From an uncultured Oscillospiraceae bacterium (GTDB lineage Bacteria; Bacillota; Clostridia; Oscillospirales; Oscillospiraceae), in contig CANPYX010000015.1 in assembly GCA_947588955.1 (NCBI GenBank), forward strand, positions 1 to 53,961: a stretch of 53,961 bases of DNA, in the 5' to 3' direction. The notes under the pieces were generated by a model. That model saw nothing but the letters and a program-made list of their open reading frames with translations, did no database searches and was not told the origin of the DNA. Positions within the stretch are counted from its first letter, which is position 1; every line of letters begins with the position of its first letter. The position numbers were made by a program, and so were the translations under genes. Positions 1 through 53,961 of this stretch are shown here, in pieces.

Positions 1-320
1 ATCACGACCTCGCTCAGCGCGTCCAGCGTCACGATCACCGTCACCTTCTGCGTCCCGATGACCGCCCCGCCCTTAAACTTCACGCGCACGTCGAACCGCA
101 CCGCGCCGTCGGCGGGGAGGCGGAAGGTGTCCTCCTGGTCAAGGGGCATGAGGAACGCGCCGGTCTCCCGGTCATAGGTCACCGTCTCCGGATAAACCTT
201 CCTTATCTCCCCCGTCCTGAATTCCACCTTCTCCACGTCGTCAACGGATATTTGCGCCCCGTTCACGCTTATCTTCACGGGTACAACGCACCCGTCCCCC
301 TGCTTGAGCTTAATCGCCAT
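1..320 (-). CDS. Phage structural-region protein, 3' part outside the window
   Basis: The reading frame starts at an ATG at 320 and stays open to the window edge, giving about 106 residues. It begins MAIKLKQGDG and is predicted beta-rich, with the alternating charged and hydrophobic pattern of a small Ig-like or baseplate-type domain. The start overlaps the end of the capsid gene by 11 bases, so the two are translationally coupled and belong to one late operon. I do not recognise the family. A head-completion, decoration or BppU-like baseplate N-terminal domain would fit the position just after the capsid gene, but nothing in the sequence proves any of these. Confidence 0.7.
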   Translation of the reverse strand, partial: MAIKLKQGDGCVVPVKISVNGAQISVDDVEKVEFRTGEIRKVYPETVTYDRETGAFLMPLDQEDTFRLPADGAVRFDVRVKFKGGAVIGTQKVTVIVTLDALSEVV

Positions 321-1143
321 TGCTCTTGCCCACGTAAATGCCCGCCTCAAGGGGCTCCAGGACGAAGCAGTCGTGCAGGAGCCTGCCCTGTACAACAGCG
401 CCGTCGATGTCCGGGTGCTCCTCCAGGATGCGGTACGTCTCGATCTTCTTGGGCGCCACGGCGCAGCCCTTTTTGACGATCATGAACACCACGTTTTCGG
501 GCATGTAATCGTCGGGCACCACCCGCACCTGCATACCGTCAATGGTCCCGCACACGCCGGAGACAAGCACCTCGCCGGCAAGCTTGTCCACGCCCACCAC
601 CTGGTCGGCGAGCTTCACCTTGATGGCCTCGCTCTCGCCTATGTACAGTACGCGCCCCTCCCTGGGGACCTGGTTGTTGCTCATCTCCGCGCCCGCCTTC
701 ATGATGGTTTCGATGGCGTTCTCGCGCGTCAGCGCCACGTTTGTGCCCGTGAGCCCCGCGCCGGCGGCAAGCTTCTTCAACCTGTACTTGTCCACATAGG
801 GTATGATAACCTCGTCGGTCTGGCGCCTGAGGACGCCGGAGGCCGCCTTGATCATCATCTGCGCGGTGTTGTTGCCCTTGTCGATGGAACCGTTGAACGC
901 CTTGTCGTCCGTTACGGTCATCTCCTGGGCGGTGTCGCCCAGCTCCGTCAGCGCCCCAAAGCGGCTGCCGTCCTCCTTGTCCTTGTCATAGTCCTGGAGC
1001 GGCAGCTTGTCCACGCTGTACACCTGCACCGTCGCCACGCCTGTCCATTTCCACCTGTTGGAAAATATCCCCTCGGTGCAGGAGCCCATTTTGAACCGCT
1101 CCACCACCTTGTCCGATGCTCTTTTTGCCAGATTGATTGCCAT
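310..1143 (-). CDS. Putative phage major capsid protein
   Basis: A 277-residue protein directly downstream of the portal and scaffold genes, the usual place for the capsid gene. The ATG at 1143 is preceded by a GGAGA ribosome binding site. The protein is acidic with no signal peptide or membrane segment. It has an N-terminal arm, a long helical part around residues 80-165 (GVLRRQTDEV...ENAIETIMKAG) and a C-terminal beta-rich half ending EPLEAGIYVGKSNGD, as expected for an HK97-fold capsid subunit at the short end of the range. The call rests mainly on gene order; the sequence alone is not diagnostic to me. A 118-base gap with an AT-rich stretch separates it from the scaffold gene and may carry its own late promoter. 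An alternative is a different abundant head protein. Confidence 0.7.
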   Translation of the reverse strand: MAINLAKRASDKVVERFKMGSCTEGIFSNRWKWTGVATVQVYSVDKLPLQDYDKDKEDGSRFGALTELGDTAQEMTVTDDKAFNGSIDKGNNTAQMMIKAASGVLRRQTDEVIIPYVDKYRLKKLAAGAGLTGTNVALTRENAIETIMKAGAEMSNNQVPREGRVLYIGESEAIKVKLADQVVGVDKLAGEVLVSGVCGTIDGMQVRVVPDDYMPENVVFMIVKKGCAVAPKKIETYRILEEHPDIDGAVVQGRLLHDCFVLEPLEAGIYVGKSNGD

Positions 1144-1261
1144 TTTTCATTTCTCCTCTCAAATAAATAGATTTTTTGGTTAGATACATCTTGCTTTTGT
1201 TTCAAAATAAAGCCGCGCCTCACATATCCCTCACCCCCTTTCATGCTTTCAGACACCCGCC

Positions 1262-1711
1262 TCACCAGGCGCTGTCCCAGCCCCGGTCGAAGGCGTCATA
1301 TACAGCGTCCGAGGCTCCCACGCCCCGCTGGCTGCCGGCGGAGCGGCGGCGGTTGAGCTCCCTTTGGCTGTCCCTCTCCCTGAGCCGCCGGTTCTCACGC
1401 CTCAGCGCCTCGGCCTCGTATTTCCCCCAGGCGGCGACAAGGCTCTCGCCCCTTGCCACCCGCTCCCAGACGCTTTGCGGTATGTCCTCCGCCTCCACCT
1501 CCGGGTACTCCAGGACGAACCTCAAAAGCTCACCCTCCGCCGCGGCATCCGTCTCCGTGGCGGCGGGGTCCCCGGAGGATTTTTCAGCCTCCGCGCTCTC
1601 CCCGCCGTCAGCGGTTTCCTCCGGCAGCTCCTCGCTGTCCCTGCCGTCCGCCACAACTCCTCCGTCCTCCGACCAGCCGTCGGAGAACCAGTCCTCTCTC
1701 TCATTTTCCAT
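1262..1711 (-). CDS. Putative phage capsid scaffold protein
   Basis: A 149-residue, very acidic protein. Residues 1-65 are low-complexity Glu/Asp/Ala/Ser, and residues 85-125 form an Arg/Glu-rich helix (AEALRRENRRLRERD) likely to be a coiled coil. An acidic disordered N-terminus, a charged helical C-terminus and a position between portal and capsid genes are typical of phage scaffolding proteins, which shape the procapsid and leave before DNA entry. The start overlaps the portal stop by 11 bases, so it is co-translated with the portal. The family is not identified by sequence; the role is inferred from composition and context. Confidence 0.65.
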   Translation of the reverse strand: MENEREDWFSDGWSEDGGVVADGRDSEELPEETADGGESAEAEKSSGDPAATETDAAAEGELLRFVLEYPEVEAEDIPQSVWERVARGESLVAAWGKYEAEALRRENRRLRERDSQRELNRRRSAGSQRGVGASDAVYDAFDRGWDSAW

Positions 1712-3305
1712 TATTATCCTCCCTCGCTTTTTTAAGCTCCTCGATGAGCCCGCGCCTGTCGGCTATGTACCCATCGGGTATTCGCTCCAAATATTGGATC
1801 ATGTCTATGTGCCCCCGGCTCAAAAGGTTGTCCAGCGTTTGGACTGAGGCGATCTCCGAGTAGTAGGCGCTGGCGCCCACGTCTATCTTCAGCGCCATGG
1901 GAAGCCCGCGGAAAAATCCAAAGTCAAACTCCGCCGCGCCGCCCTCGCCCGTGTCCACCGGGCGTATGCCGTAAAACTCCCCGATGAACTCAAGGTAGAT
2001 TTTGGCAAGCTCCTCCACGCACTGCTGCAAATTCTGCTTCGTTATCTCCGAGGGCGTCGCCGCCGCCCTTTGAAGGGCTATGATGGCGCTGGTGTTGTCG
2101 GGTCTCACGTCACCCAGGGCGGCGCTGGTTGTACCCAGGTTGCGGTTTGTCTGGTCGATGGCGGCGTCGATGAACTGGGTCACCTGGGGCGATATTACGG
2201 CGGGTGAAAGTGGCCTCGCCGCCGTGGATACGTCCCCGCCCGTAACGCCTATCGCCTGCCCCACCTGGTTCGTCCACTTGGGTATGCGCGTCCTGTCGTA
2301 GATTATCTTGGGGTACGCCGTGGTCATGAGGGACAGCATGGACATGGCCCACATCTTGTTTATAAATATCTGGTTGGGTATGAGCCCGGTTATCATCGCC
2401 TGCCCGTGGCAGCAGTCGGGAATGTAGTCCCAGCTGAGCCACACGATGGGGTAGAGCCGTATCCCCAGGCTCCAGGGCCCGCGCACGCGGGCGTTTCCCG
2501 CGCACTCATAGCCCCGGATCTCCCCGCTCTCCGGCTCCCGCCACAAAAAGAGCAGCTTTGTCACCTTGCCGTCGGTGCGCCTCTCGTCGCCGGGGTGGGT
2601 GTTGTCGTCGTCGGCGGTGATGAGGTCCCAGTCGGGGCTTCCCAGCTCCCACGCCCTTTTCCTCAGCGCCCCCACCATCTCCCGGCTCTCAATGATGATC
2701 CAGGGCTGGGACTGCACATGCCTGTCGTTGGGATTGCCGAAGTGTACCCTGGTGTTGGGAATGATCTCCGACCTCACTGTGCCCTCGCCGCTGTCCTGGT
2801 CCCACCAGGAGTATAGGCACCCGTCCCCGCGCACAGCCGCGTCCCTGGCAAGCTCCCTGAGGAGCCCCGGCACGTTGTTGTGCTCAAAGAGGCTCTCAAA
2901 CTCCTCGTTTAAAATCCTCACCGGCTCCTTGAGCATCTCCGTGCGGGGAGTTGACGCCAGGGGCTCGGCCTGGACCTTCAGATTGTCCGAGGTTATGGAG
3001 CTCACCACGAAGCACACGTCGCGCTTCAAAATGTTGAACACCGGCGTGGGAAGCCCGTTGGAGCGGACCCCCTCCCACTGCTTTCCGATGAAGAAATTCT
3101 CGTTGGTGTTCACCGTCTCGTATAGGTCGATGGACTCCTTGAAGCTCCGCCCCTTCTCGTAGAGCTCCCGGACGCCCTCTGGGGTCACCCCCTCGCCGCC
3201 GAAAAGCCCCTCCTCTGGAAACCTCTCCTCAAATGTCCCGCCCAAGGGCGCCATCGCGCCCTCAAAGCCCTTCAAAACCGTCTGCCCCTCAAGCTCTGTC
3301 CTCAT
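1701..3305 (-). CDS. Phage portal protein
   Basis: A 534-residue protein fitting a podovirus-type portal, the dodecameric ring at the head vertex through which DNA is packaged and ejected. The N-terminal region has ENFFIGKQWEGVRSNGLPTP followed by FNILKRDV, resembling the clasp and stem entry of P22-like portals. The middle has a long predicted helix after WAMSMLSLMTTAYPKI. The C-terminal third contains SAIIALQRAAATPSE and RGHIDMIQYLERIPDGY, typical of portal wing and crown helices. It follows the small membrane-anchored gene with a 17-base overlap and precedes the scaffold gene, giving the usual portal-scaffold-capsid order. The ATG at 3305 is the only sensible start. Assignment is by motif pattern and order, not by a search. 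Confidence 0.85.
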   Translation of the reverse strand: MRTELEGQTVLKGFEGAMAPLGGTFEERFPEEGLFGGEGVTPEGVRELYEKGRSFKESIDLYETVNTNENFFIGKQWEGVRSNGLPTPVFNILKRDVCFVVSSITSDNLKVQAEPLASTPRTEMLKEPVRILNEEFESLFEHNNVPGLLRELARDAAVRGDGCLYSWWDQDSGEGTVRSEIIPNTRVHFGNPNDRHVQSQPWIIIESREMVGALRKRAWELGSPDWDLITADDDNTHPGDERRTDGKVTKLLFLWREPESGEIRGYECAGNARVRGPWSLGIRLYPIVWLSWDYIPDCCHGQAMITGLIPNQIFINKMWAMSMLSLMTTAYPKIIYDRTRIPKWTNQVGQAIGVTGGDVSTAARPLSPAVISPQVTQFIDAAIDQTNRNLGTTSAALGDVRPDNTSAIIALQRAAATPSEITKQNLQQCVEELAKIYLEFIGEFYGIRPVDTGEGGAAEFDFGFFRGLPMALKIDVGASAYYSEIASVQTLDNLLSRGHIDMIQYLERIPDGYIADRRGLIEELKKAREDNNGK

Positions 3306-3552
3306 CCGCGTCCCTCCTTACGGCTCTCCTGGCGGCTCCCAGGTCGTAGCTCATCACAGAGTTCATTCCCTCCTGCCACATTTTTTCAAAGCTGTCCTTT
3401 AAATCTTCGCTCTTCTCCGGCGCGTCCGCCCCCGCCGCCGGAGCCGCGCTTCCGCCGCCCCGCCGCGCTAAGGCGATGAGCAGTCCCACCGACGCCGCGC
3501 CCTCGGCTGCAAGCAGTACAGCCAAAATAAGCGTAAGGATCATAATCACCAT
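3289..3552 (-). CDS. Small single-span membrane protein, phage operon
   Basis: An 87-residue protein starting MVIMILTLIL at the ATG at 3552, with GTG 3549 and ATG 3543 as close alternatives. The first 26 residues form one strongly hydrophobic segment. A Gly/Ala/Pro-rich linker follows, then a soluble helical tail (EKSEDLKDSFEKMWQEGMNS). It overlaps the preceding gene by 7 bases and the portal gene by 17, so it is tightly embedded in the late operon. A spanin-like, holin-like or internal virion membrane protein are all possible. The sequence does not decide between them. Confidence 0.65.
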   Translation of the reverse strand: MVIMILTLILAVLLAAEGAASVGLLIALARRGGGSAAPAAGADAPEKSEDLKDSFEKMWQEGMNSVMSYDLGAARRAVRRDADEDRA

Positions 3553-4406
3553 GCCGTCTTCACCCCCAGCTCCCGGAGCCCCGAAAGGTCCCCGTACTGC
3601 GCCCTGAGCTGCGCCTCCTTGAGGCGGCGCTGCCACTCCTCGTTTTCTGCGTCAACCCGGCTCTGTCGCCGGGCCTGGGCGGATTGCCAACTCCTGTAAT
3701 CCTCGTCCGCCTGCTCGCGGGCGGTGGTCACGGCGGACTGTCCGGCGGCGCGGTACTCCTCCAAAAGCTCCCGCGCCCGGTCCAGCTCGCCCTGGGCGAT
3801 GGCGGAGGCCACATCACCGGCGTATTTCGTCCTGAGCTCCGCCTCCCGGCGTCCCACATCCGTGATCGCCGCCGCCTCTCCCGCGGTGAGGGCGGAAAGG
3901 TCGCTCTGGAGCTGATTGGACCGGGCAAGCGCCGCCTGCCCCGCGCCGCCGGAGGAGAGCCCCGACGCCGCGGCGTACTCGTTGAAGCTCCTGCCGGCGA
4001 GCTCGGACGCGGCGGCCTCGCTGTTGCGCTTATCCCCGTATACCTTTGGAATGTCCGCCTTCTCGTCCCTGAGCGCCGCGCGGCTCTCCCGATAGGCGTT
4101 TTGGAGCTCCGAAAGCCTCTTCTCCAGCGCCGCGTCATAGAGCCTGTCCACCGCCTCGGTCTGGGGCTGATAGCTTGGAAGCTTCCGGGAGGTGTAGCTG
4201 CCCGTGTCAAAGGGCAGAAACTCCGTCCCGTCCGCTCCCCCGTGGTATCCGGCGGAGGCGCGTATGCCCTCGCCCTCGGCCTTGAGCCTGTCCATCTCGG
4301 CGCTGTCCCCCGCAGCCCTGGCCCTCTGCCACGCCTCGCCGAGCCGGCGAAGCCTTTCCTGCTGTTCCTGTGTCAAAAACTGCTCGTCATAAACCGATAC
4401 CGCCAT
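3546..4406 (-). CDS. Coiled-coil phage protein, possible internal virion or ejection protein
   Basis: A 286-residue, Ala/Glu/Arg-rich, almost wholly helical soluble protein. Two helical stretches (about residues 10-50 and 90-275) contain long runs of heptad-like spacing such as DRARELLEEYRAAGQ and RRLKEAQLRAQYG, with a Gly/Ser-rich break around residues 140-160 (ASGLSSGGAGQAALA). Long helical Ala-rich proteins beside the portal of podoviruses are often ejection or injection proteins. That is the best guess from position, but no family motif is visible. It starts 4 bases after the small membrane protein gene, with a GGGGAG ribosome binding site before the ATG at 4406. Confidence 0.65.
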   Translation of the reverse strand: MAVSVYDEQFLTQEQQERLRRLGEAWQRARAAGDSAEMDRLKAEGEGIRASAGYHGGADGTEFLPFDTGSYTSRKLPSYQPQTEAVDRLYDAALEKRLSELQNAYRESRAALRDEKADIPKVYGDKRNSEAAASELAGRSFNEYAAASGLSSGGAGQAALARSNQLQSDLSALTAGEAAAITDVGRREAELRTKYAGDVASAIAQGELDRARELLEEYRAAGQSAVTTAREQADEDYRSWQSAQARRQSRVDAENEEWQRRLKEAQLRAQYGDLSGLRELGVKTAW

Positions 4407-4409
4407 AAA

Positions 4410-4601
4410 TTACTCCCCTTTCTTTTCCCCGGCGCTCTGTATTCCAAAGTAAAACGCAATGATCACGGCATAGATCGTCATAAAATCCTGGCCCACTGTT
4501 CCTTTCACCGAAAGGAACGCAAAGACGCCTGTCAGGGCGATGGTTACAATGCTTTTAACTGATAAAAGTGACATCAAACGTTTGATGATTGAATCGTTCA
4601 T
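4410..4601 (-). CDS. Two-span small membrane protein, holin-like
   Basis: A 63-residue protein with a short charged N-terminus (MNDSIIKRLM), two hydrophobic segments (about residues 15-33 and 40-55) joined by a short turn (KGTVGQDF), and a charged tail (AGEKKGE). Size and topology fit a class II holin or a small phage membrane protein. It starts at the ATG at 4601 with an AAGGAG ribosome binding site. It is separated from the hub gene by about 680 bases holding a dispersed repeat, so it may head a separate transcript. No lysin gene adjoins it in this window, which weakens the holin reading. Confidence 0.6.
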   Translation of the reverse strand: MNDSIIKRLMSLLSVKSIVTIALTGVFAFLSVKGTVGQDFMTIYAVIIAFYFGIQSAGEKKGE

Positions 4602-4685
4602 GTTTATTTCTCCTTTTAGAAATCTGAAAATTTTTGCCTCGCCGCGGGGGGCGGTTTATTCCCGCCGGTGCGGGAAACGGGGGGG

Positions 4686-5271
4686 CTTCTTTTCTCATCT
4701 TTTTCTCGGAAATGAGAAAAAGATGAGGAAAAGAAGCAAAAGAGAGAAAAAGAATTTTTCTTTTGGGGTCGGCAGAAGCTTTTGCGCCCTACCGTATTGT
4801 CGGCGGGTCGGCTCCCGCCGTCTGAAACTTTCACGCACGGGCAGAAGAATCGATGCGCGGGTTCCCGTAAGCCGAATTGCACAGTCTCCGAACTCGCTTA
4901 GCCGCTTAACGTGGTCGGTAGTCAGGACGTCCTGCCCTTCAACATCGCCGCGCTTTGTGGGTGCTTGTCGGGCAAAATGTTTCAGTGCTGCTCCTACACA
5001 GTGTTTTCGCAACTGCTGCCGATACGCTCCCCACCGGGGGTGTCTCCAGTAGGGGGGCCTCAGCCCCCCTAACTGGTCGTTTTTAAAAGGGGATTGTCAA
5101 GGGGGAAAATCGAAATCCCCCTTGACTCGCTTTTCTCTCCTTTGTTTCTTTCCTCTCTTTTGGCGAATCCAAAAGAGAGGAAAGAAAATCCCCCCGCCCT
5201 ACAAGGGCGGATACCTTACAAAAGCCCAGCGGCTCAGGAGCCCCCGCGCCTATTAAAGGCGCGGCCCTTTG
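4686..5271. repeat. Long dispersed repeat, copy L, inside the phage cluster
   Basis: No convincing gene lies between 4602 and 5283. The stretch holds a copy of a repeat whose other copy lies at 21404-22146 in opposite orientation. Order here: an A/T-rich hairpin (4688-4738), a conserved core starting GGGGTCGGCAGAAGC at 4765 and passing CCTACACAGTGTTTT and GCTGCCGATACGCTCCCC, a GC hairpin around 5055-5075 (GGGGGGCCTCAGCCCCCC), a second A/T-rich hairpin (about 5150-5185), and a terminal hairpin at 5243-5267 (CGCGCC TATTAAA GGCGCG). Similarity to the other copy, judged by eye, is high over about 420 bases and again at the terminal hairpin. Open frames across it differ between the copies and look spurious. 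Confidence 0.85.
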
Positions 5272-5283
5272 GGTAATACCTTT

Positions 5284-8200
5284 TTACCTAACATACCCCG
5301 TCCCGCGGACCCTAATATCCGCCGATACCACCGTCACGGTCTTATCCGGGTTGTCGCTGCTCAAAATGAGCTTGTAGTACGTAAATTTCTTCGCCTTGAG
5401 CTTTATCCTCTCCATCTCCGGCACCCCCGCGGCGTCACTTGTTCCGAAGCTGTATACCGCGAAGTCCGACTTCCTGTCCGTCTCCGCCGTGACCTCCAAA
5501 TACCCGTTGTCCTCCGGCTTTATCCCTATCCACACCGTCGCCGAATACTTCCTCCGGAAGTCCTCGGAAAAGCTCATGGCGCCCGATTCCCACACAGCGT
5601 CTATCGCCTCCCCGTTGTCGGAGAAGTACCTGTCCGAAAAGTGCCGCAGATACCCGTCCCGCGTGCCGTAATAGAGCTCGTCCCGGTAGTTTATCATGCA
5701 GGTCAGGTCCAGCCCCGTGTACACATACCAGGCGTCCACGTCCAGATTTTGCACAATGGCGGTCCCGTCCTCGCCGATAACGTAATACTCATGGCTGAAC
5801 TTGTCATAGAACGTCCTGGCCTTCGTGAGGTCAAACTGCCTTATTGACGAATCTACCCTCTGGCTCACCCTCTCGGCGTTGCGCTGATCGCCGGTTATGC
5901 CGGAGGAGCTCGTCGCCTTCCACTCGATGACGCTCCTGCCGTCAAGCGTCCGGGGCCTGTTGAGCACCAGCTGCGCCTGCCCGTAGGCGCAATTGCCTAT
6001 GGACCTGTTCACCGGCGTCACCGTGAACCCCGCGGTAACCGTCCCGTCAATGAGAGTTATGGTGTCGTAGCCTATGCTCCAGGCGGAATCGGGCTTGAAG
6101 GCCATGAGCTTGTTGTAGTGGCGTATGAGCGCCGTGATGGGCGTGTTCGCGTCCCCCACAGCCGCCTCATAGAGGTCCGGGAAGTAGTCCGCCCTCGCCC
6201 TCCCCTCGTGGTCAAGCCCTGAGTAGAAGGTCCTGTTTGTCCCGTCGCCGTATATGAATACCCTGGTATCCTGCGCCCCGTTGTATGTCTCGGCGAACCT
6301 CATGGCGGTGACCTGCCCCCTCATGTCCTCCTTCGCGCTCCAGGCGATCTCCAGCGAGTTTATCCCCTTCGCGGGAGGATTCACAAACGTAACAGTCCCC
6401 GCCGCAAGGTCGACGGTGTAATTCGCGGCAGCCGCGGCTAAAAGAGCGTCCTCCTGCCCCTCAAAAGAGGGTCCTTCTGCCCCTTCGTCTGAACTTACAT
6501 CGTCGACCCCCGGCTCCTTCACCCAGTCCACGGACTTTATGTCCGTCTCCGGCAGCTGGAACACCGTGGCAACGCCGTCGGGGGAGAACCAACAGCGGCG
6601 GCCCGCCGTCAGCCTGTTCACGTTCTCCAGAAGCGTCCCCCCGCCGTTCGGCTCCACGCTGACGGAGACAAGCGGCCTGTAGCCCTCCACCTCCTCAAGC
6701 CTCGCCCCGTCCCAGACAAGGTACTTCTGCCCGTTGAGTATGTAAAGCTTCTCGTCAAATCCGAACATGTGGACGTCCCGGGACGTGTCCATCTCCCCCG
6801 CCGAAAGCTTGGACCACGTCGTCGCGGAACCCGCTTTGCCTCCCCCGCCCCTTTGGGTCGGGCTCGGGCGCTGGGTTCGCTCCTCCTCCCCCCACGAAAT
6901 CTCCGATTCCGTGGGGACCCCATTATCCTCCATTTTTAATTCCCACAGCGCCCCGCCACACGCGGCGCAAAGCACCTCCCGTCCGCCAACGTACCCGGAC
7001 CATATCCCCCGGACCACCGTGTCCGTGACAACGCTGGTCTCGGAGTACGTCTCGTTGAAATACCACCTGAATGTGTCCGCCCTTATGTCGGACAGGGGAT
7101 TGGCCCAAAAGCTGTAGGCGCTCTCGTAAAACTCCGCCGCCTCGTTGTTGAGGGTGTAGCAGTAGTAGGTGGTCCCCTCCCTCATGACGGTGTACTCCAC
7201 CCCGTCCACGTCCAGGGTGTCCACGTACTCAAAGCCCCTGTCCTCCTCCGGCAGCTTACCCACCTCCACCGCCACGTCCTCAACGTAGTCGTTGATGGAG
7301 TACTGGAGATCCACCTTCTCAAACGGCCCCTGGGCGCTGGAATTATACAGTGTGTTGCTCCCGTAGCCCACCACGTCCTTGACTATCCCCGTTCCGCCGC
7401 CGCCCTGGTAGATGGTGCCGGGGTTTTCGTAGGTGACCCTTATATATCTCCCCGTGGTGTTGTATACGCCCGTATTCCTGTCAAAGCTGTACCCGGTGTA
7501 GCCGTTTGCCTCGATGAGCGAGTAAAACGTCCCCAGCGCCTTGAACTCCCCCTCCTCGTACCACGTCTCCACGGTGCGGGAGTAGGCGCACTTGAATTTC
7601 TTCCAGTTACGGTACGGAACATAGGTGTCCACCCTTATCCCGTAGTATTTCCAGAGTTTTCCGTCCCGCTGGAAGTACCCGCCCATGTTCTCGCTGTCCC
7701 AGCCCACCTCCCGGCGGGTGGGAGCGGCGCGCCTGACTACGCGCCCGGCGACGTCGGCGGTTATCTTGCCCCCGATGTTCTTCACCGCCGCCTGGGTGTG
7801 GGTGTCCAGGTACCACTCCCCGGAGTGGCTCTGAGCCCCAGAGGGGTCGGTCCTGACTACGCCTGAGCATACGCGGGAGAGCGCCCCCGTGGCGCAGGCG
7901 CCGCCGGTGAGCTTCTCGTTTCCGGCCGCGGGGTCCGTCTCCACGTCGGACAGGCGGTAGACTATCCCCGCCCTGTCCATGTACCACCCGGAGTACTCCC
8001 CCGCGCCGCTGCCGACGACAGTCTCAGGCGAGCCGCCAACGTGTATGGCTCCCAGGTCGTCCACGTCCATCCTGGGGAAAAGCTCGTGCCCCTCCCCGTC
8101 CCCGTCGTCGGTGAAAAGGAGCCTGCGCTCCTCCCTCACCCGCGCCGTGTACTTACTCAGCAGCCCCGCCACGTTCCGGCTCCCCGGCCTCTTCTTCAAC

Positions 8201-8346
8201 GCCCCGCCGGAGGTGACCCGAAAATTCCTCATCACCGCCGCCTCCCCCAGCTTCAGCCTCGCCTCCCCCTCCGCCGCCTCATTAACCCCGTGCCAGCGGG
8301 TTATGTTGTACACGCTCTCCCCCAGGCTTTTTGAAATATTTGCCAT
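5284..8346 (-). CDS. Large phage head-completion or tail-hub protein, beta-propeller-like
   Basis: A 1020-residue soluble protein, start ATG 8346 with an AAGGAGG site. The N-terminus (EAAVMRNFRVTSGGALKKRP) resembles the opening of podovirus packaged-DNA-stabilisation or stopper proteins of the P22 gp10 type. The C-terminal half has repeated beta motifs expected of a propeller (RVFIYGDGTNRTFYSG, HYNKLMAFKPDSAWSIG, RTFYDKFSHEYYVIGEDG, MINYRDELYYGTRDGYL) and ends in a beta-sandwich-like region. A role in closing the head vertex or forming the tail hub is inferred. Residues about 476-510 are encoded by a copy of the dispersed palindromic element (6817-6921) that reads through in frame, giving a Gly/Glu/Arg-rich insert with WGEEERTQRPSP. 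The gene sits 17 bases after the large terminase gene and before the portal gene, an uncommon order. Confidence 0.7.
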   Translation of the reverse strand: MANISKSLGESVYNITRWHGVNEAAEGEARLKLGEAAVMRNFRVTSGGALKKRPGSRNVAGLLSKYTARVREERRLLFTDDGDGEGHELFPRMDVDDLGAIHVGGSPETVVGSGAGEYSGWYMDRAGIVYRLSDVETDPAAGNEKLTGGACATGALSRVCSGVVRTDPSGAQSHSGEWYLDTHTQAAVKNIGGKITADVAGRVVRRAAPTRREVGWDSENMGGYFQRDGKLWKYYGIRVDTYVPYRNWKKFKCAYSRTVETWYEEGEFKALGTFYSLIEANGYTGYSFDRNTGVYNTTGRYIRVTYENPGTIYQGGGGTGIVKDVVGYGSNTLYNSSAQGPFEKVDLQYSINDYVEDVAVEVGKLPEEDRGFEYVDTLDVDGVEYTVMREGTTYYCYTLNNEAAEFYESAYSFWANPLSDIRADTFRWYFNETYSETSVVTDTVVRGIWSGYVGGREVLCAACGGALWELKMEDNGVPTESEISWGEEERTQRPSPTQRGGGGKAGSATTWSKLSAGEMDTSRDVHMFGFDEKLYILNGQKYLVWDGARLEEVEGYRPLVSVSVEPNGGGTLLENVNRLTAGRRCWFSPDGVATVFQLPETDIKSVDWVKEPGVDDVSSDEGAEGPSFEGQEDALLAAAAANYTVDLAAGTVTFVNPPAKGINSLEIAWSAKEDMRGQVTAMRFAETYNGAQDTRVFIYGDGTNRTFYSGLDHEGRARADYFPDLYEAAVGDANTPITALIRHYNKLMAFKPDSAWSIGYDTITLIDGTVTAGFTVTPVNRSIGNCAYGQAQLVLNRPRTLDGRSVIEWKATSSSGITGDQRNAERVSQRVDSSIRQFDLTKARTFYDKFSHEYYVIGEDGTAIVQNLDVDAWYVYTGLDLTCMINYRDELYYGTRDGYLRHFSDRYFSDNGEAIDAVWESGAMSFSEDFRRKYSATVWIGIKPEDNGYLEVTAETDRKSDFAVYSFGTSDAAGVPEMERIKLKAKKFTYYKLILSSDNPDKTVTVVSADIRVRGTGYVR
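6817..6921 (-). repeat. Palindromic dispersed element, copy A, inside a coding sequence
   Basis: Read on the minus strand, the copy begins GGGGTCCCC, has a short imperfect inverted repeat, continues with GGGGGGAGGAGGAGCGAA and ends GCGACGACG. It is 105 bases, exactly 35 codons, and lies in frame within the phage hub gene. Other copies are at 11665-11785, 12321-12424, 12515-12617 and 12955-13059. Confidence 0.85.
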
Positions 8347-8363
8347 TCATTTTTCCTCCTTCA

Positions 8364-9740
8364 TCAGTAGAACAGGTAGCTCTCCTCCGGCTCGCCGCCG
8401 AGTATCGGGTCCTCAAAATATTCCTCCTCCGCCTCCCCCGGAGCCTCAGCCGGAGCGACGCGGGAGACGCAGTAGTACCTGAGCGCGTCCACGGTGTGGG
8501 TGACCTCGTGGGGCTCCCTGGCGCAGTCGTTGGGGTTCGTCTCGTCCGCCTGTATGGCGGTGAGGTCGGAGATGAGCCTTTGGCAGTTGCCGGAGATGAG
8601 AAGCTCCGGTCCCCGCTCCCCGGCTGAGAGCATATCCTTTATCATCATGTGCCCCTGGACGCGGTTGTTGTCGGCGCGGGTCAGCGGCACGCCCACGGAT
8701 CTGAATATCTCCTCCATGGTCCTGCCCGTGTCCTTCTGGGTGCTCCACAGGTCCGGCGGGGCGAAGGTCGCCTCGATGTTCTCCCCCGGCAGCGTCCTCT
8801 CCAAAATCCCCCTGGCGGCGTCGCGGACGATGAGCCGCTCCTTTGTCCACTCCCGGTAGACGTGGCTGCGCCCCTCCTCGTCCACGGCGATCCACAGCAC
8901 CGCCAGCATATCAAGCCCGTAGTCTATGGACCTGTACCGCCGCCAGTGGGCGGGTATTTTCATGGGGGCGAAGGTGTGGATTCCCCGCCGGAACTCGGAG
9001 AAGTAGCTGCCGCCCAGGGCGTCCCAGTCGCCGTAGCGGTACGCCCTGCGCACGTTCTCCGGCATCTGCGACAGCATTTTCAGGTAGTGAGGGGAGGATT
9101 TCAGAAGAAATTTGTTGTCCTCCACCGTCGCCGGAATGAACACATAGTCCTCCGGCTCCTCCCGCCGCTCAGGGTCGTCGCTTTTTTGGTAATCCCTGTC
9201 GATAAAGAGCCTCTTTACCCAGCTGTGGCCCACGCCTCCGGGGTTGCAGGTGAGGTACATCCGCTTCTGATAGGGGCTCACACCGCGAAGGCACCCCTTG
9301 AGGTAGTTGAAGGTCCGCTCCGTGAACTGGGTCGCCTCGTCAATGAATATCCAGTCAAACTCCTGCCCCTGGTACTCAAGCTCCGAGAGCTCCCCGGACC
9401 AGTGGCCGAACTTGACGGAGGAGCCGTTGAAAAAGCTGAGCCGCCTGTTTGTCACGTTGTAGGAGGCTATCTCCGGCGGCACGGACCTGACGATGGGCCC
9501 GATGTGGTTCTCCTCCAGCTCCGGGTAGGTCCGGCGCATTATGAGGATGCGTATTCCGGGGTTGCACACAGCGCCGCCCACCGCCTTTGTCCGCACCGCC
9601 CAGGTCTTGCCGCCGCCCTTGGCGCCGCCGTAGGCTATGAAGGGCGCCCGCGCCATGAAAAAGAGCTTCTGCTTTTCGCTCGCCGTGCCGGGGTTCCACA
9701 CCGCCGCACCCTCCGCCTCGGGCGCCCTCTGCTCCCTCAT
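8364..9740 (-). CDS. terL: Phage terminase large subunit
   Basis: A 458-residue DNA-packaging motor that cuts phage concatemers and pumps DNA through the portal. The ATPase domain carries a Walker A motif GGAKGGGKTW at residues 38-47, an adenine or arginine-finger region RTYPELEE at 70-77, and a Walker B with catalytic Glu, IFIDEATQ, at 131-138, followed by the coupling motif TCNP. The C-terminal RNase H-like nuclease begins near residue 270 with YRSIDYGLDM, which supplies the first metal-binding Asp. Length is normal for the family. The start overlaps the small terminase stop by 4 bases (ATGA), so the two are coupled. The assignment is secure. Confidence 0.95.
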   Translation of the reverse strand: MREQRAPEAEGAAVWNPGTASEKQKLFFMARAPFIAYGGAKGGGKTWAVRTKAVGGAVCNPGIRILIMRRTYPELEENHIGPIVRSVPPEIASYNVTNRRLSFFNGSSVKFGHWSGELSELEYQGQEFDWIFIDEATQFTERTFNYLKGCLRGVSPYQKRMYLTCNPGGVGHSWVKRLFIDRDYQKSDDPERREEPEDYVFIPATVEDNKFLLKSSPHYLKMLSQMPENVRRAYRYGDWDALGGSYFSEFRRGIHTFAPMKIPAHWRRYRSIDYGLDMLAVLWIAVDEEGRSHVYREWTKERLIVRDAARGILERTLPGENIEATFAPPDLWSTQKDTGRTMEEIFRSVGVPLTRADNNRVQGHMMIKDMLSAGERGPELLISGNCQRLISDLTAIQADETNPNDCAREPHEVTHTVDALRYYCVSRVAPAEAPGEAEEEYFEDPILGGEPEESYLFY

Positions 9741-10141
9741 TCCATCGCCTCCCTTCCGCCCACGCCCTCAAGCCGCACGACAATGGAGCTTTTCCCCGCC
9801 TTCGCGTCCTTCTCCGCGTAGCCGCCGTTTTCCGACTGCTTCAGGTTGAAGATGGCGAAGCTTGCGTTTTTCGGGTCCTTCTGGGCCCGGTCCAGCCAGA
9901 AAAAGGTCTTGAACTCGTCCCACCTGCGGGCTGCGAGGAAGCGGGCCTTAATTGACGGGTTGTTTTTTATCTCGCCGCGCATCATTCTCTCCCCCTCCTC
10001 CAGGTAACGTGCCAGGTCCTCCTCGGACACCTCCACGAACTTGTGGAGCACGAAGCTCACGGGCGCCTCGCCCGTGGCAAGGCAGTGCTCGATGCACCTG
10101 TCTATCCCCTGGGAGAGCTCCCTTGGCGTTGTCTCACTCAT
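9737..10141 (-). CDS. Probable phage terminase small subunit
   Basis: A 134-residue protein starting MSETTPRELS at the ATG at 10141, chosen because GAGGTGGTG lies just upstream and the ATG shares one base with the stop of the preceding gene (TGATG). Upstream in-frame codons have no such site. The C-terminal part contains AIFNLKQSENGGYAEKD, resembling the LKxxxGGY/W-D/E motif seen near the end of gp3-like DNA-packaging proteins. It lies directly before terL with a 4-base overlap, the standard terS-terL order. It should recognise the packaging site and load the large subunit. Function is inferred from the motif and position. Confidence 0.7.
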   Translation of the reverse strand: MSETTPRELSQGIDRCIEHCLATGEAPVSFVLHKFVEVSEEDLARYLEEGERMMRGEIKNNPSIKARFLAARRWDEFKTFFWLDRAQKDPKNASFAIFNLKQSENGGYAEKDAKAGKSSIVVRLEGVGGREAME

Positions 10142-10380
10142 CAAATCACCACCTCGAATCCCAAAATCTCCAGCTTTTCCTCGTCGGAAAGCTCTCCCCA
10201 CTCCTCGTCGGCGCACTCACTGCACAGTATCCGCCCGCCGCACTCGCCGTAGAGCTCGCCCTTTTGCAGCACCGTCAGGCACCTGTCGCACCTGATCCAG
10301 GTCATCGCCGGTCCCAGGAACTCCCTGGGCTCCGGAAACTCCGGCTCCTCCTCAAGAAGTCTTTTTTTCCATCTCTCCAT
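10141..10380 (-). CDS. Small zinc-ribbon phage protein
   Basis: A 79-residue protein with an acidic N-terminus, a Cys pair CDRC around residues 31-34 and a second pair CSEC around 53-56, spaced as in a single zinc-ribbon knuckle. The acidic C-terminus (EEWGELSDEEKLEIL) is helical. The ATG at 10380 has a GAGGAGA site. It is the first gene of the leftward packaging operon and is coupled to the small terminase gene. The role is unknown: a packaging accessory or DNA-binding protein is possible. Confidence 0.65.
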   Translation of the reverse strand: MERWKKRLLEEEPEFPEPREFLGPAMTWIRCDRCLTVLQKGELYGECGGRILCSECADEEWGELSDEEKLEILGFEVVI

Positions 10381-10402
10381 AAATTTCTCCTCTTCTCACT
10401 TG

Positions 10403-10431
10403 TTGACAAAGCAATACTTCTGTGGTATACT
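10403..10431 (+). promoter_or_regulatory. Strong sigma-A promoter for the prophage repressor side
   Basis: TTGACA at 10403-10408 and TATACT at 10426-10431, separated by 17 bases, with a TGG extended -10. It points right toward the repressor gene, 190 bases away. The leftward late operon begins at 10380, so this lies in the divergent control region. Confidence 0.8.
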
Positions 10432-10627
10432 TAGTTTATAGGCACAGGCTTCAACCTTCGGAATAATGTACCGCCAAGTACGAGCAAGCAAAGCGGCCTA
10501 ATAAATGCTGTGTTACCAAGTATCGTTAAGCTTGTTTTTGCTTTGGTAAGTGCATTATACTTCAAGACCCTCGAAAAGTCAAGTATTATTTTAAGCATTT
10601 TTAATTATTTGTAGGAGTGAACAAAAA
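10432..10627 (+). promoter_or_regulatory. Prophage control region and untranslated leader
   Basis: No plausible gene. The stretch contains a second possible promoter close to the repressor gene (TTGTTT at 10532-10537, TATACT at 10556-10561, 18-base spacer). It also has repeated CAAGTA-type words (CCAAGTACGAGCAAGC, CCAAGTATCGTTAAGCTTG, TCAAGTATTA) that could be repressor operators. A leader of about 190 bases between the strong promoter and the first gene is long for phage repressor transcripts. Confidence 0.5.
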
Positions 10628-10999
10628 ATGTACGAAATTTTTGTGCAACTTTGCAAGGAACAGTGCGTTACATCCTACCGCGTGTCCAAGGCCACCGGGA
10701 TCTCCCAGGCGGCGCTGAGCACCTGGAAGACGGGCTCCAGCGTGCCCAGGGATTCCACCCTCAAAAAGATAGCCGACTTCTTCGGCGTATCCCTGGCGTA
10801 TCTCAAGGGCGAGAGCACCGAGCGTATGCCCTTTAGCGCGCCCATGGATTCCGAGCTTGAGTCCTATCTTGACATGCTCCGCAACCGCTCCGAGTGCCGT
10901 ATGCTCTTCTCCCTGGCAAAGGATGCCACCCCGGAGGACGTGAAGCGCGCCGTCGCCATCATCGACGCCCTCCGCCGCACGGAAAGCGCCGGCGAATAA
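10628..10999 (+). CDS. XRE-family prophage repressor
   Basis: A 123-residue protein with an N-terminal helix-turn-helix at about residues 5-62. The recognition helix region reads SQAALSTWKTG, followed by TLKKIADFFGVSLAYLKGE, the usual end of the Cro/C1-type domain. The C-terminal 55 residues are helical (SYLDMLRNRSECRMLF, EDVKRAVAIIDAL) and probably dimerise the protein. There is no peptidase domain, so it is not a self-cleaving LexA-type repressor. The ATG has GGAGTG upstream. The next gene, an ImmA-like protease, starts 1 base after the stop. By analogy with ImmR/ImmA of ICEBs1 and phage phi105, the repressor likely keeps lytic genes off until the protease destroys it. Confidence 0.88.
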   Translation: MYEIFVQLCKEQCVTSYRVSKATGISQAALSTWKTGSSVPRDSTLKKIADFFGVSLAYLKGESTERMPFSAPMDSELESYLDMLRNRSECRMLFSLAKDATPEDVKRAVAIIDALRRTESAGE

Positions 11000-11000
11000 G

Positions 11001-11345
11001 GTGTGGACACCTGAATATTTTGTGAGGCTGGTCGCCCTCCCCCCTGCGGTGGAGGGCGTCACCTTGCCCAACAGCGACGGGACCTTTGACGTATATATAA
11101 ACTCCACCATGAGCCCGGAGCGCCAGAGGAGAGTGCTGGACCACGAGCTTCGCCACATAAGCCGGGACCACTTCTATTCCGAGCGGCCCGTGGAGGAGCT
11201 GGAGCGTGAGGCGGACGGGCTCCCGCCGGTGGAGCGGCGGCTTGTAAACGTGTTCCGGGACTACGGACCGGAGTACATACCCGTTTTTGACAGCCTTGAG
11301 GACCTTCTTTCCTACACGAACGCCCTCGCCGCGTCGGTGCTGTGA
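11001..11345 (+). CDS. ImmA/IrrE-type metalloprotease, anti-repressor
   Basis: A 114-residue protein starting at GTG 11001, two bases after the repressor stop. It carries the zinc-protease motif HELRH at residues 48-52 and a downstream Glu-rich helix (PVEELEREAD), where Glu and Asp residues are in the place expected for the third ligand of the ImmA/IrrE family. It is shorter than free-standing ImmA proteins, as in many Clostridia prophages. Expected role: site-specific cleavage of the partner XRE repressor on induction. The start codon has only a weak ribosome binding site, consistent with coupling to the repressor gene. Confidence 0.82.
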   Translation: MWTPEYFVRLVALPPAVEGVTLPNSDGTFDVYINSTMSPERQRRVLDHELRHISRDHFYSERPVEELEREADGLPPVERRLVNVFRDYGPEYIPVFDSLEDLLSYTNALAASVL

Positions 11346-11394
11346 CCGGCGGCCGGATTTTTTCGCCCGCGGGGTGAATTTTTTAAAAAAAGGT

Positions 11395-11423
11395 TTGACA
11401 ACGGGAAAAATATATGGTAATAT
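11395..11423 (+). promoter_or_regulatory. Promoter of the tRNA cluster
   Basis: TTGACA at 11395-11400 and TAATAT at 11418-11423 with a 17-base spacer, 72 bases before the first tRNA gene. It is the only strong promoter seen between the ImmA gene and the tRNAs. Confidence 0.75.
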
Positions 11424-11428
11424 CGTTA

Positions 11429-11470
11429 AGCTGACGGGAGTCGAGCCCGCGCGGTTCAACCTCCGTCAGC
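11429..11470. repeat. tRNA-T-arm-like palindrome before tRNA-Gly
   Basis: AGCTGACGG and CCGTCAGCT flank GAGTCGAGCCCGC. Read on the minus strand this resembles a tRNA 3' end: CGGG-CTCGACT-CCCG as a T-arm followed by TCAGC. Related sequence recurs at 11970 and, inverted, near 12242. It may be a decayed tRNA fragment carried by a repeat. Confidence 0.5.
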
Positions 11471-11494
11471 TAAAGCTGTGTTGATAATGGAGAC

Positions 11495-11569
11495 GCGGGT
11501 GTAGCACAACGGCTAGTGCACCAGCCTTCCAAGCTGGGGACGTGGGTTCGATTCCCATCACCCGCTCCA
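11495..11569 (+). tRNA. tRNA-Gly (anticodon TCC)
   Basis: Acceptor GCGGGTG pairs with CACCCGC. The anticodon stem CCAGC/GCTGG encloses CTTCCAA with anticodon TCC, which reads GGA. The T-arm GGGTTCGATTCCC is standard. CCA is encoded, the only one in the cluster. Confidence 0.95.
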
Positions 11570-11588
11570 GCTTCATCACATGATACAT

Positions 11589-11662
11589 GCGCCAATAGCT
11601 CAGCAGGATAGAGCAACTGCCTTCTAAGCAGTAGGCCGGGGGTTCGAGTCCCTCTTGGCGTG
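11589..11662 (+). tRNA. tRNA-Arg (anticodon TCT)
   Basis: Acceptor GCGCCAA pairs with TTGGCGT, leaving a G-U at the terminal pair. The anticodon loop CTTCTAA lies in stem ACTGC/GCAGT and reads AGA. CCA is not encoded. A palindromic element starts within three bases of the 3' end, and the odd terminal pair may reflect that junction. Confidence 0.92.
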
Positions 11663-11664
11663 CT

Positions 11665-11785
11665 CGTCGTCGCTGAACACGCTTTGCCTCCCCGCGAGGC
11701 ACTCGCCAAGGGCGCCTGCCTCACGGCTCGGGCGCTGTGTTCGCTCCTCCTTTCCCCACAAAATCTGCGATTTTGCGGGGACCCC
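11665..11785 (-). repeat. Palindromic dispersed element, copy B
   Basis: A 121-base copy lying directly 3' of tRNA-Arg, in the orientation opposite to the tRNA. On the minus strand: GGGGTCCCC, palindrome GCAAAATC-GCA-GATTTTG, GGGGAAAGGAGGAGCGAA, a variable middle 16 bases longer than in copy A, then GCGACGACG. The frame corresponding to the coding copy A is open throughout (WGKEERTQRPS). Confidence 0.85.
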
Positions 11786-11859
11786 ATAATCGCGCGAGCG
11801 GCGCTGCTCCATTTAGCGCGTGGTTTGAGAGTTCTTCTCGCGATTGGTTAATTTAATAT

Positions 11860-11934
<75 letters not shown>

Positions 11935-11969
11935 CTCATATGACGCCATCTCTTTGGTGGCGTCATTTA

Positions 11970-12242
11970 AGCTGACGGGAGTCGAGCCCGCATCGGTTTT
12001 CGGCGGCGGATTTCCGCCCGTGCGGCGTCAAAGCCCTTGGCAATACGAAAGTATTCCCTGCGGGCTTTTCCTTGCCCGAACGAAAATCCGCCGTCGAAAA
12101 CTGCTTCGCACTCCACGCGGAGCAATTTTCGAGTGATTTTCCGCGCGGAGGAGGCAGCCTTGCTGACGCAAGGCAACGACGACAAACGGAAAAGCGCCGA
12201 AAAGGGCCCGCGTGGAGCGGTGCGGGCACGGCTCCCGTCAGC
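11970..12242. repeat. Inter-tRNA spacer bounded by inverted T-arm-like repeats
   Basis: The 313 bases between tRNA-His and tRNA-Gln hold no gene. GCTGACGGGAGTCGAGCCCGC starts near 11970 and its near inverted copy (GCGGGCACGGCTCCCGTCAGC) ends near 12242, enclosing about 230 bases of GC-rich sequence with smaller hairpins. The left arm is nearly identical to part of 11429-11470. Confidence 0.6.
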
Positions 12243-12247
12243 TTTAT

Positions 12248-12319
12248 AGGGATGTCGCCAAGCGGTAAGGCACAGGACTTTGACTCCTGCATTCGTGGGT
12301 TCGAGTCCCGCCATCCCTG
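12248..12319 (+). tRNA. tRNA-Gln (anticodon TTG)
   Basis: Acceptor AGGGATG pairs with CATCCCT. GCCAAGCGGTAAGGC is the typical Gln D-arm. The anticodon stem CAGGA/TCCTG encloses CTTTGAC with anticodon TTG. Discriminator G; no encoded CCA. Copy C of the palindromic element begins two bases later. Confidence 0.95.
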
Positions 12320-12320
12320 T

Positions 12321-12424
12321 CGTCGTCGCACGAGCCGCTTAACCTCGGGCTCCCTAACGGTCGCCCTCAGGCGCAGGCTCGGCTCCTCCTCTCCCCACGC
12401 GATTTTCAATCGCGCGGGGACCCC
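12321..12424 (-). repeat. Palindromic dispersed element, copy C
   Basis: A 104-base copy immediately 3' of tRNA-Gln and opposite to it. On the minus strand: GGGGTCCCC, palindrome CGCGATT-GAA-AATCGCG, GGGGAGAGGAGGAGCCGA, GAGGTTAAGCGGCT, GCGACGACG. The shared frame is open (WGEEEPSLRLR). Confidence 0.85.
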
Positions 12425-12468
12425 ATTTGACGGAAGCCGCGATAGCTCCCCTGACGGCTGTCGCCATA

Positions 12469-12617
12469 GGCGCCTGCCGTCAGGCTCACTCGCTGGCTTC
12501 GCTCCTCCTCTCCGCGTCCTCGCTGGCGTCACTTAACCTCGGTCTCCCGTTGGTCGCCCTCAGGCGTAGACGCCGCTCGTCCTTCCCCCACAAAATCTTC
12601 GATTTTGCGGGGCCCCC
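12469..12617 (-). repeat. Palindromic element, copy D with an attached partial copy
   Basis: A full copy at 12515-12617 (on the minus strand GGGGGCCCC, palindrome AAAATC-GAA-GATTTT, diverged end GCGAGGACG) abuts a partial copy at 12469-12514. The partial copy keeps GGAGAGGAGGAGCGAAGCCAGCG but lacks the hairpin, as if one copy had inserted into another. It fills the gap between tRNA-Gln and tRNA-Lys together with copy C. Confidence 0.75.
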
Positions 12618-12654
12618 GTTTTTGTGCTCGGAGGGGACGAATTTAAAAAGGTAT

Positions 12655-12727
12655 GACTTGGTAGCTCAGCAGGCAGAGCACCTGCCTTTTAAGCAGGGTG
12701 TCCCGGGTTCGAATCCCGGCCAGGTCA
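12655..12727 (+). tRNA. tRNA-Lys (anticodon TTT)
   Basis: Acceptor GACTTGG pairs with CCAGGTC. The anticodon stem CCTGC/GCAGG encloses CTTTTAA, anticodon TTT. The T-arm CGGGTTCGAATCCCG is standard. Discriminator A; CCA not encoded. Last gene of the cluster. Confidence 0.95.
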
Positions 12728-12731
12728 TAAA

Positions 12732-12766
12732 AAAAGTCTTAGAGCCGCAACGGTTCTAAGACTTTT
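12732..12766 (+). terminator. Rho-independent terminator of the tRNA cluster
   Basis: AAAGTCTTAGAGCC and its arm GGTTCTAAGACTTTT form a stem of about 14 base pairs followed by TTTTAGTTTTTT, 5 bases after tRNA-Lys. Confidence 0.85.
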
Positions 12767-12917
12767 AGTTTTTTAGATTACGGTTTTGTAACCAACGTGT
12801 AACCAACCGCTTTGCATTATCTCCAATAAAAGGATTCCATTCCTTTTCTCGAATTTTTGGAACGTTAGAATTTAGTTCTCCAAATCCAATATTTTTCCGG
12901 CGGCATGTACGTCGGAA
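12765..12917 (-). other. Possible decayed gene end next to tRNA-Lys
   Basis: An AT-richer stretch between the tRNA terminator and repeat copy E. One minus-strand frame reads for about 50 codons to a stop at 12765, ending VTRWLQNRNLKN, with no start codon and no ribosome binding site. It looks like the 3' end of a lost gene, perhaps from an element once integrated at the tRNA. I cannot name the family. Confidence 0.3.
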
Positions 12918-12954
12918 AAATCACCTTTTGTTTTGCAAGTGTGTGACCCTTTTT

Positions 12955-13059
12955 GGGGTCCCCACGCAATCATGATTGCGTGGGGAGAGGAGGAGCGAAG
13001 CCTGCGCCTGAGCCCTGCCGCTTGCGGCGGGGCGAGGTTAAGCGGCTTCCGCGACGACG
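12955..13059 (+). repeat. Palindromic dispersed element, copy E
   Basis: A 105-base copy, the only one on the plus strand. GGGGTCCCC, palindrome CGCAATCATGATTGCG (perfect), GGGGAGAGGAGGAGCGAA, GAGGTTAAGCGGCTTCC, GCGACGACG. It is not next to a tRNA. Confidence 0.85.
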
Positions 13060-13078
13060 AGCGCGCGCAGTGCGACAG

Positions 13079-13126
13079 CAGGAAAGCCCTCGTGAAAGGT
13101 CAGCAGACCTTTCGCGAGGGCTTTCC
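13079..13126. terminator. Hairpin, likely bidirectional terminator
   Basis: GGAAAGCCCTCG and CGAGGGCTTTCC form a long stem interrupted by GAAAGGTC/GACCTTTC, which extends it. A second small hairpin with AAAAAATGG/CCATTTTTT follows at about 13145-13165, just past the stop of the minus-strand zinc-ribbon gene. Confidence 0.6.
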
Positions 13127-13171
13127 GCACGTATCCCTTTCAAAAAATGGCAAAGCCATTTTTTGAGGTTT

Positions 13172-13924
13172 TTATTTCCTGCAGCGGACTATGAAGGTGT
13201 ATTCAAGGCCGTCGACGGAGACGGTGACGTTGGAGGAGCCGACGGAGAGGTTGGTGAGGGTGGCCTTGAGGCCGGTGGGGTCGGGGACTACGCTGAGAAC
13301 GGACTCGTTGGAGCTGCTCCACACCGGTATGCTGGTGGCGTTGGAGGGAGTGACGACGGCGGTGACCTCGCAGGTCTCGCCTATCTTCATAAGGCTAAAG
13401 TCTGTGCAGGGGTTCTGATACTTCTGCTTGGCGGAGATGGAGGACGCCGTCACGGTGACGGGGGGCTGCTGGGTGCCTGTGTTGCCGCCTTCGCCGTTAT
13501 TTTCCCCGTTGTTCTCGCCGTTGTTCTCGCCGTTGTTCTCACCGTTGTTTTCGCCGTTTGGGTCGTCGCCGCCGGGGTTTTCGTTGTCGTCGCCGTTATT
13601 TTCGCTGTTCTCGTCGTCCTTGCTGCCGCCGGGGTTCTGGCCCGGCTGGTTCTCCACGCCCTCGTTGGCGTTGTTGCCGGGGGTGTTCGGGTTGTTGACC
13701 TCGTTGTCCTTGTCGCCGGCACTGGTGACGAGGATGACTATGACCGCCGCGATGAGCACGACGATGAGGAGTATGCCGATTATAAGCTTCCAGGTGGCGT
13801 TGTCGCCGTCTGTCGTTCTCTTTCCCTTTTTATGGCGATGCGCGCCGCAGTAGGGGCAGCGGCTCCTGAGACCGGAGTAGGTCCTGTCGCACCTTCCGCA
13901 TTTGACCTGAGGTATAAGTCCCAC
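13172..13924 (-). CDS. Zinc-ribbon membrane protein with Ig-like domain
   Basis: A 250-residue protein. GTG 13924 is chosen as start because GGAGGG lies 6 bases before it; the ATG at 13948 has no site. The cytosolic N-terminus has a zinc ribbon (CGRCDRTYSGLRSRCPYCGAH), then a basic patch and one membrane span (WKLIIGILLIVVLIAAVIVIL, about residues 46-66). A disordered Asn/Gly/Glu/Asp linker of about 80 residues follows, with five tandem NGEN units encoded by nearly identical 12-base repeats. The C-terminal outside domain (about 165-250) looks like a BIG2-type Ig fold (GETCEVTAVV, NVTVSVDGLEYTF). Function unknown. Its own promoter lies at 13988-14016. Confidence 0.8.
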   Translation of the reverse strand: MGLIPQVKCGRCDRTYSGLRSRCPYCGAHRHKKGKRTTDGDNATWKLIIGILLIVVLIAAVIVILVTSAGDKDNEVNNPNTPGNNANEGVENQPGQNPGGSKDDENSENNGDDNENPGGDDPNGENNGENNGENNGENNGENNGEGGNTGTQQPPVTVTASSISAKQKYQNPCTDFSLMKIGETCEVTAVVTPSNATSIPVWSSSNESVLSVVPDPTGLKATLTNLSVGSSNVTVSVDGLEYTFIVRCRK

Positions 13925-13987
13925 GTGTATCCCTCCGTAAAAGCTCATGTGTTGGGGAGAAAACAGTAATCCCCCAATTTACATAAC

Positions 13988-14016
13988 ATTTTACCTCATT
14001 CTCCCTGATTCGTCAA
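13988..14016 (-). promoter_or_regulatory. Sigma-A promoter of the zinc-ribbon gene
   Basis: On the minus strand TTGACG (14016-14011), a 17-base spacer and TAAAAT (13993-13988), about 60 bases before the chosen GTG start. Confidence 0.7.
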
Positions 14017-14051
14017 GGGTGCAATTTAAAAATCTTGAAAAAAACGCGGCG

Positions 14052-14981
14052 TTACACGCCTAAGGTATTGCCAAGAAAGTCGCTGAGGGCATTTTTGCAG
14101 GATTCCATGTCCACCACGTAGCTGAGGCCGTGGCCGGCGCCGGGGACGGTGACGAGCTTTTTGGGGCCGGCGTATGCCTCAAAGTTCGCCCTTCCCATGT
14201 CGCAGGGGACGAAGCCATCCGCCTCGCCGTGGATGAAAAGGGCCGGGACGCGGGCGCGCTTCGCCGCCTCCAGCGCGGAGCAGTCCTCGATGTCGAAGCC
14301 GCCCAGCACGCGCCCGGAGAGGCGGACAAGGGGGTAGAATATCTTCACGGGCAAATGACAGCTTTTTATCACGGAGCGGATTATGTCCGGCGCGGAGGTG
14401 TAGCCGCAGTCGGCGATTATCCCCGCCACGCACTCCGGCAGGTCCTCCCCCGCCGCCATAACCACGGTGGAAGCGCCCATGCTCAGCCCCTCCAGGATTA
14501 TCCTCTCGCCGGGGAAGCGGTCCGCGGCGTATTTTACCCATTCCAAAAGGTCCTGATGCTCCCTCAGGCCGAAGGTCATGGCGACGCCGCCGCTCCTGCT
14601 GTGGGCGCGCTGGTCGCACAGCAGCATGGCGAAGCCCAGGGAGTGGACGTACTCCGAGGAGCAGGAGAAGTCATTTTCCGCCATTGAGCGGTAGCCGTGC
14701 ATCATTATGACTATGCCCCGGCGGTTGGGCGCGTCGTAGAAGCTCCCGACCAGGCGGACGCCGTCGCGGGCGCGTATCTCCACGTCCTCGTGTGGCGTGT
14801 CCAGCACGTATTTCTTCCCCGCCAGGATAAGGTCGGCGTATGGGCGCAGCTCCTTTTTGAAAAAGAAGTTGTGGCGGGTGAAGTCGGCGTTTGTCCTGCC
14901 GCCGAAGGCGGCAAGGAAAAGCAGAAGCTCCGTCAGAATGAAAAGCCCCAAAAGGGCAAGGATTATGTAGAGCACTGTCAT
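14052..14981 (-). CDS. Membrane-anchored alpha/beta hydrolase
   Basis: A 309-residue protein starting at the ATG at 14981 with GGAGGG upstream. One N-terminal span (MTVLYIILALLGLFILTEL) anchors an alpha/beta hydrolase domain. Visible motifs: oxyanion region IVMMHGYRS, nucleophile elbow LEGLSMGAS with the catalytic Ser, acid residue in FIHGEADGFVP, and catalytic His in GAGHGLSYV. This matches the family of bacterial BEM46/YqkD-like hydrolases that act on unknown ester or amide substrates. It follows the YitT gene by 19 bases and is probably co-transcribed with it. Confidence 0.88.
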   Translation of the reverse strand: MTVLYIILALLGLFILTELLLFLAAFGGRTNADFTRHNFFFKKELRPYADLILAGKKYVLDTPHEDVEIRARDGVRLVGSFYDAPNRRGIVIMMHGYRSMAENDFSCSSEYVHSLGFAMLLCDQRAHSRSGGVAMTFGLREHQDLLEWVKYAADRFPGERIILEGLSMGASTVVMAAGEDLPECVAGIIADCGYTSAPDIIRSVIKSCHLPVKIFYPLVRLSGRVLGGFDIEDCSALEAAKRARVPALFIHGEADGFVPCDMGRANFEAYAGPKKLVTVPGAGHGLSYVVDMESCKNALSDFLGNTLGV

Positions 14982-15000
14982 TTGTATCCCTCCGGTGGGG

Positions 15001-15900
15001 TCAGAATTTTTCATCCTCGCCGATGTCCTTCACGGGCACGGTGACGTCAAGCCCCTTGAAGCCCTCGCCGATCACGCCGTTGGCGTGGAGCATGACGGCG
15101 AAGGAGCCGGGGGCCATCTCGTGGATGAGGTCCTTGACCTCGTATATCTGCTTTGGGGAGACGGCGACCATGAGGACGCTCCTGTCGCTGCGCTTGTACA
15201 TCCCCACGGCGGGGATGAGTGTCACTCCCCTGTCAAGGCGCTCCATTATGGCGTCCGACAGGCGCTCCGTCGCCTCCTCGTCGGGGGTTATGACCTCAAA
15301 GACCACCGCCTTGTTGAAGCCGTGGATGACCGTGTCCATGGTGAAGGAGCAGACGGCTATGGCAAAGCCGGCGTAGATGCCGGACTCTATGTCGCCGAAG
15401 GCAAAGACGGAGGCGACGACCACGGCGGCGTCGCATATGAACACCAGCGTCCCCAGGGAGACGTTGCGGAATTTTGTGACCAGGAGCCTCGCCAGCAAAT
15501 CCGTGCCGGAGCCCGCCACGTAGCCGCGGGCGAGCACAGCCCCGGCGACGCCGTAAAGCGCGCCGCCGCAGATGGCGGCAAGAAGGCGGTTCTCGGTAAG
15601 GCAGGGAAGGAAGGTGAAAAGGTCGGCGAACAGAGAAAAGGCGGCGGTGCTTAGCAGAGCCGACAGTGTGTAGGCTCCGCCCTGGACGAAATAGGACCAG
15701 ACGAACACCGGCACGGAGATGAGAAACACCACGGTTCCCACGCTCACGGGCAGGAGGGAGCTTACAATTACGCCGATGCCCCCGAAGCCGCCGGCGGCTA
15801 TCTCGTTGTCGGTGAAGAAGCAGTCGAGAGCCACCGCCAGCCCCAGGTTGCCCACGATGATGTACAGGAGAGATTTTAAGGAGACCTTGCTGATTTTCAT
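15001..15900 (-). CDS. YitT-family membrane protein
   Basis: A 299-residue protein with five or six membrane spans in the first 200 residues (LLYIIVGNLGLAVALDCFF onward, including the YitT-typical GGFGGIGVIVSSLLP) and a cytosolic C-terminal DUF2179-type domain (VFEVITPDEEATERLSDAIM, then RSVLMVAVSPKQIYEVKDLI). Family members are common in Firmicutes in several copies; the transported or sensed compound is unknown. The ATG at 15900 has an AAAGGG site. It lies 25 bases downstream of the Pr6Pr gene, and the three minus-strand genes 16579-14052 form a likely operon. Confidence 0.9.
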   Translation of the reverse strand: MKISKVSLKSLLYIIVGNLGLAVALDCFFTDNEIAAGGFGGIGVIVSSLLPVSVGTVVFLISVPVFVWSYFVQGGAYTLSALLSTAAFSLFADLFTFLPCLTENRLLAAICGGALYGVAGAVLARGYVAGSGTDLLARLLVTKFRNVSLGTLVFICDAAVVVASVFAFGDIESGIYAGFAIAVCSFTMDTVIHGFNKAVVFEVITPDEEATERLSDAIMERLDRGVTLIPAVGMYKRSDRSVLMVAVSPKQIYEVKDLIHEMAPGSFAVMLHANGVIGEGFKGLDVTVPVKDIGEDEKF

Positions 15901-15925
15901 ATTACCCTTTCCTTTTCGCGCCCGA

Positions 15926-16579
15926 TCAGATTATCCTGAATATCCGGCTCACGCCGTAGAGGACAAAGCCCAGGACTATGTAAAACGCCAGCGCCATGCC
16001 CACGTTTACGCACCACTGCTTTGGGCCCTGTTCGTCCAGGTCCATAAAGGAGTAGGGGTAGCGGTAGACGCCGCTCTTGGGCTCAGGGCCCAATATCTGC
16101 GCCCTTATCATGGCGAAGGCGAGGTACGCCAGGGGTATGAGCAGCCAGGCAAACACGGCGACGAACGGGACGTTTTTGTCGGCGCATACGAGCCACTGGA
16201 GGAGCGTGAGAAGCGGGACGAAGTAGTGGACGTCCAGGTTTTTGAAGGTGCTCCACTCAGCCTTGAACTTGTCTCCCTGCTTCTTTTTGTAGTCGGGCAC
16301 CAGGAGGAAGTGGTAAACGAGGTGCGTGACCCAGATCATCAGCGTCAGGCTGAAACGCACCCCGGCGCTGGCCAATGCGTCATAGGCGGCGCTGCCAGGG
16401 AGGGCGAAGATGAAGAGAAGCAGCTCGTATACGCCGATGATGAGATTTGAGAGGTTGGTGTAATAGGAGAAGGTGCCGAGCCTGTAATGTCCCTCGCGGA
16501 TGCCCGCCTGGAGAAGTATCCCCCACAGCGCCAGGACCGCGATGACAAGGGAGCTGACGGTATCGACGGTATGCAGCAT
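15926..16579 (-). CDS. Pr6Pr-family integral membrane protein
   Basis: A 217-residue membrane protein. The ATG at 16579 is preceded by GGGGGAA; an ATG further upstream (MFGG) lies within that site. Six hydrophobic segments are visible, with FSYYTNLSNLIIGVYELLLF, LIWVTHLVYHFLLVP and the C-terminal YPYSFMDLDEQGPKQW characteristic of the Pr6Pr (FAR-17a/AIG1-like) family. Function in bacteria is unknown. First gene of the leftward group and divergent from the ABC transporter genes. Confidence 0.85.
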   Translation of the reverse strand: MLHTVDTVSSLVIAVLALWGILLQAGIREGHYRLGTFSYYTNLSNLIIGVYELLLFIFALPGSAAYDALASAGVRFSLTLMIWVTHLVYHFLLVPDYKKKQGDKFKAEWSTFKNLDVHYFVPLLTLLQWLVCADKNVPFVAVFAWLLIPLAYLAFAMIRAQILGPEPKSGVYRYPYSFMDLDEQGPKQWCVNVGMALAFYIVLGFVLYGVSRIFRII

Positions 16580-16730
16580 GATGATTCCCCCAAACATATA
16601 TTATTCTGTCTTTAGCATATATCTTTCAGTCAAATTTTGCAAGTAAAATTTCATCGAATATTCACACTAAGCGCGGCGATATGTGCTAAAATGCAGGATA
16701 GATAAATATCGCGGCAACGGGGGACGGAAG

Positions 16731-17432
16731 ATGGCGTTCATAAGGTTTGAGGACGTGAAAAAGACATACCGCTCTGGAGAGGTGGAGGTTGAGGCGCTCC
16801 ACGGCGTATCCTTTGAGGTGGAGAAGGGGGAGATCTGCGTCATCGTGGGTCCCTCCGGCGCGGGGAAGACCACGCTTCTCAACATCCTCGGCGGAATGGA
16901 CAGCCTGACGGACGGGAGGATTTTTTTGGACGGCGAGGAGGTCTCCGCCTACTCCCCAAAGAAGCTGATAACCTACCGCCGGCGTGACGTGGGGTTCGTT
17001 TTCCAGTTTTATAACCTCATAGAAAACCTCACCGCCCTTGAAAACGTGGAGCTGGCGGCGCAGATATGCCAAGACCCCTTGGACGCGGCGGAGACGCTCA
17101 AGGCCGTGGGGCTGGGCGAGAGGCTCCGAAACTTCCCCTCGCAGCTCTCCGGCGGCGAGCAACAGCGCGTGGCGATAGCACGCGCCCTTGCCAAGAACCC
17201 GAAGCTCCTGCTGTGCGACGAGCCCACCGGGGCGCTGGACTACGCCACCGGAAAGCAGATCCTTCAGCTTTTGGAGGACACGAGCCGGAAAAGCGGCATG
17301 ACGGTGCTGATTATAACCCACAACTCCGCCCTCACTGCTATGGCGGACAGGGTGATAACCGTGCGAAGCGGGACGGTGCGGAGCGTCAAGCTCAACGAGC
17401 ACCCCACGCCCATAAGCGAGATCGAATGGTAA
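16731..17432 (+). CDS. ABC transporter ATP-binding protein, MacB/LolD type
   Basis: A 233-residue ATPase starting MAFIRFEDV at 16731 with GGGGGA upstream. Walker [10 protein letters not shown] (about residues 40-48), Q-loop region FVFQFYNLI, signature LSGGEQQR, Walker [13 protein letters not shown] and H-loop TH are all intact. This is the subfamily that partners FtsX-fold permeases in mechanotransmission, lipoprotein release or peptide export rather than ordinary import. The giant permease gene follows after 42 bases. Upstream, an extended -10 TGCTAAAAT ends at 16692. Confidence 0.95.
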
Positions 17433-17474
17433 GGTTTGCGGACTTTTGAAATCGGCTGAAAGGTGATATATAGA

Positions 17475-20400
17475 ATGTTTTCGCCTCTTGCGAAAAACAC
17501 ATACAGGGAAATAACGCGCTCGCCGGGGCGGTTTTTGGCGATAATTGCCATAATCGTCCTGGGGAGCGGCTTTTTCGTGGGTCTGAGGGTATCGGAGAAG
17601 GCAATGACGGCCACCGCCAACACGTACCTTGACGACACCAGGTTTTACGATTTCTCCGTCGCCACCACCCTGGGGCTGACGGAGGAGGACGTGGAGGCAA
17701 TGCGGGAGAGCCCGGAAATACTGGACGCCGAGGGGAGCTTTGAAACCGACGCGCTGGTGAATTTCGGCGAGGACGTGGACCTGGTGTACTCCTTCTACTC
17801 CCTGCCGGAGAGGATAAACATACCGGAGCTTTTGGAGGGCCGCCTGCCGGAGAGCGCCGGCGAGTGCCTTGCCGACTCCTGGTCAGGTCTTGAGCCGGGG
17901 GATAAGATATACATATCCGAAAATAACGCCGAGGACGACCTGGAGCTCTTCACCCGCCGCGAGCTCACGGTGACGGGCGTTGTGACCTCGCCGCTCTACC
18001 TAAACTTTGAGCGCGGGAGCACCGCCCTGGGTTCGGGGTCGGTCAGCTCCTTCTGCTACGTACTGCCGGAGGTCTTTGACGCGGACTATTTCACCACCGT
18101 GTACATACGCTGTGAGGACATGCCAGAGGGGTACACGGCGGGGTACGACGACCGCTCGGAGGCGCTGGAGGACGTGCTGACGGCGATAGCCGACGCCCGC
18201 GCCGACGCCAGGTACACCACCGTTGTGTCCGACGCCCAAAGGGAGCTGGACGACGGCTGGGCGGAGTACAACGAGGGACTTGAGGAATACAGGACAAAGC
18301 GCGCCGACGCGGAAAAGGAGCTGGAGGACGCCGCTACGGAGCTTGAGGACGCCGCGGCAAAGCTTGAGGACGGGAAAAGGGAGATCGAGGACGGCAAAAG
18401 GGAGCTTGACGACGGGAAAAAGGAGCTTCGCGACAACGAAAAGACGCTCTCCGACGCCAAGGCGACCTTGGACAGCGCCAGGGCTGAGCTTGAGGACGCG
18501 AAAAAGCAGATAGACGACGGCGAGGCGGAATACGCCAATGGCGTCGCGGAGCTGGAGGACCGGCGCGCCCAGGGCCAGGAGGAGCTGGATTCGGCAAAGG
18601 CGGAGCTGGACGACGCCCTCGCCACGCTCAACGAGGGCGAGGAGGATTACGCCCAGGGGCAGAGGGAATACGAGGACGGCTGGGCGCAGTACAATGCCGG
18701 CGCATCGCAGCTGGAGGGCTACCGCAAACAGCTTGCCGATGGCGAGGCGGAGTACGCCGATAATCTTGCCTACTACCAACAGCAGAAGAAGCTTTTTGAC
18801 GACGGAAAGGCTGATCTTGAGGCAAACGCCCAGCGCATCGAGGACGCCCGCGCCACCGTCGCAAGCTCCAGACAGCTCTTTGACCTTTTGATGAGCGCCA
18901 TCATGAGCGGCGTGAACGACGCCTCCGGCGGGAAATACAGCTTTACCTCCGCCGAGGAGCTGCTTGCCGCGCTGCCGGGGGACAGCGAGCTTGCGAATAC
19001 CGTCACGGGTATACTTTCCTTTTATCAGAGCATGGGCGCTCCCGCAAACAGCGCTGACCTTCTTGAAGCATACGCTACCCTCACAAATGCCGAGGCGGAG
19101 ATAAAGCGGTACGACGACGCCGTTGCAGCGCTCCCCCAAAATGAGCAGCTGCTTGCCGATTTTGAGGCGGGGCTCCAAACGGGGAGGGCGACGCTGGACG
19201 GCTACCAGAGACAGATACAAAGCGGCGAGGCGGAGCTCACCGCTGCCTACTCACAGCTATATGACGCCGCCGCGCAGCTGCGGGACGCCCGAAAGGAGCT
19301 GGACGACGGCTGGGCGGAGTACAACGAGGGGCTTGCCGAGTACGAGGACGGGGTCGATGAGTTCAACACCGCCATAGCCGACGCCGAAAAGGAGCTCTCC
19401 GACGCCGCCGACGCCCTTGAGGACGCCAAAAGGCAGTACGACGAGGGGCTTGCGGAGTACGAGGAAGGGCTTGACGAATATAACGACGGGCTAAAAAAAT
19501 ACAATGACGGCAAGCGCAAGCTCTCCGACGCCGAGGCGGAGCTTGCGGACGCGGAGAGGGAATACGCCGACGGGCTTGCGGAATATGAGGACGGGCTCAA
19601 AGAATACGAGGACGCCAAAGCGGAGGCTGAGCGGGAGTTTGCCGACGCGGAGGCGGAGCTTGCCGACGCCAGGGCGGAGCTCATGGACGCGGAGCGGGAG
19701 ATAGCGGACATCGCCTATCCCGACGCCTACCTTCTTGGGCGCTGGGCAAACGTGGGCTACGCCTGCTTTGAGTCCGACGCCTCCATAGTGCGCAGTATAT
19801 CCTCGGTCTTCCCGCTGTTCTTCTTCCTTGTGGCGGCGCTCATATGTATAACCACCGTCTCAAGGATGGTGGAGGAGCAACGCTCGCAGCTGGGCGTTTT
19901 GATGGCTCTGGGCTACTCGCGGCTTGCGGTGATGGGGAAATTCCTCGTCTACGCGGGCTCCGCCACGGTTATAGGCTGTGTATCCGGGCTGCTGCTGGGG
20001 TCGCGGGTCATACCGCTGGTGGTGTGGCAGGCGTATAAGATAATGTACTCCTTCTCGGACAAAATAGAGTTTTACTACGACCTGCGGCTATCCACGGTCA
20101 CGTTCATAATGTACCTTGCGGCAATGCTCCTGGTCACATGGCTTTCCTGCCGGAAGGAGCTGGGGGACGTGCCGGCAAACGTCATACGCCCCAAGGCGCC
20201 AAAGGCGGGCAAGCGGGTGATTTTGGAGCGGGCGCCCTTCATATGGAACCGCCTGAGCTTCCTCTGGAAGGTCACGGTGCGCAACATATTCCGCTACAAG
20301 CTGCGGGTAATGATGATGATACTGGGCATCGCCGGCTGTACGGCGCTTATGATAACCGGCATGGGTATAAACGACTCCATAAAGAACGTGGTGGACTACC

Positions 20401-21389
20401 AATTTACCGAGATCTCCCGCTATGATTTCACCGTCACCTTCTCCGGCGATATGGATCAGGCGGCGCGGGAGGAATTCATGTCCGACGCCTCCGGGCTTGC
20501 GGAGGATTCGCTTTTCCTCCACCAGTCCAGCTTCACCGCCACGGCAAACCGGGTGGAAAAGAGCGTGTACTTAAACGCCGTGGATACCGAAAGAGCCGGG
20601 GACGTGGGAGAATTCATCGACTTCCACTCCGGCTCCCGCCCCCTCCCCTTCCCCGGAAAGGGCGAGGCGCTTATAAATACTGGGCTTGCCAAGGCGCTGG
20701 GTGTAAAGGCGGGCGACACGGTGGAGCTGAGGGACGATGGCGGCGCGGAGCTTACGCTGACGGTATCCGGAGTTTACGACAACTACATATACAACAACGT
20801 ATACATAAGCTCCGAGACATACGCCGGCGCGGTGGGCGAGGAGCCGGAGATAAACTACGCGCTTATTTTGAAAAACGCCTCCGTCACCACGGGCGACGCG
20901 CTGGCGGCGATACTGAGGATGGACGGCGTGCTCACCGCCTCCGCAAGCCAGGAGCTGCGCGACCGCATAGGCTCGATGATGGAGAGCCTCATCTACATCG
21001 TACTGCTGACCATAGTCTGCGCCGCGGCGCTGGCGTTCGTGGTGATTTATAACCTCACCAACATAAACATCCAGGAGCGGCTTCGCGAGATAGCAACCGT
21101 GAAGGTCCTGGGCTTTTACGACGGGGAATCGGCGCTCTACGTGCTGAGAGAAAACCTCCTCCTCACCCTCCTGGGCGCAGCCGCCGGCATCCCCCTGGGG
21201 CTTGCGCTGAACGCCTTCGTAATGAGTGAGATCAAGATAGATCTCATACATTTTACGCCAAGGGTGCTGCCGATGAGCTATGTGTATTCCGTTGCGCTGA
21301 CGATTGTTTTCAGCATGATGGTGGATGTTTTGATGTTCAGGAGGCTCAAGAGGATCAATCCGGCTGAGGCGCTCAAGGCGGCGGAGTAG
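17475..21389 (+). CDS. Giant FtsX-type permease with extracellular coiled coil
   Basis: A 1304-residue partner of the preceding ATPase. ATG 17475 is taken as start because AAAGGTGA lies 8 bases upstream. Layout: membrane span 1 (about 15-37); MacB-like periplasmic-core-like domain (40-245); a long coiled coil (about 255-750) built of seven-residue units such as ELDDGKKELRD, EYEDGLKEYED and AEAELADARAEL, interrupted near 455-570 by a non-repetitive section; then FtsX spans (SVFPLFFFLVAALICITTVS onward), a second core domain (about 990-1160) and three C-terminal spans (SLIYIVLLTIVCAAALAFVV etc.). The family occurs in Firmicutes and Actinobacteria. The coil, outside the membrane, could bridge to the cell wall. 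Substrate unknown. Confidence 0.9.
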   Translation: MFSPLAKNTYREITRSPGRFLAIIAIIVLGSGFFVGLRVSEKAMTATANTYLDDTRFYDFSVATTLGLTEEDVEAMRESPEILDAEGSFETDALVNFGEDVDLVYSFYSLPERINIPELLEGRLPESAGECLADSWSGLEPGDKIYISENNAEDDLELFTRRELTVTGVVTSPLYLNFERGSTALGSGSVSSFCYVLPEVFDADYFTTVYIRCEDMPEGYTAGYDDRSEALEDVLTAIADARADARYTTVVSDAQRELDDGWAEYNEGLEEYRTKRADAEKELEDAATELEDAAAKLEDGKREIEDGKRELDDGKKELRDNEKTLSDAKATLDSARAELEDAKKQIDDGEAEYANGVAELEDRRAQGQEELDSAKAELDDALATLNEGEEDYAQGQREYEDGWAQYNAGASQLEGYRKQLADGEAEYADNLAYYQQQKKLFDDGKADLEANAQRIEDARATVASSRQLFDLLMSAIMSGVNDASGGKYSFTSAEELLAALPGDSELANTVTGILSFYQSMGAPANSADLLEAYATLTNAEAEIKRYDDAVAALPQNEQLLADFEAGLQTGRATLDGYQRQIQSGEAELTAAYSQLYDAAAQLRDARKELDDGWAEYNEGLAEYEDGVDEFNTAIADAEKELSDAADALEDAKRQYDEGLAEYEEGLDEYNDGLKKYNDGKRKLSDAEAELADAEREYADGLAEYEDGLKEYEDAKAEAEREFADAEAELADARAELMDAEREIADIAYPDAYLLGRWANVGYACFESDASIVRSISSVFPLFFFLVAALICITTVSRMVEEQRSQLGVLMALGYSRLAVMGKFLVYAGSATVIGCVSGLLLGSRVIPLVVWQAYKIMYSFSDKIEFYYDLRLSTVTFIMYLAAMLLVTWLSCRKELGDVPANVIRPKAPKAGKRVILERAPFIWNRLSFLWKVTVRNIFRYKLRVMMMILGIAGCTALMITGMGINDSIKNVVDYQFTEISRYDFTVTFSGDMDQAAREEFMSDASGLAEDSLFLHQSSFTATANRVEKSVYLNAVDTERAGDVGEFIDFHSGSRPLPFPGKGEALINTGLAKALGVKAGDTVELRDDGGAELTLTVSGVYDNYIYNNVYISSETYAGAVGEEPEINYALILKNASVTTGDALAAILRMDGVLTASASQELRDRIGSMMESLIYIVLLTIVCAAALAFVVIYNLTNINIQERLREIATVKVLGFYDGESALYVLRENLLLTLLGAAAGIPLGLALNAFVMSEIKIDLIHFTPRVLPMSYVYSVALTIVFSMMVDVLMFRRLKRINPAEALKAAE

Positions 21390-21403
21390 CTTTAGAGGAA
21401 CCC

Positions 21404-22146
21404 TCCAAAGGGCCGCGCCCTTAATGGGCGCGGGGGATTGGCCAAAGCAGATATGCTTTGATTTATAATGGCATTATATCACATTTTTTGAAAATGTCAA
21501 GTAAAAATAATTAAAAATACTTCGTCATTTTCAACAAATTTTTCGGCTTCGAAGCCGCGGGGCTTTTTATAATGATTCCGCCATTAAATGGCGGAGGGAT
21601 TTACTTTCTCCTCTTTTGATTTCGCCAAAAGAGGAGAAAGTAACAAAGAGGAGAAAAGCGACCAGAGGGGGATTTCGATTTTCCCCCTCTGGACTCCCCT
21701 TTTAAAAACGACCAGTTAGGGGGGCTGCGGCCCCCCTACTGGAGACACCCCCAGGGGAGCGTATCGGCAGCAGTTGCATAAACACTGTGTAGGAGCTGTC
21801 CTGAAAGCTTTTGCCCGACAACAGAGCCAAAGCGCGGCGATGTTGAAGGGTAGGGCGTTCTGATACCACACCACGTTAAGCGGCTAAGCGGGTTCGAAGA
21901 CTGTGCAATTCGGCTTACGGGAACCCGCGCGCCGATTCTTCTGCCCGTGCGGGAAAGTTTCAGACCGCGGGAGCCGTCGTGAGTCTATACGGTGAGACGC
22001 ATAAAGCTTCTGCCGACCCCAAACAGGGTCCAGGGAGGGATAACATTATCCCTCCCTGGTTTCTTTTTCTCTTTTGTTGTCTTTTCTCTTTTTGGAAATC
22101 CAAAAAGAGAAAAGCAAATCCCCCGCGCCTATTAAAGGCGCGGCCC
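21404..22146. repeat. Long dispersed repeat, copy R
   Basis: The 773 bases between the permease gene and ribU hold no gene. They carry the second copy of the repeat at 4686-5271, in reverse orientation. Near-identical hairpins form its ends: GGCCGCGCCCTTAATGGGCG at 21411 and, inverted, CGCGCCTATTAAAGGCGCGG at 22124. Inside: an AT-rich part unique to this copy (about 21450-21600), an A/T hairpin (21603-21640), GGGGGGCTGCGGCCCCCC near 21720-21738, the conserved core to 22020, another hairpin at 22030-22062 (AGGGAGGGATAA/TTATCCCTCCCT) and a further A/T hairpin (22070-22115). No target duplication was seen. Confidence 0.85.
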
Positions 22147-22162
22147 TGAGAGGTGACACCTT

Positions 22163-22864
22163 TCAAATTTTGATAAGCCTTTTCACCCGCTTATAAAGCG
22201 GCAACGTTATCACAGATACAACCAGAGATTTTAATAGATTAAACGGCACCACGCACATCACCACGAGCCCCGTGACGGAGGTCACACGAGGATTCACCTC
22301 CTGTGCCATTCCGATTATCGCCTCGATTGGAGCGCCGTAGAGCTTGGAGAAGGCGGGGATGAGGTAGACGGCGTTGAAGAGGCTTCCGAAGACGGTCATG
22401 GTGAGGCCGCCGGCGACGAGGCTTATGACCGCCCTTTTGAAGGTGCGGTTGGTGTGGTAAATTACGGACGCGGGGAGCACGAAGGAGCAGCCCACGGCGA
22501 AGTTGGCAAAGTCGCCCACGAAGGCGGTGGTGGTGCCCTTGAGGAGGAGCTTCACCACGACCTTCAGAAACTCGCACACCACACCCTCCACAGGGCCCAT
22601 GGCAAAGGCGCAGATGAGCACGGGCACCTCCGAGAAGTCCAGCTTATAGAAGCTTGGCGCGAAGAAAAGGGGTATCTCCAGGAGCATTATGACACCCGAC
22701 AGCGCCGCGAACATTCCCATGTACGCCACCTTGCGGGCCGGCTTTATCTCCCGCCTGTCCTTTATGAGCAGTTTTTGAGCCGCCAGGGCGATAAGCACCA
22801 GCGCCGCGAAAATGGCGACGATCTCAATTATGAACGTGAAGTTTTCCTTGATGGTTTGAAGCAT
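22163..22864 (-). CDS. ribU: Riboflavin ECF transporter substrate-binding subunit RibU
   Basis: A 233-residue membrane protein that binds riboflavin and pairs with the shared ECF energy-coupling module encoded elsewhere. Six spans are visible. The segment KVAYMGMFAALSGVIMLLEIP, the motif DFSEVPVLICAFAMGPVEGV and the later FVGDFANFAVGC are characteristic of RibU. The ATG at 22864 has CGGAGG upstream. It is extended at the N-terminus by about 40 residues with an extra hydrophobic segment (FIIEIVAIFAALVLIALAAQ), as in several Clostridia. An FMN riboswitch precedes it, which makes the substrate assignment firm. Confidence 0.93.
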   Translation of the reverse strand: MLQTIKENFTFIIEIVAIFAALVLIALAAQKLLIKDRREIKPARKVAYMGMFAALSGVIMLLEIPLFFAPSFYKLDFSEVPVLICAFAMGPVEGVVCEFLKVVVKLLLKGTTTAFVGDFANFAVGCSFVLPASVIYHTNRTFKRAVISLVAGGLTMTVFGSLFNAVYLIPAFSKLYGAPIEAIIGMAQEVNPRVTSVTGLVVMCVVPFNLLKSLVVSVITLPLYKRVKRLIKI

Positions 22865-22880
22865 TTTTTCCTACCTCCGA

Positions 22881-22915
22881 ATAAAAATACGCGCCCGAAC
22901 TGTCCGTCCGGGCGC
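22881..22915 (-). terminator. Attenuator terminator of the FMN riboswitch
   Basis: Between aptamer and ribU, the minus strand has GCGCCCGGACGG and its arm TTCGGGCGC, followed by TATTTTTATT. FMN binding should favour this terminator and shut off ribU. The ribosome binding site lies just after it. Confidence 0.8.
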
Positions 22916-22948
22916 TTTTTACGCGTAAGGCCGCGGGAATGTCCCGCT

Positions 22949-23057
22949 GTCTTCTCCCATCCAGACTTTAACTGTCGGTACCGGAATCACACCGGTTCGG
23001 CGCTCTCGCGCTCGCGGACTTTACCGCCGGTCGGGACTTTCACCCTGCCCTGAAGAC
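22949..23057 (-). promoter_or_regulatory. FMN riboswitch (RFN element)
   Basis: On the minus strand the aptamer runs from GTCTTC (23057) to GAAGAC (22949), which close helix P1. The hallmark conserved blocks are all present: CAGGGTGAAAGTCCCGACCG, GGTAAAGTCCGCGAGC, GGTGTGATTCCGGTACC and GACAGTTAAAGTCTGGATGG. It senses FMN and controls ribU 85 bases downstream. Confidence 0.96.
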
Positions 23058-23212
23058 GAATAGTATCAAGTTGCGGTTACATTATATTCCCCCTTCGCGG
23101 ATAATGCAATAGGGTAAAGAAAAATAATTTTACTCCCCTCCCCAATATGACTTAATTCAACCTCTCCCCTTGTGTATGATTATGGTAAACCATGCGCAAA
23201 GGGGAGTTTTCA

Positions 23213-25504
23213 TTGAAATCAGCTGCACAGGCGCGGAGGAAATCCGTTCCGTTTACCTTACGGCGGGAGGAGCTGGCGGAGCTGTCCGCCAGGCTCGTTA
23301 TGGCGGCGCTTTTGGGGCGGGCGAGGATATTTTCGGCGCTTTCGCCCTTCGGTATAGCCTTCGTCGCCGCCTCGGGAGGGGGCGTCGCGGGGATCGTAAG
23401 TCTTTTGGGCTCCGTATTGGGGACGTTCACCGCGGGAGGTCCGGGGTGGGCGGTGAAGTACATAGCCATAATCACCGTGGTTTGGGCGTGCGTACACTTT
23501 TTCGGCCGCTCAGCGCCGCGCTGGTTCCCCATGGCCGCCGCCTTCGGGGTCACGCTTATCATCGGCGCCGTGTACGCCTGGGACTCAGGCTGGGAGGTGG
23601 CGGCGACGGCGATGTGGGTCGTGGAGAGCTTCTTTGCCGGCGGGCTTGTCTGGTTCTACTCCGCGGCGCTGTCGCCCATGAGCGACGGCGCGCCCCGGTC
23701 CGTCAGGTCCGGCAGGGCGGCGAGCCTCATACTGCTCACGGCGACGCTGCTCATATCCTTGGCCTCCGTGAACCTTTTCGGCATACTCTCCATAGGGCGC
23801 GCCTTGGCTGTCATTGCGGTGATGTTCGTGTCGCTCCGGGGCGGGCTCGCCATGGGGTGCGTCTCGGCGGCGGCGCTGGGGGCGTCCATGGACCTTGCCT
23901 GGGGCGGGGCGCCGTTTTTCACCCTCTCCTACACCCTCTCGGCGCTGATAGCCGGAATATTCTCCCGTGACGGGAGGCTCGTCTTCACCCTGAGCTGGGT
24001 GGCGTCGGCGGCTCTGTCGGTGCTGTGGTTCTGGCAGTTCCACCGGTGGCTTCCGGCGCTGTATGAGACATTCGCGGCGTCTGTCATATTCATGCTCCTC
24101 CCCGACGCTCTTTTGGCGCGCCTTGCGGTATTCCTGCCGAAGGAGCCCTCCGGCGGCGGGTACGTGAAGGCGCGGGAATACACCCGCGAGCGGGTGGAAC
24201 GGTGCGCTATGGCGTTCCGCGGGCTTTATGACGCCATGCGCTCCCGCGACGGCGACGGCCCGGACGCGGGTCCCGCGCAGATCTACGACAGGGCGTGCGA
24301 CAAGGTTTGCCGGGACTGCCCCAACTCCGCCCGGTGCTGGCAGGAGGAGTACGTGGAGACGCTGGACATAATGAACTCCCTCACGCCGGTGCTCACAAAA
24401 AAGGGCTTTGTGGAGGTCGGCGACGTGCCGGAGCGGTTTGCCTCCCGCTGCGCGCGGGCGCAGCTGTTGTGCGGGGAGATAACAAACGAGGCGCGGTCGT
24501 ACCTCTCCCGCCGGGCGTTCCGCGCAAGGCTCAAGGAGAGCCGGGGCGCGGCATATGGGCAGTACATGGACATATCCCGCATACTGTCCTCCTTAGCGTC
24601 GGAGCTGGGCGGGGAGCTGCAGGTGGAGCCGGAGCTTGAAAAGAAGCTGAGGAAATACCTGCGTGGGCTTGCCATGGACGCGGAGACAGCCGTTTTCCGT
24701 CTGCGGGGCGGGAGACTGCGGGCGGAGATAACCTCGCAGAACACGGACCTTTTGAAGCGGGACAAGTCCTGGCTTGAAAACCTCTCGGCGGTGCTGGAGA
24801 CGCGGCTTTGCGCCGTTGAAAACACGGGCGAGGGCGGGAGGATAATACTCATGGAGGCGGAGCCCCTGGCTGTCACCGTGGGCAAAAGCGCCGCCAGGAA
24901 GTCCGGCGAGAAGGTGTCCGGGGATAGGTGCGTCTACTTCCGCACCGACGAGGGCATACTTTACGTCATACTCTCCGACGGCATGGGCTCCGGTCCCGAC
25001 GCCGCCGGCATGTCCGCCGAGGCGGTGGAGATAACGGAACGCTTCCTAAAGGCGGGTGTGGGGCCGGACCTGACGGTGAGCATCCTCTCCTCCCTGTGCC
25101 TTCTCCGGGACGGGGACGGGCTTGAAAGCGCCACGGTGGACCTACTAAGGCTCGATATGTTCTCTGGGGAGGCGGCAATTTACAAGTACGGCGCCGCGCC
25201 CTCGTACATAAGGCACGGCGCCTCGGTAAAGCGCGTCGGCGCGGGTGCCCTGCCCATGGGGATAGCCGCGCAGGAGAAAGCGCCGGCGGTGAAGCTCACC
25301 GTAAAGCCGGGGGACATCATTCTCATGGCGTCCGACGGCGTCGTCACCGGCGGGGACGACAAGCTCCTGCGCCAGGCAATGGCGGGAGCGCGGGACAACG
25401 ACGTAAAGGCCCTCGCGCGCCGCGTAGTGGACGCCGCCGCCCGCGCCACAGCCTCCGCCGACGACATGACCGTAATTGCCCTGGCGGTGGAGAAAAGGGG
25501 ATGA
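23213..25504 (+). CDS. spoIIE: Stage II sporulation protein E
   Basis: A 763-residue membrane phosphatase. In the forespore it dephosphorylates SpoIIAA, releasing sigma-F, and it helps place the polar septum. TTG 23213 is preferred as start because AAGGGGAG lies 6 bases upstream; the in-frame ATG at 23192 has no site. The N-terminal 320 residues hold about ten membrane spans. The central regulatory region contains the Cys-rich segment CDKVCRDCPNSARCWQ. The C-terminal PP2C domain (about 540-760) has GEKVSGDRCV, the metal site LSDGMGSGPDAAG and MASDGVV. The spoIIA and sigma-F genes are not in this window. It marks the organism as a sporeformer. Confidence 0.95.
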   Translation: MKSAAQARRKSVPFTLRREELAELSARLVMAALLGRARIFSALSPFGIAFVAASGGGVAGIVSLLGSVLGTFTAGGPGWAVKYIAIITVVWACVHFFGRSAPRWFPMAAAFGVTLIIGAVYAWDSGWEVAATAMWVVESFFAGGLVWFYSAALSPMSDGAPRSVRSGRAASLILLTATLLISLASVNLFGILSIGRALAVIAVMFVSLRGGLAMGCVSAAALGASMDLAWGGAPFFTLSYTLSALIAGIFSRDGRLVFTLSWVASAALSVLWFWQFHRWLPALYETFAASVIFMLLPDALLARLAVFLPKEPSGGGYVKAREYTRERVERCAMAFRGLYDAMRSRDGDGPDAGPAQIYDRACDKVCRDCPNSARCWQEEYVETLDIMNSLTPVLTKKGFVEVGDVPERFASRCARAQLLCGEITNEARSYLSRRAFRARLKESRGAAYGQYMDISRILSSLASELGGELQVEPELEKKLRKYLRGLAMDAETAVFRLRGGRLRAEITSQNTDLLKRDKSWLENLSAVLETRLCAVENTGEGGRIILMEAEPLAVTVGKSAARKSGEKVSGDRCVYFRTDEGILYVILSDGMGSGPDAAGMSAEAVEITERFLKAGVGPDLTVSILSSLCLLRDGDGLESATVDLLRLDMFSGEAAIYKYGAAPSYIRHGASVKRVGAGALPMGIAAQEKAPAVKLTVKPGDIILMASDGVVTGGDDKLLRQAMAGARDNDVKALARRVVDAAARATASADDMTVIALAVEKRG

Positions 25505-25513
25505 GAATCCATT

Positions 25514-25542
25514 TTACCACCCGACGTTCTTGCGTGTATAAT
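25514..25542 (+). promoter_or_regulatory. Possible promoter for the small membrane protein gene
   Basis: TATAAT at 25537-25542 within TTGCGTGTATAAT; the -35 (TTACCA, 25514-25519) is weak. The same TTTGCGTGTATAAT-type -10 region occurs before the response regulator at 44797. Confidence 0.5.
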
Positions 25543-25583
25543 TTTCCTCTCAAAGGGTAAACTTACCAATACGAGGTGATTTG

Positions 25584-25850
25584 ATGGTCAAGGGCGTGGC
25601 AAGGCGCGTGGTGGTGGTGAAGTCCCCGGACCCCAAGGTTTTTGACGAGGCGATATTCATAGTGCGCGAGGAGACGGGCAGGGGTCCCGGCGTCACAACC
25701 GCCCAGCTTTTGAGAGAGGCAAAGAGCGTGGCGGCGGATTTTACCCGCGAGCACAGGACCCGCCGCTTCCCCGCTCTCCCCTGGTGGGCGTTCTCCCTCT
25801 TCGGGGCCGGCGGCGTGGGGATCGCGTGGATAATTACGCTTTTATTCTGA
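25584..25850 (+). CDS. Small conserved-looking tail-anchored protein, unknown
   Basis: An 88-residue protein starting at the ATG at 25584, which has GAGGTG five bases upstream; the TTG at 25581 is too close to that site. The first 60 residues are soluble and basic (MVKGVARRVVVVKSPDPKVF, then EAIFIVREETGRGPGV). Residues 68-88 form one membrane span at the very C-terminus (WWAFSLFGAGGVGIAWIITL). I do not recognise the family. It lies alone between spoIIE and greA with its own promoter and terminator, which argues that it is real. Confidence 0.7.
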   Translation: MVKGVARRVVVVKSPDPKVFDEAIFIVREETGRGPGVTTAQLLREAKSVAADFTREHRTRRFPALPWWAFSLFGAGGVGIAWIITLLF

Positions 25851-25855
25851 TATGA

Positions 25856-25896
25856 CGGCGTAAATCCGTTTTAAAGCGGATTTACGCCGGTTTTTC
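25856..25896 (+). terminator. Rho-independent terminator
   Basis: GGCGTAAATCCG and CGGATTTACGCC form a perfect 12-base-pair stem around TTTTAAAG, followed by GGTTTTT. It ends the small membrane protein transcript. Confidence 0.9.
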
Positions 25897-25910
25897 GTGG
25901 GTTTTCCGTC

Positions 25911-25939
25911 TTGACAAAGGATTTGCGGACAGTTATAAT
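25911..25939 (+). promoter_or_regulatory. Consensus sigma-A promoter of greA-lysS
   Basis: TTGACA at 25911-25916, a 17-base spacer and TATAAT at 25934-25939: a perfect match at both hexamers. The greA ATG is 47 bases further, after AAGGAG. Confidence 0.92.
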
Positions 25940-25985
25940 ATTGTGGATTCAACGGAATATCCGCTTTTCGTAAGGAGTGTTTTAA

Positions 25986-26462
25986 ATGGCAGATTCCAAC
26001 AGGTACAGAATGAGCCGGCAGCGCCTTGAGGAGCTGAAAAACGAGCTTAACTACATGCAGACCGTCCGTGAAAAGGAGGTAGCGGAGCAGATCAAGGAGG
26101 CGCGGAGCTTCGGCGACCTCTCCGAGAACTCCGAATACGACGAGGCGAAGACAGAGCAGGGCAAGCTATACTCCCGCATCGCCGAGTACCAGGACCTCAT
26201 CGAACACGCCGTTATCGTGGAGGATTCCGAGGACATCGGCAAGGTCGGCATCGGCAGTATCGTCACCGTCAGGGACGTGGACACCGACGAGGAGTACAAA
26301 TACAAGCTGGTGGGCTCCCAGGAGGCCAACCCCATGGAGGGCAAGATCTCCGACGACTCCCCCTTCGGCAGAGCGCTTTACGGTCACGGCATGGGCGAGA
26401 CGGTGGACGTGGACGCCCCCGCCGGAATAATCCGGTACGAGATACTTTCCATAGAGAAATAA
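25986..26462 (+). CDS. greA: Transcription elongation factor GreA
   Basis: A 158-residue protein of normal length. It inserts its coiled coil into the RNA polymerase secondary channel and stimulates cleavage of backtracked RNA. The N-terminal coiled coil (residues 1-78) includes the acidic tip region EARSFGDLSENSEYDEAK, whose Asp and Glu hold the catalytic magnesium. The C-terminal FKBP-like domain has VGSQEANPMEGKISDDSP and ends GIIRYEILSIEK. Start ATG 25986 with AAGGAG. It is followed by lysS after 53 bases; an uncharged hairpin without a T-run (26471-26498) lies in the gap. Confidence 0.97.
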   Translation: MADSNRYRMSRQRLEELKNELNYMQTVREKEVAEQIKEARSFGDLSENSEYDEAKTEQGKLYSRIAEYQDLIEHAVIVEDSEDIGKVGIGSIVTVRDVDTDEEYKYKLVGSQEANPMEGKISDDSPFGRALYGHGMGETVDVDAPAGIIRYEILSIEK

Positions 26463-26515
26463 GGATCACCACTCCCCTCCCCGCGTTGGGAGGGGATTAA
26501 AGGAGATAAGCATAT

Positions 26516-28006
26516 ATGGCAGACTACTTTTCCGCCCCGGAAATCCAGGACCTCTCGGAGCTTCTTAAGGTTAGAAGGGACAAGCTGGCGGAGCTTCAGG
26601 CGGAGGGGCGCGATCCCTTCGCCATCACAAGGTTCGATCGCTCCGCGTACTCCGGGGAGATAAAGGCGGATTTTGAGAAATTTGAGAACGCGCATGTTGC
26701 CGTGGCGGGGCGCGTCATGGCAAAGCGCGGCATGGGCAAGGCGATATTTGCCGACCTCCAGGACCCGCAGGGGAGGATACAGATATACATCCGCGCCGAT
26801 TCCGTCACCGCGCAGGAGTTTTCCGACTTCCGAAAGGTGGACGTGGGCGACATCGTGGGCTGTGAGGGCTACGTTTTCCGCACGAAGATGGGGGAGATCT
26901 CCGTCCACTGCGAGAAGACCACGCTCCTCTCCAAGTCACTGCGCCCGCTGCCGGAGAAGTTCCACGGGCTCACGGACAAGGAGGCGCGTTACCGCCAGAG
27001 GTACGTGGACCTCATAGTCAATCCCGAGGTGAAGCGCGCCTTTGAGCTCCGCAGCGGCTTTATAAGGTTCATACGCGACTACATGGACGGGCGCGGGTTC
27101 ATCGAGGTGGAGACGCCGGTGCTGAACACCCTTGCCGGAGGCGCCGCCGCGCGACCCTTCGTCACCCACCACAACACCCTGGACATAGATATGTATATGC
27201 GTATCGCCACGGAGCTCCCCTTAAAGCGCCTCATTGTCGGCGGCATGGAGCGGGTTTATGAGATAGGACGGATATTCCGCAACGAGGGCATGGACACCAA
27301 GCACAACCCGGAGTTCACCACCATCGAGCTCTACGAGGCTTACGCCAACCTCTTTGACATGATGGACATAGCCGAGGGGATACTCTCCGGCGCCGCCGTA
27401 AAGCTTCTGGGCAGCTCCCATGTCACCTGGCAGGGGGAGGAGATTGACCTCACTCCCGGCTGGCGGAGGCTCACCATGGTGGAGGCGGTGAAGGAGTACG
27501 TGGGCGTGGACTTCGGCATCATCTCCGACGACGCCCAGGCTGTCGCCGCCGCCAAAGCGGTGGGCGTGGAGCTTGCCGACACCGCCGACAAGACCTGGGG
27601 CAACGCCCTTTACGCCTGCTTTGACCAGAGGGTGGAGGAAAAGCTCATACAGCCCACCTTCATCACCATGTACCCCGTGGAGGTATCGCCCCTTACCAAG
27701 CGCAGTCCCTCGGACCCGCGCCTCACCGAGCGGTTCGAGCTCTTCATCTGCCGCAGTGAGATGGCAAACGCCTACTCCGAGCTCAACGACCCCATCGACC
27801 AGAGGGCGCGCTTTATGAAGCAGGCGGAGCTCAGGGACCGGGGCGACGACGAGACGGAGATGCTGGACGAGGACTTCCTCACAGCCCTTGAGTACGGCAT
27901 GCCCCCCACCGGCGGCATGGGCATGGGCATCGACCGCTGCGCCATGCTCCTCACAGGGTCCGACTCAATAAGGGACGTGATACTGTTTCCGACCATGAAG
28001 CCGTAA
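26516..28006 (+). CDS. lysS: Lysyl-tRNA synthetase, class II
   Basis: A 496-residue enzyme that charges tRNA-Lys in the cytoplasm. The N-terminal OB-fold anticodon-binding domain (about 55-170) includes RVMAKRGMGKAIFADLQD. The class II core has motif 1 (FIEVETPVLN), motif 2 (RIFRNEGMDTKHNPEFTTIE) and motif 3 (GGMGMGIDRCAMLLTG). HNTLDIDMYMRIA and EISPL-like VEVSPLTK are also typical of LysS. Start ATG 26516 after AAAGGAGAT. It probably shares the greA promoter. A tRNA-Lys gene is also in this window but far away. Confidence 0.97.
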   Translation: MADYFSAPEIQDLSELLKVRRDKLAELQAEGRDPFAITRFDRSAYSGEIKADFEKFENAHVAVAGRVMAKRGMGKAIFADLQDPQGRIQIYIRADSVTAQEFSDFRKVDVGDIVGCEGYVFRTKMGEISVHCEKTTLLSKSLRPLPEKFHGLTDKEARYRQRYVDLIVNPEVKRAFELRSGFIRFIRDYMDGRGFIEVETPVLNTLAGGAAARPFVTHHNTLDIDMYMRIATELPLKRLIVGGMERVYEIGRIFRNEGMDTKHNPEFTTIELYEAYANLFDMMDIAEGILSGAAVKLLGSSHVTWQGEEIDLTPGWRRLTMVEAVKEYVGVDFGIISDDAQAVAAAKAVGVELADTADKTWGNALYACFDQRVEEKLIQPTFITMYPVEVSPLTKRSPSDPRLTERFELFICRSEMANAYSELNDPIDQRARFMKQAELRDRGDDETEMLDEDFLTALEYGMPPTGGMGMGIDRCAMLLTGSDSIRDVILFPTMKP

Positions 28007-28146
28007 GATTGACCAAAATACGAAAAAGCCAGTAAAATCAAGGGTTTTCGGACACAGATGAAGCGAAAAGCCTTACACTGGATTTACACCAATCGATGCA
28101 GAAAAACGTGCAGAGGCAAAAAAGTCGCATAATTTCAAAGCGTGAA

Positions 28147-28177
28147 TGGGCGATTCCCTTTCGGGATCGCCCATTTT
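28147..28177 (+). terminator. Rho-independent terminator after lysS
   Basis: TGGGCGATTCCC and GGGATCGCCCA enclose TTTC and are followed by TTTTT. The 140 bases between lysS and this hairpin hold no gene I can support. Confidence 0.85.
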
Positions 28178-28223
28178 TAGAAAAGATAATTCGGCAAAAC
28201 GGGGAATTGCGGAGGAAAAATAA

Positions 28224-28625
28224 ATGGAAATTCGCGAGCTTACGACCTTTGAATTAGATGTGCTTCTTGATCTTTATGACCGCGTTGGCTGGACAAATTA
28301 CACGCAGAGGCCTGAGATGCTGAAAAAGGCATATGAAAACTCCTTGCTCATTTTGGGTGCCTATGACGGCGATAAGCTGGTCGGTATCATTCGTACAGTA
28401 GGCGACGGCTCTTCCGTTGTTTTTATTCAGGATATTCTGGTTTACCCTGAATACCAACGCAAAGGGATAGGAACTCAGCTTCTTCGAGAAGTCATGGATC
28501 GTTATTCCTCAGTCTACCAAATGGAGCTGATGACAGATAACACAGCTAAAACGGTTTCCTTTTATCAGTCGGTCGGATTTGTTAAGGCTGATGATATGGG
28601 TTGCTGTGCTTTTATAAGAATGTAA
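28224..28625 (+). CDS. GNAT-family acetyltransferase
   Basis: A 133-residue acetyltransferase. The acetyl-CoA-binding motif is QRKGIGTQLLREVMD (about residues 77-91), preceded by the beta-strand pair VVFIQDILVYPEY and followed by SFYQSVGFVKADDMGC, a standard GNAT end. The substrate is unknown. The gene is clearly AT-richer than its neighbours and uses AT-ending codons, has its own terminator, and lies between two hairpins, so recent acquisition is likely. The ATG at 28224 follows GCGGAGGAA. Confidence 0.9.
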   Translation: MEIRELTTFELDVLLDLYDRVGWTNYTQRPEMLKKAYENSLLILGAYDGDKLVGIIRTVGDGSSVVFIQDILVYPEYQRKGIGTQLLREVMDRYSSVYQMELMTDNTAKTVSFYQSVGFVKADDMGCCAFIRM

Positions 28626-28657
28626 ATTCCAATAATCAGCAAAACGGCAGGGAAAAA

Positions 28658-28690
28658 GCCGTGAATTCCGCGAAATTCACGGCTTTTTTC
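28658..28690 (+). terminator. Rho-independent terminator after the acetyltransferase
   Basis: GCCGTGAATT and AATTCACGGC enclose CCGCGA-type loop bases and are followed by TTTTTT. Confidence 0.88.
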
Positions 28691-28744
28691 CGTATGTATC
28701 CACCTTGTCTCAAAAGGGCACAGCCCTTTTGAGGTAAAGTGAGG

Positions 28745-29668
28745 TCAATCGTCGAAGTACAGGCTTTCCAGGACCTTGACGGCGGTGGAGTCGCAGTCGG
28801 GGGTGTCTGTGGGGAGGCCAAGGGCAGCAAGCTCCTCGGTGAGCGCCCATTTGAAGATGACCGTGTACTCTATGCCGCTCTCCAGGAAGGTGAACTGACG
28901 GTAGTCGGTGTCGGGGCCGTAATCCTCAAGGAGGTATCGCTTTCCTGTGCCCATGGTTATTATGCGCGTCTCTCCATGGCCGGCGTCCGCGTCCTCCTCG
29001 CCGGGCTCGTAAAGCTCGCCGTGGACGGGCAGCTCCGTCTCCTTGATCGCCTCCTCGCCCAGGGTCACGGCGGCAATAAGCTGTACGTTTATGCCGTCAA
29101 CAAGCTGTTCGCGGTACACGAGTATCTCATCGTCGCCGTCGCCGAAGCTGATAAATTCCATGTGATAGCCATCGCCGGCGGCGCTGTCAGCGCCGTGATA
29201 GGACGCGGTAGGCGCAGCGTCAAGCACGTCGCTGTCAAGAAGGTCGATGCCCAAAAGCCTCTCCGCCTCGTCCCAGCTCTCCGGCTGGGTGAAGCCGGGC
29301 GCCGTCTCCGTAAGCTCATCGCCCGCCTCGCTCGCCTCCCGCTCACGGCGGGCGTAGTCCACCTGCTCCAGTATATTGTCGCTGAAAAATTCCCGCTTGT
29401 AGCCCTCCGTGCGGCGGATCAGGGCCCTGCTCCCGTCCTCATTTTCCACCGCCGTCACTCCGGTGCCTTCGCCTGTGCCCCGGTAGAGCGGCGACGCCGC
29501 CAGGACCGTCAGCGCCAGCGCCGCCACCGCCGCTGCCGCCGCCAGGACTATTTTTACCGTCCTCGGCGTCCGTTTAAAATTGCTTTTCCCTTCCATATCC
29601 AAATATCCCTCCATGATGTAATTCGCGTCAACGCCGCCCAGGTCCCTTGCTATCTGATCCTTCTTCAC
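28745..29668 (-). CDS. Single-span anti-sigma-like protein of the ECF pair
   Basis: A 307-residue protein starting at GTG 29668; GTGA overlaps the sigma-factor stop by 4 bases. The short cytosolic N-terminus (about 1-36, MKKDQIARDLGGVDANYIME) would hold the sigma factor. One span follows (VKIVLAAAAAVAALALTVLA), then a large acidic outside domain of about 245 residues rich in Glu, Asp and Gly, resembling the extracellular parts of DUF4367/DUF4179-type anti-sigma proteins. Role as anti-sigma is inferred from coupling to the sigma gene and topology. The signal sensed is unknown. Confidence 0.75.
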   Translation of the reverse strand: MKKDQIARDLGGVDANYIMEGYLDMEGKSNFKRTPRTVKIVLAAAAAVAALALTVLAASPLYRGTGEGTGVTAVENEDGSRALIRRTEGYKREFFSDNILEQVDYARREREASEAGDELTETAPGFTQPESWDEAERLLGIDLLDSDVLDAAPTASYHGADSAAGDGYHMEFISFGDGDDEILVYREQLVDGINVQLIAAVTLGEEAIKETELPVHGELYEPGEEDADAGHGETRIITMGTGKRYLLEDYGPDTDYRQFTFLESGIEYTVIFKWALTEELAALGLPTDTPDCDSTAVKVLESLYFDD

Positions 29669-30225
29669 AGCGCGTAGCCCTCCTTTTCCAAAAATTGTCT
29701 AAGCTCCTCACGCAGCCTTGAGAGCCGCGATTTTATACGGCTCTCCCCGCAGCCCTCCGCCTCGGCGATGTCACGTATCGGGTACATATACCAGTACCTC
29801 GCCATGAACACACGGCGCTTTTCCGGCTTTAGCCCCGCGAGGAACATCTCCAGCGCGCGGGTGAGCTCCAGGTCATCCACCGCCCTCTCCGGGTCTCCAA
29901 GCGTTCCGGCAACGTCGTAAAGCTCCTCCAGCGCCTCCTCCGCCTGTCCGCCGCCGCGCTTCAGGCGCAGGCGCGACTTGAGGCGGTTCAGCGCCAGGTT
30001 CCTGGTGACGCGCCCAAGATAAGCGCGCAGGTTCTCAGGTCTGTCGGGCGGTATGGCGTTCCAGGCGGCAAGCAGGGCGTCGCTGACACATTCCTCGGCG
30101 TCACGGCTGTCCGTAAGGATATTTACGGCGACAGTCATAAGGTACGCCCCGTATTCGCCTTTCGCCGCGGCGATCGCCCTCTCGTCGCGGTTTTCAAAAA
30201 GCTCCGCCAGTTCATTTTGCCCCAT
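29665..30225 (-). CDS. ECF-type RNA polymerase sigma factor
   Basis: A 186-residue sigma-70-family protein. Region 2 spans about residues 20-90, with the core-binding and -10 recognition segment DSRDAEECVSDALLAAWNAI and the helix LRAYLGRVTRNLALNRLKSR. Region 4 (about 120-178) is a helix-turn-helix, YMYPIRDIAEAEGCGESRIKS by its key residues, for the -35. Start ATG 30225 with GAGGGCGG-type site. It is coupled to the membrane anti-sigma gene, the normal arrangement for stress-responsive ECF systems. A matching candidate autoregulatory promoter lies at 30263-30292. Confidence 0.92.
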   Translation of the reverse strand: MGQNELAELFENRDERAIAAAKGEYGAYLMTVAVNILTDSRDAEECVSDALLAAWNAIPPDRPENLRAYLGRVTRNLALNRLKSRLRLKRGGGQAEEALEELYDVAGTLGDPERAVDDLELTRALEMFLAGLKPEKRRVFMARYWYMYPIRDIAEAEGCGESRIKSRLSRLREELRQFLEKEGYAL

Positions 30226-30262
30226 TGCTCCACCGCCCTCCCGTTTTGAGGTCCCTCACTAT

Positions 30263-30292
30263 TATAGACAACGTTTTTCTGCCTGAGGTTGC
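30263..30292 (-). promoter_or_regulatory. Candidate autoregulated ECF promoter
   Basis: On the minus strand GCAACCT (30292-30286), 16 bases, then GTCTATA (30269-30263). The AACC -35 with a GTCTA -10 is the usual form for self-controlled ECF sigma operons. It sits 38 bases before the sigma start. Confidence 0.6.
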
Positions 30293-30313
30293 TTTTTATA
30301 TATTGCGCAAAAC

Positions 30314-30367
30314 AAATAGGCTGTGAAAAGGGAGCAATCACGCGCTCAGCTTTTCACAGCCTATTTT
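30314..30367 (-). terminator. Terminator of the GHKL/LytTR operon
   Basis: AAATAGGCTGTGAAAAG and CTTTTCACAGCCTATTTT form a near-perfect stem around GGAGCAATCACGCGCTCAG. It lies just past the kinase stop on the minus strand and could work in both directions. Confidence 0.75.
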
Positions 30368-30393
30368 GGCTTTTTGGGGGAATATTCCTTTTT

Positions 30394-31098
30394 TCACACC
30401 GATGTGGCGGCGCGGTCATTTTGTGGACGTGGGGCTGCGGGGGTTGGGAGGGTGAGGAATACGGAGGCCATGAATTGCTTGCCGTCGGCGGTGAATACCG
30501 CCCTGCCGTCATAGCTGCGGGCCACGTCGTACACCGTGGCAAGACCGATTCCGGAGCGCCCGCGGGCCTTACTTGACCTGAACATCCCGTGGTGACTGCG
30601 CGGCGCGGCGGTGCAGGAGTTGCCCACCACCAGCGTCACGTACCCGTCGGTGCAGCGGCTCCTGGCCCTGAGCCAGCCGTGCTCCTGACTGCGTAGTGAC
30701 TCCACGGCATTCTCCAAAAGGTTGCTGACCACAAGGCACAGATCCGGCACCAGCTCGTCGTCGCATATGTCCAGATCCAGCACGAGGTCCGCGCTGGCGC
30801 CCGCTGACCGGGCCTGCTCGCTGTAGTACTCCACCAGCGAGCGTATCGCCGAGCTGCCGGGGGCGCCAAGCTCCGCCGAGGCGGACACGGCGCTGCCGGT
30901 TATGGCGTAGTGGCGCATGTCGTGGCGAAGCCTGCGAAGCTCCTCCAGGTCCGTCACGCCGTATTTGCTGTTGAGCGTCACGATCTCACGAAGCCGCCGG
31001 TTCTCCCCGCGGGCCACGGCAAGGAGCCTTGCAAGCCGCGCAACCGCCAGCGCCAGGACGACCACCGCCACGCTCAAAAGGATGAGACATAATTTCAT
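30394..31098 (-). CDS. Short GHKL histidine kinase, AgrC-like
   Basis: A 234-residue sensor kinase. ATG 31098 is chosen because it overlaps the regulator stop as ATGA and has GGAG seven bases upstream. One membrane span (residues 3-20) is all that precedes the kinase region. The phospho-acceptor His lies in RHDMRHY (His59), and the ATPase has N-box VVSNLLENAVES and glycine box GRSGIGLATVYD. AgrC-type kinases normally have six or seven spans for peptide sensing. This one lacks them, so it may be a cytosolic-facing or partner-dependent kinase. It is transcribed with the LytTR regulator. Confidence 0.88.
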   Translation of the reverse strand: MKLCLILLSVAVVVLALAVARLARLLAVARGENRRLREIVTLNSKYGVTDLEELRRLRHDMRHYAITGSAVSASAELGAPGSSAIRSLVEYYSEQARSAGASADLVLDLDICDDELVPDLCLVVSNLLENAVESLRSQEHGWLRARSRCTDGYVTLVVGNSCTAAPRSHHGMFRSSKARGRSGIGLATVYDVARSYDGRAVFTADGKQFMASVFLTLPTPAAPRPQNDRAATSV

Positions 31099-31823
31099 TG
31101 TCGGCTCCATGCTTTCTTATATGTCCAGTTTATAAAATCCTCCCTGATCTTGTTGAGGTTCCCGGCCCTTATGGGCACAAGCGTCCCGTCGGTCAGGCGA
31201 AAGTCGCAGTTTTCTATGGACTGGACGTAATTTAAATTGACCAGATAGCTTCTGTGACAGCGCATGAAATCCGGGCTGTCGATGGAGGATACAAGGTCGC
31301 TCATGCTCCGTCTCACCACGACGGTGCGGTTTTTTATATGTATGTAGGACTGATGGTCCAGGATCTCGATGTAGAGTATGGAGGAAAGCGGGTAGTCCAT
31401 CCACTCACCTTCGGAGTACACGCGCAGGGAACGGAGCTCCTCCGGCATGTGGCTTATGTACCAGTCCATCGCCCTGTCCACGTCCTCGGAGCGCACAGGC
31501 TTGACGATGTAGTCGCTGGCCTCCACCTCGTAGCTCTCAAGGCCGTGGTCGGTGCTGGTGGTCACGAATACGACAGCGCAGCTTTTGTCGGTTTTACGGA
31601 GCTCTCTTGCCGTATCCACACCGGAAAGGCCCGGCATGTATATGTCAAGAAAGAGCATATTCAGCGGTCCTGACCTCTCCACCGAGTCCAGAAGCTCCCT
31701 GCCGGAGGAGTAGAGGCGCAGGCGCAGGTCGATGCCGCGCTCCTGACAGTAGGCCCTTACCATGCGTGAAAGGCCCACGCGCTCCTCTTTAAGGTCGTCA
31801 CATACGGCGATGTTCAAATTCAT
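31095..31823 (-). CDS. LytTR response regulator, AgrA-like
   Basis: A 242-residue regulator. ATG 31823 is favoured over GTG 31829, which is too close to the GAGGG site. The receiver domain (1-120) has acidic pair Asp9-Asp10, phospho-acceptor Asp60 in FLDIYMPG, the Thr/Ser switch in VVFVTTS and Lys in YIVKPV. The LytTR DNA-binding domain (about 140-240) has FMRCHRSYLVNLNYVQSI and LVPIRAGNLNKI. It should be phosphorylated by the adjoining kinase. No autoinducer-peptide or AgrB gene is visible nearby. Confidence 0.93.
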   Translation of the reverse strand: MNLNIAVCDDLKEERVGLSRMVRAYCQERGIDLRLRLYSSGRELLDSVERSGPLNMLFLDIYMPGLSGVDTARELRKTDKSCAVVFVTTSTDHGLESYEVEASDYIVKPVRSEDVDRAMDWYISHMPEELRSLRVYSEGEWMDYPLSSILYIEILDHQSYIHIKNRTVVVRRSMSDLVSSIDSPDFMRCHRSYLVNLNYVQSIENCDFRLTDGTLVPIRAGNLNKIREDFINWTYKKAWSRQ

Positions 31824-31859
31824 TTCCACATACCCTCTGTTTCTATGAGGTACGGCGCG

Positions 31860-32564
31860 TCAGAGCGAGACGGCGGTCCGCCAGACGCCCTGAAGCTCAC
31901 GGCAGGCTGATTGGACCTCCTCCCGAACGCGGCGGCCGACAGGTATCTCACTGCCGTCGTCCAGCTTCACGCCCACGGAGGTCAGCTCCCTCACGTGGTA
32001 GAGGTTCACAAGAAAGCTCCGCTGACACCTGAGGAACACTCCGTCCGGCAGGCGGGCGCAGAAATCCCTGAGCGTCTCGCGGATCTGTATCTCCTCACAG
32101 TGGGTGTGGAGAAGCGTGCCGTGCTGGCGGCTCTCCGCCCACAACAGGTCATATTGGGGCACACTGCGCTTAAAGCCCCCGCACAGCACGTCCACACGCT
32201 CAAGCTCATCGTGCCAGACGGCAACGGCCTTTTCAAGGACGCGGCGCAGGTCGGAAAGGCACATCGGCTTTTTGAGAAAGTCCGCGGGGTGCATGGAGTA
32301 GCTCCCGATGGCCTTGCCCTCGGCTGAGGCGCACAGCACAAGAAGCTTGCCGCTCCGTTTTCCGCCGCGAAAGGCGTCAGGCGGCATCCCGCCGCCGTCA
32401 AGGTCCCACAGGAGGATGTCCGGGTCCATGTCCGGCTCCTCGCCGATGACCAGGTCCCGCACGGTGATGGGTATGCGCACAAGCTCCGCCCAGCGCCGGA
32501 CCGCCTCGCTTACAAGGCAGTTTTCCTTGGGTGTGGACATACGGACAGAAAATATCAAGCCCAT
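31860..32564 (-). CDS. Second LytTR regulator with atypical receiver
   Basis: A 234-residue protein starting at the ATG at 32564 with AAGGTGG. The C-terminal LytTR domain (about 130-230) is well preserved (FLRCQRSFLVNLYHVREL, SEIPVGRRVREEV). The N-terminal 120 residues have the length and strand pattern of a receiver (ILLWDLDGGGMPP, LLVLCASAEG, FLKKPMCLSDL) but lack the acidic pair near residue 10 and the usual spacing around the phospho-site. It may therefore be controlled other than by phosphorylation. It lies 36 bases upstream of the AgrA-like gene, in the same direction. Confidence 0.85.
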   Translation of the reverse strand: MGLIFSVRMSTPKENCLVSEAVRRWAELVRIPITVRDLVIGEEPDMDPDILLWDLDGGGMPPDAFRGGKRSGKLLVLCASAEGKAIGSYSMHPADFLKKPMCLSDLRRVLEKAVAVWHDELERVDVLCGGFKRSVPQYDLLWAESRQHGTLLHTHCEEIQIRETLRDFCARLPDGVFLRCQRSFLVNLYHVRELTSVGVKLDDGSEIPVGRRVREEVQSACRELQGVWRTAVSL

Positions 32565-33019
32565 ACCACCTTCCCGAAAAATCTGAAATAGCGCGCAATA
32601 GCCTCGTTGTCAATTGCCGTGATGTCAAAGGTCACGTAAAGACAGATACGTTATCAGGTCTGCTTGACCGGCACTGATACGACTTTCATTTCATGCTTGA
32701 TAAATCAATTTTTTACATTTATCATTATAATAATACCATGTTCACCCGTGAACAAGTCAATAGGGGAGGACAAAAAAATTAATGAAATTATTCTCAATCT
32801 ATTAGGCGAACAGGCGTATCCGTAGCCGTACTGCCCCACATGCTCCCGCAGTGGGCGGTGTCCAATGACGCCGCCCCGCCCGTTTCTTGCCGTTCGCGCC
32901 ATTTGAGCGTCGTTTACGGCGGAAATGTGGCGCGGTGAACGAATCGGGAGTATAATCCATAGGATAGACGTGGTCTTGGCTTTTTGCCTATCACGGCGCG
33001 GAAAGGATGATGATCCTGT
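32565..33019. other. Intergenic control region, no gene
   Basis: The 455 bases separate the leftward LytTR gene from the rightward partner-switching operon. Left half AT-rich, with TTCACCCGTGAA near 32740 as a small palindrome. Right half GC-rich, with TATAAT at 32951-32956 but no recognisable -35, upstream of the ATG at 33020. A 158-codon minus-strand frame crosses it but overlaps the kinase-like gene and has no coding character. Confidence 0.6.
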
Positions 33020-33442
33020 ATGGCGGAGCTCATTGGGCAGAGGGAATTCCCGGCGGATGATCGGGTCCTTGCCGACGTTCTCGAATATATAACGGGCTCC
33101 TTTGAGGAGGCCGGGTGTCCGCCTCGGGCGCTTATGCAGCTTGAGGTGTCGGCGGAGGAGATATTTGTAAATATCGCCCACTATGGCTACCCTGAGGGAA
33201 CCGACGGCAAGGCGAAAATAACGCTCTCCCTTGCCGAGGGACCCGCTGCGGTGGTGGAATTTGCCGACCGGGGCGTGGCCTTCGACCCGCTGGCAAAGCC
33301 GGACGCGGACATCACTCTCTCGGCTGAGGAGCGGCGCATCGGCGGCCTTGGCATACTCATGGTGAAAAAGGCCATGGACAACGTCTCGTACCGCCGGGAG
33401 GACGGGATGAACATCCTCACATTGGAAAAACGGTTCGCGTGA
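33020..33442 (+). CDS. RsbW/SpoIIAB-like serine kinase or anti-sigma factor
   Basis: A 140-residue HATPase_c_2 protein. N-box EEIFVNIAHYGYP, G1 box FADRGVAFDPL and G2 box RRIGGLGILMVKKAMD are intact, so ATP binding is expected. In partner switching such a kinase phosphorylates a STAS protein and binds a sigma factor or other target. The STAS gene follows 36 bases later. First gene of a six-gene operon. The site GAAAGGA lies rather far (about 12 bases) from the ATG. Confidence 0.9.
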   Translation: MAELIGQREFPADDRVLADVLEYITGSFEEAGCPPRALMQLEVSAEEIFVNIAHYGYPEGTDGKAKITLSLAEGPAAVVEFADRGVAFDPLAKPDADITLSAEERRIGGLGILMVKKAMDNVSYRREDGMNILTLEKRFA

Positions 33443-33478
33443 GCGCGGACATCACTTTTTGAAAGGGGTCACATATCA

Positions 33479-33775
33479 ATGACTATCACAAAACAGCAGG
33501 ACGGCTCAAATCTCACGGTGCTTTTAGGCGGAAGGCTGGACACCAGCACCGCTCCCCAGCTTGACGCGGAGCTCAAGGGCTCCCTTGGCGGCGTCAAGAA
33601 TCTCGTTCTCGACATGAAGGATCTGGCATATCTCTCCTCCGCCGGACTTCGCGTTATCCTGGCGGCCCAGAAGACCATGAACAGGCAGGGCAAGATGGTC
33701 GTCCGGCACGTGAACGAGACGATCATGGAGATATTCGACGTCACCGGGTTCATTGATATACTGACTATAGAATAA
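33479..33775 (+). CDS. STAS-domain anti-sigma-factor antagonist
   Basis: A 98-residue single STAS domain, like SpoIIAA/RsbV. The strand GRLDTSTAPQLD and the phosphorylation site DLAYLSSAGLRV with its conserved Ser are present. Unphosphorylated it should bind the upstream ATPase; phosphorylated it should not. The ATG follows GAAAGGGG. The DUF2156 gene begins 3 bases after the stop, so the whole set is one transcript. Confidence 0.93.
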   Translation: MTITKQQDGSNLTVLLGGRLDTSTAPQLDAELKGSLGGVKNLVLDMKDLAYLSSAGLRVILAAQKTMNRQGKMVVRHVNETIMEIFDVTGFIDILTIE

Positions 33776-33778
33776 AAA

Positions 33779-34714
33779 ATGGATGTAAATACGAATGTAT
33801 ACAGGCCGGTGACCCTTGGGGACAAGGCGCTCATCGACGGGTATATGTACAGATGGGGTGAGGGCTCATGCCAGCACTCCTTTACGGCTATGTATACAAT
33901 GACGGCCAAATACGCCGACGAATTTCGTGAGGAGGGGGGCTTCCTCACCGTCCACCGGGCGGGGAGGGAGACCGATACCGAGCGGATCTACCTCATGCCC
34001 ATGGGCGACCCCTCCGACGAGGCGGGGCTGCGCCGGGCGCTCATCGACATACTAAATGACGCCCACGCAAGCGGCCGCCGCGTCCGGTTCGAGACGCTTA
34101 CCGCCTCCGGCGCCGCCGCGATAGAAAAGCTCCTCCCCGGACGCTTCACCTTTGAGCCCAGCCGCGACTGGTCGGAGTATATCTACACCCGTGAACGCTT
34201 GGCTGAGCTGTCCGGCCCCGACATGCGCTCCCGCCGGCACGAGGTGAACGCCTTTTATAACCGCTACGGCGACCGCGCCCGGATAGTCCCCATGGACACG
34301 GGGCTTTTGGACGAGGTCCGCGCCTTCCAGGAATTCTGGATGGCCTCCGGCCAGAGCAACGAGGAGGACGTGCAGCTGGAGCTGGAGAACACATTTATCC
34401 AAAAGGGCCTTGACCACTTTGAGGAACTGGGCCTCTCCGGCATCGTGGCCTACGTGGACGGCGTTTTTGCGGGCTACGCCTACGGCGCGCCCCTCTCCCA
34501 CACCCATTACGACGTGCTCATCGAGAAGGGCGACAGGCGCTACGACGACATCTACCGTGTGCTCAACCGGGAGATCGTCCGCATGTGCTGCGGCGGCTTC
34601 ACCTACATAAACCGGGAGGAGGACGTGGGCGAACCCGGCCTTCGCAAGGCCAAGATGAGCTACAAGCCCGACATCCTCATGGAGAAGATCATAGCGAGGG
34701 AGGCGGCGGAGTGA
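33779..34714 (+). CDS. DUF2156 acyltransferase-like protein
   Basis: A 311-residue soluble protein of the phosphatidylglycerol-lysyltransferase C-terminal (DUF2156) type, a double GNAT-like fold. Motifs: GDKALIDGYMYRWGEGSCQH near the start, FEPSRDWSEYIYTRERLAEL in the middle, and FINRE-like FTYINREEDVGEPGLRKAK at the end, which is strongly conserved in the family. The MprF transmembrane part is absent. It may transfer an aminoacyl or acyl group to an unknown acceptor. The following transporter gene overlaps by 4 bases. Confidence 0.88.
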   Translation: MDVNTNVYRPVTLGDKALIDGYMYRWGEGSCQHSFTAMYTMTAKYADEFREEGGFLTVHRAGRETDTERIYLMPMGDPSDEAGLRRALIDILNDAHASGRRVRFETLTASGAAAIEKLLPGRFTFEPSRDWSEYIYTRERLAELSGPDMRSRRHEVNAFYNRYGDRARIVPMDTGLLDEVRAFQEFWMASGQSNEEDVQLELENTFIQKGLDHFEELGLSGIVAYVDGVFAGYAYGAPLSHTHYDVLIEKGDRRYDDIYRVLNREIVRMCCGGFTYINREEDVGEPGLRKAKMSYKPDILMEKIIAREAAE

Positions 34715-35631
34715 ACAAGACAGAGGCCAGCGTTTCGCTGTTTACCATCACCTTCTTCGCGGCGGTGCAGTATGCATTCCTTGCCGGGGTACCGGACAGC
34801 GTCTCACACTTCGCGTTCCTGTTCATCACGGGGATCGTGGGCTTTCTCATAACGCTGCTCCTTTTCTTCAACGAGCTCAACCGTATCGACAAAAAGCAGG
34901 TGCTCCAGTCCCTTGTGATGGCGGCGGAGACCCTGGGCTTCAACCTCTTTCTGCTCCTGGGCTCCTCCGGCGTGGGGGCCACGGTCAGCGCCTGCGTGCT
35001 CAGCGCCTATTTTGTGTTTATCCCGGTGATATCCCTGGTGCTTTTCAAGGAAAAGCCGGAAAAAAACAGCCTTATAGGTATCGCCGTGGTGCTCCTGGGG
35101 CTGTTTTTCATGATGGATTTGAACGTCAAGGGCCTGATGGACGTACATATCCTCTACCTGCTCATAGCCGACATCTTTTTCGCCGGCTACATCATCACGG
35201 CGGAGCGCTTTACCACCGGGTCCAACCCCTCCATCCTCGTCATGGGCGAGCAGTTTTTCAGATCCATGATGGCCCTCATCTGCTGGGCGATAGGGGCGAA
35301 GTTCTCCTTGGCCCAGATGCGCCTGCCCACCGACCCCGCTTTCTGGGGCAGCGTCATATTCATAAGCTTTTTCATGCGCGGCGTCTACGGCGTGGTGCAG
35401 CTCTACGCCCAGAGGTACGTAAGCGCCCTGAGCGTGTCGCTGATATTCTCCACCGAGATCATCATGACCATGGCCGTCTCCCCGGTGCTCACCGCCGTTT
35501 TCGGCTCAGCCCCGGAGGAGATCACCGTCCTTCGCGTCATCGGCGCGGTGGTGATGGTGGCTGGCATACTGCTTGCCGATTCCACCGTCTTCGGCGCTCT
35601 TGAGAGGAGGCTCCGCCATGAAAAAAAGTGA
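34711..35631 (+). CDS. DMT-superfamily (EamA) transporter
   Basis: A 306-residue membrane protein starting at GTG 34711, overlapping the DUF2156 stop as GTGA. Ten spans in two EamA repeats are visible: LFTITFFAAVQYAFLAG, FLFITGIVGFLITLLLFF, LLGSSGVGATVSACVLSAYF with PVISLVLFKEKPEKNSLIGI ending repeat one, and the matching FSTEIIMTMAVSPVLTAVFG in repeat two. Likely exports or imports a small metabolite; substrate unknown. The next gene starts 14 bases before its stop. Confidence 0.9.
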   Translation: MNKTEASVSLFTITFFAAVQYAFLAGVPDSVSHFAFLFITGIVGFLITLLLFFNELNRIDKKQVLQSLVMAAETLGFNLFLLLGSSGVGATVSACVLSAYFVFIPVISLVLFKEKPEKNSLIGIAVVLLGLFFMMDLNVKGLMDVHILYLLIADIFFAGYIITAERFTTGSNPSILVMGEQFFRSMMALICWAIGAKFSLAQMRLPTDPAFWGSVIFISFFMRGVYGVVQLYAQRYVSALSVSLIFSTEIIMTMAVSPVLTAVFGSAPEEITVLRVIGAVVMVAGILLADSTVFGALERRLRHEKK

Positions 35632-36520
35632 CGTCCTCTCAAACGCCGTCTACCTTGCCGGCTCCGCCGTGATCTACGCCCTCCTCGACATTCCCGTCCG
35701 GGCCACCAACTTTCTCCGGTACGGCTCCATGGTGGGCATAAAGAACTTCCTGCCCCCGGTGCTGGGCCTGCTGCTCGGCCCAGCGGGAGCCGTGGGCTGC
35801 GCCGCCGGCGCGATTCTTGGCTCTATTATCCTGCCCGCCTCCGGACCGGACGCCGCGGCGGAGGCGCTGAGCGCCCTAATCTGCGGGCTCGTCCTGTGGC
35901 TGGGCTGGCACGCCTTCCCCGGAAACCGGGTTCACCTTAAAAAACCCGTACATTATGTAAGATACAGCCTGCTGCTCGCCGCCTCCGCCGCCCTGTCCGC
36001 GCTTGTGTGCCGGATGATCACCGGGGCGTGGGGCCTCGCCCTCGCGGCAGGATACATATCCATGGGCGCGCTGGTTGGTATTCCGGTGCTGGTGCTGGCC
36101 AGCTCCATCTTCTGCGTGGAGCCGGTCCTGCCGCCCTGGCGCCACCGCCGCCACGACGTGACCGGCGCCGTCACCGCAGACCCGGAGAGCGTCGGCATCT
36201 TCAGCGAGCTTCTGGAGGACGCCCTCCTCCCGGAGGGCCGGGTCAGCCGGCGAAAGCTCTTCGAGCTCCAGAACATCGTGGAGGAGGTCTCCATCCGCGT
36301 GCTGGCGAATCTGCCGGACACCACCGTCACCGTCACCGTGGACTGCGACGACTCCTGCTCGGTGAAGCTGGACTATCCCGGTGCCCGCTACAGCCCCATG
36401 CGTATGCGCAAGGGCGAGGATGAGATGGACCTTATGTCCCTGAAGCTCATACGCCACCGGGCGCTCAGGGCCTCGCACAGATATTCCGGCGGCATGAACC
36501 ACGTACATATAGTTGTGTGA
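35618..36520 (+). CDS. Membrane S-component-like protein fused to an ATPase-like domain
   Basis: A 300-residue protein; ATG 35618 has GAGAGGAGG upstream. Residues 1-175 hold five or six spans. The segment VRATNFLRYGSMVGIKNFLP followed by PVLGLLLGPAGAVGCAAGAI resembles the substrate-binding (S) subunits of ECF transporters. Residues about 195-300 are soluble. LFELQNIVEEVSIRVLANLP matches the N-box helix of HATPase_c_2 proteins, with Asn replaced, and the end LMSLKLIRHRALRASHRY is in the place of the glycine box, but its glycines are missing. So it looks like a degenerate, probably non-ATP-binding, kinase-like domain tied to a membrane sensor. Confidence 0.75.
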   Translation: MKKSDVLSNAVYLAGSAVIYALLDIPVRATNFLRYGSMVGIKNFLPPVLGLLLGPAGAVGCAAGAILGSIILPASGPDAAAEALSALICGLVLWLGWHAFPGNRVHLKKPVHYVRYSLLLAASAALSALVCRMITGAWGLALAAGYISMGALVGIPVLVLASSIFCVEPVLPPWRHRRHDVTGAVTADPESVGIFSELLEDALLPEGRVSRRKLFELQNIVEEVSIRVLANLPDTTVTVTVDCDDSCSVKLDYPGARYSPMRMRKGEDEMDLMSLKLIRHRALRASHRYSGGMNHVHIVV

Positions 36521-36580
36521 TCCTATCACACCTGGGAAAATCACGGCCCCACCCGGAGCCTTCAGCGGAGGAAACAGCTT

Positions 36581-39121
36581 ATGGAGATGAAAAGAAGACC
36601 AATTCGCCGCCGTATGCAGAGAATAGTCCTGGCGCTGTGCGTGGCGTCGCTAGTGCTCACGGGTACCGTGGGCCTGGTGGGGCTGATCACTGTGCGTGAC
36701 CGGGTGATCCGGGACAGCACCGGCCTTGGCGACTCCGCAGCCGGCGAGAGCCAGACCGCCCTCTTGAGCCAGATGGAGCAAAACCTGCTCAACGTGGCCG
36801 AGAGCAAGGCCGAGATGGCCGACGCCCAGCTCGGCCGCTACATGGACTATATAAACAGCTTCGCCCAGTACATAAACTGGCTGTACTCCAACCGCAATGA
36901 GGTGATCCCCCGCCCCGTGGCCCCGCCGGACGCCGCCATGAAAAATAAGCTCAGTATGCAGCGCTACTTAACAGGCGAGGACGTGGAGCTTGACCGTGTC
37001 CTGGACGAGGTCTCGCTCCTTGGCAACTTAGAGCAGGTCTGGATGCCCGTCATCAGCAACCACCCGGACATGATAACCACCATCTACGTGGGCTCCGCCA
37101 GCGGCTTCATGATCTCCCTGGACGACCGGGCCGACCTCGCCGCCACCGGCGGGGAGGCCTACTACGACTACACCCAGTCCACCTGGTATCAGGGCGCCAT
37201 GGAGCGTGATCAGGGCTTTTTCACCGAGACCTACCCCGACTCCTACGGCCGGGGCCTCACCATAAGCTGCGCCGCCCCCTTCCACGATGAGCACGGCGCC
37301 TTCGCCGGCGTCGTGTGCATGGATATCCTTATCTCCGACCTCAACCGCTCCGTCATCGACATCGACTACTCCGAGGGCTCCTACGCCATCCTGGTGGACT
37401 CCGAGGGCAGCATCATCGCCTCCCCCGACATGGACGAGAGCGGCGCCTTCGAGAACATCATGAACACCCCCGCCGCCGAGGCCTCCGGCGACATCCTCTC
37501 CGGCAAAACCGGCGTCACCGCCACCTCCGAGGGCGTCTACTACGCCTACGCCCCAATCACCGCCTCCAACTGGACCCTGGTCATCCACGTCCCGGAGGCC
37601 GACGTGGTCGCCCCCGCCGAGGCCATACGCGAGACCATCAGCTCCAAAACCAGCAATACCTCCGCCTCCATAAGCACCAGCATCATCACCGTGATGTCCG
37701 TGTTCGGCGTCTGCTTCGCCGTGATCGTGGCCACCGTGGTGTACCTGAGCCGCCGCTTCGCCCGCGAGCTCACCGAGCCCCTCCTGGCCCTGGGCGAAGA
37801 CGTGAAGGAGATTTCCGGCGGCGACCTCACCTACCGCGCCCAGATCCGCTCCAACGACGAGATCGGGGACCTGGCCGTCTCCTTCAACTCCATGGCCCAG
37901 TCCCTTGACAAGTACGTCAAGGACCTGACCAGCGTCACCGCCGAGAAGGAGCGCATCGGCGCCGAGCTCGATATCGCCACCCATATCCAGAGCTCCATGC
38001 TCCCCAGCATCTTCCCGGCCTTCCCGGAGCGGCAGGAATTTGACATTTTCGCCTCCATGACTCCCGCCAAGGAGGTGGGCGGAGATTTCTACGACTTCTT
38101 CATGGTGGACGACCGGCACCTGGCCATCGTCATGGCCGACGTCTCCGGAAAGGGTGTTCCGGCGGCCCTCTTCATGGTCATCGGCAAGACGCTCATAAAG
38201 GACCACACCGTCCCGGACACAGATCTTGGCGTGGTGTTCATGGAGGTCAACCGGCTCCTTTGCCAGTCAAACTCTGAGGGTCTCTTTATCACCGCCTTCG
38301 AGGGCGTGCTGGATCTGGTGACCGGTCAGTTCAACTTCGTCAACGCCGGACACGAGATGCCCTTCATCAAGAAGGCCGGCGGGCGTTTTGAGCCGCAGAA
38401 GATACGTGCCGGCTTCGTCCTTGCGGGCATGGAGGGCGTGAAATACCGCATGGGCACCATGAAGCTGGAGCCGGGCGACAAGCTTTTCCAGTACACCGAC
38501 GGCGTCACCGAAGCCACCAACGCCAACGAGGAGCTCTACGGCATGGAGCGGCTGGAGGCGGTGCTGAATAAAAACGGCGACCTTCCGCCCATGGAGCTCC
38601 TCCCCGCTGTCAAGTCGGACATCGACCGGTTCGTGGGTGAGGCGCCCCAGTTCGACGACATCACCATGCTGTGCCTTGAGTACAAAAAGGTCATGGAGGG
38701 CACGGATTTTTACGAGATAACCATCGACGCCAAGGTTGAAAACATCCCCGTGGTGACGGACTTCGTGAACAGGCGGCTGGAGGAGTTCAACTGTCCGGAG
38801 TCCATCCTCTCCCACATCGACATCGCCGTTGACGAGCTTTTCAGCAACATCGCCCAGTACGCCTACTCCACAGGCGACGGCATGGCTACGGTGCGTGTCG
38901 AGACTGAAAACGATCCCCCCGAGGCCATAATCACCTTCATCGACAAGGGCAAGGCCTACGACCCACTTAATTTTGCCGACCCTGACACCTCCGTTCCCAT
39001 AGAAGATCGCGATCTTGGCGGCCTTGGCCGGTACATCGTCCGTAAGACCATGGACTCCGTGATCTACGACTACAAGAGCGGTCAGAACATCCTGACGATA
39101 CGCAAATCCCTGACCCTCTGA
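36581..39121 (+). CDS. Membrane PP2C phosphatase fused to an RsbW-like kinase domain
   Basis: An 846-residue sensor. Order: span 1 (about 15-38); outside double-Cache-like domain (40-360, with TTIYVGSASGFMISLDDRAD, YYDYTQSTWYQGAM and VVCMDILISDL); span 2 (about 368-390); HAMP (390-445); SpoIIE/RsbU-type PP2C domain (about 470-685, with PAKEVGGDFYDFF, VMADVSGKGVPAALF and FDDITMLCLEY); and a C-terminal HATPase_c_2 domain (700-846) with N-box DIAVDELFSNIAQYAYS, IDKGKAYDP and DLGGLGRYIVRK. Phosphatase and kinase in one chain should set the phosphorylation state of the STAS protein in response to an outside ligand. Last gene of the operon. Confidence 0.93.
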   Translation: MEMKRRPIRRRMQRIVLALCVASLVLTGTVGLVGLITVRDRVIRDSTGLGDSAAGESQTALLSQMEQNLLNVAESKAEMADAQLGRYMDYINSFAQYINWLYSNRNEVIPRPVAPPDAAMKNKLSMQRYLTGEDVELDRVLDEVSLLGNLEQVWMPVISNHPDMITTIYVGSASGFMISLDDRADLAATGGEAYYDYTQSTWYQGAMERDQGFFTETYPDSYGRGLTISCAAPFHDEHGAFAGVVCMDILISDLNRSVIDIDYSEGSYAILVDSEGSIIASPDMDESGAFENIMNTPAAEASGDILSGKTGVTATSEGVYYAYAPITASNWTLVIHVPEADVVAPAEAIRETISSKTSNTSASISTSIITVMSVFGVCFAVIVATVVYLSRRFARELTEPLLALGEDVKEISGGDLTYRAQIRSNDEIGDLAVSFNSMAQSLDKYVKDLTSVTAEKERIGAELDIATHIQSSMLPSIFPAFPERQEFDIFASMTPAKEVGGDFYDFFMVDDRHLAIVMADVSGKGVPAALFMVIGKTLIKDHTVPDTDLGVVFMEVNRLLCQSNSEGLFITAFEGVLDLVTGQFNFVNAGHEMPFIKKAGGRFEPQKIRAGFVLAGMEGVKYRMGTMKLEPGDKLFQYTDGVTEATNANEELYGMERLEAVLNKNGDLPPMELLPAVKSDIDRFVGEAPQFDDITMLCLEYKKVMEGTDFYEITIDAKVENIPVVTDFVNRRLEEFNCPESILSHIDIAVDELFSNIAQYAYSTGDGMATVRVETENDPPEAIITFIDKGKAYDPLNFADPDTSVPIEDRDLGGLGRYIVRKTMDSVIYDYKSGQNILTIRKSLTL

Positions 39122-39140
39122 CGCTCAATCTTTAGCGCAA

Positions 39141-39241
39141 AATAAGCGGCTCCCCAAACTGGGGAGCCGCTTATTCTGTCGGCAAAGGCCGCTGGCCTTT
39201 GCCGACAGAATAAAGCGGAGGGCCTTTCGGTCCTCCGCTTT
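39141..39241. terminator. Overlapping hairpins between convergent genes
   Basis: Three alternative structures: AATAAGCGGCTCCCC/GGGGAGCCGCTTATT (39141-39174); a long inverted repeat CCGCTTATTCTGTCGGCAAA/TTTGCCGACAGAATAAAGCGG (39167-39217) with only a few loop bases; and AAAGCGGAGG/CCTCCGCTTT (39212-39241). The first can end the plus-strand phosphatase operon, the last the minus-strand surface-protein gene. Confidence 0.75.
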
Positions 39242-39246
39242 CAGCT

Positions 39247-42200
39247 TTATTCCTCGTAATTCGGGACGTTCTCCCATGCTATGCCGCGCCAGTCGCGGTT
39301 TTTGGTCAGGGCGTCCCATCGCTCGTAAATCTCTCCGTCCTCACCTGTCCACTTGTCGCCGCAGGTGTGGGAATTGGTCGCCTCCTGGATCTGCGCGTAG
39401 TACCACGCGGAGGTGTCCATGTTGTCGGGCCACTCGATCATGCCCTCCAGCAGGGCGTCCTTGTTGGGATGGCGGTCAAGCAGCTTGTTGAAGGCGGTCA
39501 TCGCCTCGGCGCGGGTGAGCGTGTCGTCGGGCTCAAAGGTGCCGTCCCCGTTGCCCTCCACAAGTCCGATCTCAAAAGCCGTCCTTATGTAATCGGCGTA
39601 CCAGGCGTCCCCGTCCACGTCGTCAAAGGGCAGCTCGCCGTCGGCTTGCGAGTCGGCAAAGAAGCTCGCAACCAGAGCTGTTATCTCCGCGCGGGTCATG
39701 GGTCTGTCTGGTCGGAATTTTCCGTCGCCGGTGCCGTGGAGATACCCCAGGTTGTAAAGCGTTCCCACGGCGCTGGAATACCACGCGTCGTCGGGCACAT
39801 CGGTAAAGGGCGACTCCTGGCTCCAGTTTTCCATTCTCACGTCCTCCTTGAGCAGGCGGAAGAGAATGGCGACGATCTCCTTGCGTGTTATGGTGTTGTT
39901 TGGAAGGATTAGCCCTGAGGTATCTCCCACCGCGTAAGCGTAATGGCTGTCCGCGTCAAGGATGTCGGGGACCTTGTACCCGTCGTCGCCTTTATCGCCG
40001 CTGCCGTCGGTACTGCCGTTATTGCCGCCGTTGTTGCCGTTATTCGGAGGAAACGGCGGCTGCGGAGACACAGAGGCGTTATAGGTGTTGGTAATAGATA
40101 CAACGCTTTCGTTACCTGCATTGATCGCAACGGTAGCCGAATTTTCTGTTTGCGTATCGCCTTCATACTTGGTCTCGTCAGGAGTATTACCGGTGTGATT
40201 GATTTGTTTTACGGTGACGTTCCCGACAGGAATCTCAATCAACTGTTGGCTCGCTTCATCGTCTCCGTTATCCGCATGGACCGTGATTTCAATCGTCGCC
40301 ACACCGTTTTTAAAATCAACCCCGCCAATATTTTCGGTGAAGTTTTTCGTCCCAAGGTCAACACTGTATGTAAACATTATAGAGCCCGTTGGCTTGCCTT
40401 CGCCTTCTATTTGACTGTTTATCGTCAGTGCGCCCTTTTCATATTCACTGTAAAGATTTGTGAATATGACCTCGGTACCTTTTTTATCAAGCTTCTCCTC
40501 ACCGGTAGTTGTGCCCTCAGTTTCGTCTTCACCGTCAATCTTGAACGACACCTTAGCATTGTCGTTGGGGATCTCCGTAATTGTGTAAACGGCTCCTACC
40601 GGCACTCTCGAAAAGACGACGCTCTCACCGGCCTTGACCTTTACAGTTCCGCCGCTGGTAAATTCGCTTTCGGAACCGGTCCCGACCTTGCTTTTGATTC
40701 CCGCTTCGCTGACACCGACTCCTCCAAAATTCACTTTGAAGGTAAACTCCGTGGAAGCGTCCGGCAATTCCACAAACTCGTTTTCACCTTTGACCTCTTT
40801 TTTGACGGTGAGCGTGGTGAAATACATGTTGGTAATGGTAACTGTATCGGTATCTTCATTTTCTATGGTGCCCTTGGCAACATTATTTTCGACCTTGTCG
40901 CCAGAATCTCCGGCAATCTCAACCTTGGTTTCGTCTGCGCCTGTGGTTATTTCCTCAACGGAATAACTCGTTCCCTCGGGGATTCCGGTGATGGTCACAG
41001 GCTTACCCGGCTCAACCTCGTATTCTGCTGAACCGCTCGCATCGAGGGTCTTCCCTCCATACGTACCGGTAAGCGGATTAGAGCTCTTTGTGAATGTCAC
41101 CTTGAATACGAAATTATCCGTACCCGGATTTCCTATAACGTTCTTTTTCAGCGTGAGCGTACCTTCATTGGCTTTTGGAGCGTGATAGGTATTTGTAAAT
41201 TCCACCGTTATCCCAGCTTGGGAAATCGTTCCGCTTGCGCTTCCCGATGTGACTTTTGACTCATAATCCTTGACCTGATCTTCCGTTATCTCATAAGTCA
41301 CGCCTACCGGTATGCCGGAAATTTCCACGGAAGCATCTTTTGCGACAGTTACGCTAATCGAATCGTCGCCATTTTTTATTGTTTTTGTTTTACCGTCATA
41401 AGACACCTCAAACTCCGTTGCTTCCACCGCAATACCGCTGAATTTGACGGTAAAATTAAAATTAGAAGTACTTCCTCCTCCTGAGTCTCCATCCACTTTC
41501 TTGCTGATTGTAAGTGTACTGAGCTTGGCGTTTGTAAAGGTCACGGAGTCGGTCTTGCCTTTGGCAATTTTTCCGGTCCGGCTGCCCGCGCTGACACGTC
41601 CGATGTACTCGGTTGCTGCTAAATCCTCGTCCACGGTATACGTAACTCCTACCGGTATTCCCTCAAGAACAACCGTTTCGTCGGGTTTAACAGATACATC
41701 GAGTGTTTTATCTGTACCGACAATTGTTTTCCTGTTTACGGTGAATCCGCCGTCAGGGATATCATCAAAGTTCACCTTAAACTTAAACTCCTCCGCGGGA
41801 TCGCACGTCGTCCCCGCGCCGAGCTTCTTTGTGATGGAGAGATTTCCGGTGTCGCGTGTATTTGTAAAGTCAATAGTCAGCGTACCCGCGCCGGGAACAC
41901 TGTCAATAGCTACATTCGGCTTAACCTCTAACGCCACTGTCTTGACCAACCTTGTTGTGGTGGAGCTTCTCTTATAGGACGTAGTGTAGCCTTCCGCCAC
42001 TTCCTGGGTCACCGTGACTTTAACGCCGGCAGGAAGTTCGACAAATTCCTTTTTCTCGCCGTCCTTGAGTGTAAATCGGCTCACACCGTTTGTAAATGTG
42101 GATTCGCCAAATTTACCGTTAATGCTCTTATTGTCAAGCTCAACCGTATAGTTGAAAGCTTTATTGGTATCCGCATTTTCACCGGTAACCGTATTGGATA

Positions 42201-44499
42201 TTACCAGGTCTCCGTCCGTCGCCGGGGTAATGGTCATGCGCGCCTCTACGGTTCCGACAGTAATTTCCACGGTTCCCTTGTTATATCCCGCGTCTCCTTC
42301 AAAGGTAGGATCTTTGATTACCAGAACCGAGGTGATGTTGTATACATATGTACCGACATTCTTATATGCCGGCATTCCCTGCCCGGGGCCAAGTGTGACT
42401 TCTTCGCTTGTATCATCGTCTTCGCTGTAAACTGCCACACGATATTCAAGATATTGATTGTTGTTTGTTAACCCGCTGCCGGAAGCCGTCACTGTATCGT
42501 CGGCAAAAAACGCATTAAACGCATTGTATCCCAATGGGGATTCTGTTGAATTGATGGTAGTTTTTGAGAATTCCGTTTTAAGTATATTTGAAACATCCAG
42601 GGTGTGGTCTTTGCCGTCATATTTTACACTTGAATCCTCCGGACCGCTCACCTTACCCCAAACCGCGTCCAAGCTGTATATGGTCTCCGACGGGCCAAAA
42701 ATGTAAGTGGCACCCGGCGCCACAATGAACTCGGTGTTCGGGTCCTTATAACTGCTGAAATTGCCGGGGCCCTTTTCTCTGTTGGCGTTTTTGTTGAACC
42801 ATGTAAGGAAGTTCCAGTTCTCTCCGCTATTATCGCTGGGGCGCTGGCTGGTAACTTTTACCTCATCACCGGTTCCTTTGGTTGTGTCAAAACTGTGTCC
42901 TCCGTCGTTATGGACGACATACTTTTGCGCATGGATTTTGTCGGGATCATTGGCGTCATCCAGGGTTTTGGAATTTGTCTTGCCGTTGTCGCCCAGCTTC
43001 ATTTCGTCGGTTGTTTTCATATCGCTGTCCAACGCAAAGCCGGCATTTTCACGAGTCATCGAATAACCCGCAATACCCGGCTTTTCAAACCAAACCGCAT
43101 AAAGGTCTTTGGAGGTTACATCAACCTTCTTAACCACATGCGTGGGTCTCGGCTCCATGTATGCTCGTATATTGTCCTCAAGCTTTGTCACGGGGTAATC
43201 GATCTTTGAATAGTTATTTTCCTTTTGTGCATTTTCCGCTCCTGCTTTAGTTGTGCACCACCCGGCAAAGTATAGGGTCTTGCCATCAGCTTGTTCATAT
43301 TTACCACTTTTAATTTCAGAATGACCGGACACCGAATCGGTAAAATCAAGGTATAAATTCTCCTCCACATCTGTATTTCCGTTAAAGCCCATCAGAGAAT
43401 AGGTCGCGCTGTTCTCGTTTTTCTCGTCTGCGAATTTATCCTTTATCTTTTTCGTCGGATCTCCGGTAACCTCATCAATATTCAAATGATACGTAAGAGT
43501 AAAATCAACCGGCGGGTCTGGCGAAACAATTTTTGTGTTTGTAAACGTAACGCGATGATCCTCGTTCTTTACTATCGTTCCGGTTGCCGTATATCCGTTA
43601 GGTTTACTGGTAGTGTCGGCGTCATTTGTTACTTCAAACCCGTCGTAATTGCTCTCTGTCACTGTATACTTTGTCCCTGCAACAAGCCTTGTGGCGGTCT
43701 TTTGCTCGTTGTGCTTCAAGGTAAATTTGGCGACGCCATTTTCAAACTTCATGCCCCCGAATTCACCGTTGACCGCTTTATCCGAAAGGGTAAGAGTATA
43801 ATTAAACTCCCTGTTATTATCTGCTGTATCACTACTGCTGACCGTATTTGAAATTGTAAGGTCTCCAACATCTTCATCCTTATTTGCGACGGTAGTAAAT
43901 TCGCTTTGAACATATCGGCCGATAGCGTGTGCCGAATCAGTACCGCCAAGATAAATCATTATAAAGTTTTTTAGATACTTACCTATGTCACCACTCTTTA
44001 CTGTATACGCCAATGTAATTGTAATAGAAGCCCCCGCCTTCATCAAGAGTTCTTTGTTTATTGGCTTATACTTTAACTCACGGCTTGAATTTGAATCCAA
44101 ACTTCCAACTGCTCCAATCGGATTCTCGGAATGTGACGTTATTGTGTATTGAAGGTTCCCTGTCGGTTCAAACTGGATATCCGGCTTGACGTTTTCGTTG
44201 ATAAGATTATCAGCGGTGTTATAAAGGTGTATTTTCAGGTTTGTTCCGCCTGAAGTGTCAATGTTTTTCCCTGTATTGTTTGTAAATGTAACCGTAAAAT
44301 TGATGGTATCTCCGACGACATACGGCCCCGTTGAGTTTTCAACAATGTCTACGCTAAATCCGCTACCATTATTTTTATACTCATCCGCACCCGCGCCGTA
44401 CCACACCGGGTTATCGTCCCCACTGTCAGCGAGCACAGGAAATGTGCACAGGGACAGTACCATCACAAACGCCAACAACATTGCCAACAGTTTCTTCAC
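39247..44499 (-). CDS. SLH-anchored giant surface protein of stacked beta domains
   Basis: A 1750-residue secreted protein. GTG 44499 follows GAGGG. Signal peptide: MKKLLAMLLAFVMVLSLC, cleaved near VLA-DS (about residue 25). Then an N-terminal beta domain (30-200); about seven pilin-isopeptide (FctA/Spy0128)-like or Cna-B-like sandwiches, each starting LTISxxV and ending VTFTNT (around 208-320, 795-915, 915-1020, 1020-1130, 1135-1250, 1250-1370, 1370-1480); between the first two, InlB-type repeats (YFAGWCTT, LYAVWFEKPG) and an MBG-like region (about 650-790). A Gly/Asn linker precedes three SLH domains (about 1500-1690; FTDVPDDAWYSSAV, FRPDRPMTRAEI, FEPDDTLTRAEAM). SLH units bind pyruvylated wall polymer. 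The SLH part is GC-rich, the rest AT-richer. Likely an adhesin or S-layer component. Confidence 0.93.
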   Translation of the reverse strand: MKKLLAMLLAFVMVLSLCTFPVLADSGDDNPVWYGAGADEYKNNGSGFSVDIVENSTGPYVVGDTINFTVTFTNNTGKNIDTSGGTNLKIHLYNTADNLINENVKPDIQFEPTGNLQYTITSHSENPIGAVGSLDSNSSRELKYKPINKELLMKAGASITITLAYTVKSGDIGKYLKNFIMIYLGGTDSAHAIGRYVQSEFTTVANKDEDVGDLTISNTVSSSDTADNNREFNYTLTLSDKAVNGEFGGMKFENGVAKFTLKHNEQKTATRLVAGTKYTVTESNYDGFEVTNDADTTSKPNGYTATGTIVKNEDHRVTFTNTKIVSPDPPVDFTLTYHLNIDEVTGDPTKKIKDKFADEKNENSATYSLMGFNGNTDVEENLYLDFTDSVSGHSEIKSGKYEQADGKTLYFAGWCTTKAGAENAQKENNYSKIDYPVTKLEDNIRAYMEPRPTHVVKKVDVTSKDLYAVWFEKPGIAGYSMTRENAGFALDSDMKTTDEMKLGDNGKTNSKTLDDANDPDKIHAQKYVVHNDGGHSFDTTKGTGDEVKVTSQRPSDNSGENWNFLTWFNKNANREKGPGNFSSYKDPNTEFIVAPGATYIFGPSETIYSLDAVWGKVSGPEDSSVKYDGKDHTLDVSNILKTEFSKTTINSTESPLGYNAFNAFFADDTVTASGSGLTNNNQYLEYRVAVYSEDDDTSEEVTLGPGQGMPAYKNVGTYVYNITSVLVIKDPTFEGDAGYNKGTVEITVGTVEARMTITPATDGDLVISNTVTGENADTNKAFNYTVELDNKSINGKFGESTFTNGVSRFTLKDGEKKEFVELPAGVKVTVTQEVAEGYTTSYKRSSTTTRLVKTVALEVKPNVAIDSVPGAGTLTIDFTNTRDTGNLSITKKLGAGTTCDPAEEFKFKVNFDDIPDGGFTVNRKTIVGTDKTLDVSVKPDETVVLEGIPVGVTYTVDEDLAATEYIGRVSAGSRTGKIAKGKTDSVTFTNAKLSTLTISKKVDGDSGGGSTSNFNFTVKFSGIAVEATEFEVSYDGKTKTIKNGDDSISVTVAKDASVEISGIPVGVTYEITEDQVKDYESKVTSGSASGTISQAGITVEFTNTYHAPKANEGTLTLKKNVIGNPGTDNFVFKVTFTKSSNPLTGTYGGKTLDASGSAEYEVEPGKPVTITGIPEGTSYSVEEITTGADETKVEIAGDSGDKVENNVAKGTIENEDTDTVTITNMYFTTLTVKKEVKGENEFVELPDASTEFTFKVNFGGVGVSEAGIKSKVGTGSESEFTSGGTVKVKAGESVVFSRVPVGAVYTITEIPNDNAKVSFKIDGEDETEGTTTGEEKLDKKGTEVIFTNLYSEYEKGALTINSQIEGEGKPTGSIMFTYSVDLGTKNFTENIGGVDFKNGVATIEITVHADNGDDEASQQLIEIPVGNVTVKQINHTGNTPDETKYEGDTQTENSATVAINAGNESVVSITNTYNASVSPQPPFPPNNGNNGGNNGSTDGSGDKGDDGYKVPDILDADSHYAYAVGDTSGLILPNNTITRKEIVAILFRLLKEDVRMENWSQESPFTDVPDDAWYSSAVGTLYNLGYLHGTGDGKFRPDRPMTRAEITALVASFFADSQADGELPFDDVDGDAWYADYIRTAFEIGLVEGNGDGTFEPDDTLTRAEAMTAFNKLLDRHPNKDALLEGMIEWPDNMDTSAWYYAQIQEATNSHTCGDKWTGEDGEIYERWDALTKNRDWRGIAWENVPNYEE

Positions 44500-44625
44500 A
44501 GTAAAACCCTCGCTTTCAAAATTTTTAAGACCTTGTCATTCCTCCCGCAGGGAGGAATGAGAGGGGATATCCCCTCTCACGGCAATTCTTTAAATTATTA
44601 TATTCCCTCTTTTTTCTTTTTTCAA
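44500..44625 (-). promoter_or_regulatory. Promoter and two-hairpin leader of the surface-protein gene
   Basis: TTGAAA (44625-44620), a 17-base spacer and TATAAT (44602-44597) on the minus strand form a near-consensus promoter. The leader of about 95 bases folds into GAGAGGGGAT/ATCCCCTCTC and CATTCCTCCC/GGGAGGAATG hairpins. The second hairpin contains GGAGG-type sequence that is not next to the start codon. Confidence 0.75.
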
Positions 44626-44765
44626 TAGGTTGCACAAAAAAATTTTTAATTTTTACGTGGAATTTTACCTTTCGACTTATACGATTGCGCGCAATCTATG
44701 CCGATATGCGAAATGTTTATCCTTTCTTAAAAATTTCTCCCCTTTTATATTAATGCGTTTGCGTG

Positions 44766-44771
44766 TATAAT
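44766..44771 (+). promoter_or_regulatory. -10 box of the response-regulator operon
   Basis: TATAAT at 44766-44771 overlaps the first in-frame ATG (44770), so that ATG would lie upstream of or at the transcript start and cannot be the translation start. The -35 region (about 44743-44748) is poor. Confidence 0.6.
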
Positions 44772-44796
44772 GGCGTCAGAAAGGACGGGATACGGC

Positions 44797-45492
44797 TTGT
44801 ACAACATTCTTATCTGCGACGACGACCGCGATATAGTGGCGGCGCTGAAAATATATCTCTCCGGTCAGGAGTTCGCGCTATTTGAGGCGCACACCGGCAG
44901 GGAGGCCATCGAGGTGGTGAAAAGCCGCGAGATACACCTCATTCTCATGGACATAATGATGCCGGAGATGGACGGGATATCCGCCACCTCGAAGCTCAGG
45001 GAGGAGTACAACATACCCATAATCCTCCTCACCGCCAAGGGCGAGGACACGGACAAGGTCCTGGGGCTCAACGTGGGCGCGGACGACTACATCACCAAGC
45101 CCTTCAACCCGGTGGAGGTCATCGCCAGGGTGAAAAGCGCCCTCAGGCGGTACACCATGTTGGGCGGGCTTGAGCGCAAGCCGGACCATTACATCATCGG
45201 CGGCATTGACCTGGACGACTCCGGCAAGACCGTCACCGTGGACGGGGAGCCCGTCTCCCTGACGCCCACGGAGTTTGCCATACTGCGGCTTTTGATGCAG
45301 AACCCCGGCAAGGTGTTCTCCTCCGGCGCCATATATGCCGCCGTATCCGGCGGCATGGCGCTTTCCGCGGAGAGCTCCGTCGCCGTACACATAAGGCACA
45401 TACGGGAGAAGATCGAGATCACGCCCTCGGAGCCCCGGTACATCAAGGTCGTCTGGGGGCAGGGCTACAAAATCGAGGGGGACGTAAAGTGA
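44797..45492 (+). CDS. OmpR-family response regulator
   Basis: A 231-residue regulator. TTG 44797 is chosen: AAAGGACGGG lies upstream with good spacing, the protein then begins at the conserved YNILICDDD, and the earlier ATG falls in the promoter -10 box. The receiver domain has the acidic triad around residues 7-9, phospho-acceptor Asp52 in LMDIMMPEMDG and Lys in YITKPFNPVE. The winged-helix domain (about 130-230) has SLTPTEFAILRLLMQNPGKV and VHIRHIREKIE...YIKVVWGQGYKIE. Its stop overlaps the kinase GTG by 4 bases. Confidence 0.95.
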   Translation: MYNILICDDDRDIVAALKIYLSGQEFALFEAHTGREAIEVVKSREIHLILMDIMMPEMDGISATSKLREEYNIPIILLTAKGEDTDKVLGLNVGADDYITKPFNPVEVIARVKSALRRYTMLGGLERKPDHYIIGGIDLDDSGKTVTVDGEPVSLTPTEFAILRLLMQNPGKVFSSGAIYAAVSGGMALSAESSVAVHIRHIREKIEITPSEPRYIKVVWGQGYKIEGDVK

Positions 45493-47147
45493 AAAAGGCG
45501 GCGTATTCACTGCCCGCGAAGCTCGCCTGTGGGCTTGTATTCATCGTTTCGACTCTGCTTGCCGCGGGTGCGGTCATTTTGGTCTGCGGCGCCTACGACA
45601 CCGGCTTCTACCGCTTCCCCACGGGCTGGAGTTATATCGACGCGCTGGAGCGGCTTTATGAGGACGGGTGGCTCGGCGAATATATGTACAGCCACATGTC
45701 CGGGTCGGAGAGAGGGCTCTTTGAGTTCGTATTCGTAAACAGGTACGGCGCCATCGTCATAGCGTCGGTGTGCGCCCTTGTCTCCGTGGCCCTCTTTATC
45801 CTCCTGATGTGCGCTTCGGGGAGGAAAAACGGTCGTGAAAGCGTGAGCCTTAATTACTTCGACAGGCTCCCCTTTGACCTGATCCTCGCCGTCGCCGCCG
45901 CCCTTGAGGTGGTGCTCATGGTCTTTGTGAGCGATCTGTCCTATAACCTGGGCCGCGCGGACACCTTCTTTTTCATTTTGATGATGGCGCTTGTCGTCGC
46001 CGCGGCGCTCCTCCTCTTCCTGCTGGTGTGCTGCTCCTTCGCCACCCGTGTGAAGGCGGGAAAATGGTGGCGGAACACGCTGATCTACATGGTTCTCCAC
46101 CTTTTATGCGTGTGGGTCCGGGCGGTCTTCCGGTGGGCGGTCCGGCTTTTCCGGGCTATACGCTTTGAGTGGCGCGTGGCGCTGGCAGTTGCCGCCGCGT
46201 GGTTCCTTGATTTCATCGCGCTGACCTATGTCGCCATCAACGAGAGCAGCACCGGCTTCTTAATTTACCTCCTTGTGTGGGCGGCGGTGTTCACGATCCT
46301 TGTATTCGGCGCCAATCAGCTGAGAAAGCTGCGCGTCGCCGGAGGAAAGCTGGCCGCCGGCGAGCTGGACTACAAGGTGAACACCGAGAAGATGTACTTT
46401 GACTTCCGCCTCATGGGAGAGGACCTCAATTCCATCGCCGAGGGCATGAGCGCCGCGGTGGACCAGAAAATGAAGTCCGAGCGGTTGAAAACGGAGCTCA
46501 TAACCAACGTCTCCCACGACATCAAAACGCCCCTCACAAGCATAATCAACTACGTGGACCTCCTTCAAAAGGAGCACACGCCGGAGGAGGAGACGCAGTA
46601 TCTTGACGTCCTCAAGCGCCAGTCCGACAAGCTCCGGCGTCTCACCCTGGACCTGGTGGAGGCGTCCAAGGCGTCCACCGGCAACCTGACCACGGAGCTT
46701 GTCCCCACCAACACCGACGAGCTCATAAACCAGGCCGTGGCGGAGTACGCCGACAGGTTCGCCCAGGGGCGTCTGGAACCGGTCATAACCCTGCCGGAGA
46801 AGACCATAACGGTCCTTGCCGACGGGCGGCACCTGTGGCGGGTGCTGGACAACCTTTTCAGCAACACGGTAAAATACGCCCAGCCCGGCACCAGGGTCTA
46901 CATCGACGCCCGCAGGCTTGACGGCGAGGCGGTCATATCCGTAAAAAACATCTCCCGCGACAGGCTGAACGTGTCCGCCGACGAGCTGATGGAGCGGTTT
47001 GTGCGGGGCGACGAGAGCCGCCACACCGAGGGCTCCGGTCTCGGACTCTCCATAGCCCGCTCCCTCACGGAGCTCATGGGCGGGCGGTTCGACATAAGCA
47101 TCGACGGGGACCTTTTCAAGGCGGAGATCCGCCTGAAGCTCCTGTGA
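45489..47147 (+). CDS. Sensor histidine kinase, multi-span
   Basis: A 552-residue kinase starting at GTG 45489 (GTGA overlap with the regulator). About six membrane spans in the first 280 residues, with an outside loop of about 45 residues between spans 1 and 2 (around 37-85), a HAMP-like region (about 280-330), phospho-acceptor His343 in NVSHDIKTPLTSIINYVDLL, and an ATPase domain with N-box VLDNLFSNTVKYAQPG, ISVKNIS, and GSGLGLSIARSLTELMGG. This layout resembles kinases linked to envelope or antibiotic response. Pairs with the upstream regulator; the signal is unknown. Confidence 0.95.
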   Translation: MKKAAYSLPAKLACGLVFIVSTLLAAGAVILVCGAYDTGFYRFPTGWSYIDALERLYEDGWLGEYMYSHMSGSERGLFEFVFVNRYGAIVIASVCALVSVALFILLMCASGRKNGRESVSLNYFDRLPFDLILAVAAALEVVLMVFVSDLSYNLGRADTFFFILMMALVVAAALLLFLLVCCSFATRVKAGKWWRNTLIYMVLHLLCVWVRAVFRWAVRLFRAIRFEWRVALAVAAAWFLDFIALTYVAINESSTGFLIYLLVWAAVFTILVFGANQLRKLRVAGGKLAAGELDYKVNTEKMYFDFRLMGEDLNSIAEGMSAAVDQKMKSERLKTELITNVSHDIKTPLTSIINYVDLLQKEHTPEEETQYLDVLKRQSDKLRRLTLDLVEASKASTGNLTTELVPTNTDELINQAVAEYADRFAQGRLEPVITLPEKTITVLADGRHLWRVLDNLFSNTVKYAQPGTRVYIDARRLDGEAVISVKNISRDRLNVSADELMERFVRGDESRHTEGSGLGLSIARSLTELMGGRFDISIDGDLFKAEIRLKLL

Positions 47148-47160
47148 AAGGCGGCGAAAT

Positions 47161-47922
47161 ATGCACGACAGTAAAAAAAGAAGCCCCCTCGCGGGGCTCA
47201 TAATACTTATCCTCATCCTCGCGCTTGTGTCCGCCCTTGTCGCCGCCACAGGCGGTATGGGCAAGATAAGGGCGTTCATCAACCGCGCCCGCGCCTACTC
47301 CAACATCAGCGACGAGGATATTCGCGAGGCCTTTTTGGAGATCTCCGAAAAGAACCCCGAAGCCCAGGCGTACCTGGACGGCTTTGACGGGGTGACGGAC
47401 TACGACCTGACGCTGGACCTCTCCGACGAGCTCGCCGAGGGCGAGATACCCTATTTCACCCAGTGGGACAGCCGTTGGGGGTACTGCCGCTACGGTTCCG
47501 GGCTCATGGGCTGGACCGGCTGCGGTCCCACGGCGCTTTCCATGGTGGCGATGGGTCTCACCGGCGACGGCACGCTGACGCCGGCGTACATAGCGGATTT
47601 CGCCATCCGCGAGGGCTACTGCGTCGCCGGCAACGGCACCGCCTGGCTCCTCTTCTCCGAGGGCGCCGAAAAGCTGGGCCTCACCGCGAAGGAGATACCC
47701 CTTTGGGAGCCCACCATGCGCGGCGAGCTGGAGGCGGGGAACCCCATGATCTGCATCATGGGTGCCGGTCACTTCACCGAGACGGGCCACTACATCGTCC
47801 TCACCGGCTGTGACGACGACGGCTTCCAGGTCTACGACCCCTACCGCCCCTCCAACTGCAAAACCTGGAGCTACGAGGACATACAAGGTGAAATAAGAAA
47901 TATGTGGGCGTATCAAGTATAG
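47161..47922 (+). CDS. Membrane-anchored C39-type cysteine peptidase
   Basis: A 253-residue protein, 13 bases after the kinase stop, same operon. A basic N-terminus and one span (LAGLIILILILALVSALVAA, residues 10-29) anchor an outside domain. The C39-like papain fold (about 95-253) has the nucleophile in GWTGCGPTALSMV, the catalytic His in ETGHYIVLTG and the Asp/Asn position in VYDPYRPSN. QWDSRWGYCRYGSG before the nucleophile is typical of the family. It is not fused to an ABC transporter, so it is not a bacteriocin maturase; a wall or surface-protein processing role controlled by the two-component pair is a reasonable inference. Confidence 0.88.
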   Translation: MHDSKKRSPLAGLIILILILALVSALVAATGGMGKIRAFINRARAYSNISDEDIREAFLEISEKNPEAQAYLDGFDGVTDYDLTLDLSDELAEGEIPYFTQWDSRWGYCRYGSGLMGWTGCGPTALSMVAMGLTGDGTLTPAYIADFAIREGYCVAGNGTAWLLFSEGAEKLGLTAKEIPLWEPTMRGELEAGNPMICIMGAGHFTETGHYIVLTGCDDDGFQVYDPYRPSNCKTWSYEDIQGEIRNMWAYQV

Positions 47923-47923
47923 A

Positions 47924-47965
47924 AAAAGGATTCGGAAATGTCCGCGGACATTTCCGAATCCTTTT
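47924..47965. terminator. Bidirectional terminator
   Basis: AAAAGGATTCGGAAATGTCC and its exact complement GGACATTTCCGAATCCTTTT form a perfect 20-base-pair stem with a two-base centre between the convergent peptidase and MATE genes. Confidence 0.9.
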
Positions 47966-47997
47966 GAGCTTTTGACACTCCGTTTTTACGCCGCGTA

Positions 47998-49503
47998 CTA
48001 AGCTTGCGCGTGGGAATGTTTAAAGCTTCTGCTGATCTCCTTCCACTTCCCCGAATGGTATCTGGCTGCCATTATGAAGGTTCTTGAGCACTGGTCGATG
48101 ACCAGGGCTATCCACGCTCCCCACAGCCCCAGGTTTGCGTAATTTATAAGCAGTATGGCAAGCCCGCTTCTGAGGCCCAGGACGGTTATCGCCATCACCA
48201 CCGCGGTAAAGCGGGTGTCCCCCGCTCCTCTGAGCCCGCCGGAGACGATGAACTGGTCCGCCTGGAAGGGCTGGGACGCCGCCAGCAGCAGCAATATGGG
48301 CGCGCCCATGCTGATTACCTGCGGGTCGTTTTTGAACATACCTATGATCTGCCTGTTGAAAAGCACCATCAGCGCCGCCGTCAAAAACGACGCGGCGATC
48401 CCCAAATCCCTGGTCCTGCGCATATACACCGCCGACATATCGTACCGCCGCTTGCCTATGGACTGCCCCATGAGCGTCGTGGCGGCGTTGGCGAAGGCCT
48501 GACCCATCATGAAGCTCATTGACTGTATGGACATGCACACGTTGTGCGTGGCGTATACGGTGTCGCCAAGCCCCGTTACCTGGCGGGTGTAGATTATAAG
48601 CCCCGCGCGCATGAGAAGCTGCTCCACCATTGATGGGACGCCGATGTTTATGACGTCGCCCATGAGCCCCTTGTTGAAGGCAAACCTCTCCCTCAAGTCC
48701 AGATAGACGTACTTTTTCTTCCCCAGGCTCACCCACATGGCTATGACAAACGCCACTGTCTGCCCGATGTTGGTCGCCCAGGACGCCCCCGCCACGCCCA
48801 TCTTCGGAACGCCGAAGTGTCCGTAGATCATCACGTAGTTGAAGCCCAAATTCACCACATTCGCCACAGTGTTGTATATCATCGGCGTCTTGGTGTCGCC
48901 GATGCCACGAAGCGCGGCGGTGACGGTTATGGTGACGCAAAGCGGTATGAAGCCGTAGAGCTGGATGTCAAGGTACTCCTTGCCCAGCCTCAGCGCCTCC
49001 TCGCTTATGCCCGTGCCGCCCATGAAGCTGATGAGCCACTCTGAGCAGGCAAGCCCCACCGCCATGAATACGACGCTCATAAGGAGGTTCAATATCATGG
49101 CGTGCTTGAACACCTGATTGCACTTTTCCCTGTCCTGCCTCCCGCGAAAGCGCGCTATCACAGCCGTAGCTCCCACGTTCATCGCCTGTATCATGGTCAT
49201 AAGCAGGAATTTCGGCTGTGAGGCAAGTCCCACGGCGGTGAGGGCGACTATGCCCTCGTAGCCGGGCAGGTTGCCCACCATCATCTGGTCGGCAATGGAG
49301 GTGAGCTGCGTCAGCACCAGCTCAATGAGGCTGGGCATGGCGATAAGTATCACGTCACGGTAGAGCTCCCGCTTTGTGACGCCCTCCGGCTCCCGCGCCT
49401 TCCCCACCCTGCCGGTCTCGCCGGGATCGCCGGGGCTTCCGTAGGGCAGGCGGTCCAGCGCGGTTATGACCGTCTTGCCCCTGTGCTCATGTATGTCGGA
49501 CAT
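47998..49503 (-). CDS. MATE-family efflux transporter
   Basis: A 501-residue pump. ATG 49503 is chosen over an upstream in-frame ATG because GGGAGAG lies before it. A hydrophilic N-terminal tail of about 55 residues precedes twelve spans in two MATE halves. QLTSIADQMMVGNLPGYEGI is the family's N-terminal motif. LYGFIPLCVTITVTAALRGIGDTKTP and the matching SGGLRGAGDTRFTAVVMAI mark the ends of the pseudo-repeats. It should exchange Na+ or H+ for cationic drugs or metabolites; the substrate is unknown. Confidence 0.95.
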   Translation of the reverse strand: MSDIHEHRGKTVITALDRLPYGSPGDPGETGRVGKAREPEGVTKRELYRDVILIAMPSLIELVLTQLTSIADQMMVGNLPGYEGIVALTAVGLASQPKFLLMTMIQAMNVGATAVIARFRGRQDREKCNQVFKHAMILNLLMSVVFMAVGLACSEWLISFMGGTGISEEALRLGKEYLDIQLYGFIPLCVTITVTAALRGIGDTKTPMIYNTVANVVNLGFNYVMIYGHFGVPKMGVAGASWATNIGQTVAFVIAMWVSLGKKKYVYLDLRERFAFNKGLMGDVINIGVPSMVEQLLMRAGLIIYTRQVTGLGDTVYATHNVCMSIQSMSFMMGQAFANAATTLMGQSIGKRRYDMSAVYMRRTRDLGIAASFLTAALMVLFNRQIIGMFKNDPQVISMGAPILLLLAASQPFQADQFIVSGGLRGAGDTRFTAVVMAITVLGLRSGLAILLINYANLGLWGAWIALVIDQCSRTFIMAARYHSGKWKEISRSFKHSHAQA

Positions 49504-49581
49504 TATATCTCTCCCGAATCCATTATAAGATAATGTTATCACCTTTCGGGAAATTTTCAATAGCGAATGTTGCGTTTAAGC

Positions 49582-50862
49582 TTACACTATCTTCTCAATA
49601 TTGTACCTCGCCGCCAAAAACACCCAGTTTTGATTGAAGGGGCGCATTATGTTCCAGTACCCCACGCCGTAGAGCCCGTATTCATCCGCCAGCGCCAGCT
49701 TTGCCTCAACGCTCCTCACGTCCTCGAACCACACCGTGTGGCGGCGTCCGCCCGCGTAATACTCGTAAAACGGCGATTGGGCGGTCTCGTCAAACTGTAT
49801 CTCCGCCCCATACCTTGCCGCCCTGAGCACCGCGCCCTGGTTGCCGATGTTCTCCGCCCTTGTCACGCCTTGTTCATAGGGCAGAGTCCAGTCGTAGCCG
49901 TAATTGGGTATGCCCATCATTATTTTCGCCGGCGGGATCTCCGTGACGGCGTACTCCACCACGTTCCGCACCTGGTTTATCGGCGCCACGGCCATGGGCG
50001 GTCCGTAGGTGTAGCCCCACTCATAGGTCATCAGCAGCACCCTGTCCACAATCGCGCCGATGGCCGGGTAGTCGTGGGCCTCATAAAGGAGCCCCGGCTG
50101 GTTGGCGGTGATCTTCGGCGCCAGGTCTGCGCTGACGGTGAAGCCGTTGGGCCTCAGCCTCTCCACGGCCCTTCGCAGGAACGCCTGGTACCCCTCCGCG
50201 TCCTCCGGGGCGATGTACTCAAAGTCCATGTCGATGCCCACATACCCCTTCTCCCGCATGACCTCCAGAAGGTTCGTCAGCACCGTGTCCTGGAGCTGCG
50301 GGTCGGAAAAGAGCCGGGACGCCCTGGCGGTGGAGAAGCCACCCGTCTCGTCAAGACTGGAAAACACAAGCACCGGCGCCGTGTTGAACCTGTAAGCGGC
50401 GGCGATGAGCTCCGCGTCCGAAGCGGGTATCAGCGTGCCTGATTCCGTAAAGCCGTAGGTGAAAACGGCAAGGTACGTAAGATACGGCAGCGCGCCCAAA
50501 AGCGTGGATCGCTGTATGTGTGGATAGGCGTAGCCCTTTGTGGCTATCGAGCGTATTTTCGAGCCCTGAAAGCTTACCGTCAGCTGTTGTCCCGGGCGTA
50601 TCGTCTCGTTTTGGGCAAGCTCCGGGTTATTCTGTATGAGCTCCGGAACGCTGACGCCGAACCTCCTGCCAATGGAGTACAGAGTATCCCCCTGCCGCAC
50701 CGTGTAAACCTGCGACGGCAGTGTGATTATAAGCGCCTGCCCCACCACAAGCGTCTGGTTTTCCCCAAGTCCGTTGTCCGAGCGGATACGCTGGACAGAG
50801 GTGCCGTAGCGCCGGGCGATGGAGTAGAGCGTGTCTCCCCGGCGGACGATATGAATGAGCAT
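49582..50862 (-). CDS. LysM-GH18 glycosidase, spore-lysin type
   Basis: A 426-residue protein of the YaaH/SleL type, an N-acetylglucosaminidase acting on spore cortex or wall peptidoglycan. Two LysM domains (about 1-45, IVRRGDTLYSIARRYG; about 50-96, TVRQGDTLYSIGRRFG) precede a GH18 barrel (about 105-426). The catalytic motif GIDMDFEYI has the D-x-D-x-E pattern with the acid Glu. LLMTYEWGYTYGPPMA, MMGIPNYGYDW and YGLYGVGYWN are further barrel motifs. No signal peptide, normal for spore-coat-targeted members. The ATG follows GGAGGGAT. It supports a sporulating host together with spoIIE. Confidence 0.93.
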   Translation of the reverse strand: MLIHIVRRGDTLYSIARRYGTSVQRIRSDNGLGENQTLVVGQALIITLPSQVYTVRQGDTLYSIGRRFGVSVPELIQNNPELAQNETIRPGQQLTVSFQGSKIRSIATKGYAYPHIQRSTLLGALPYLTYLAVFTYGFTESGTLIPASDAELIAAAYRFNTAPVLVFSSLDETGGFSTARASRLFSDPQLQDTVLTNLLEVMREKGYVGIDMDFEYIAPEDAEGYQAFLRRAVERLRPNGFTVSADLAPKITANQPGLLYEAHDYPAIGAIVDRVLLMTYEWGYTYGPPMAVAPINQVRNVVEYAVTEIPPAKIMMGIPNYGYDWTLPYEQGVTRAENIGNQGAVLRAARYGAEIQFDETAQSPFYEYYAGGRRHTVWFEDVRSVEAKLALADEYGLYGVGYWNIMRPFNQNWVFLAARYNIEKIV

Positions 50863-50958
50863 AATTTATCCCTCCCTGCCGCATTATACGCCGACGCGTG
50901 TCGATTCGTGAAGGGGCGGCATAGGATGGGGCATGATTTCGGTAAAGAGGTCCATGTT

Positions 50959-51462
50959 ATGCTCATTGAAAAGCCCTACGACAGATACGCGACGGTGGAG
51001 TACGCAAGGCGCTGGGCGCTTACAAGGAACCCCCGGTACTACGACTTCGAGGAAATAGGCGGCGACTGCACAAATTTCGCCTCACAATGTATATTCGCGG
51101 GCTCCGGCGTCATGAACTACACCCCCGTCACGGGCTGGTACTACATCTCGGCAAACGAGCGCACAGCCTCCTGGACGGGGGTGGAATATCTGTATGATTT
51201 TCTCATAAGAAATAAGGGCGCGGGGCCCTTTGCCAGGGAAGCCCCTCTTTCCGCGGCGGAGCCCGGCGACATCCTCCAGCTCGGCGGGTCGGAGGGCCGC
51301 TTCTACCACTCCCCTGTCATAGTCAAGACTGAGCCGGAGATACTTGTCTGCGCCCACACCTACGACGCGCTGGACCGTAAGCTCTCAAGCTACGTCTACT
51401 CCCATGCAAGGCTCCTGCATATTGAGGGCGTAAGGGTAGAGGAGCAGTCAGCGCAGCTGTGA
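50959..51462 (+). CDS. Amidase-fold (Amidase_6) protein
   Basis: A 167-residue protein. ATG 50959 (MLIEKPYDRY) is chosen: AAGAGG lies 8 bases upstream and family members begin at this point; ATG 50926 is an alternative. YDRYATVEYARRWALTRNP, then GGDCTNFASQCIFAG with the presumed catalytic Cys, GWYYISANERTASWTGVEYL, and the His in YHSPVIV and CAHT are typical of the putative amidase domain (NlpC/P60-like fold). No signal peptide. Its stop lies inside the 3' end of the convergent sirtuin gene, a 15-base overlap. Confidence 0.88.
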   Translation: MLIEKPYDRYATVEYARRWALTRNPRYYDFEEIGGDCTNFASQCIFAGSGVMNYTPVTGWYYISANERTASWTGVEYLYDFLIRNKGAGPFAREAPLSAAEPGDILQLGGSEGRFYHSPVIVKTEPEILVCAHTYDALDRKLSSYVYSHARLLHIEGVRVEEQSAQL

Positions 51463-52170
51463 GAATACCTCCCCGATTTTTCCGGCGATAACAAGCTCCG
51501 CCATGGAGTCCATGGGCGTGGGAGACTTGTTTATCAGCACCAGATGCGGCCAACGAAAATAGTGGATAAGCCCCGCCGCCGGGTAGACCGCCAGAGACGT
51601 GCCGCCGATGATGAGCATATCCGCGCGGGAGATCTCCGTCACCGCCCTTGAAAGCACGTCCTGGTCAAGCCCCTCCTCGTAAAGCACAATGTCGGGCCTC
51701 ACTATCCCCCCGCAGGCGGGACAGCGGGGCGTCTCGGAGGCGTTCTGGACGAAATCCGCCTCATAGCGCCTGCCGCACCTGACGCAGTAATTCTTTAAAA
51801 GCGTGCCGTGGAGCTCCAGGACGTTTTTACTCCCCGCCGCCTGGTGGAGCCCGTCGATGTTCTGCGTCACCACCGCCCGAAGCTTTCCCCGCTTTTCAAG
51901 CCGCGCCAGATACTCGTGGGCGGCGTTGGGCTTTGCCCCACGGACTATCAGCTTGTCCCGGTAAAAGCGGTAAAACTCGTCGGGATACCGGTCAAAAAAG
52001 CTGCGGCTCAGTATCTCCTCCGGCGGGTAGTCGTACTTCTGGTTGTAGAGCCCGTCCACACTGCGGAAATCAGGTATCCCGCTCTCCGTGGACACCCCCG
52101 CGCCCCCAAAAAACACTATCCTCTCCGCCCCGTCAATAAGCCCTTGAAGCCTCTCGATCTTCCCGTCCAT
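51448..52170 (-). CDS. Sir2-family NAD-dependent protein deacylase
   Basis: A 240-residue sirtuin that removes acyl groups from lysines using NAD. ATG 52170 has AGGAGGGG upstream; the further in-frame start has none. NAD-binding FFGGAGVSTESGIPDFRS, TQNIDGLH, and the catalytic His in LELHGT are intact. The zinc module has two Cys pairs, CVRC and CPAC. GGTSLAVYPAA and LVLINKSPTPMD complete the Rossmann part. In bacteria it commonly regulates acetyl-CoA synthetase, but no partner gene is nearby. Confidence 0.95.
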   Translation of the reverse strand: MDGKIERLQGLIDGAERIVFFGGAGVSTESGIPDFRSVDGLYNQKYDYPPEEILSRSFFDRYPDEFYRFYRDKLIVRGAKPNAAHEYLARLEKRGKLRAVVTQNIDGLHQAAGSKNVLELHGTLLKNYCVRCGRRYEADFVQNASETPRCPACGGIVRPDIVLYEEGLDQDVLSRAVTEISRADMLIIGGTSLAVYPAAGLIHYFRWPHLVLINKSPTPMDSMAELVIAGKIGEVFSQLR

Positions 52171-52210
52171 ACCGACCCCTCCTAAGCCTTGATACCCTGA
52201 TTCTATCACC

Positions 52211-52582
52211 TTACCGCAGAAATTTCAACCGGCAGACAAACCGCTCCGATAAAAACTGCCTTGCAAGTGCGATATTTTCCTCAAGGGAAAACTCATTCTG
52301 CAAGGAAATCTCAAAGCTGTATGCAAGCTGGGCGTTCCCGCCGCGCTCGGCTTTTTCCACGGCGTTCCATAAAGTCTGGCGGTCTTGGTACTCCGGCGGG
52401 GCTTAGGGCGGGAGCAGGATGTCGGAGCAGATCACGCCGCCCTTGCGGGTGTAGTCGCTGTACTCGCCGTAGTATTCGCTGAACAGCTTTTCCCCGGAGC
52501 GGTAGGCGGCTGACGCGATGGCTGACTGCTTTGATTTTTGGATAAAAAAGACCGCTGGCTTTTTCACCGGGGAGCCGGTGTG
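52211..52582 (-). pseudogene. MobA/MobL-type relaxase fragment
   Basis: One frame encodes unmistakable MobQ-family relaxase sequence: SAIASAAYRSGEKLFSEYYG, then YTRKGGVICSDILLPP, a TAA stop at 52403-52405, then APPEYQDRQTLWNAVEKAER and AQLAYSFEISLQNEFS, ending in a stop at 52211. In intact relatives the LPPxAPPEY motif continues through the position of this stop. The N-terminus is degraded (a GTG at 52567 but no site) and the catalytic remainder, several hundred residues, is missing. It is the residue of a mobilisable element; the downstream XRE and GNAT genes may belong to the same insertion. Confidence 0.85.
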
Positions 52583-52630
52583 TCAACGGTCTGATTTTCG
52601 GTATTTTGTTGCTGGGGTTCTCCTAAAATA

Positions 52631-53002
52631 CTACCACTTAAAAATGGCGTTGATACAGAAATAAGCGATAATCAAGATGACAATAGCAGCGATACTCCCG
52701 CCAATTATCAAATACCACTTGAAAATACTTTTCGCAGTATTTACGTCATTGTATATTGAATTGAGCTTTTCACTGTTTATGTTTTTGTCTCTAACTTCCT
52801 CTACATCAATATCCTTTACCAACTCGTCGAGAGTTAAACCGAAGTAATCGCTCAAAAGGACAAGACGCTGAAAATCAGGGTATGATTGACAGGACTCCCA
52901 TTTTGAAATGGTCTGTCGGGAAACCTTTAGCTCCGCACCCAACTCCTCTTGCGAAAGTCCTTTCGATTTTCTCAAGTTAATCAATTTCTCATTAAAGTTC
53001 AT
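52631..53002 (-). CDS. XRE-family regulator with C-terminal membrane span
   Basis: A 123-residue protein. The helix-turn-helix (residues 5-60) has GLSQEELGAELKVSRQTISK and DYFGLTLDELVKD, typical of small Firmicutes XRE regulators. A linker follows, then one hydrophobic span (about 95-118, WYLIIGGSIAAIVILIIAYF), so DNA binding would be tied to the membrane. The ATG has CGGAGGAA upstream. The gene is AT-richer than the main chromosome and lies beside the relaxase fragment, so it probably came with a mobile element. Target unknown. Confidence 0.9.
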   Translation of the reverse strand: MNFNEKLINLRKSKGLSQEELGAELKVSRQTISKWESCQSYPDFQRLVLLSDYFGLTLDELVKDIDVEEVRDKNINSEKLNSIYNDVNTAKSIFKWYLIIGGSIAAIVILIIAYFCINAIFKW

Positions 53003-53223
53003 AAGAATTTCCTCCGATATGCAATTTAGTTTTGCGGCCGCAAGAAAGTTATCGCATATTCAAGGAGTTCTTTCAACCAACCTTTGTTGGAAATTTGTCA
53101 CCCGCAAGAAACATCCGAAAAGTTCTACGCATTTTTACACAATAGCAACCTTTTTGGCATGATAGAAGTGCGCCCTTTAGTTCCTAAAGGGTTTTGCAAC
53201 TTCTCAACAAACGGGAATCTGGA

Positions 53224-53748
53224 CTATAACTGAATCCAATAACGTAGCTCAATATGTCCATCTTCTTCAACTTCATTTTCTAATACACCACCATTATTGA
53301 TTATTGATTTCGCTGAACCTATGTTATTTTTGTCGCAAGTCATCAAAACCCTCTTAATGCCAAGTTTTTTACATTCTTCTAATGCTAAAGCAATCATTGC
53401 TGTCGCATAACCTTTTCGTCTTTCACTGGGTCTGACGCCATCTCCTATATGCCCGCCAGTTTTTAATAGTTCATCATTTAAATAATGACGGATATTAACA
53501 GCTCCTACAAATATATTTCTGTCCTTATCAAGACAAAACAAAGTCGTATCAGGAACCCAACCATTCTCTTCCTTTTTCCCTGTATCAAGGCTTTCTATGT
53601 AACACTCTAAATCATGAAAATCATTAGCCCATATTTTCCATGGAGACATATTGGTATGATTTTCTATGATATCATTCTTCCACTCCGTCAGCATTTCAAA
53701 TAACTGTTCTCTATATTCGGTGGTTAATCTTATCAGTTCAATATTCAT
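53224..53748 (-). CDS. GNAT acetyltransferase, RimJ/RimL-like
   Basis: A 174-residue acetyltransferase starting at the ATG at 53748, after AAGGAGAG; the earlier in-frame ATG has no site. FVGAVNIRHYLNDELLKTGG, then the acetyl-CoA motif RPSERRKGYATAMIALALEE, MTCDKNNIGSAKSIINNGG and the C-terminal RYWIQL are characteristic of the RimJ/RimL-type GNAT group found on Firmicutes elements. Substrate unknown. Strongly AT-rich, consistent with transfer. The 220 bases between it and the XRE gene hold only a small CCCTTTAG/CTAAAGGG hairpin. Confidence 0.92.
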   Translation of the reverse strand: MNIELIRLTTEYREQLFEMLTEWKNDIIENHTNMSPWKIWANDFHDLECYIESLDTGKKEENGWVPDTTLFCLDKDRNIFVGAVNIRHYLNDELLKTGGHIGDGVRPSERRKGYATAMIALALEECKKLGIKRVLMTCDKNNIGSAKSIINNGGVLENEVEEDGHIELRYWIQL

Positions 53749-53961
53749 TGATCTCTCCTTCAAAAGCCCGATTTGTCAAACAGTCACCTACTCGACACTG
53801 AACATTATACCACCCAAATGTGAAGAAATCTACCGTCCGTTAAGACGTTTCTCTCAACACCCTTCACAAAAAGCCCCCCGGCTCAATGCCCGGTGCCCAT
53901 AAGAAAGTTATGAAGCAAAAATTTTAATTGCGGCATCTGTCAGACTGGATTGGGGCAAACA

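Follow-up and report, generated by a model that had tools for sequence, protein, structure and literature searches.

A self-folding dispersed repeat, inserted in frame in a phage virion gene of an uncultured Oscillospiraceae bacterium

The stretch of DNA analysed here (the window, 53,961 nucleotides from an uncultured Oscillospiraceae bacterium) contains a 105-nt segment, copy A, which is read inside a phage structural gene and recurs elsewhere in the same stretch. The question raised by this locus is whether the segment is a piece of the protein or a mobile repeat that has landed in the gene and, in the second case, whether the repeat is fitted to being translated. The initial annotation likened it to the palindromic elements of Rickettsia: in the available parts of the sources these are ~150 bp long with nearly half in ORFs (PMC10969869), and are inserted in frame into protein genes as well as between genes (PMC10969869, PMC3733652). 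The reading favoured here, at a probability of about 0.78, is that the segment is a non-autonomous, self-folding mobile repeat inserted in a phage gene, and that its in-frame copies are those which survived ordinary insertion.

The carrier gene is an uninterrupted open frame of 1020 amino acids, and the neighbouring genes, coding for a terminase large subunit and a P22-type portal, are phage genes (Table 1). The protein is matched by 13 Bacillus phage records, only from residue 513 or 524 to 1020, and the RefSeq records among them are annotated as virion structural protein. Its better-conserved C-terminal half starts near residue 510, directly past the insert, which to judge from these alignments marks the boundary of that half. 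Copy A is free of stops in the virion frame, where it is conceptually translated as ...NGVPTESEISWGEEERTQRPSPTQRGGGGKAGSATTW..., and is matched by the covariance model of the element with an E-value of 5.6e-20, copy A being one of the model's 27 training rows. As to the surroundings, a long repeat in inverted orientation (4809-5272 and 21405-21976, arms 84-94% complementary) flanks a 16-kb part of the window, and a long coding-repeat array in 21-nt steps (18147-19712) is found in a 1308-aa ORF (17463-21389).

Relatives of the 1020-aa protein were found in 28 of the 150 genomes of the bacterial family searched. In genome G117 the match stops at residue 477 and restarts at 510, both parts being contiguous in the genome, and the five aligned relatives in which absence was scored at the site (L032 to L036, two of the same genus) all lack the same 33-34 residues. 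The codons at the site are GAC GGC GGG GTT TGG in G117 (L059), against GAT AAT GGG GTC, 33 codons and TGG in the window, and the GGGGT of the element's edge is already there in L059, where the element is absent; against genome G020 (L033) the gap comprises 34 codons. The nearest insert-free relative is 83% identical downstream, and gives the ancestral state of the site only approximately. Read from these alignments, copy A is a real in-frame insertion in a phage virion gene. The earlier account of a 35-codon segment translated within the 1020-residue protein is borne out as regards the stop-free frame and the in-frame insertion, but not as regards the length, the gap being of 33 or 34 codons depending on the relative.

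Table 1. Features of the window and copies of the repeat (positions refer to the window unless a locus is named)
Feature	Position	Strand	Basis or remark
P22-type portal protein (PF16510), same region as virion gene	1704..3305	-	
Phage virion structural protein gene (1020 aa), carries the insert	5284..8346	-	ORF and homologues
Copy A of the element, in frame	6817..6921 (model R1 match 6816-6922)	-	translation, blastn, covariance model
Phage terminase large subunit, adjoins virion gene	8364..9737	-	
Element copy; 3' end abuts 3' end of tRNA-Arg (11589-11663)	11664..11786	-	
Element copy; 3' end abuts 3' end of tRNA-Gln (12247-12321)	12320..12425	-	
Partial or divergent element copy between copies 12320-12425 and 12514-12618	12433..12513	-	absent from model R1 list
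Element copy	12514..12618	-	
Larger repeat Y, holds the 12954 copy	12877..13166	+	other Y copies in the genome without element
Element copy, consensus-like, nested in larger three-hairpin repeat	12954..13060	+	
tRNA-adjacent copies	window 11664-11786, 12320-12425; L323, L306, L210, L333, L300, L286, L109, L119, L126		
Empty Y copies read	L391, L192, L195, L207, L213		
Divergent copies before dnaJ-like starts	L209:1220-1335 (G000:C34), L256:2418-2532 (G020), L335:2463-2564 (G231), L110:4986-5100		G231 match weak
Viral or prophage copies with the next gene's start at -2..+1 of the 3' end	L424, L428, L445, L449, L430, L434, L435, L441, L442, L443, L422, L447, L423, L438, L450, L410, L413, L421		

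The segment is one of many. In its own genome (G000, 2.56 Mb) the covariance model finds 56 matches, and blastn at E <= 0.001 finds 40, six of which are mere 34-nt pieces; four other full copies lie in the window, in agreement with the dispersed palindromic family initially proposed. Five other genomes of the genus hold 54 (G020), 33 (G117), 28 (G231), 4 and 5 copies. The census used below consists of the 171 copies of four genomes (56, 54, 33 and 28), the 4- and 5-copy genomes being outside it, and is complemented by 168 other copies; both sets overlap and are not independent (L105 and L120, for instance, correspond to copies in G020 and G117), and the distinct copy sequences number 251. Across the bacterial family the element turns up in 146 of 300 genomes (E <= 0.001, at most 13 candidates scored per genome), many of the matches outside the genus being weak. 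Strict filters left matches in 10 of 398 genomes sampled from the phylum; two of the 10 belong to the element's own family, and the other eight have 1 to 3 matches each. Among viral contigs the strict pattern gave no match, and a looser pattern picked out 32 contigs, on which model R2 makes 43 matches; the E-values of models R1 and R2 are rough, each having been built partly from copies it recovered. With blastn, copy A found no match in the phage records, nor the 12954 copy in the plasmid records.

In the phylum sample, PHROGs matches identify phage genes in L410 and L413 (phrog_69 exonuclease, phrog_25 head closure); L412 and L421 are phage-like by eye, a MAIKS gene being shared with the viral locus L443. 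The 100 named stretches listed, of at least that many, all come from MAGs called Lapin, and carry no information on host range; of 80 of them, 77 loci are named Oscillospiraceae, L074 and L078 Lachnospiraceae and L135 Acetatifactor, the other 20 being Oscillospiraceae. None of the papers listed in the literature search appears to describe this repeat, and copy A is taken to belong to a new family of structured mobile repeats. In L067 (3294-3779) four copies stand in direct tandem at a spacing of ~121 nt.

The element, of ~105 nt, begins with TGGGG and ends in GACGACGA, and has a covarying multi-hairpin fold: hairpin 1 is followed by a long stem capped by a variable hairpin, and at the base of the long stem GAGGAGGAGC pairs with GCGACGACGA through tandem G.A mismatches. 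In an alignment of 33 copies from many genera, 23 of the 30 proposed pairs show changes on both sides. Paired cells amount to 89.3% (71.6% when shuffled), double-change cells to 190 (58.6 in shuffles), and the covariation score to 0.543 against 0.209, none of 500 shuffles being as high; the structure was taken from the same alignment on which it was tested, which favours it, and related sequences can exceed such shuffles. Shifting the 3' partners by 1 to 3 columns abolishes most of the signal. The 3' strand of the base helix is paired with compensatory changes, one of its G-C pairs being C-G in 2 of 27 and 3 of 33 copies, and the two tested G.A positions hold standard pairs in 5 and 6 of the 33 sequences. 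A known RNA family was discarded as a candidate: in Rfam 15 no family reaches its gathering score over the whole window, and at E <= 5 in 11600-13100, a range outside which copy A lies, only sub-threshold matches are found over copies (at the 12954 copy, SmY with 17.0 bits for a threshold of 39 and MIR2646 with 17.5 bits for a threshold of 245).

As to the keeping of a protein-compatible frame, the copies themselves can be consulted. The 251 distinct copies have a mean of 3.27 of six frames open, against 3.46 (3.30-3.55) in 20 rounds of dinucleotide shuffling. Stops interrupt copy A's frame in most copies: it stays open in 12 of 54 own copies and in 48 of 158 others, fewer than for either of the remaining sense frames; within the window it runs open, as had been reported, through the copies at 11664-11786, 12320-12425 and 12514-12618, and meets two stops in the 12954 copy. 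All six frames of copy A are free of stops, a state which it shares with 4 of 251 other distinct copies and which may reflect chance or a filtering once the copy had inserted. Against its three nearest copies, its differences by codon position are 4/4/2, 7/2/4 and 5/4/4, with no third-position excess.

Further in-frame copies exist. A DUF3102 gene carries the element in L156; the counterpart of this gene in G020 (L337) is without it, both parts being contiguous, and a second aligned relative, L347, gives no clean gap. In L189 it is antisense in a replication-type gene (HTH_36/DUF6017), and absent from the gene of G030 (L352); a search with L189 in the viral contigs gave no relative. A phage head maturation protease carries it in L442: with the query's own contig left aside, 48 relatives were compared, of which 38 span the two flanks; at least 28 of the 39 insert residues are missing from 28 of the 38, the other 10 falling below this cut in a linker that is variable there. 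In L065 (antisense) and L078 (sense) the element is in portal genes, in the linker between two CxxC pairs; this linker varies in relatives, which define the empty state only approximately. It is found, finally, in a phrog_329 minor tail protein gene (L191) and near the C-terminus of a primase-like protein (L431). The host genes of all seven loci match phage-type Pfam or PHROGs families.

Such copies are rare. In the codon-usage test of the 171 census copies, with scores trained on long ORFs of the loci studied and rough gene calls, two pass with a frame that stays open and has coding-like sequence to either side: copy A, and one in G117:C54. The latter was set aside, since it runs antisense to a portal match whose end falls inside the element. 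When coding-like flanks on both sides of one strand are considered, six census copies appear, one of them copy A, and the remaining five were taken as intergenic, beside gene starts: two precede dnaJ-like starts, G231:C2 and G231:C14 are beside starts on the other strand, and G000:C50 was so classed by the likeness of its flank to G231:C2, by eye. Most of the family is thus intergenic. Long open frames over copies in L110, L153, L182 and L209 were discarded as antisense shadows, by eye from composition.

With these data several explanations of the in-frame segment can be weighed. That it is an ordinary part of the phage protein draws on its open frame and nothing further; an ordinary protein domain is ruled out by the relatives without the segment, dozens of its own relatives lie elsewhere in the genome, mostly between genes, and the probability left to this reading is practically nil. 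An element cut from the mRNA or bypassed by the ribosome, in the manner of an intron or a hop, would suit the strong fold, but no intron family reaches the Rfam gathering score in the window, and the frame through copy A is open, something that removal would not require; it is very improbable. A little more room, still at long odds, is left to a frame-preserving, protein-adapted element, a Rickettsia palindromic element in the strict sense, kept for a protein-compatible peptide. Real genes do carry in-frame copies, several in number and in either orientation, and the six open frames of copy A are shared by so few others; however, open frames are below those of shuffled sequences, the frame of copy A is closed in most own copies, codon-position bias is absent, no more than 2 of 171 census copies (one of them set aside) are in frame with coding-like flanks, and there is no common peptide, because the in-frame peptides differ in frame and in orientation. 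Nothing special about the element is needed to account for the in-frame state, its in-frame copies look like survivors of ordinary insertion, and we think that the added residues are tolerated rather than useful. Of the initial proposal of a mobile palindrome like that of Rickettsia, the dispersed multi-hairpin repeat, the in-frame insertion and the existence of more in-frame copies have stood, and matches in related genomes were found (146 of the 300); the keeping of a frame is not supported, and no codon-position bias was seen. Homologues that all carry the segment, or an absence of other coding copies, were not what the comparison returned: the aligned relatives are without the insert, and other in-frame coding copies were found.

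Thirteen copies lie within 10 nt of a tRNA, and in every one of them the 3' end of the element meets that of the tRNA, at -2 to 3 nt; they comprise 10 of the 171 census copies, 3 of the 168 others and 0 of the 43 viral ones, several being the same tRNA in different species. A landing site of the element is the larger repeat Y, made up of three hairpins whose stems vary between copies. The own genome has Y both with and without the element, which occupies two different positions in it. In the five empty Y loci read the second hairpin is intact; in one group of filled loci the element is at the loop of the second hairpin, whose 3' arm is missing, and in the other group it is just past this hairpin. 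L029 has one element nested in another. The filled and empty sites that were read, both in Y repeats and at in-frame insertions, show no target-site duplication. Directly ahead of the element, three successive positions hold A or T in 69, 57 and 76% of 115 census sites, for a background of 45%, in 62, 60 and 68% of 125 other sites and in 67, 85 and 67% of 33 viral sites. Seven copies of the own genome (G000:C11:50724, C16:42394, C22:22722, C4:101282, C5:50902, C6:8889 and C27:13567) are inside a further large repeat, whose conserved flank on the left reads ...GGCGGCTGACGCAAC, or nearly so, and whose flank on the right has TTTTAATT and ATTAGTAT.

The possible mobilising enzyme was sought as Y1_Tnp, which has matches in 18 of the 40 genomes searched, the own genome included in the search: none in the own genome (56 copies), none in G117 (33 copies), one in G020 (54 copies) and three in G231 (28 copies). 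In 14 stretches around Y1-like genes no flanking pair of elements was found; two of them hold the element, on one side only, and in L409 one element is ~500 nt from the Y1 gene.

The relation of the element to start codons is especially marked in viral contigs. Of the 43 viral copies, 19 have, at -2..+1 nt from the element's 3' end, an ATG or GTG that starts a frame of 50 codons or more, and none of the 43 has one when the same test is made on the opposite strand at the 5' end; the start is an ATG at +1 in 13 of the 19. These 19 copies represent ~11 distinct genes, since the MPPKGHA gene is repeated five times, the VAKV gene three times and the MSFG gene twice, and include one likely spurious ORF (L431). 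Over the 18 nt that precede the element, 15 of 41 viral copies show a loosely defined Shine-Dalgarno-like motif, while the two host sets show it in 10 of 167 and 11 of 167. At -2..+1 nt the host sets show no excess (12 distinct ORFs at the 3' end and 13 at the 5' end in the census, 10 and 8 in the others); when starts within 25 nt that open a coding-like ORF are counted, there are 14 (3') against 7 (5') in the 171 census copies and 12 against 6 in the 168 others. Evident single cases in hosts stand apart from this: a dnaJ-like start directly follows a divergent copy in G000, G020, G231 and L110, the copy in L110 being the second of that locus, and because it is present in several genomes of the group this copy is probably old and kept there; an nrdG-like start follows a copy in G000 (the names dnaJ, nrdG and carA were read from N-terminal sequence, without a family search). 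Viral and prophage copies at start codons often have a Shine-Dalgarno-like motif directly before the element. The insertion in the window also follows GGAGGATAA, and by eye no such motif is seen at L065, L078, L156 and L189.

This placement bears on a further explanation, in which the element is an RNA-level unit selected for its fold and, in phages, a translation-initiation module (a split ribosome-binding site), the intragenic copies being side products of mobility. The one-sided viral starts, the enrichment of the motif before viral copies, the 3' bias of host starts within 25 nt, the dnaJ-like and nrdG-like starts and the precedent of T4 genes 25 and 38, in which a fold between the Shine-Dalgarno sequence and the AUG helps initiation according to the part of PMC3014915 available, all point towards it. 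Against it are the lack of a host excess at -2..+1 nt, the reduction of the 19 viral copies to ~11 genes, the Shine-Dalgarno-like sequence which several viral copies keep between element and start (L439, L446), and the compactness of phage genomes, because of which surviving copies are bound to be near start codons, though their orientation should then be mixed. This explanation is possible, and can be held only tentatively. A broader version appears rather doubtful: a mobile, phage-borne RNA fold would insert at or between the Shine-Dalgarno sequence and the start, leaving or supplying a working split ribosome-binding site, with the conserved GAGGA at the stem base and the start codon docking at the GACGACGA end; it would be kept before host genes (dnaJ), dock on tRNA 3' ends and, when in frame, add ~33 residues to phage proteins. 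Regarding the mode of movement, an element like REPs or IS200/IS605, with hairpins that a Y1 (HUH) transposase would recognise in trans in the form of single-stranded DNA, would agree with the conserved multi-hairpin single-strand fold, the lack of target-site duplications in the sites read, the presence of Y1_Tnp matches in 18 of the 40 genomes searched and the element near a Y1 gene in L409. However, the own genome and G117 have no match, though at 96 and 99% completeness a missed gene is possible, and no RAYT-style flanking pair occurs in the 14 stretches; a Y1 transposase was set aside as the mobiliser on these grounds, and the reading is judged unlikely.

Under the favoured reading of a mobile repeat with surviving in-frame copies, the element would have been inserted at an apparent loop or linker before the conserved C-terminal half of the virion protein, just after the A/T-rich GGAGGATAA. 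The protein would have gained ~33 residues with the gene left intact, because the net gain is a multiple of three and the frame is open. Somewhat over half of the frames through such GC-rich sequence would be open by chance, and gene-breaking copies would be lost. The mobile unit may be the folded single strand, moved in trans by a putative enzyme, and phages may help it to spread. The family, the fold, the in-frame insertion and the further in-frame copies in phage-type genes, on which this scheme is built, are direct results, and translation of the insert is predicted from the open frame. Weighing against the scheme are the lack of a transposase tied to the element (no Y1_Tnp in the own genome or G117) and of target-site duplications in the sites read, and the loss of part of the target hairpin in element-bearing Y repeats.

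The comparison with known systems shows partial likenesses. Like the Rickettsia elements, this one is palindromic, dispersed and of roughly 100-150 bp, and is inserted in frame into protein genes, as seen against relatives without the insert. Unlike them (nearly half in ORFs, in the part of PMC10969869 available), it is mostly intergenic, with 2 of 171 copies in frame, one set aside; it gives no common peptide, being read in different frames and both orientations with open frames not above shuffles; its in-frame copies are in phage-type genes, and the named host records are Bacillota; and it has a covarying multi-helix fold with constant ends. The family resembles Rickettsia palindromic elements in outcome and fails two of their described features, as far as a comparison by description can tell. 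REPs are hairpins of 20-40 bp with an unpaired tag, according to the available part of PMC3733652. The element shares with CGTC- and GTAG-tagged REPs the condition of a dispersed palindromic repeat found in part inside genes, and its reverse strand begins TCGTCGTC; unlike those single hairpins, it has ~105 nt and several helices, and its CGTC run is paired. Unlike the RAYT/REP system, no Y1 transposase is flanked by it in the 14 stretches, and none is found in G000 or G117. It is similar to MITEs in being short, apparently non-autonomous, present in many copies and nested, and unlike them in showing no target-site duplication in the sites read. By eye no terminal inverted repeat pair is seen, and the search for an autonomous partner transposon, made for Y1_Tnp only, found none. 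As in the split initiation regions of T4 genes 25 and 38, a fold stands between Shine-Dalgarno sequence and AUG in many viral copies, but the T4 spacers are of 22-27 nt, gene-specific and, in the part of PMC3014915 available, not described as mobile.

The available portions of PMC10969869 and PMC3733652 report in-frame palindromic elements in Rickettsia, and in some other genomes in the form of intragenic REPs. To these is added here a structured family of gut Bacillota and viral contigs, with in-frame insertions into virion and replication genes, and since insert-free relatives are available, the tolerance of proteins to such inserts is directly testable. More surprising than the in-frame state is how precisely the element sits at start codons and tRNA ends. 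This placement suggests that the fold lets the element sit where other insertions harm, a testable idea on how short mobile DNA may survive in compact phage genomes.
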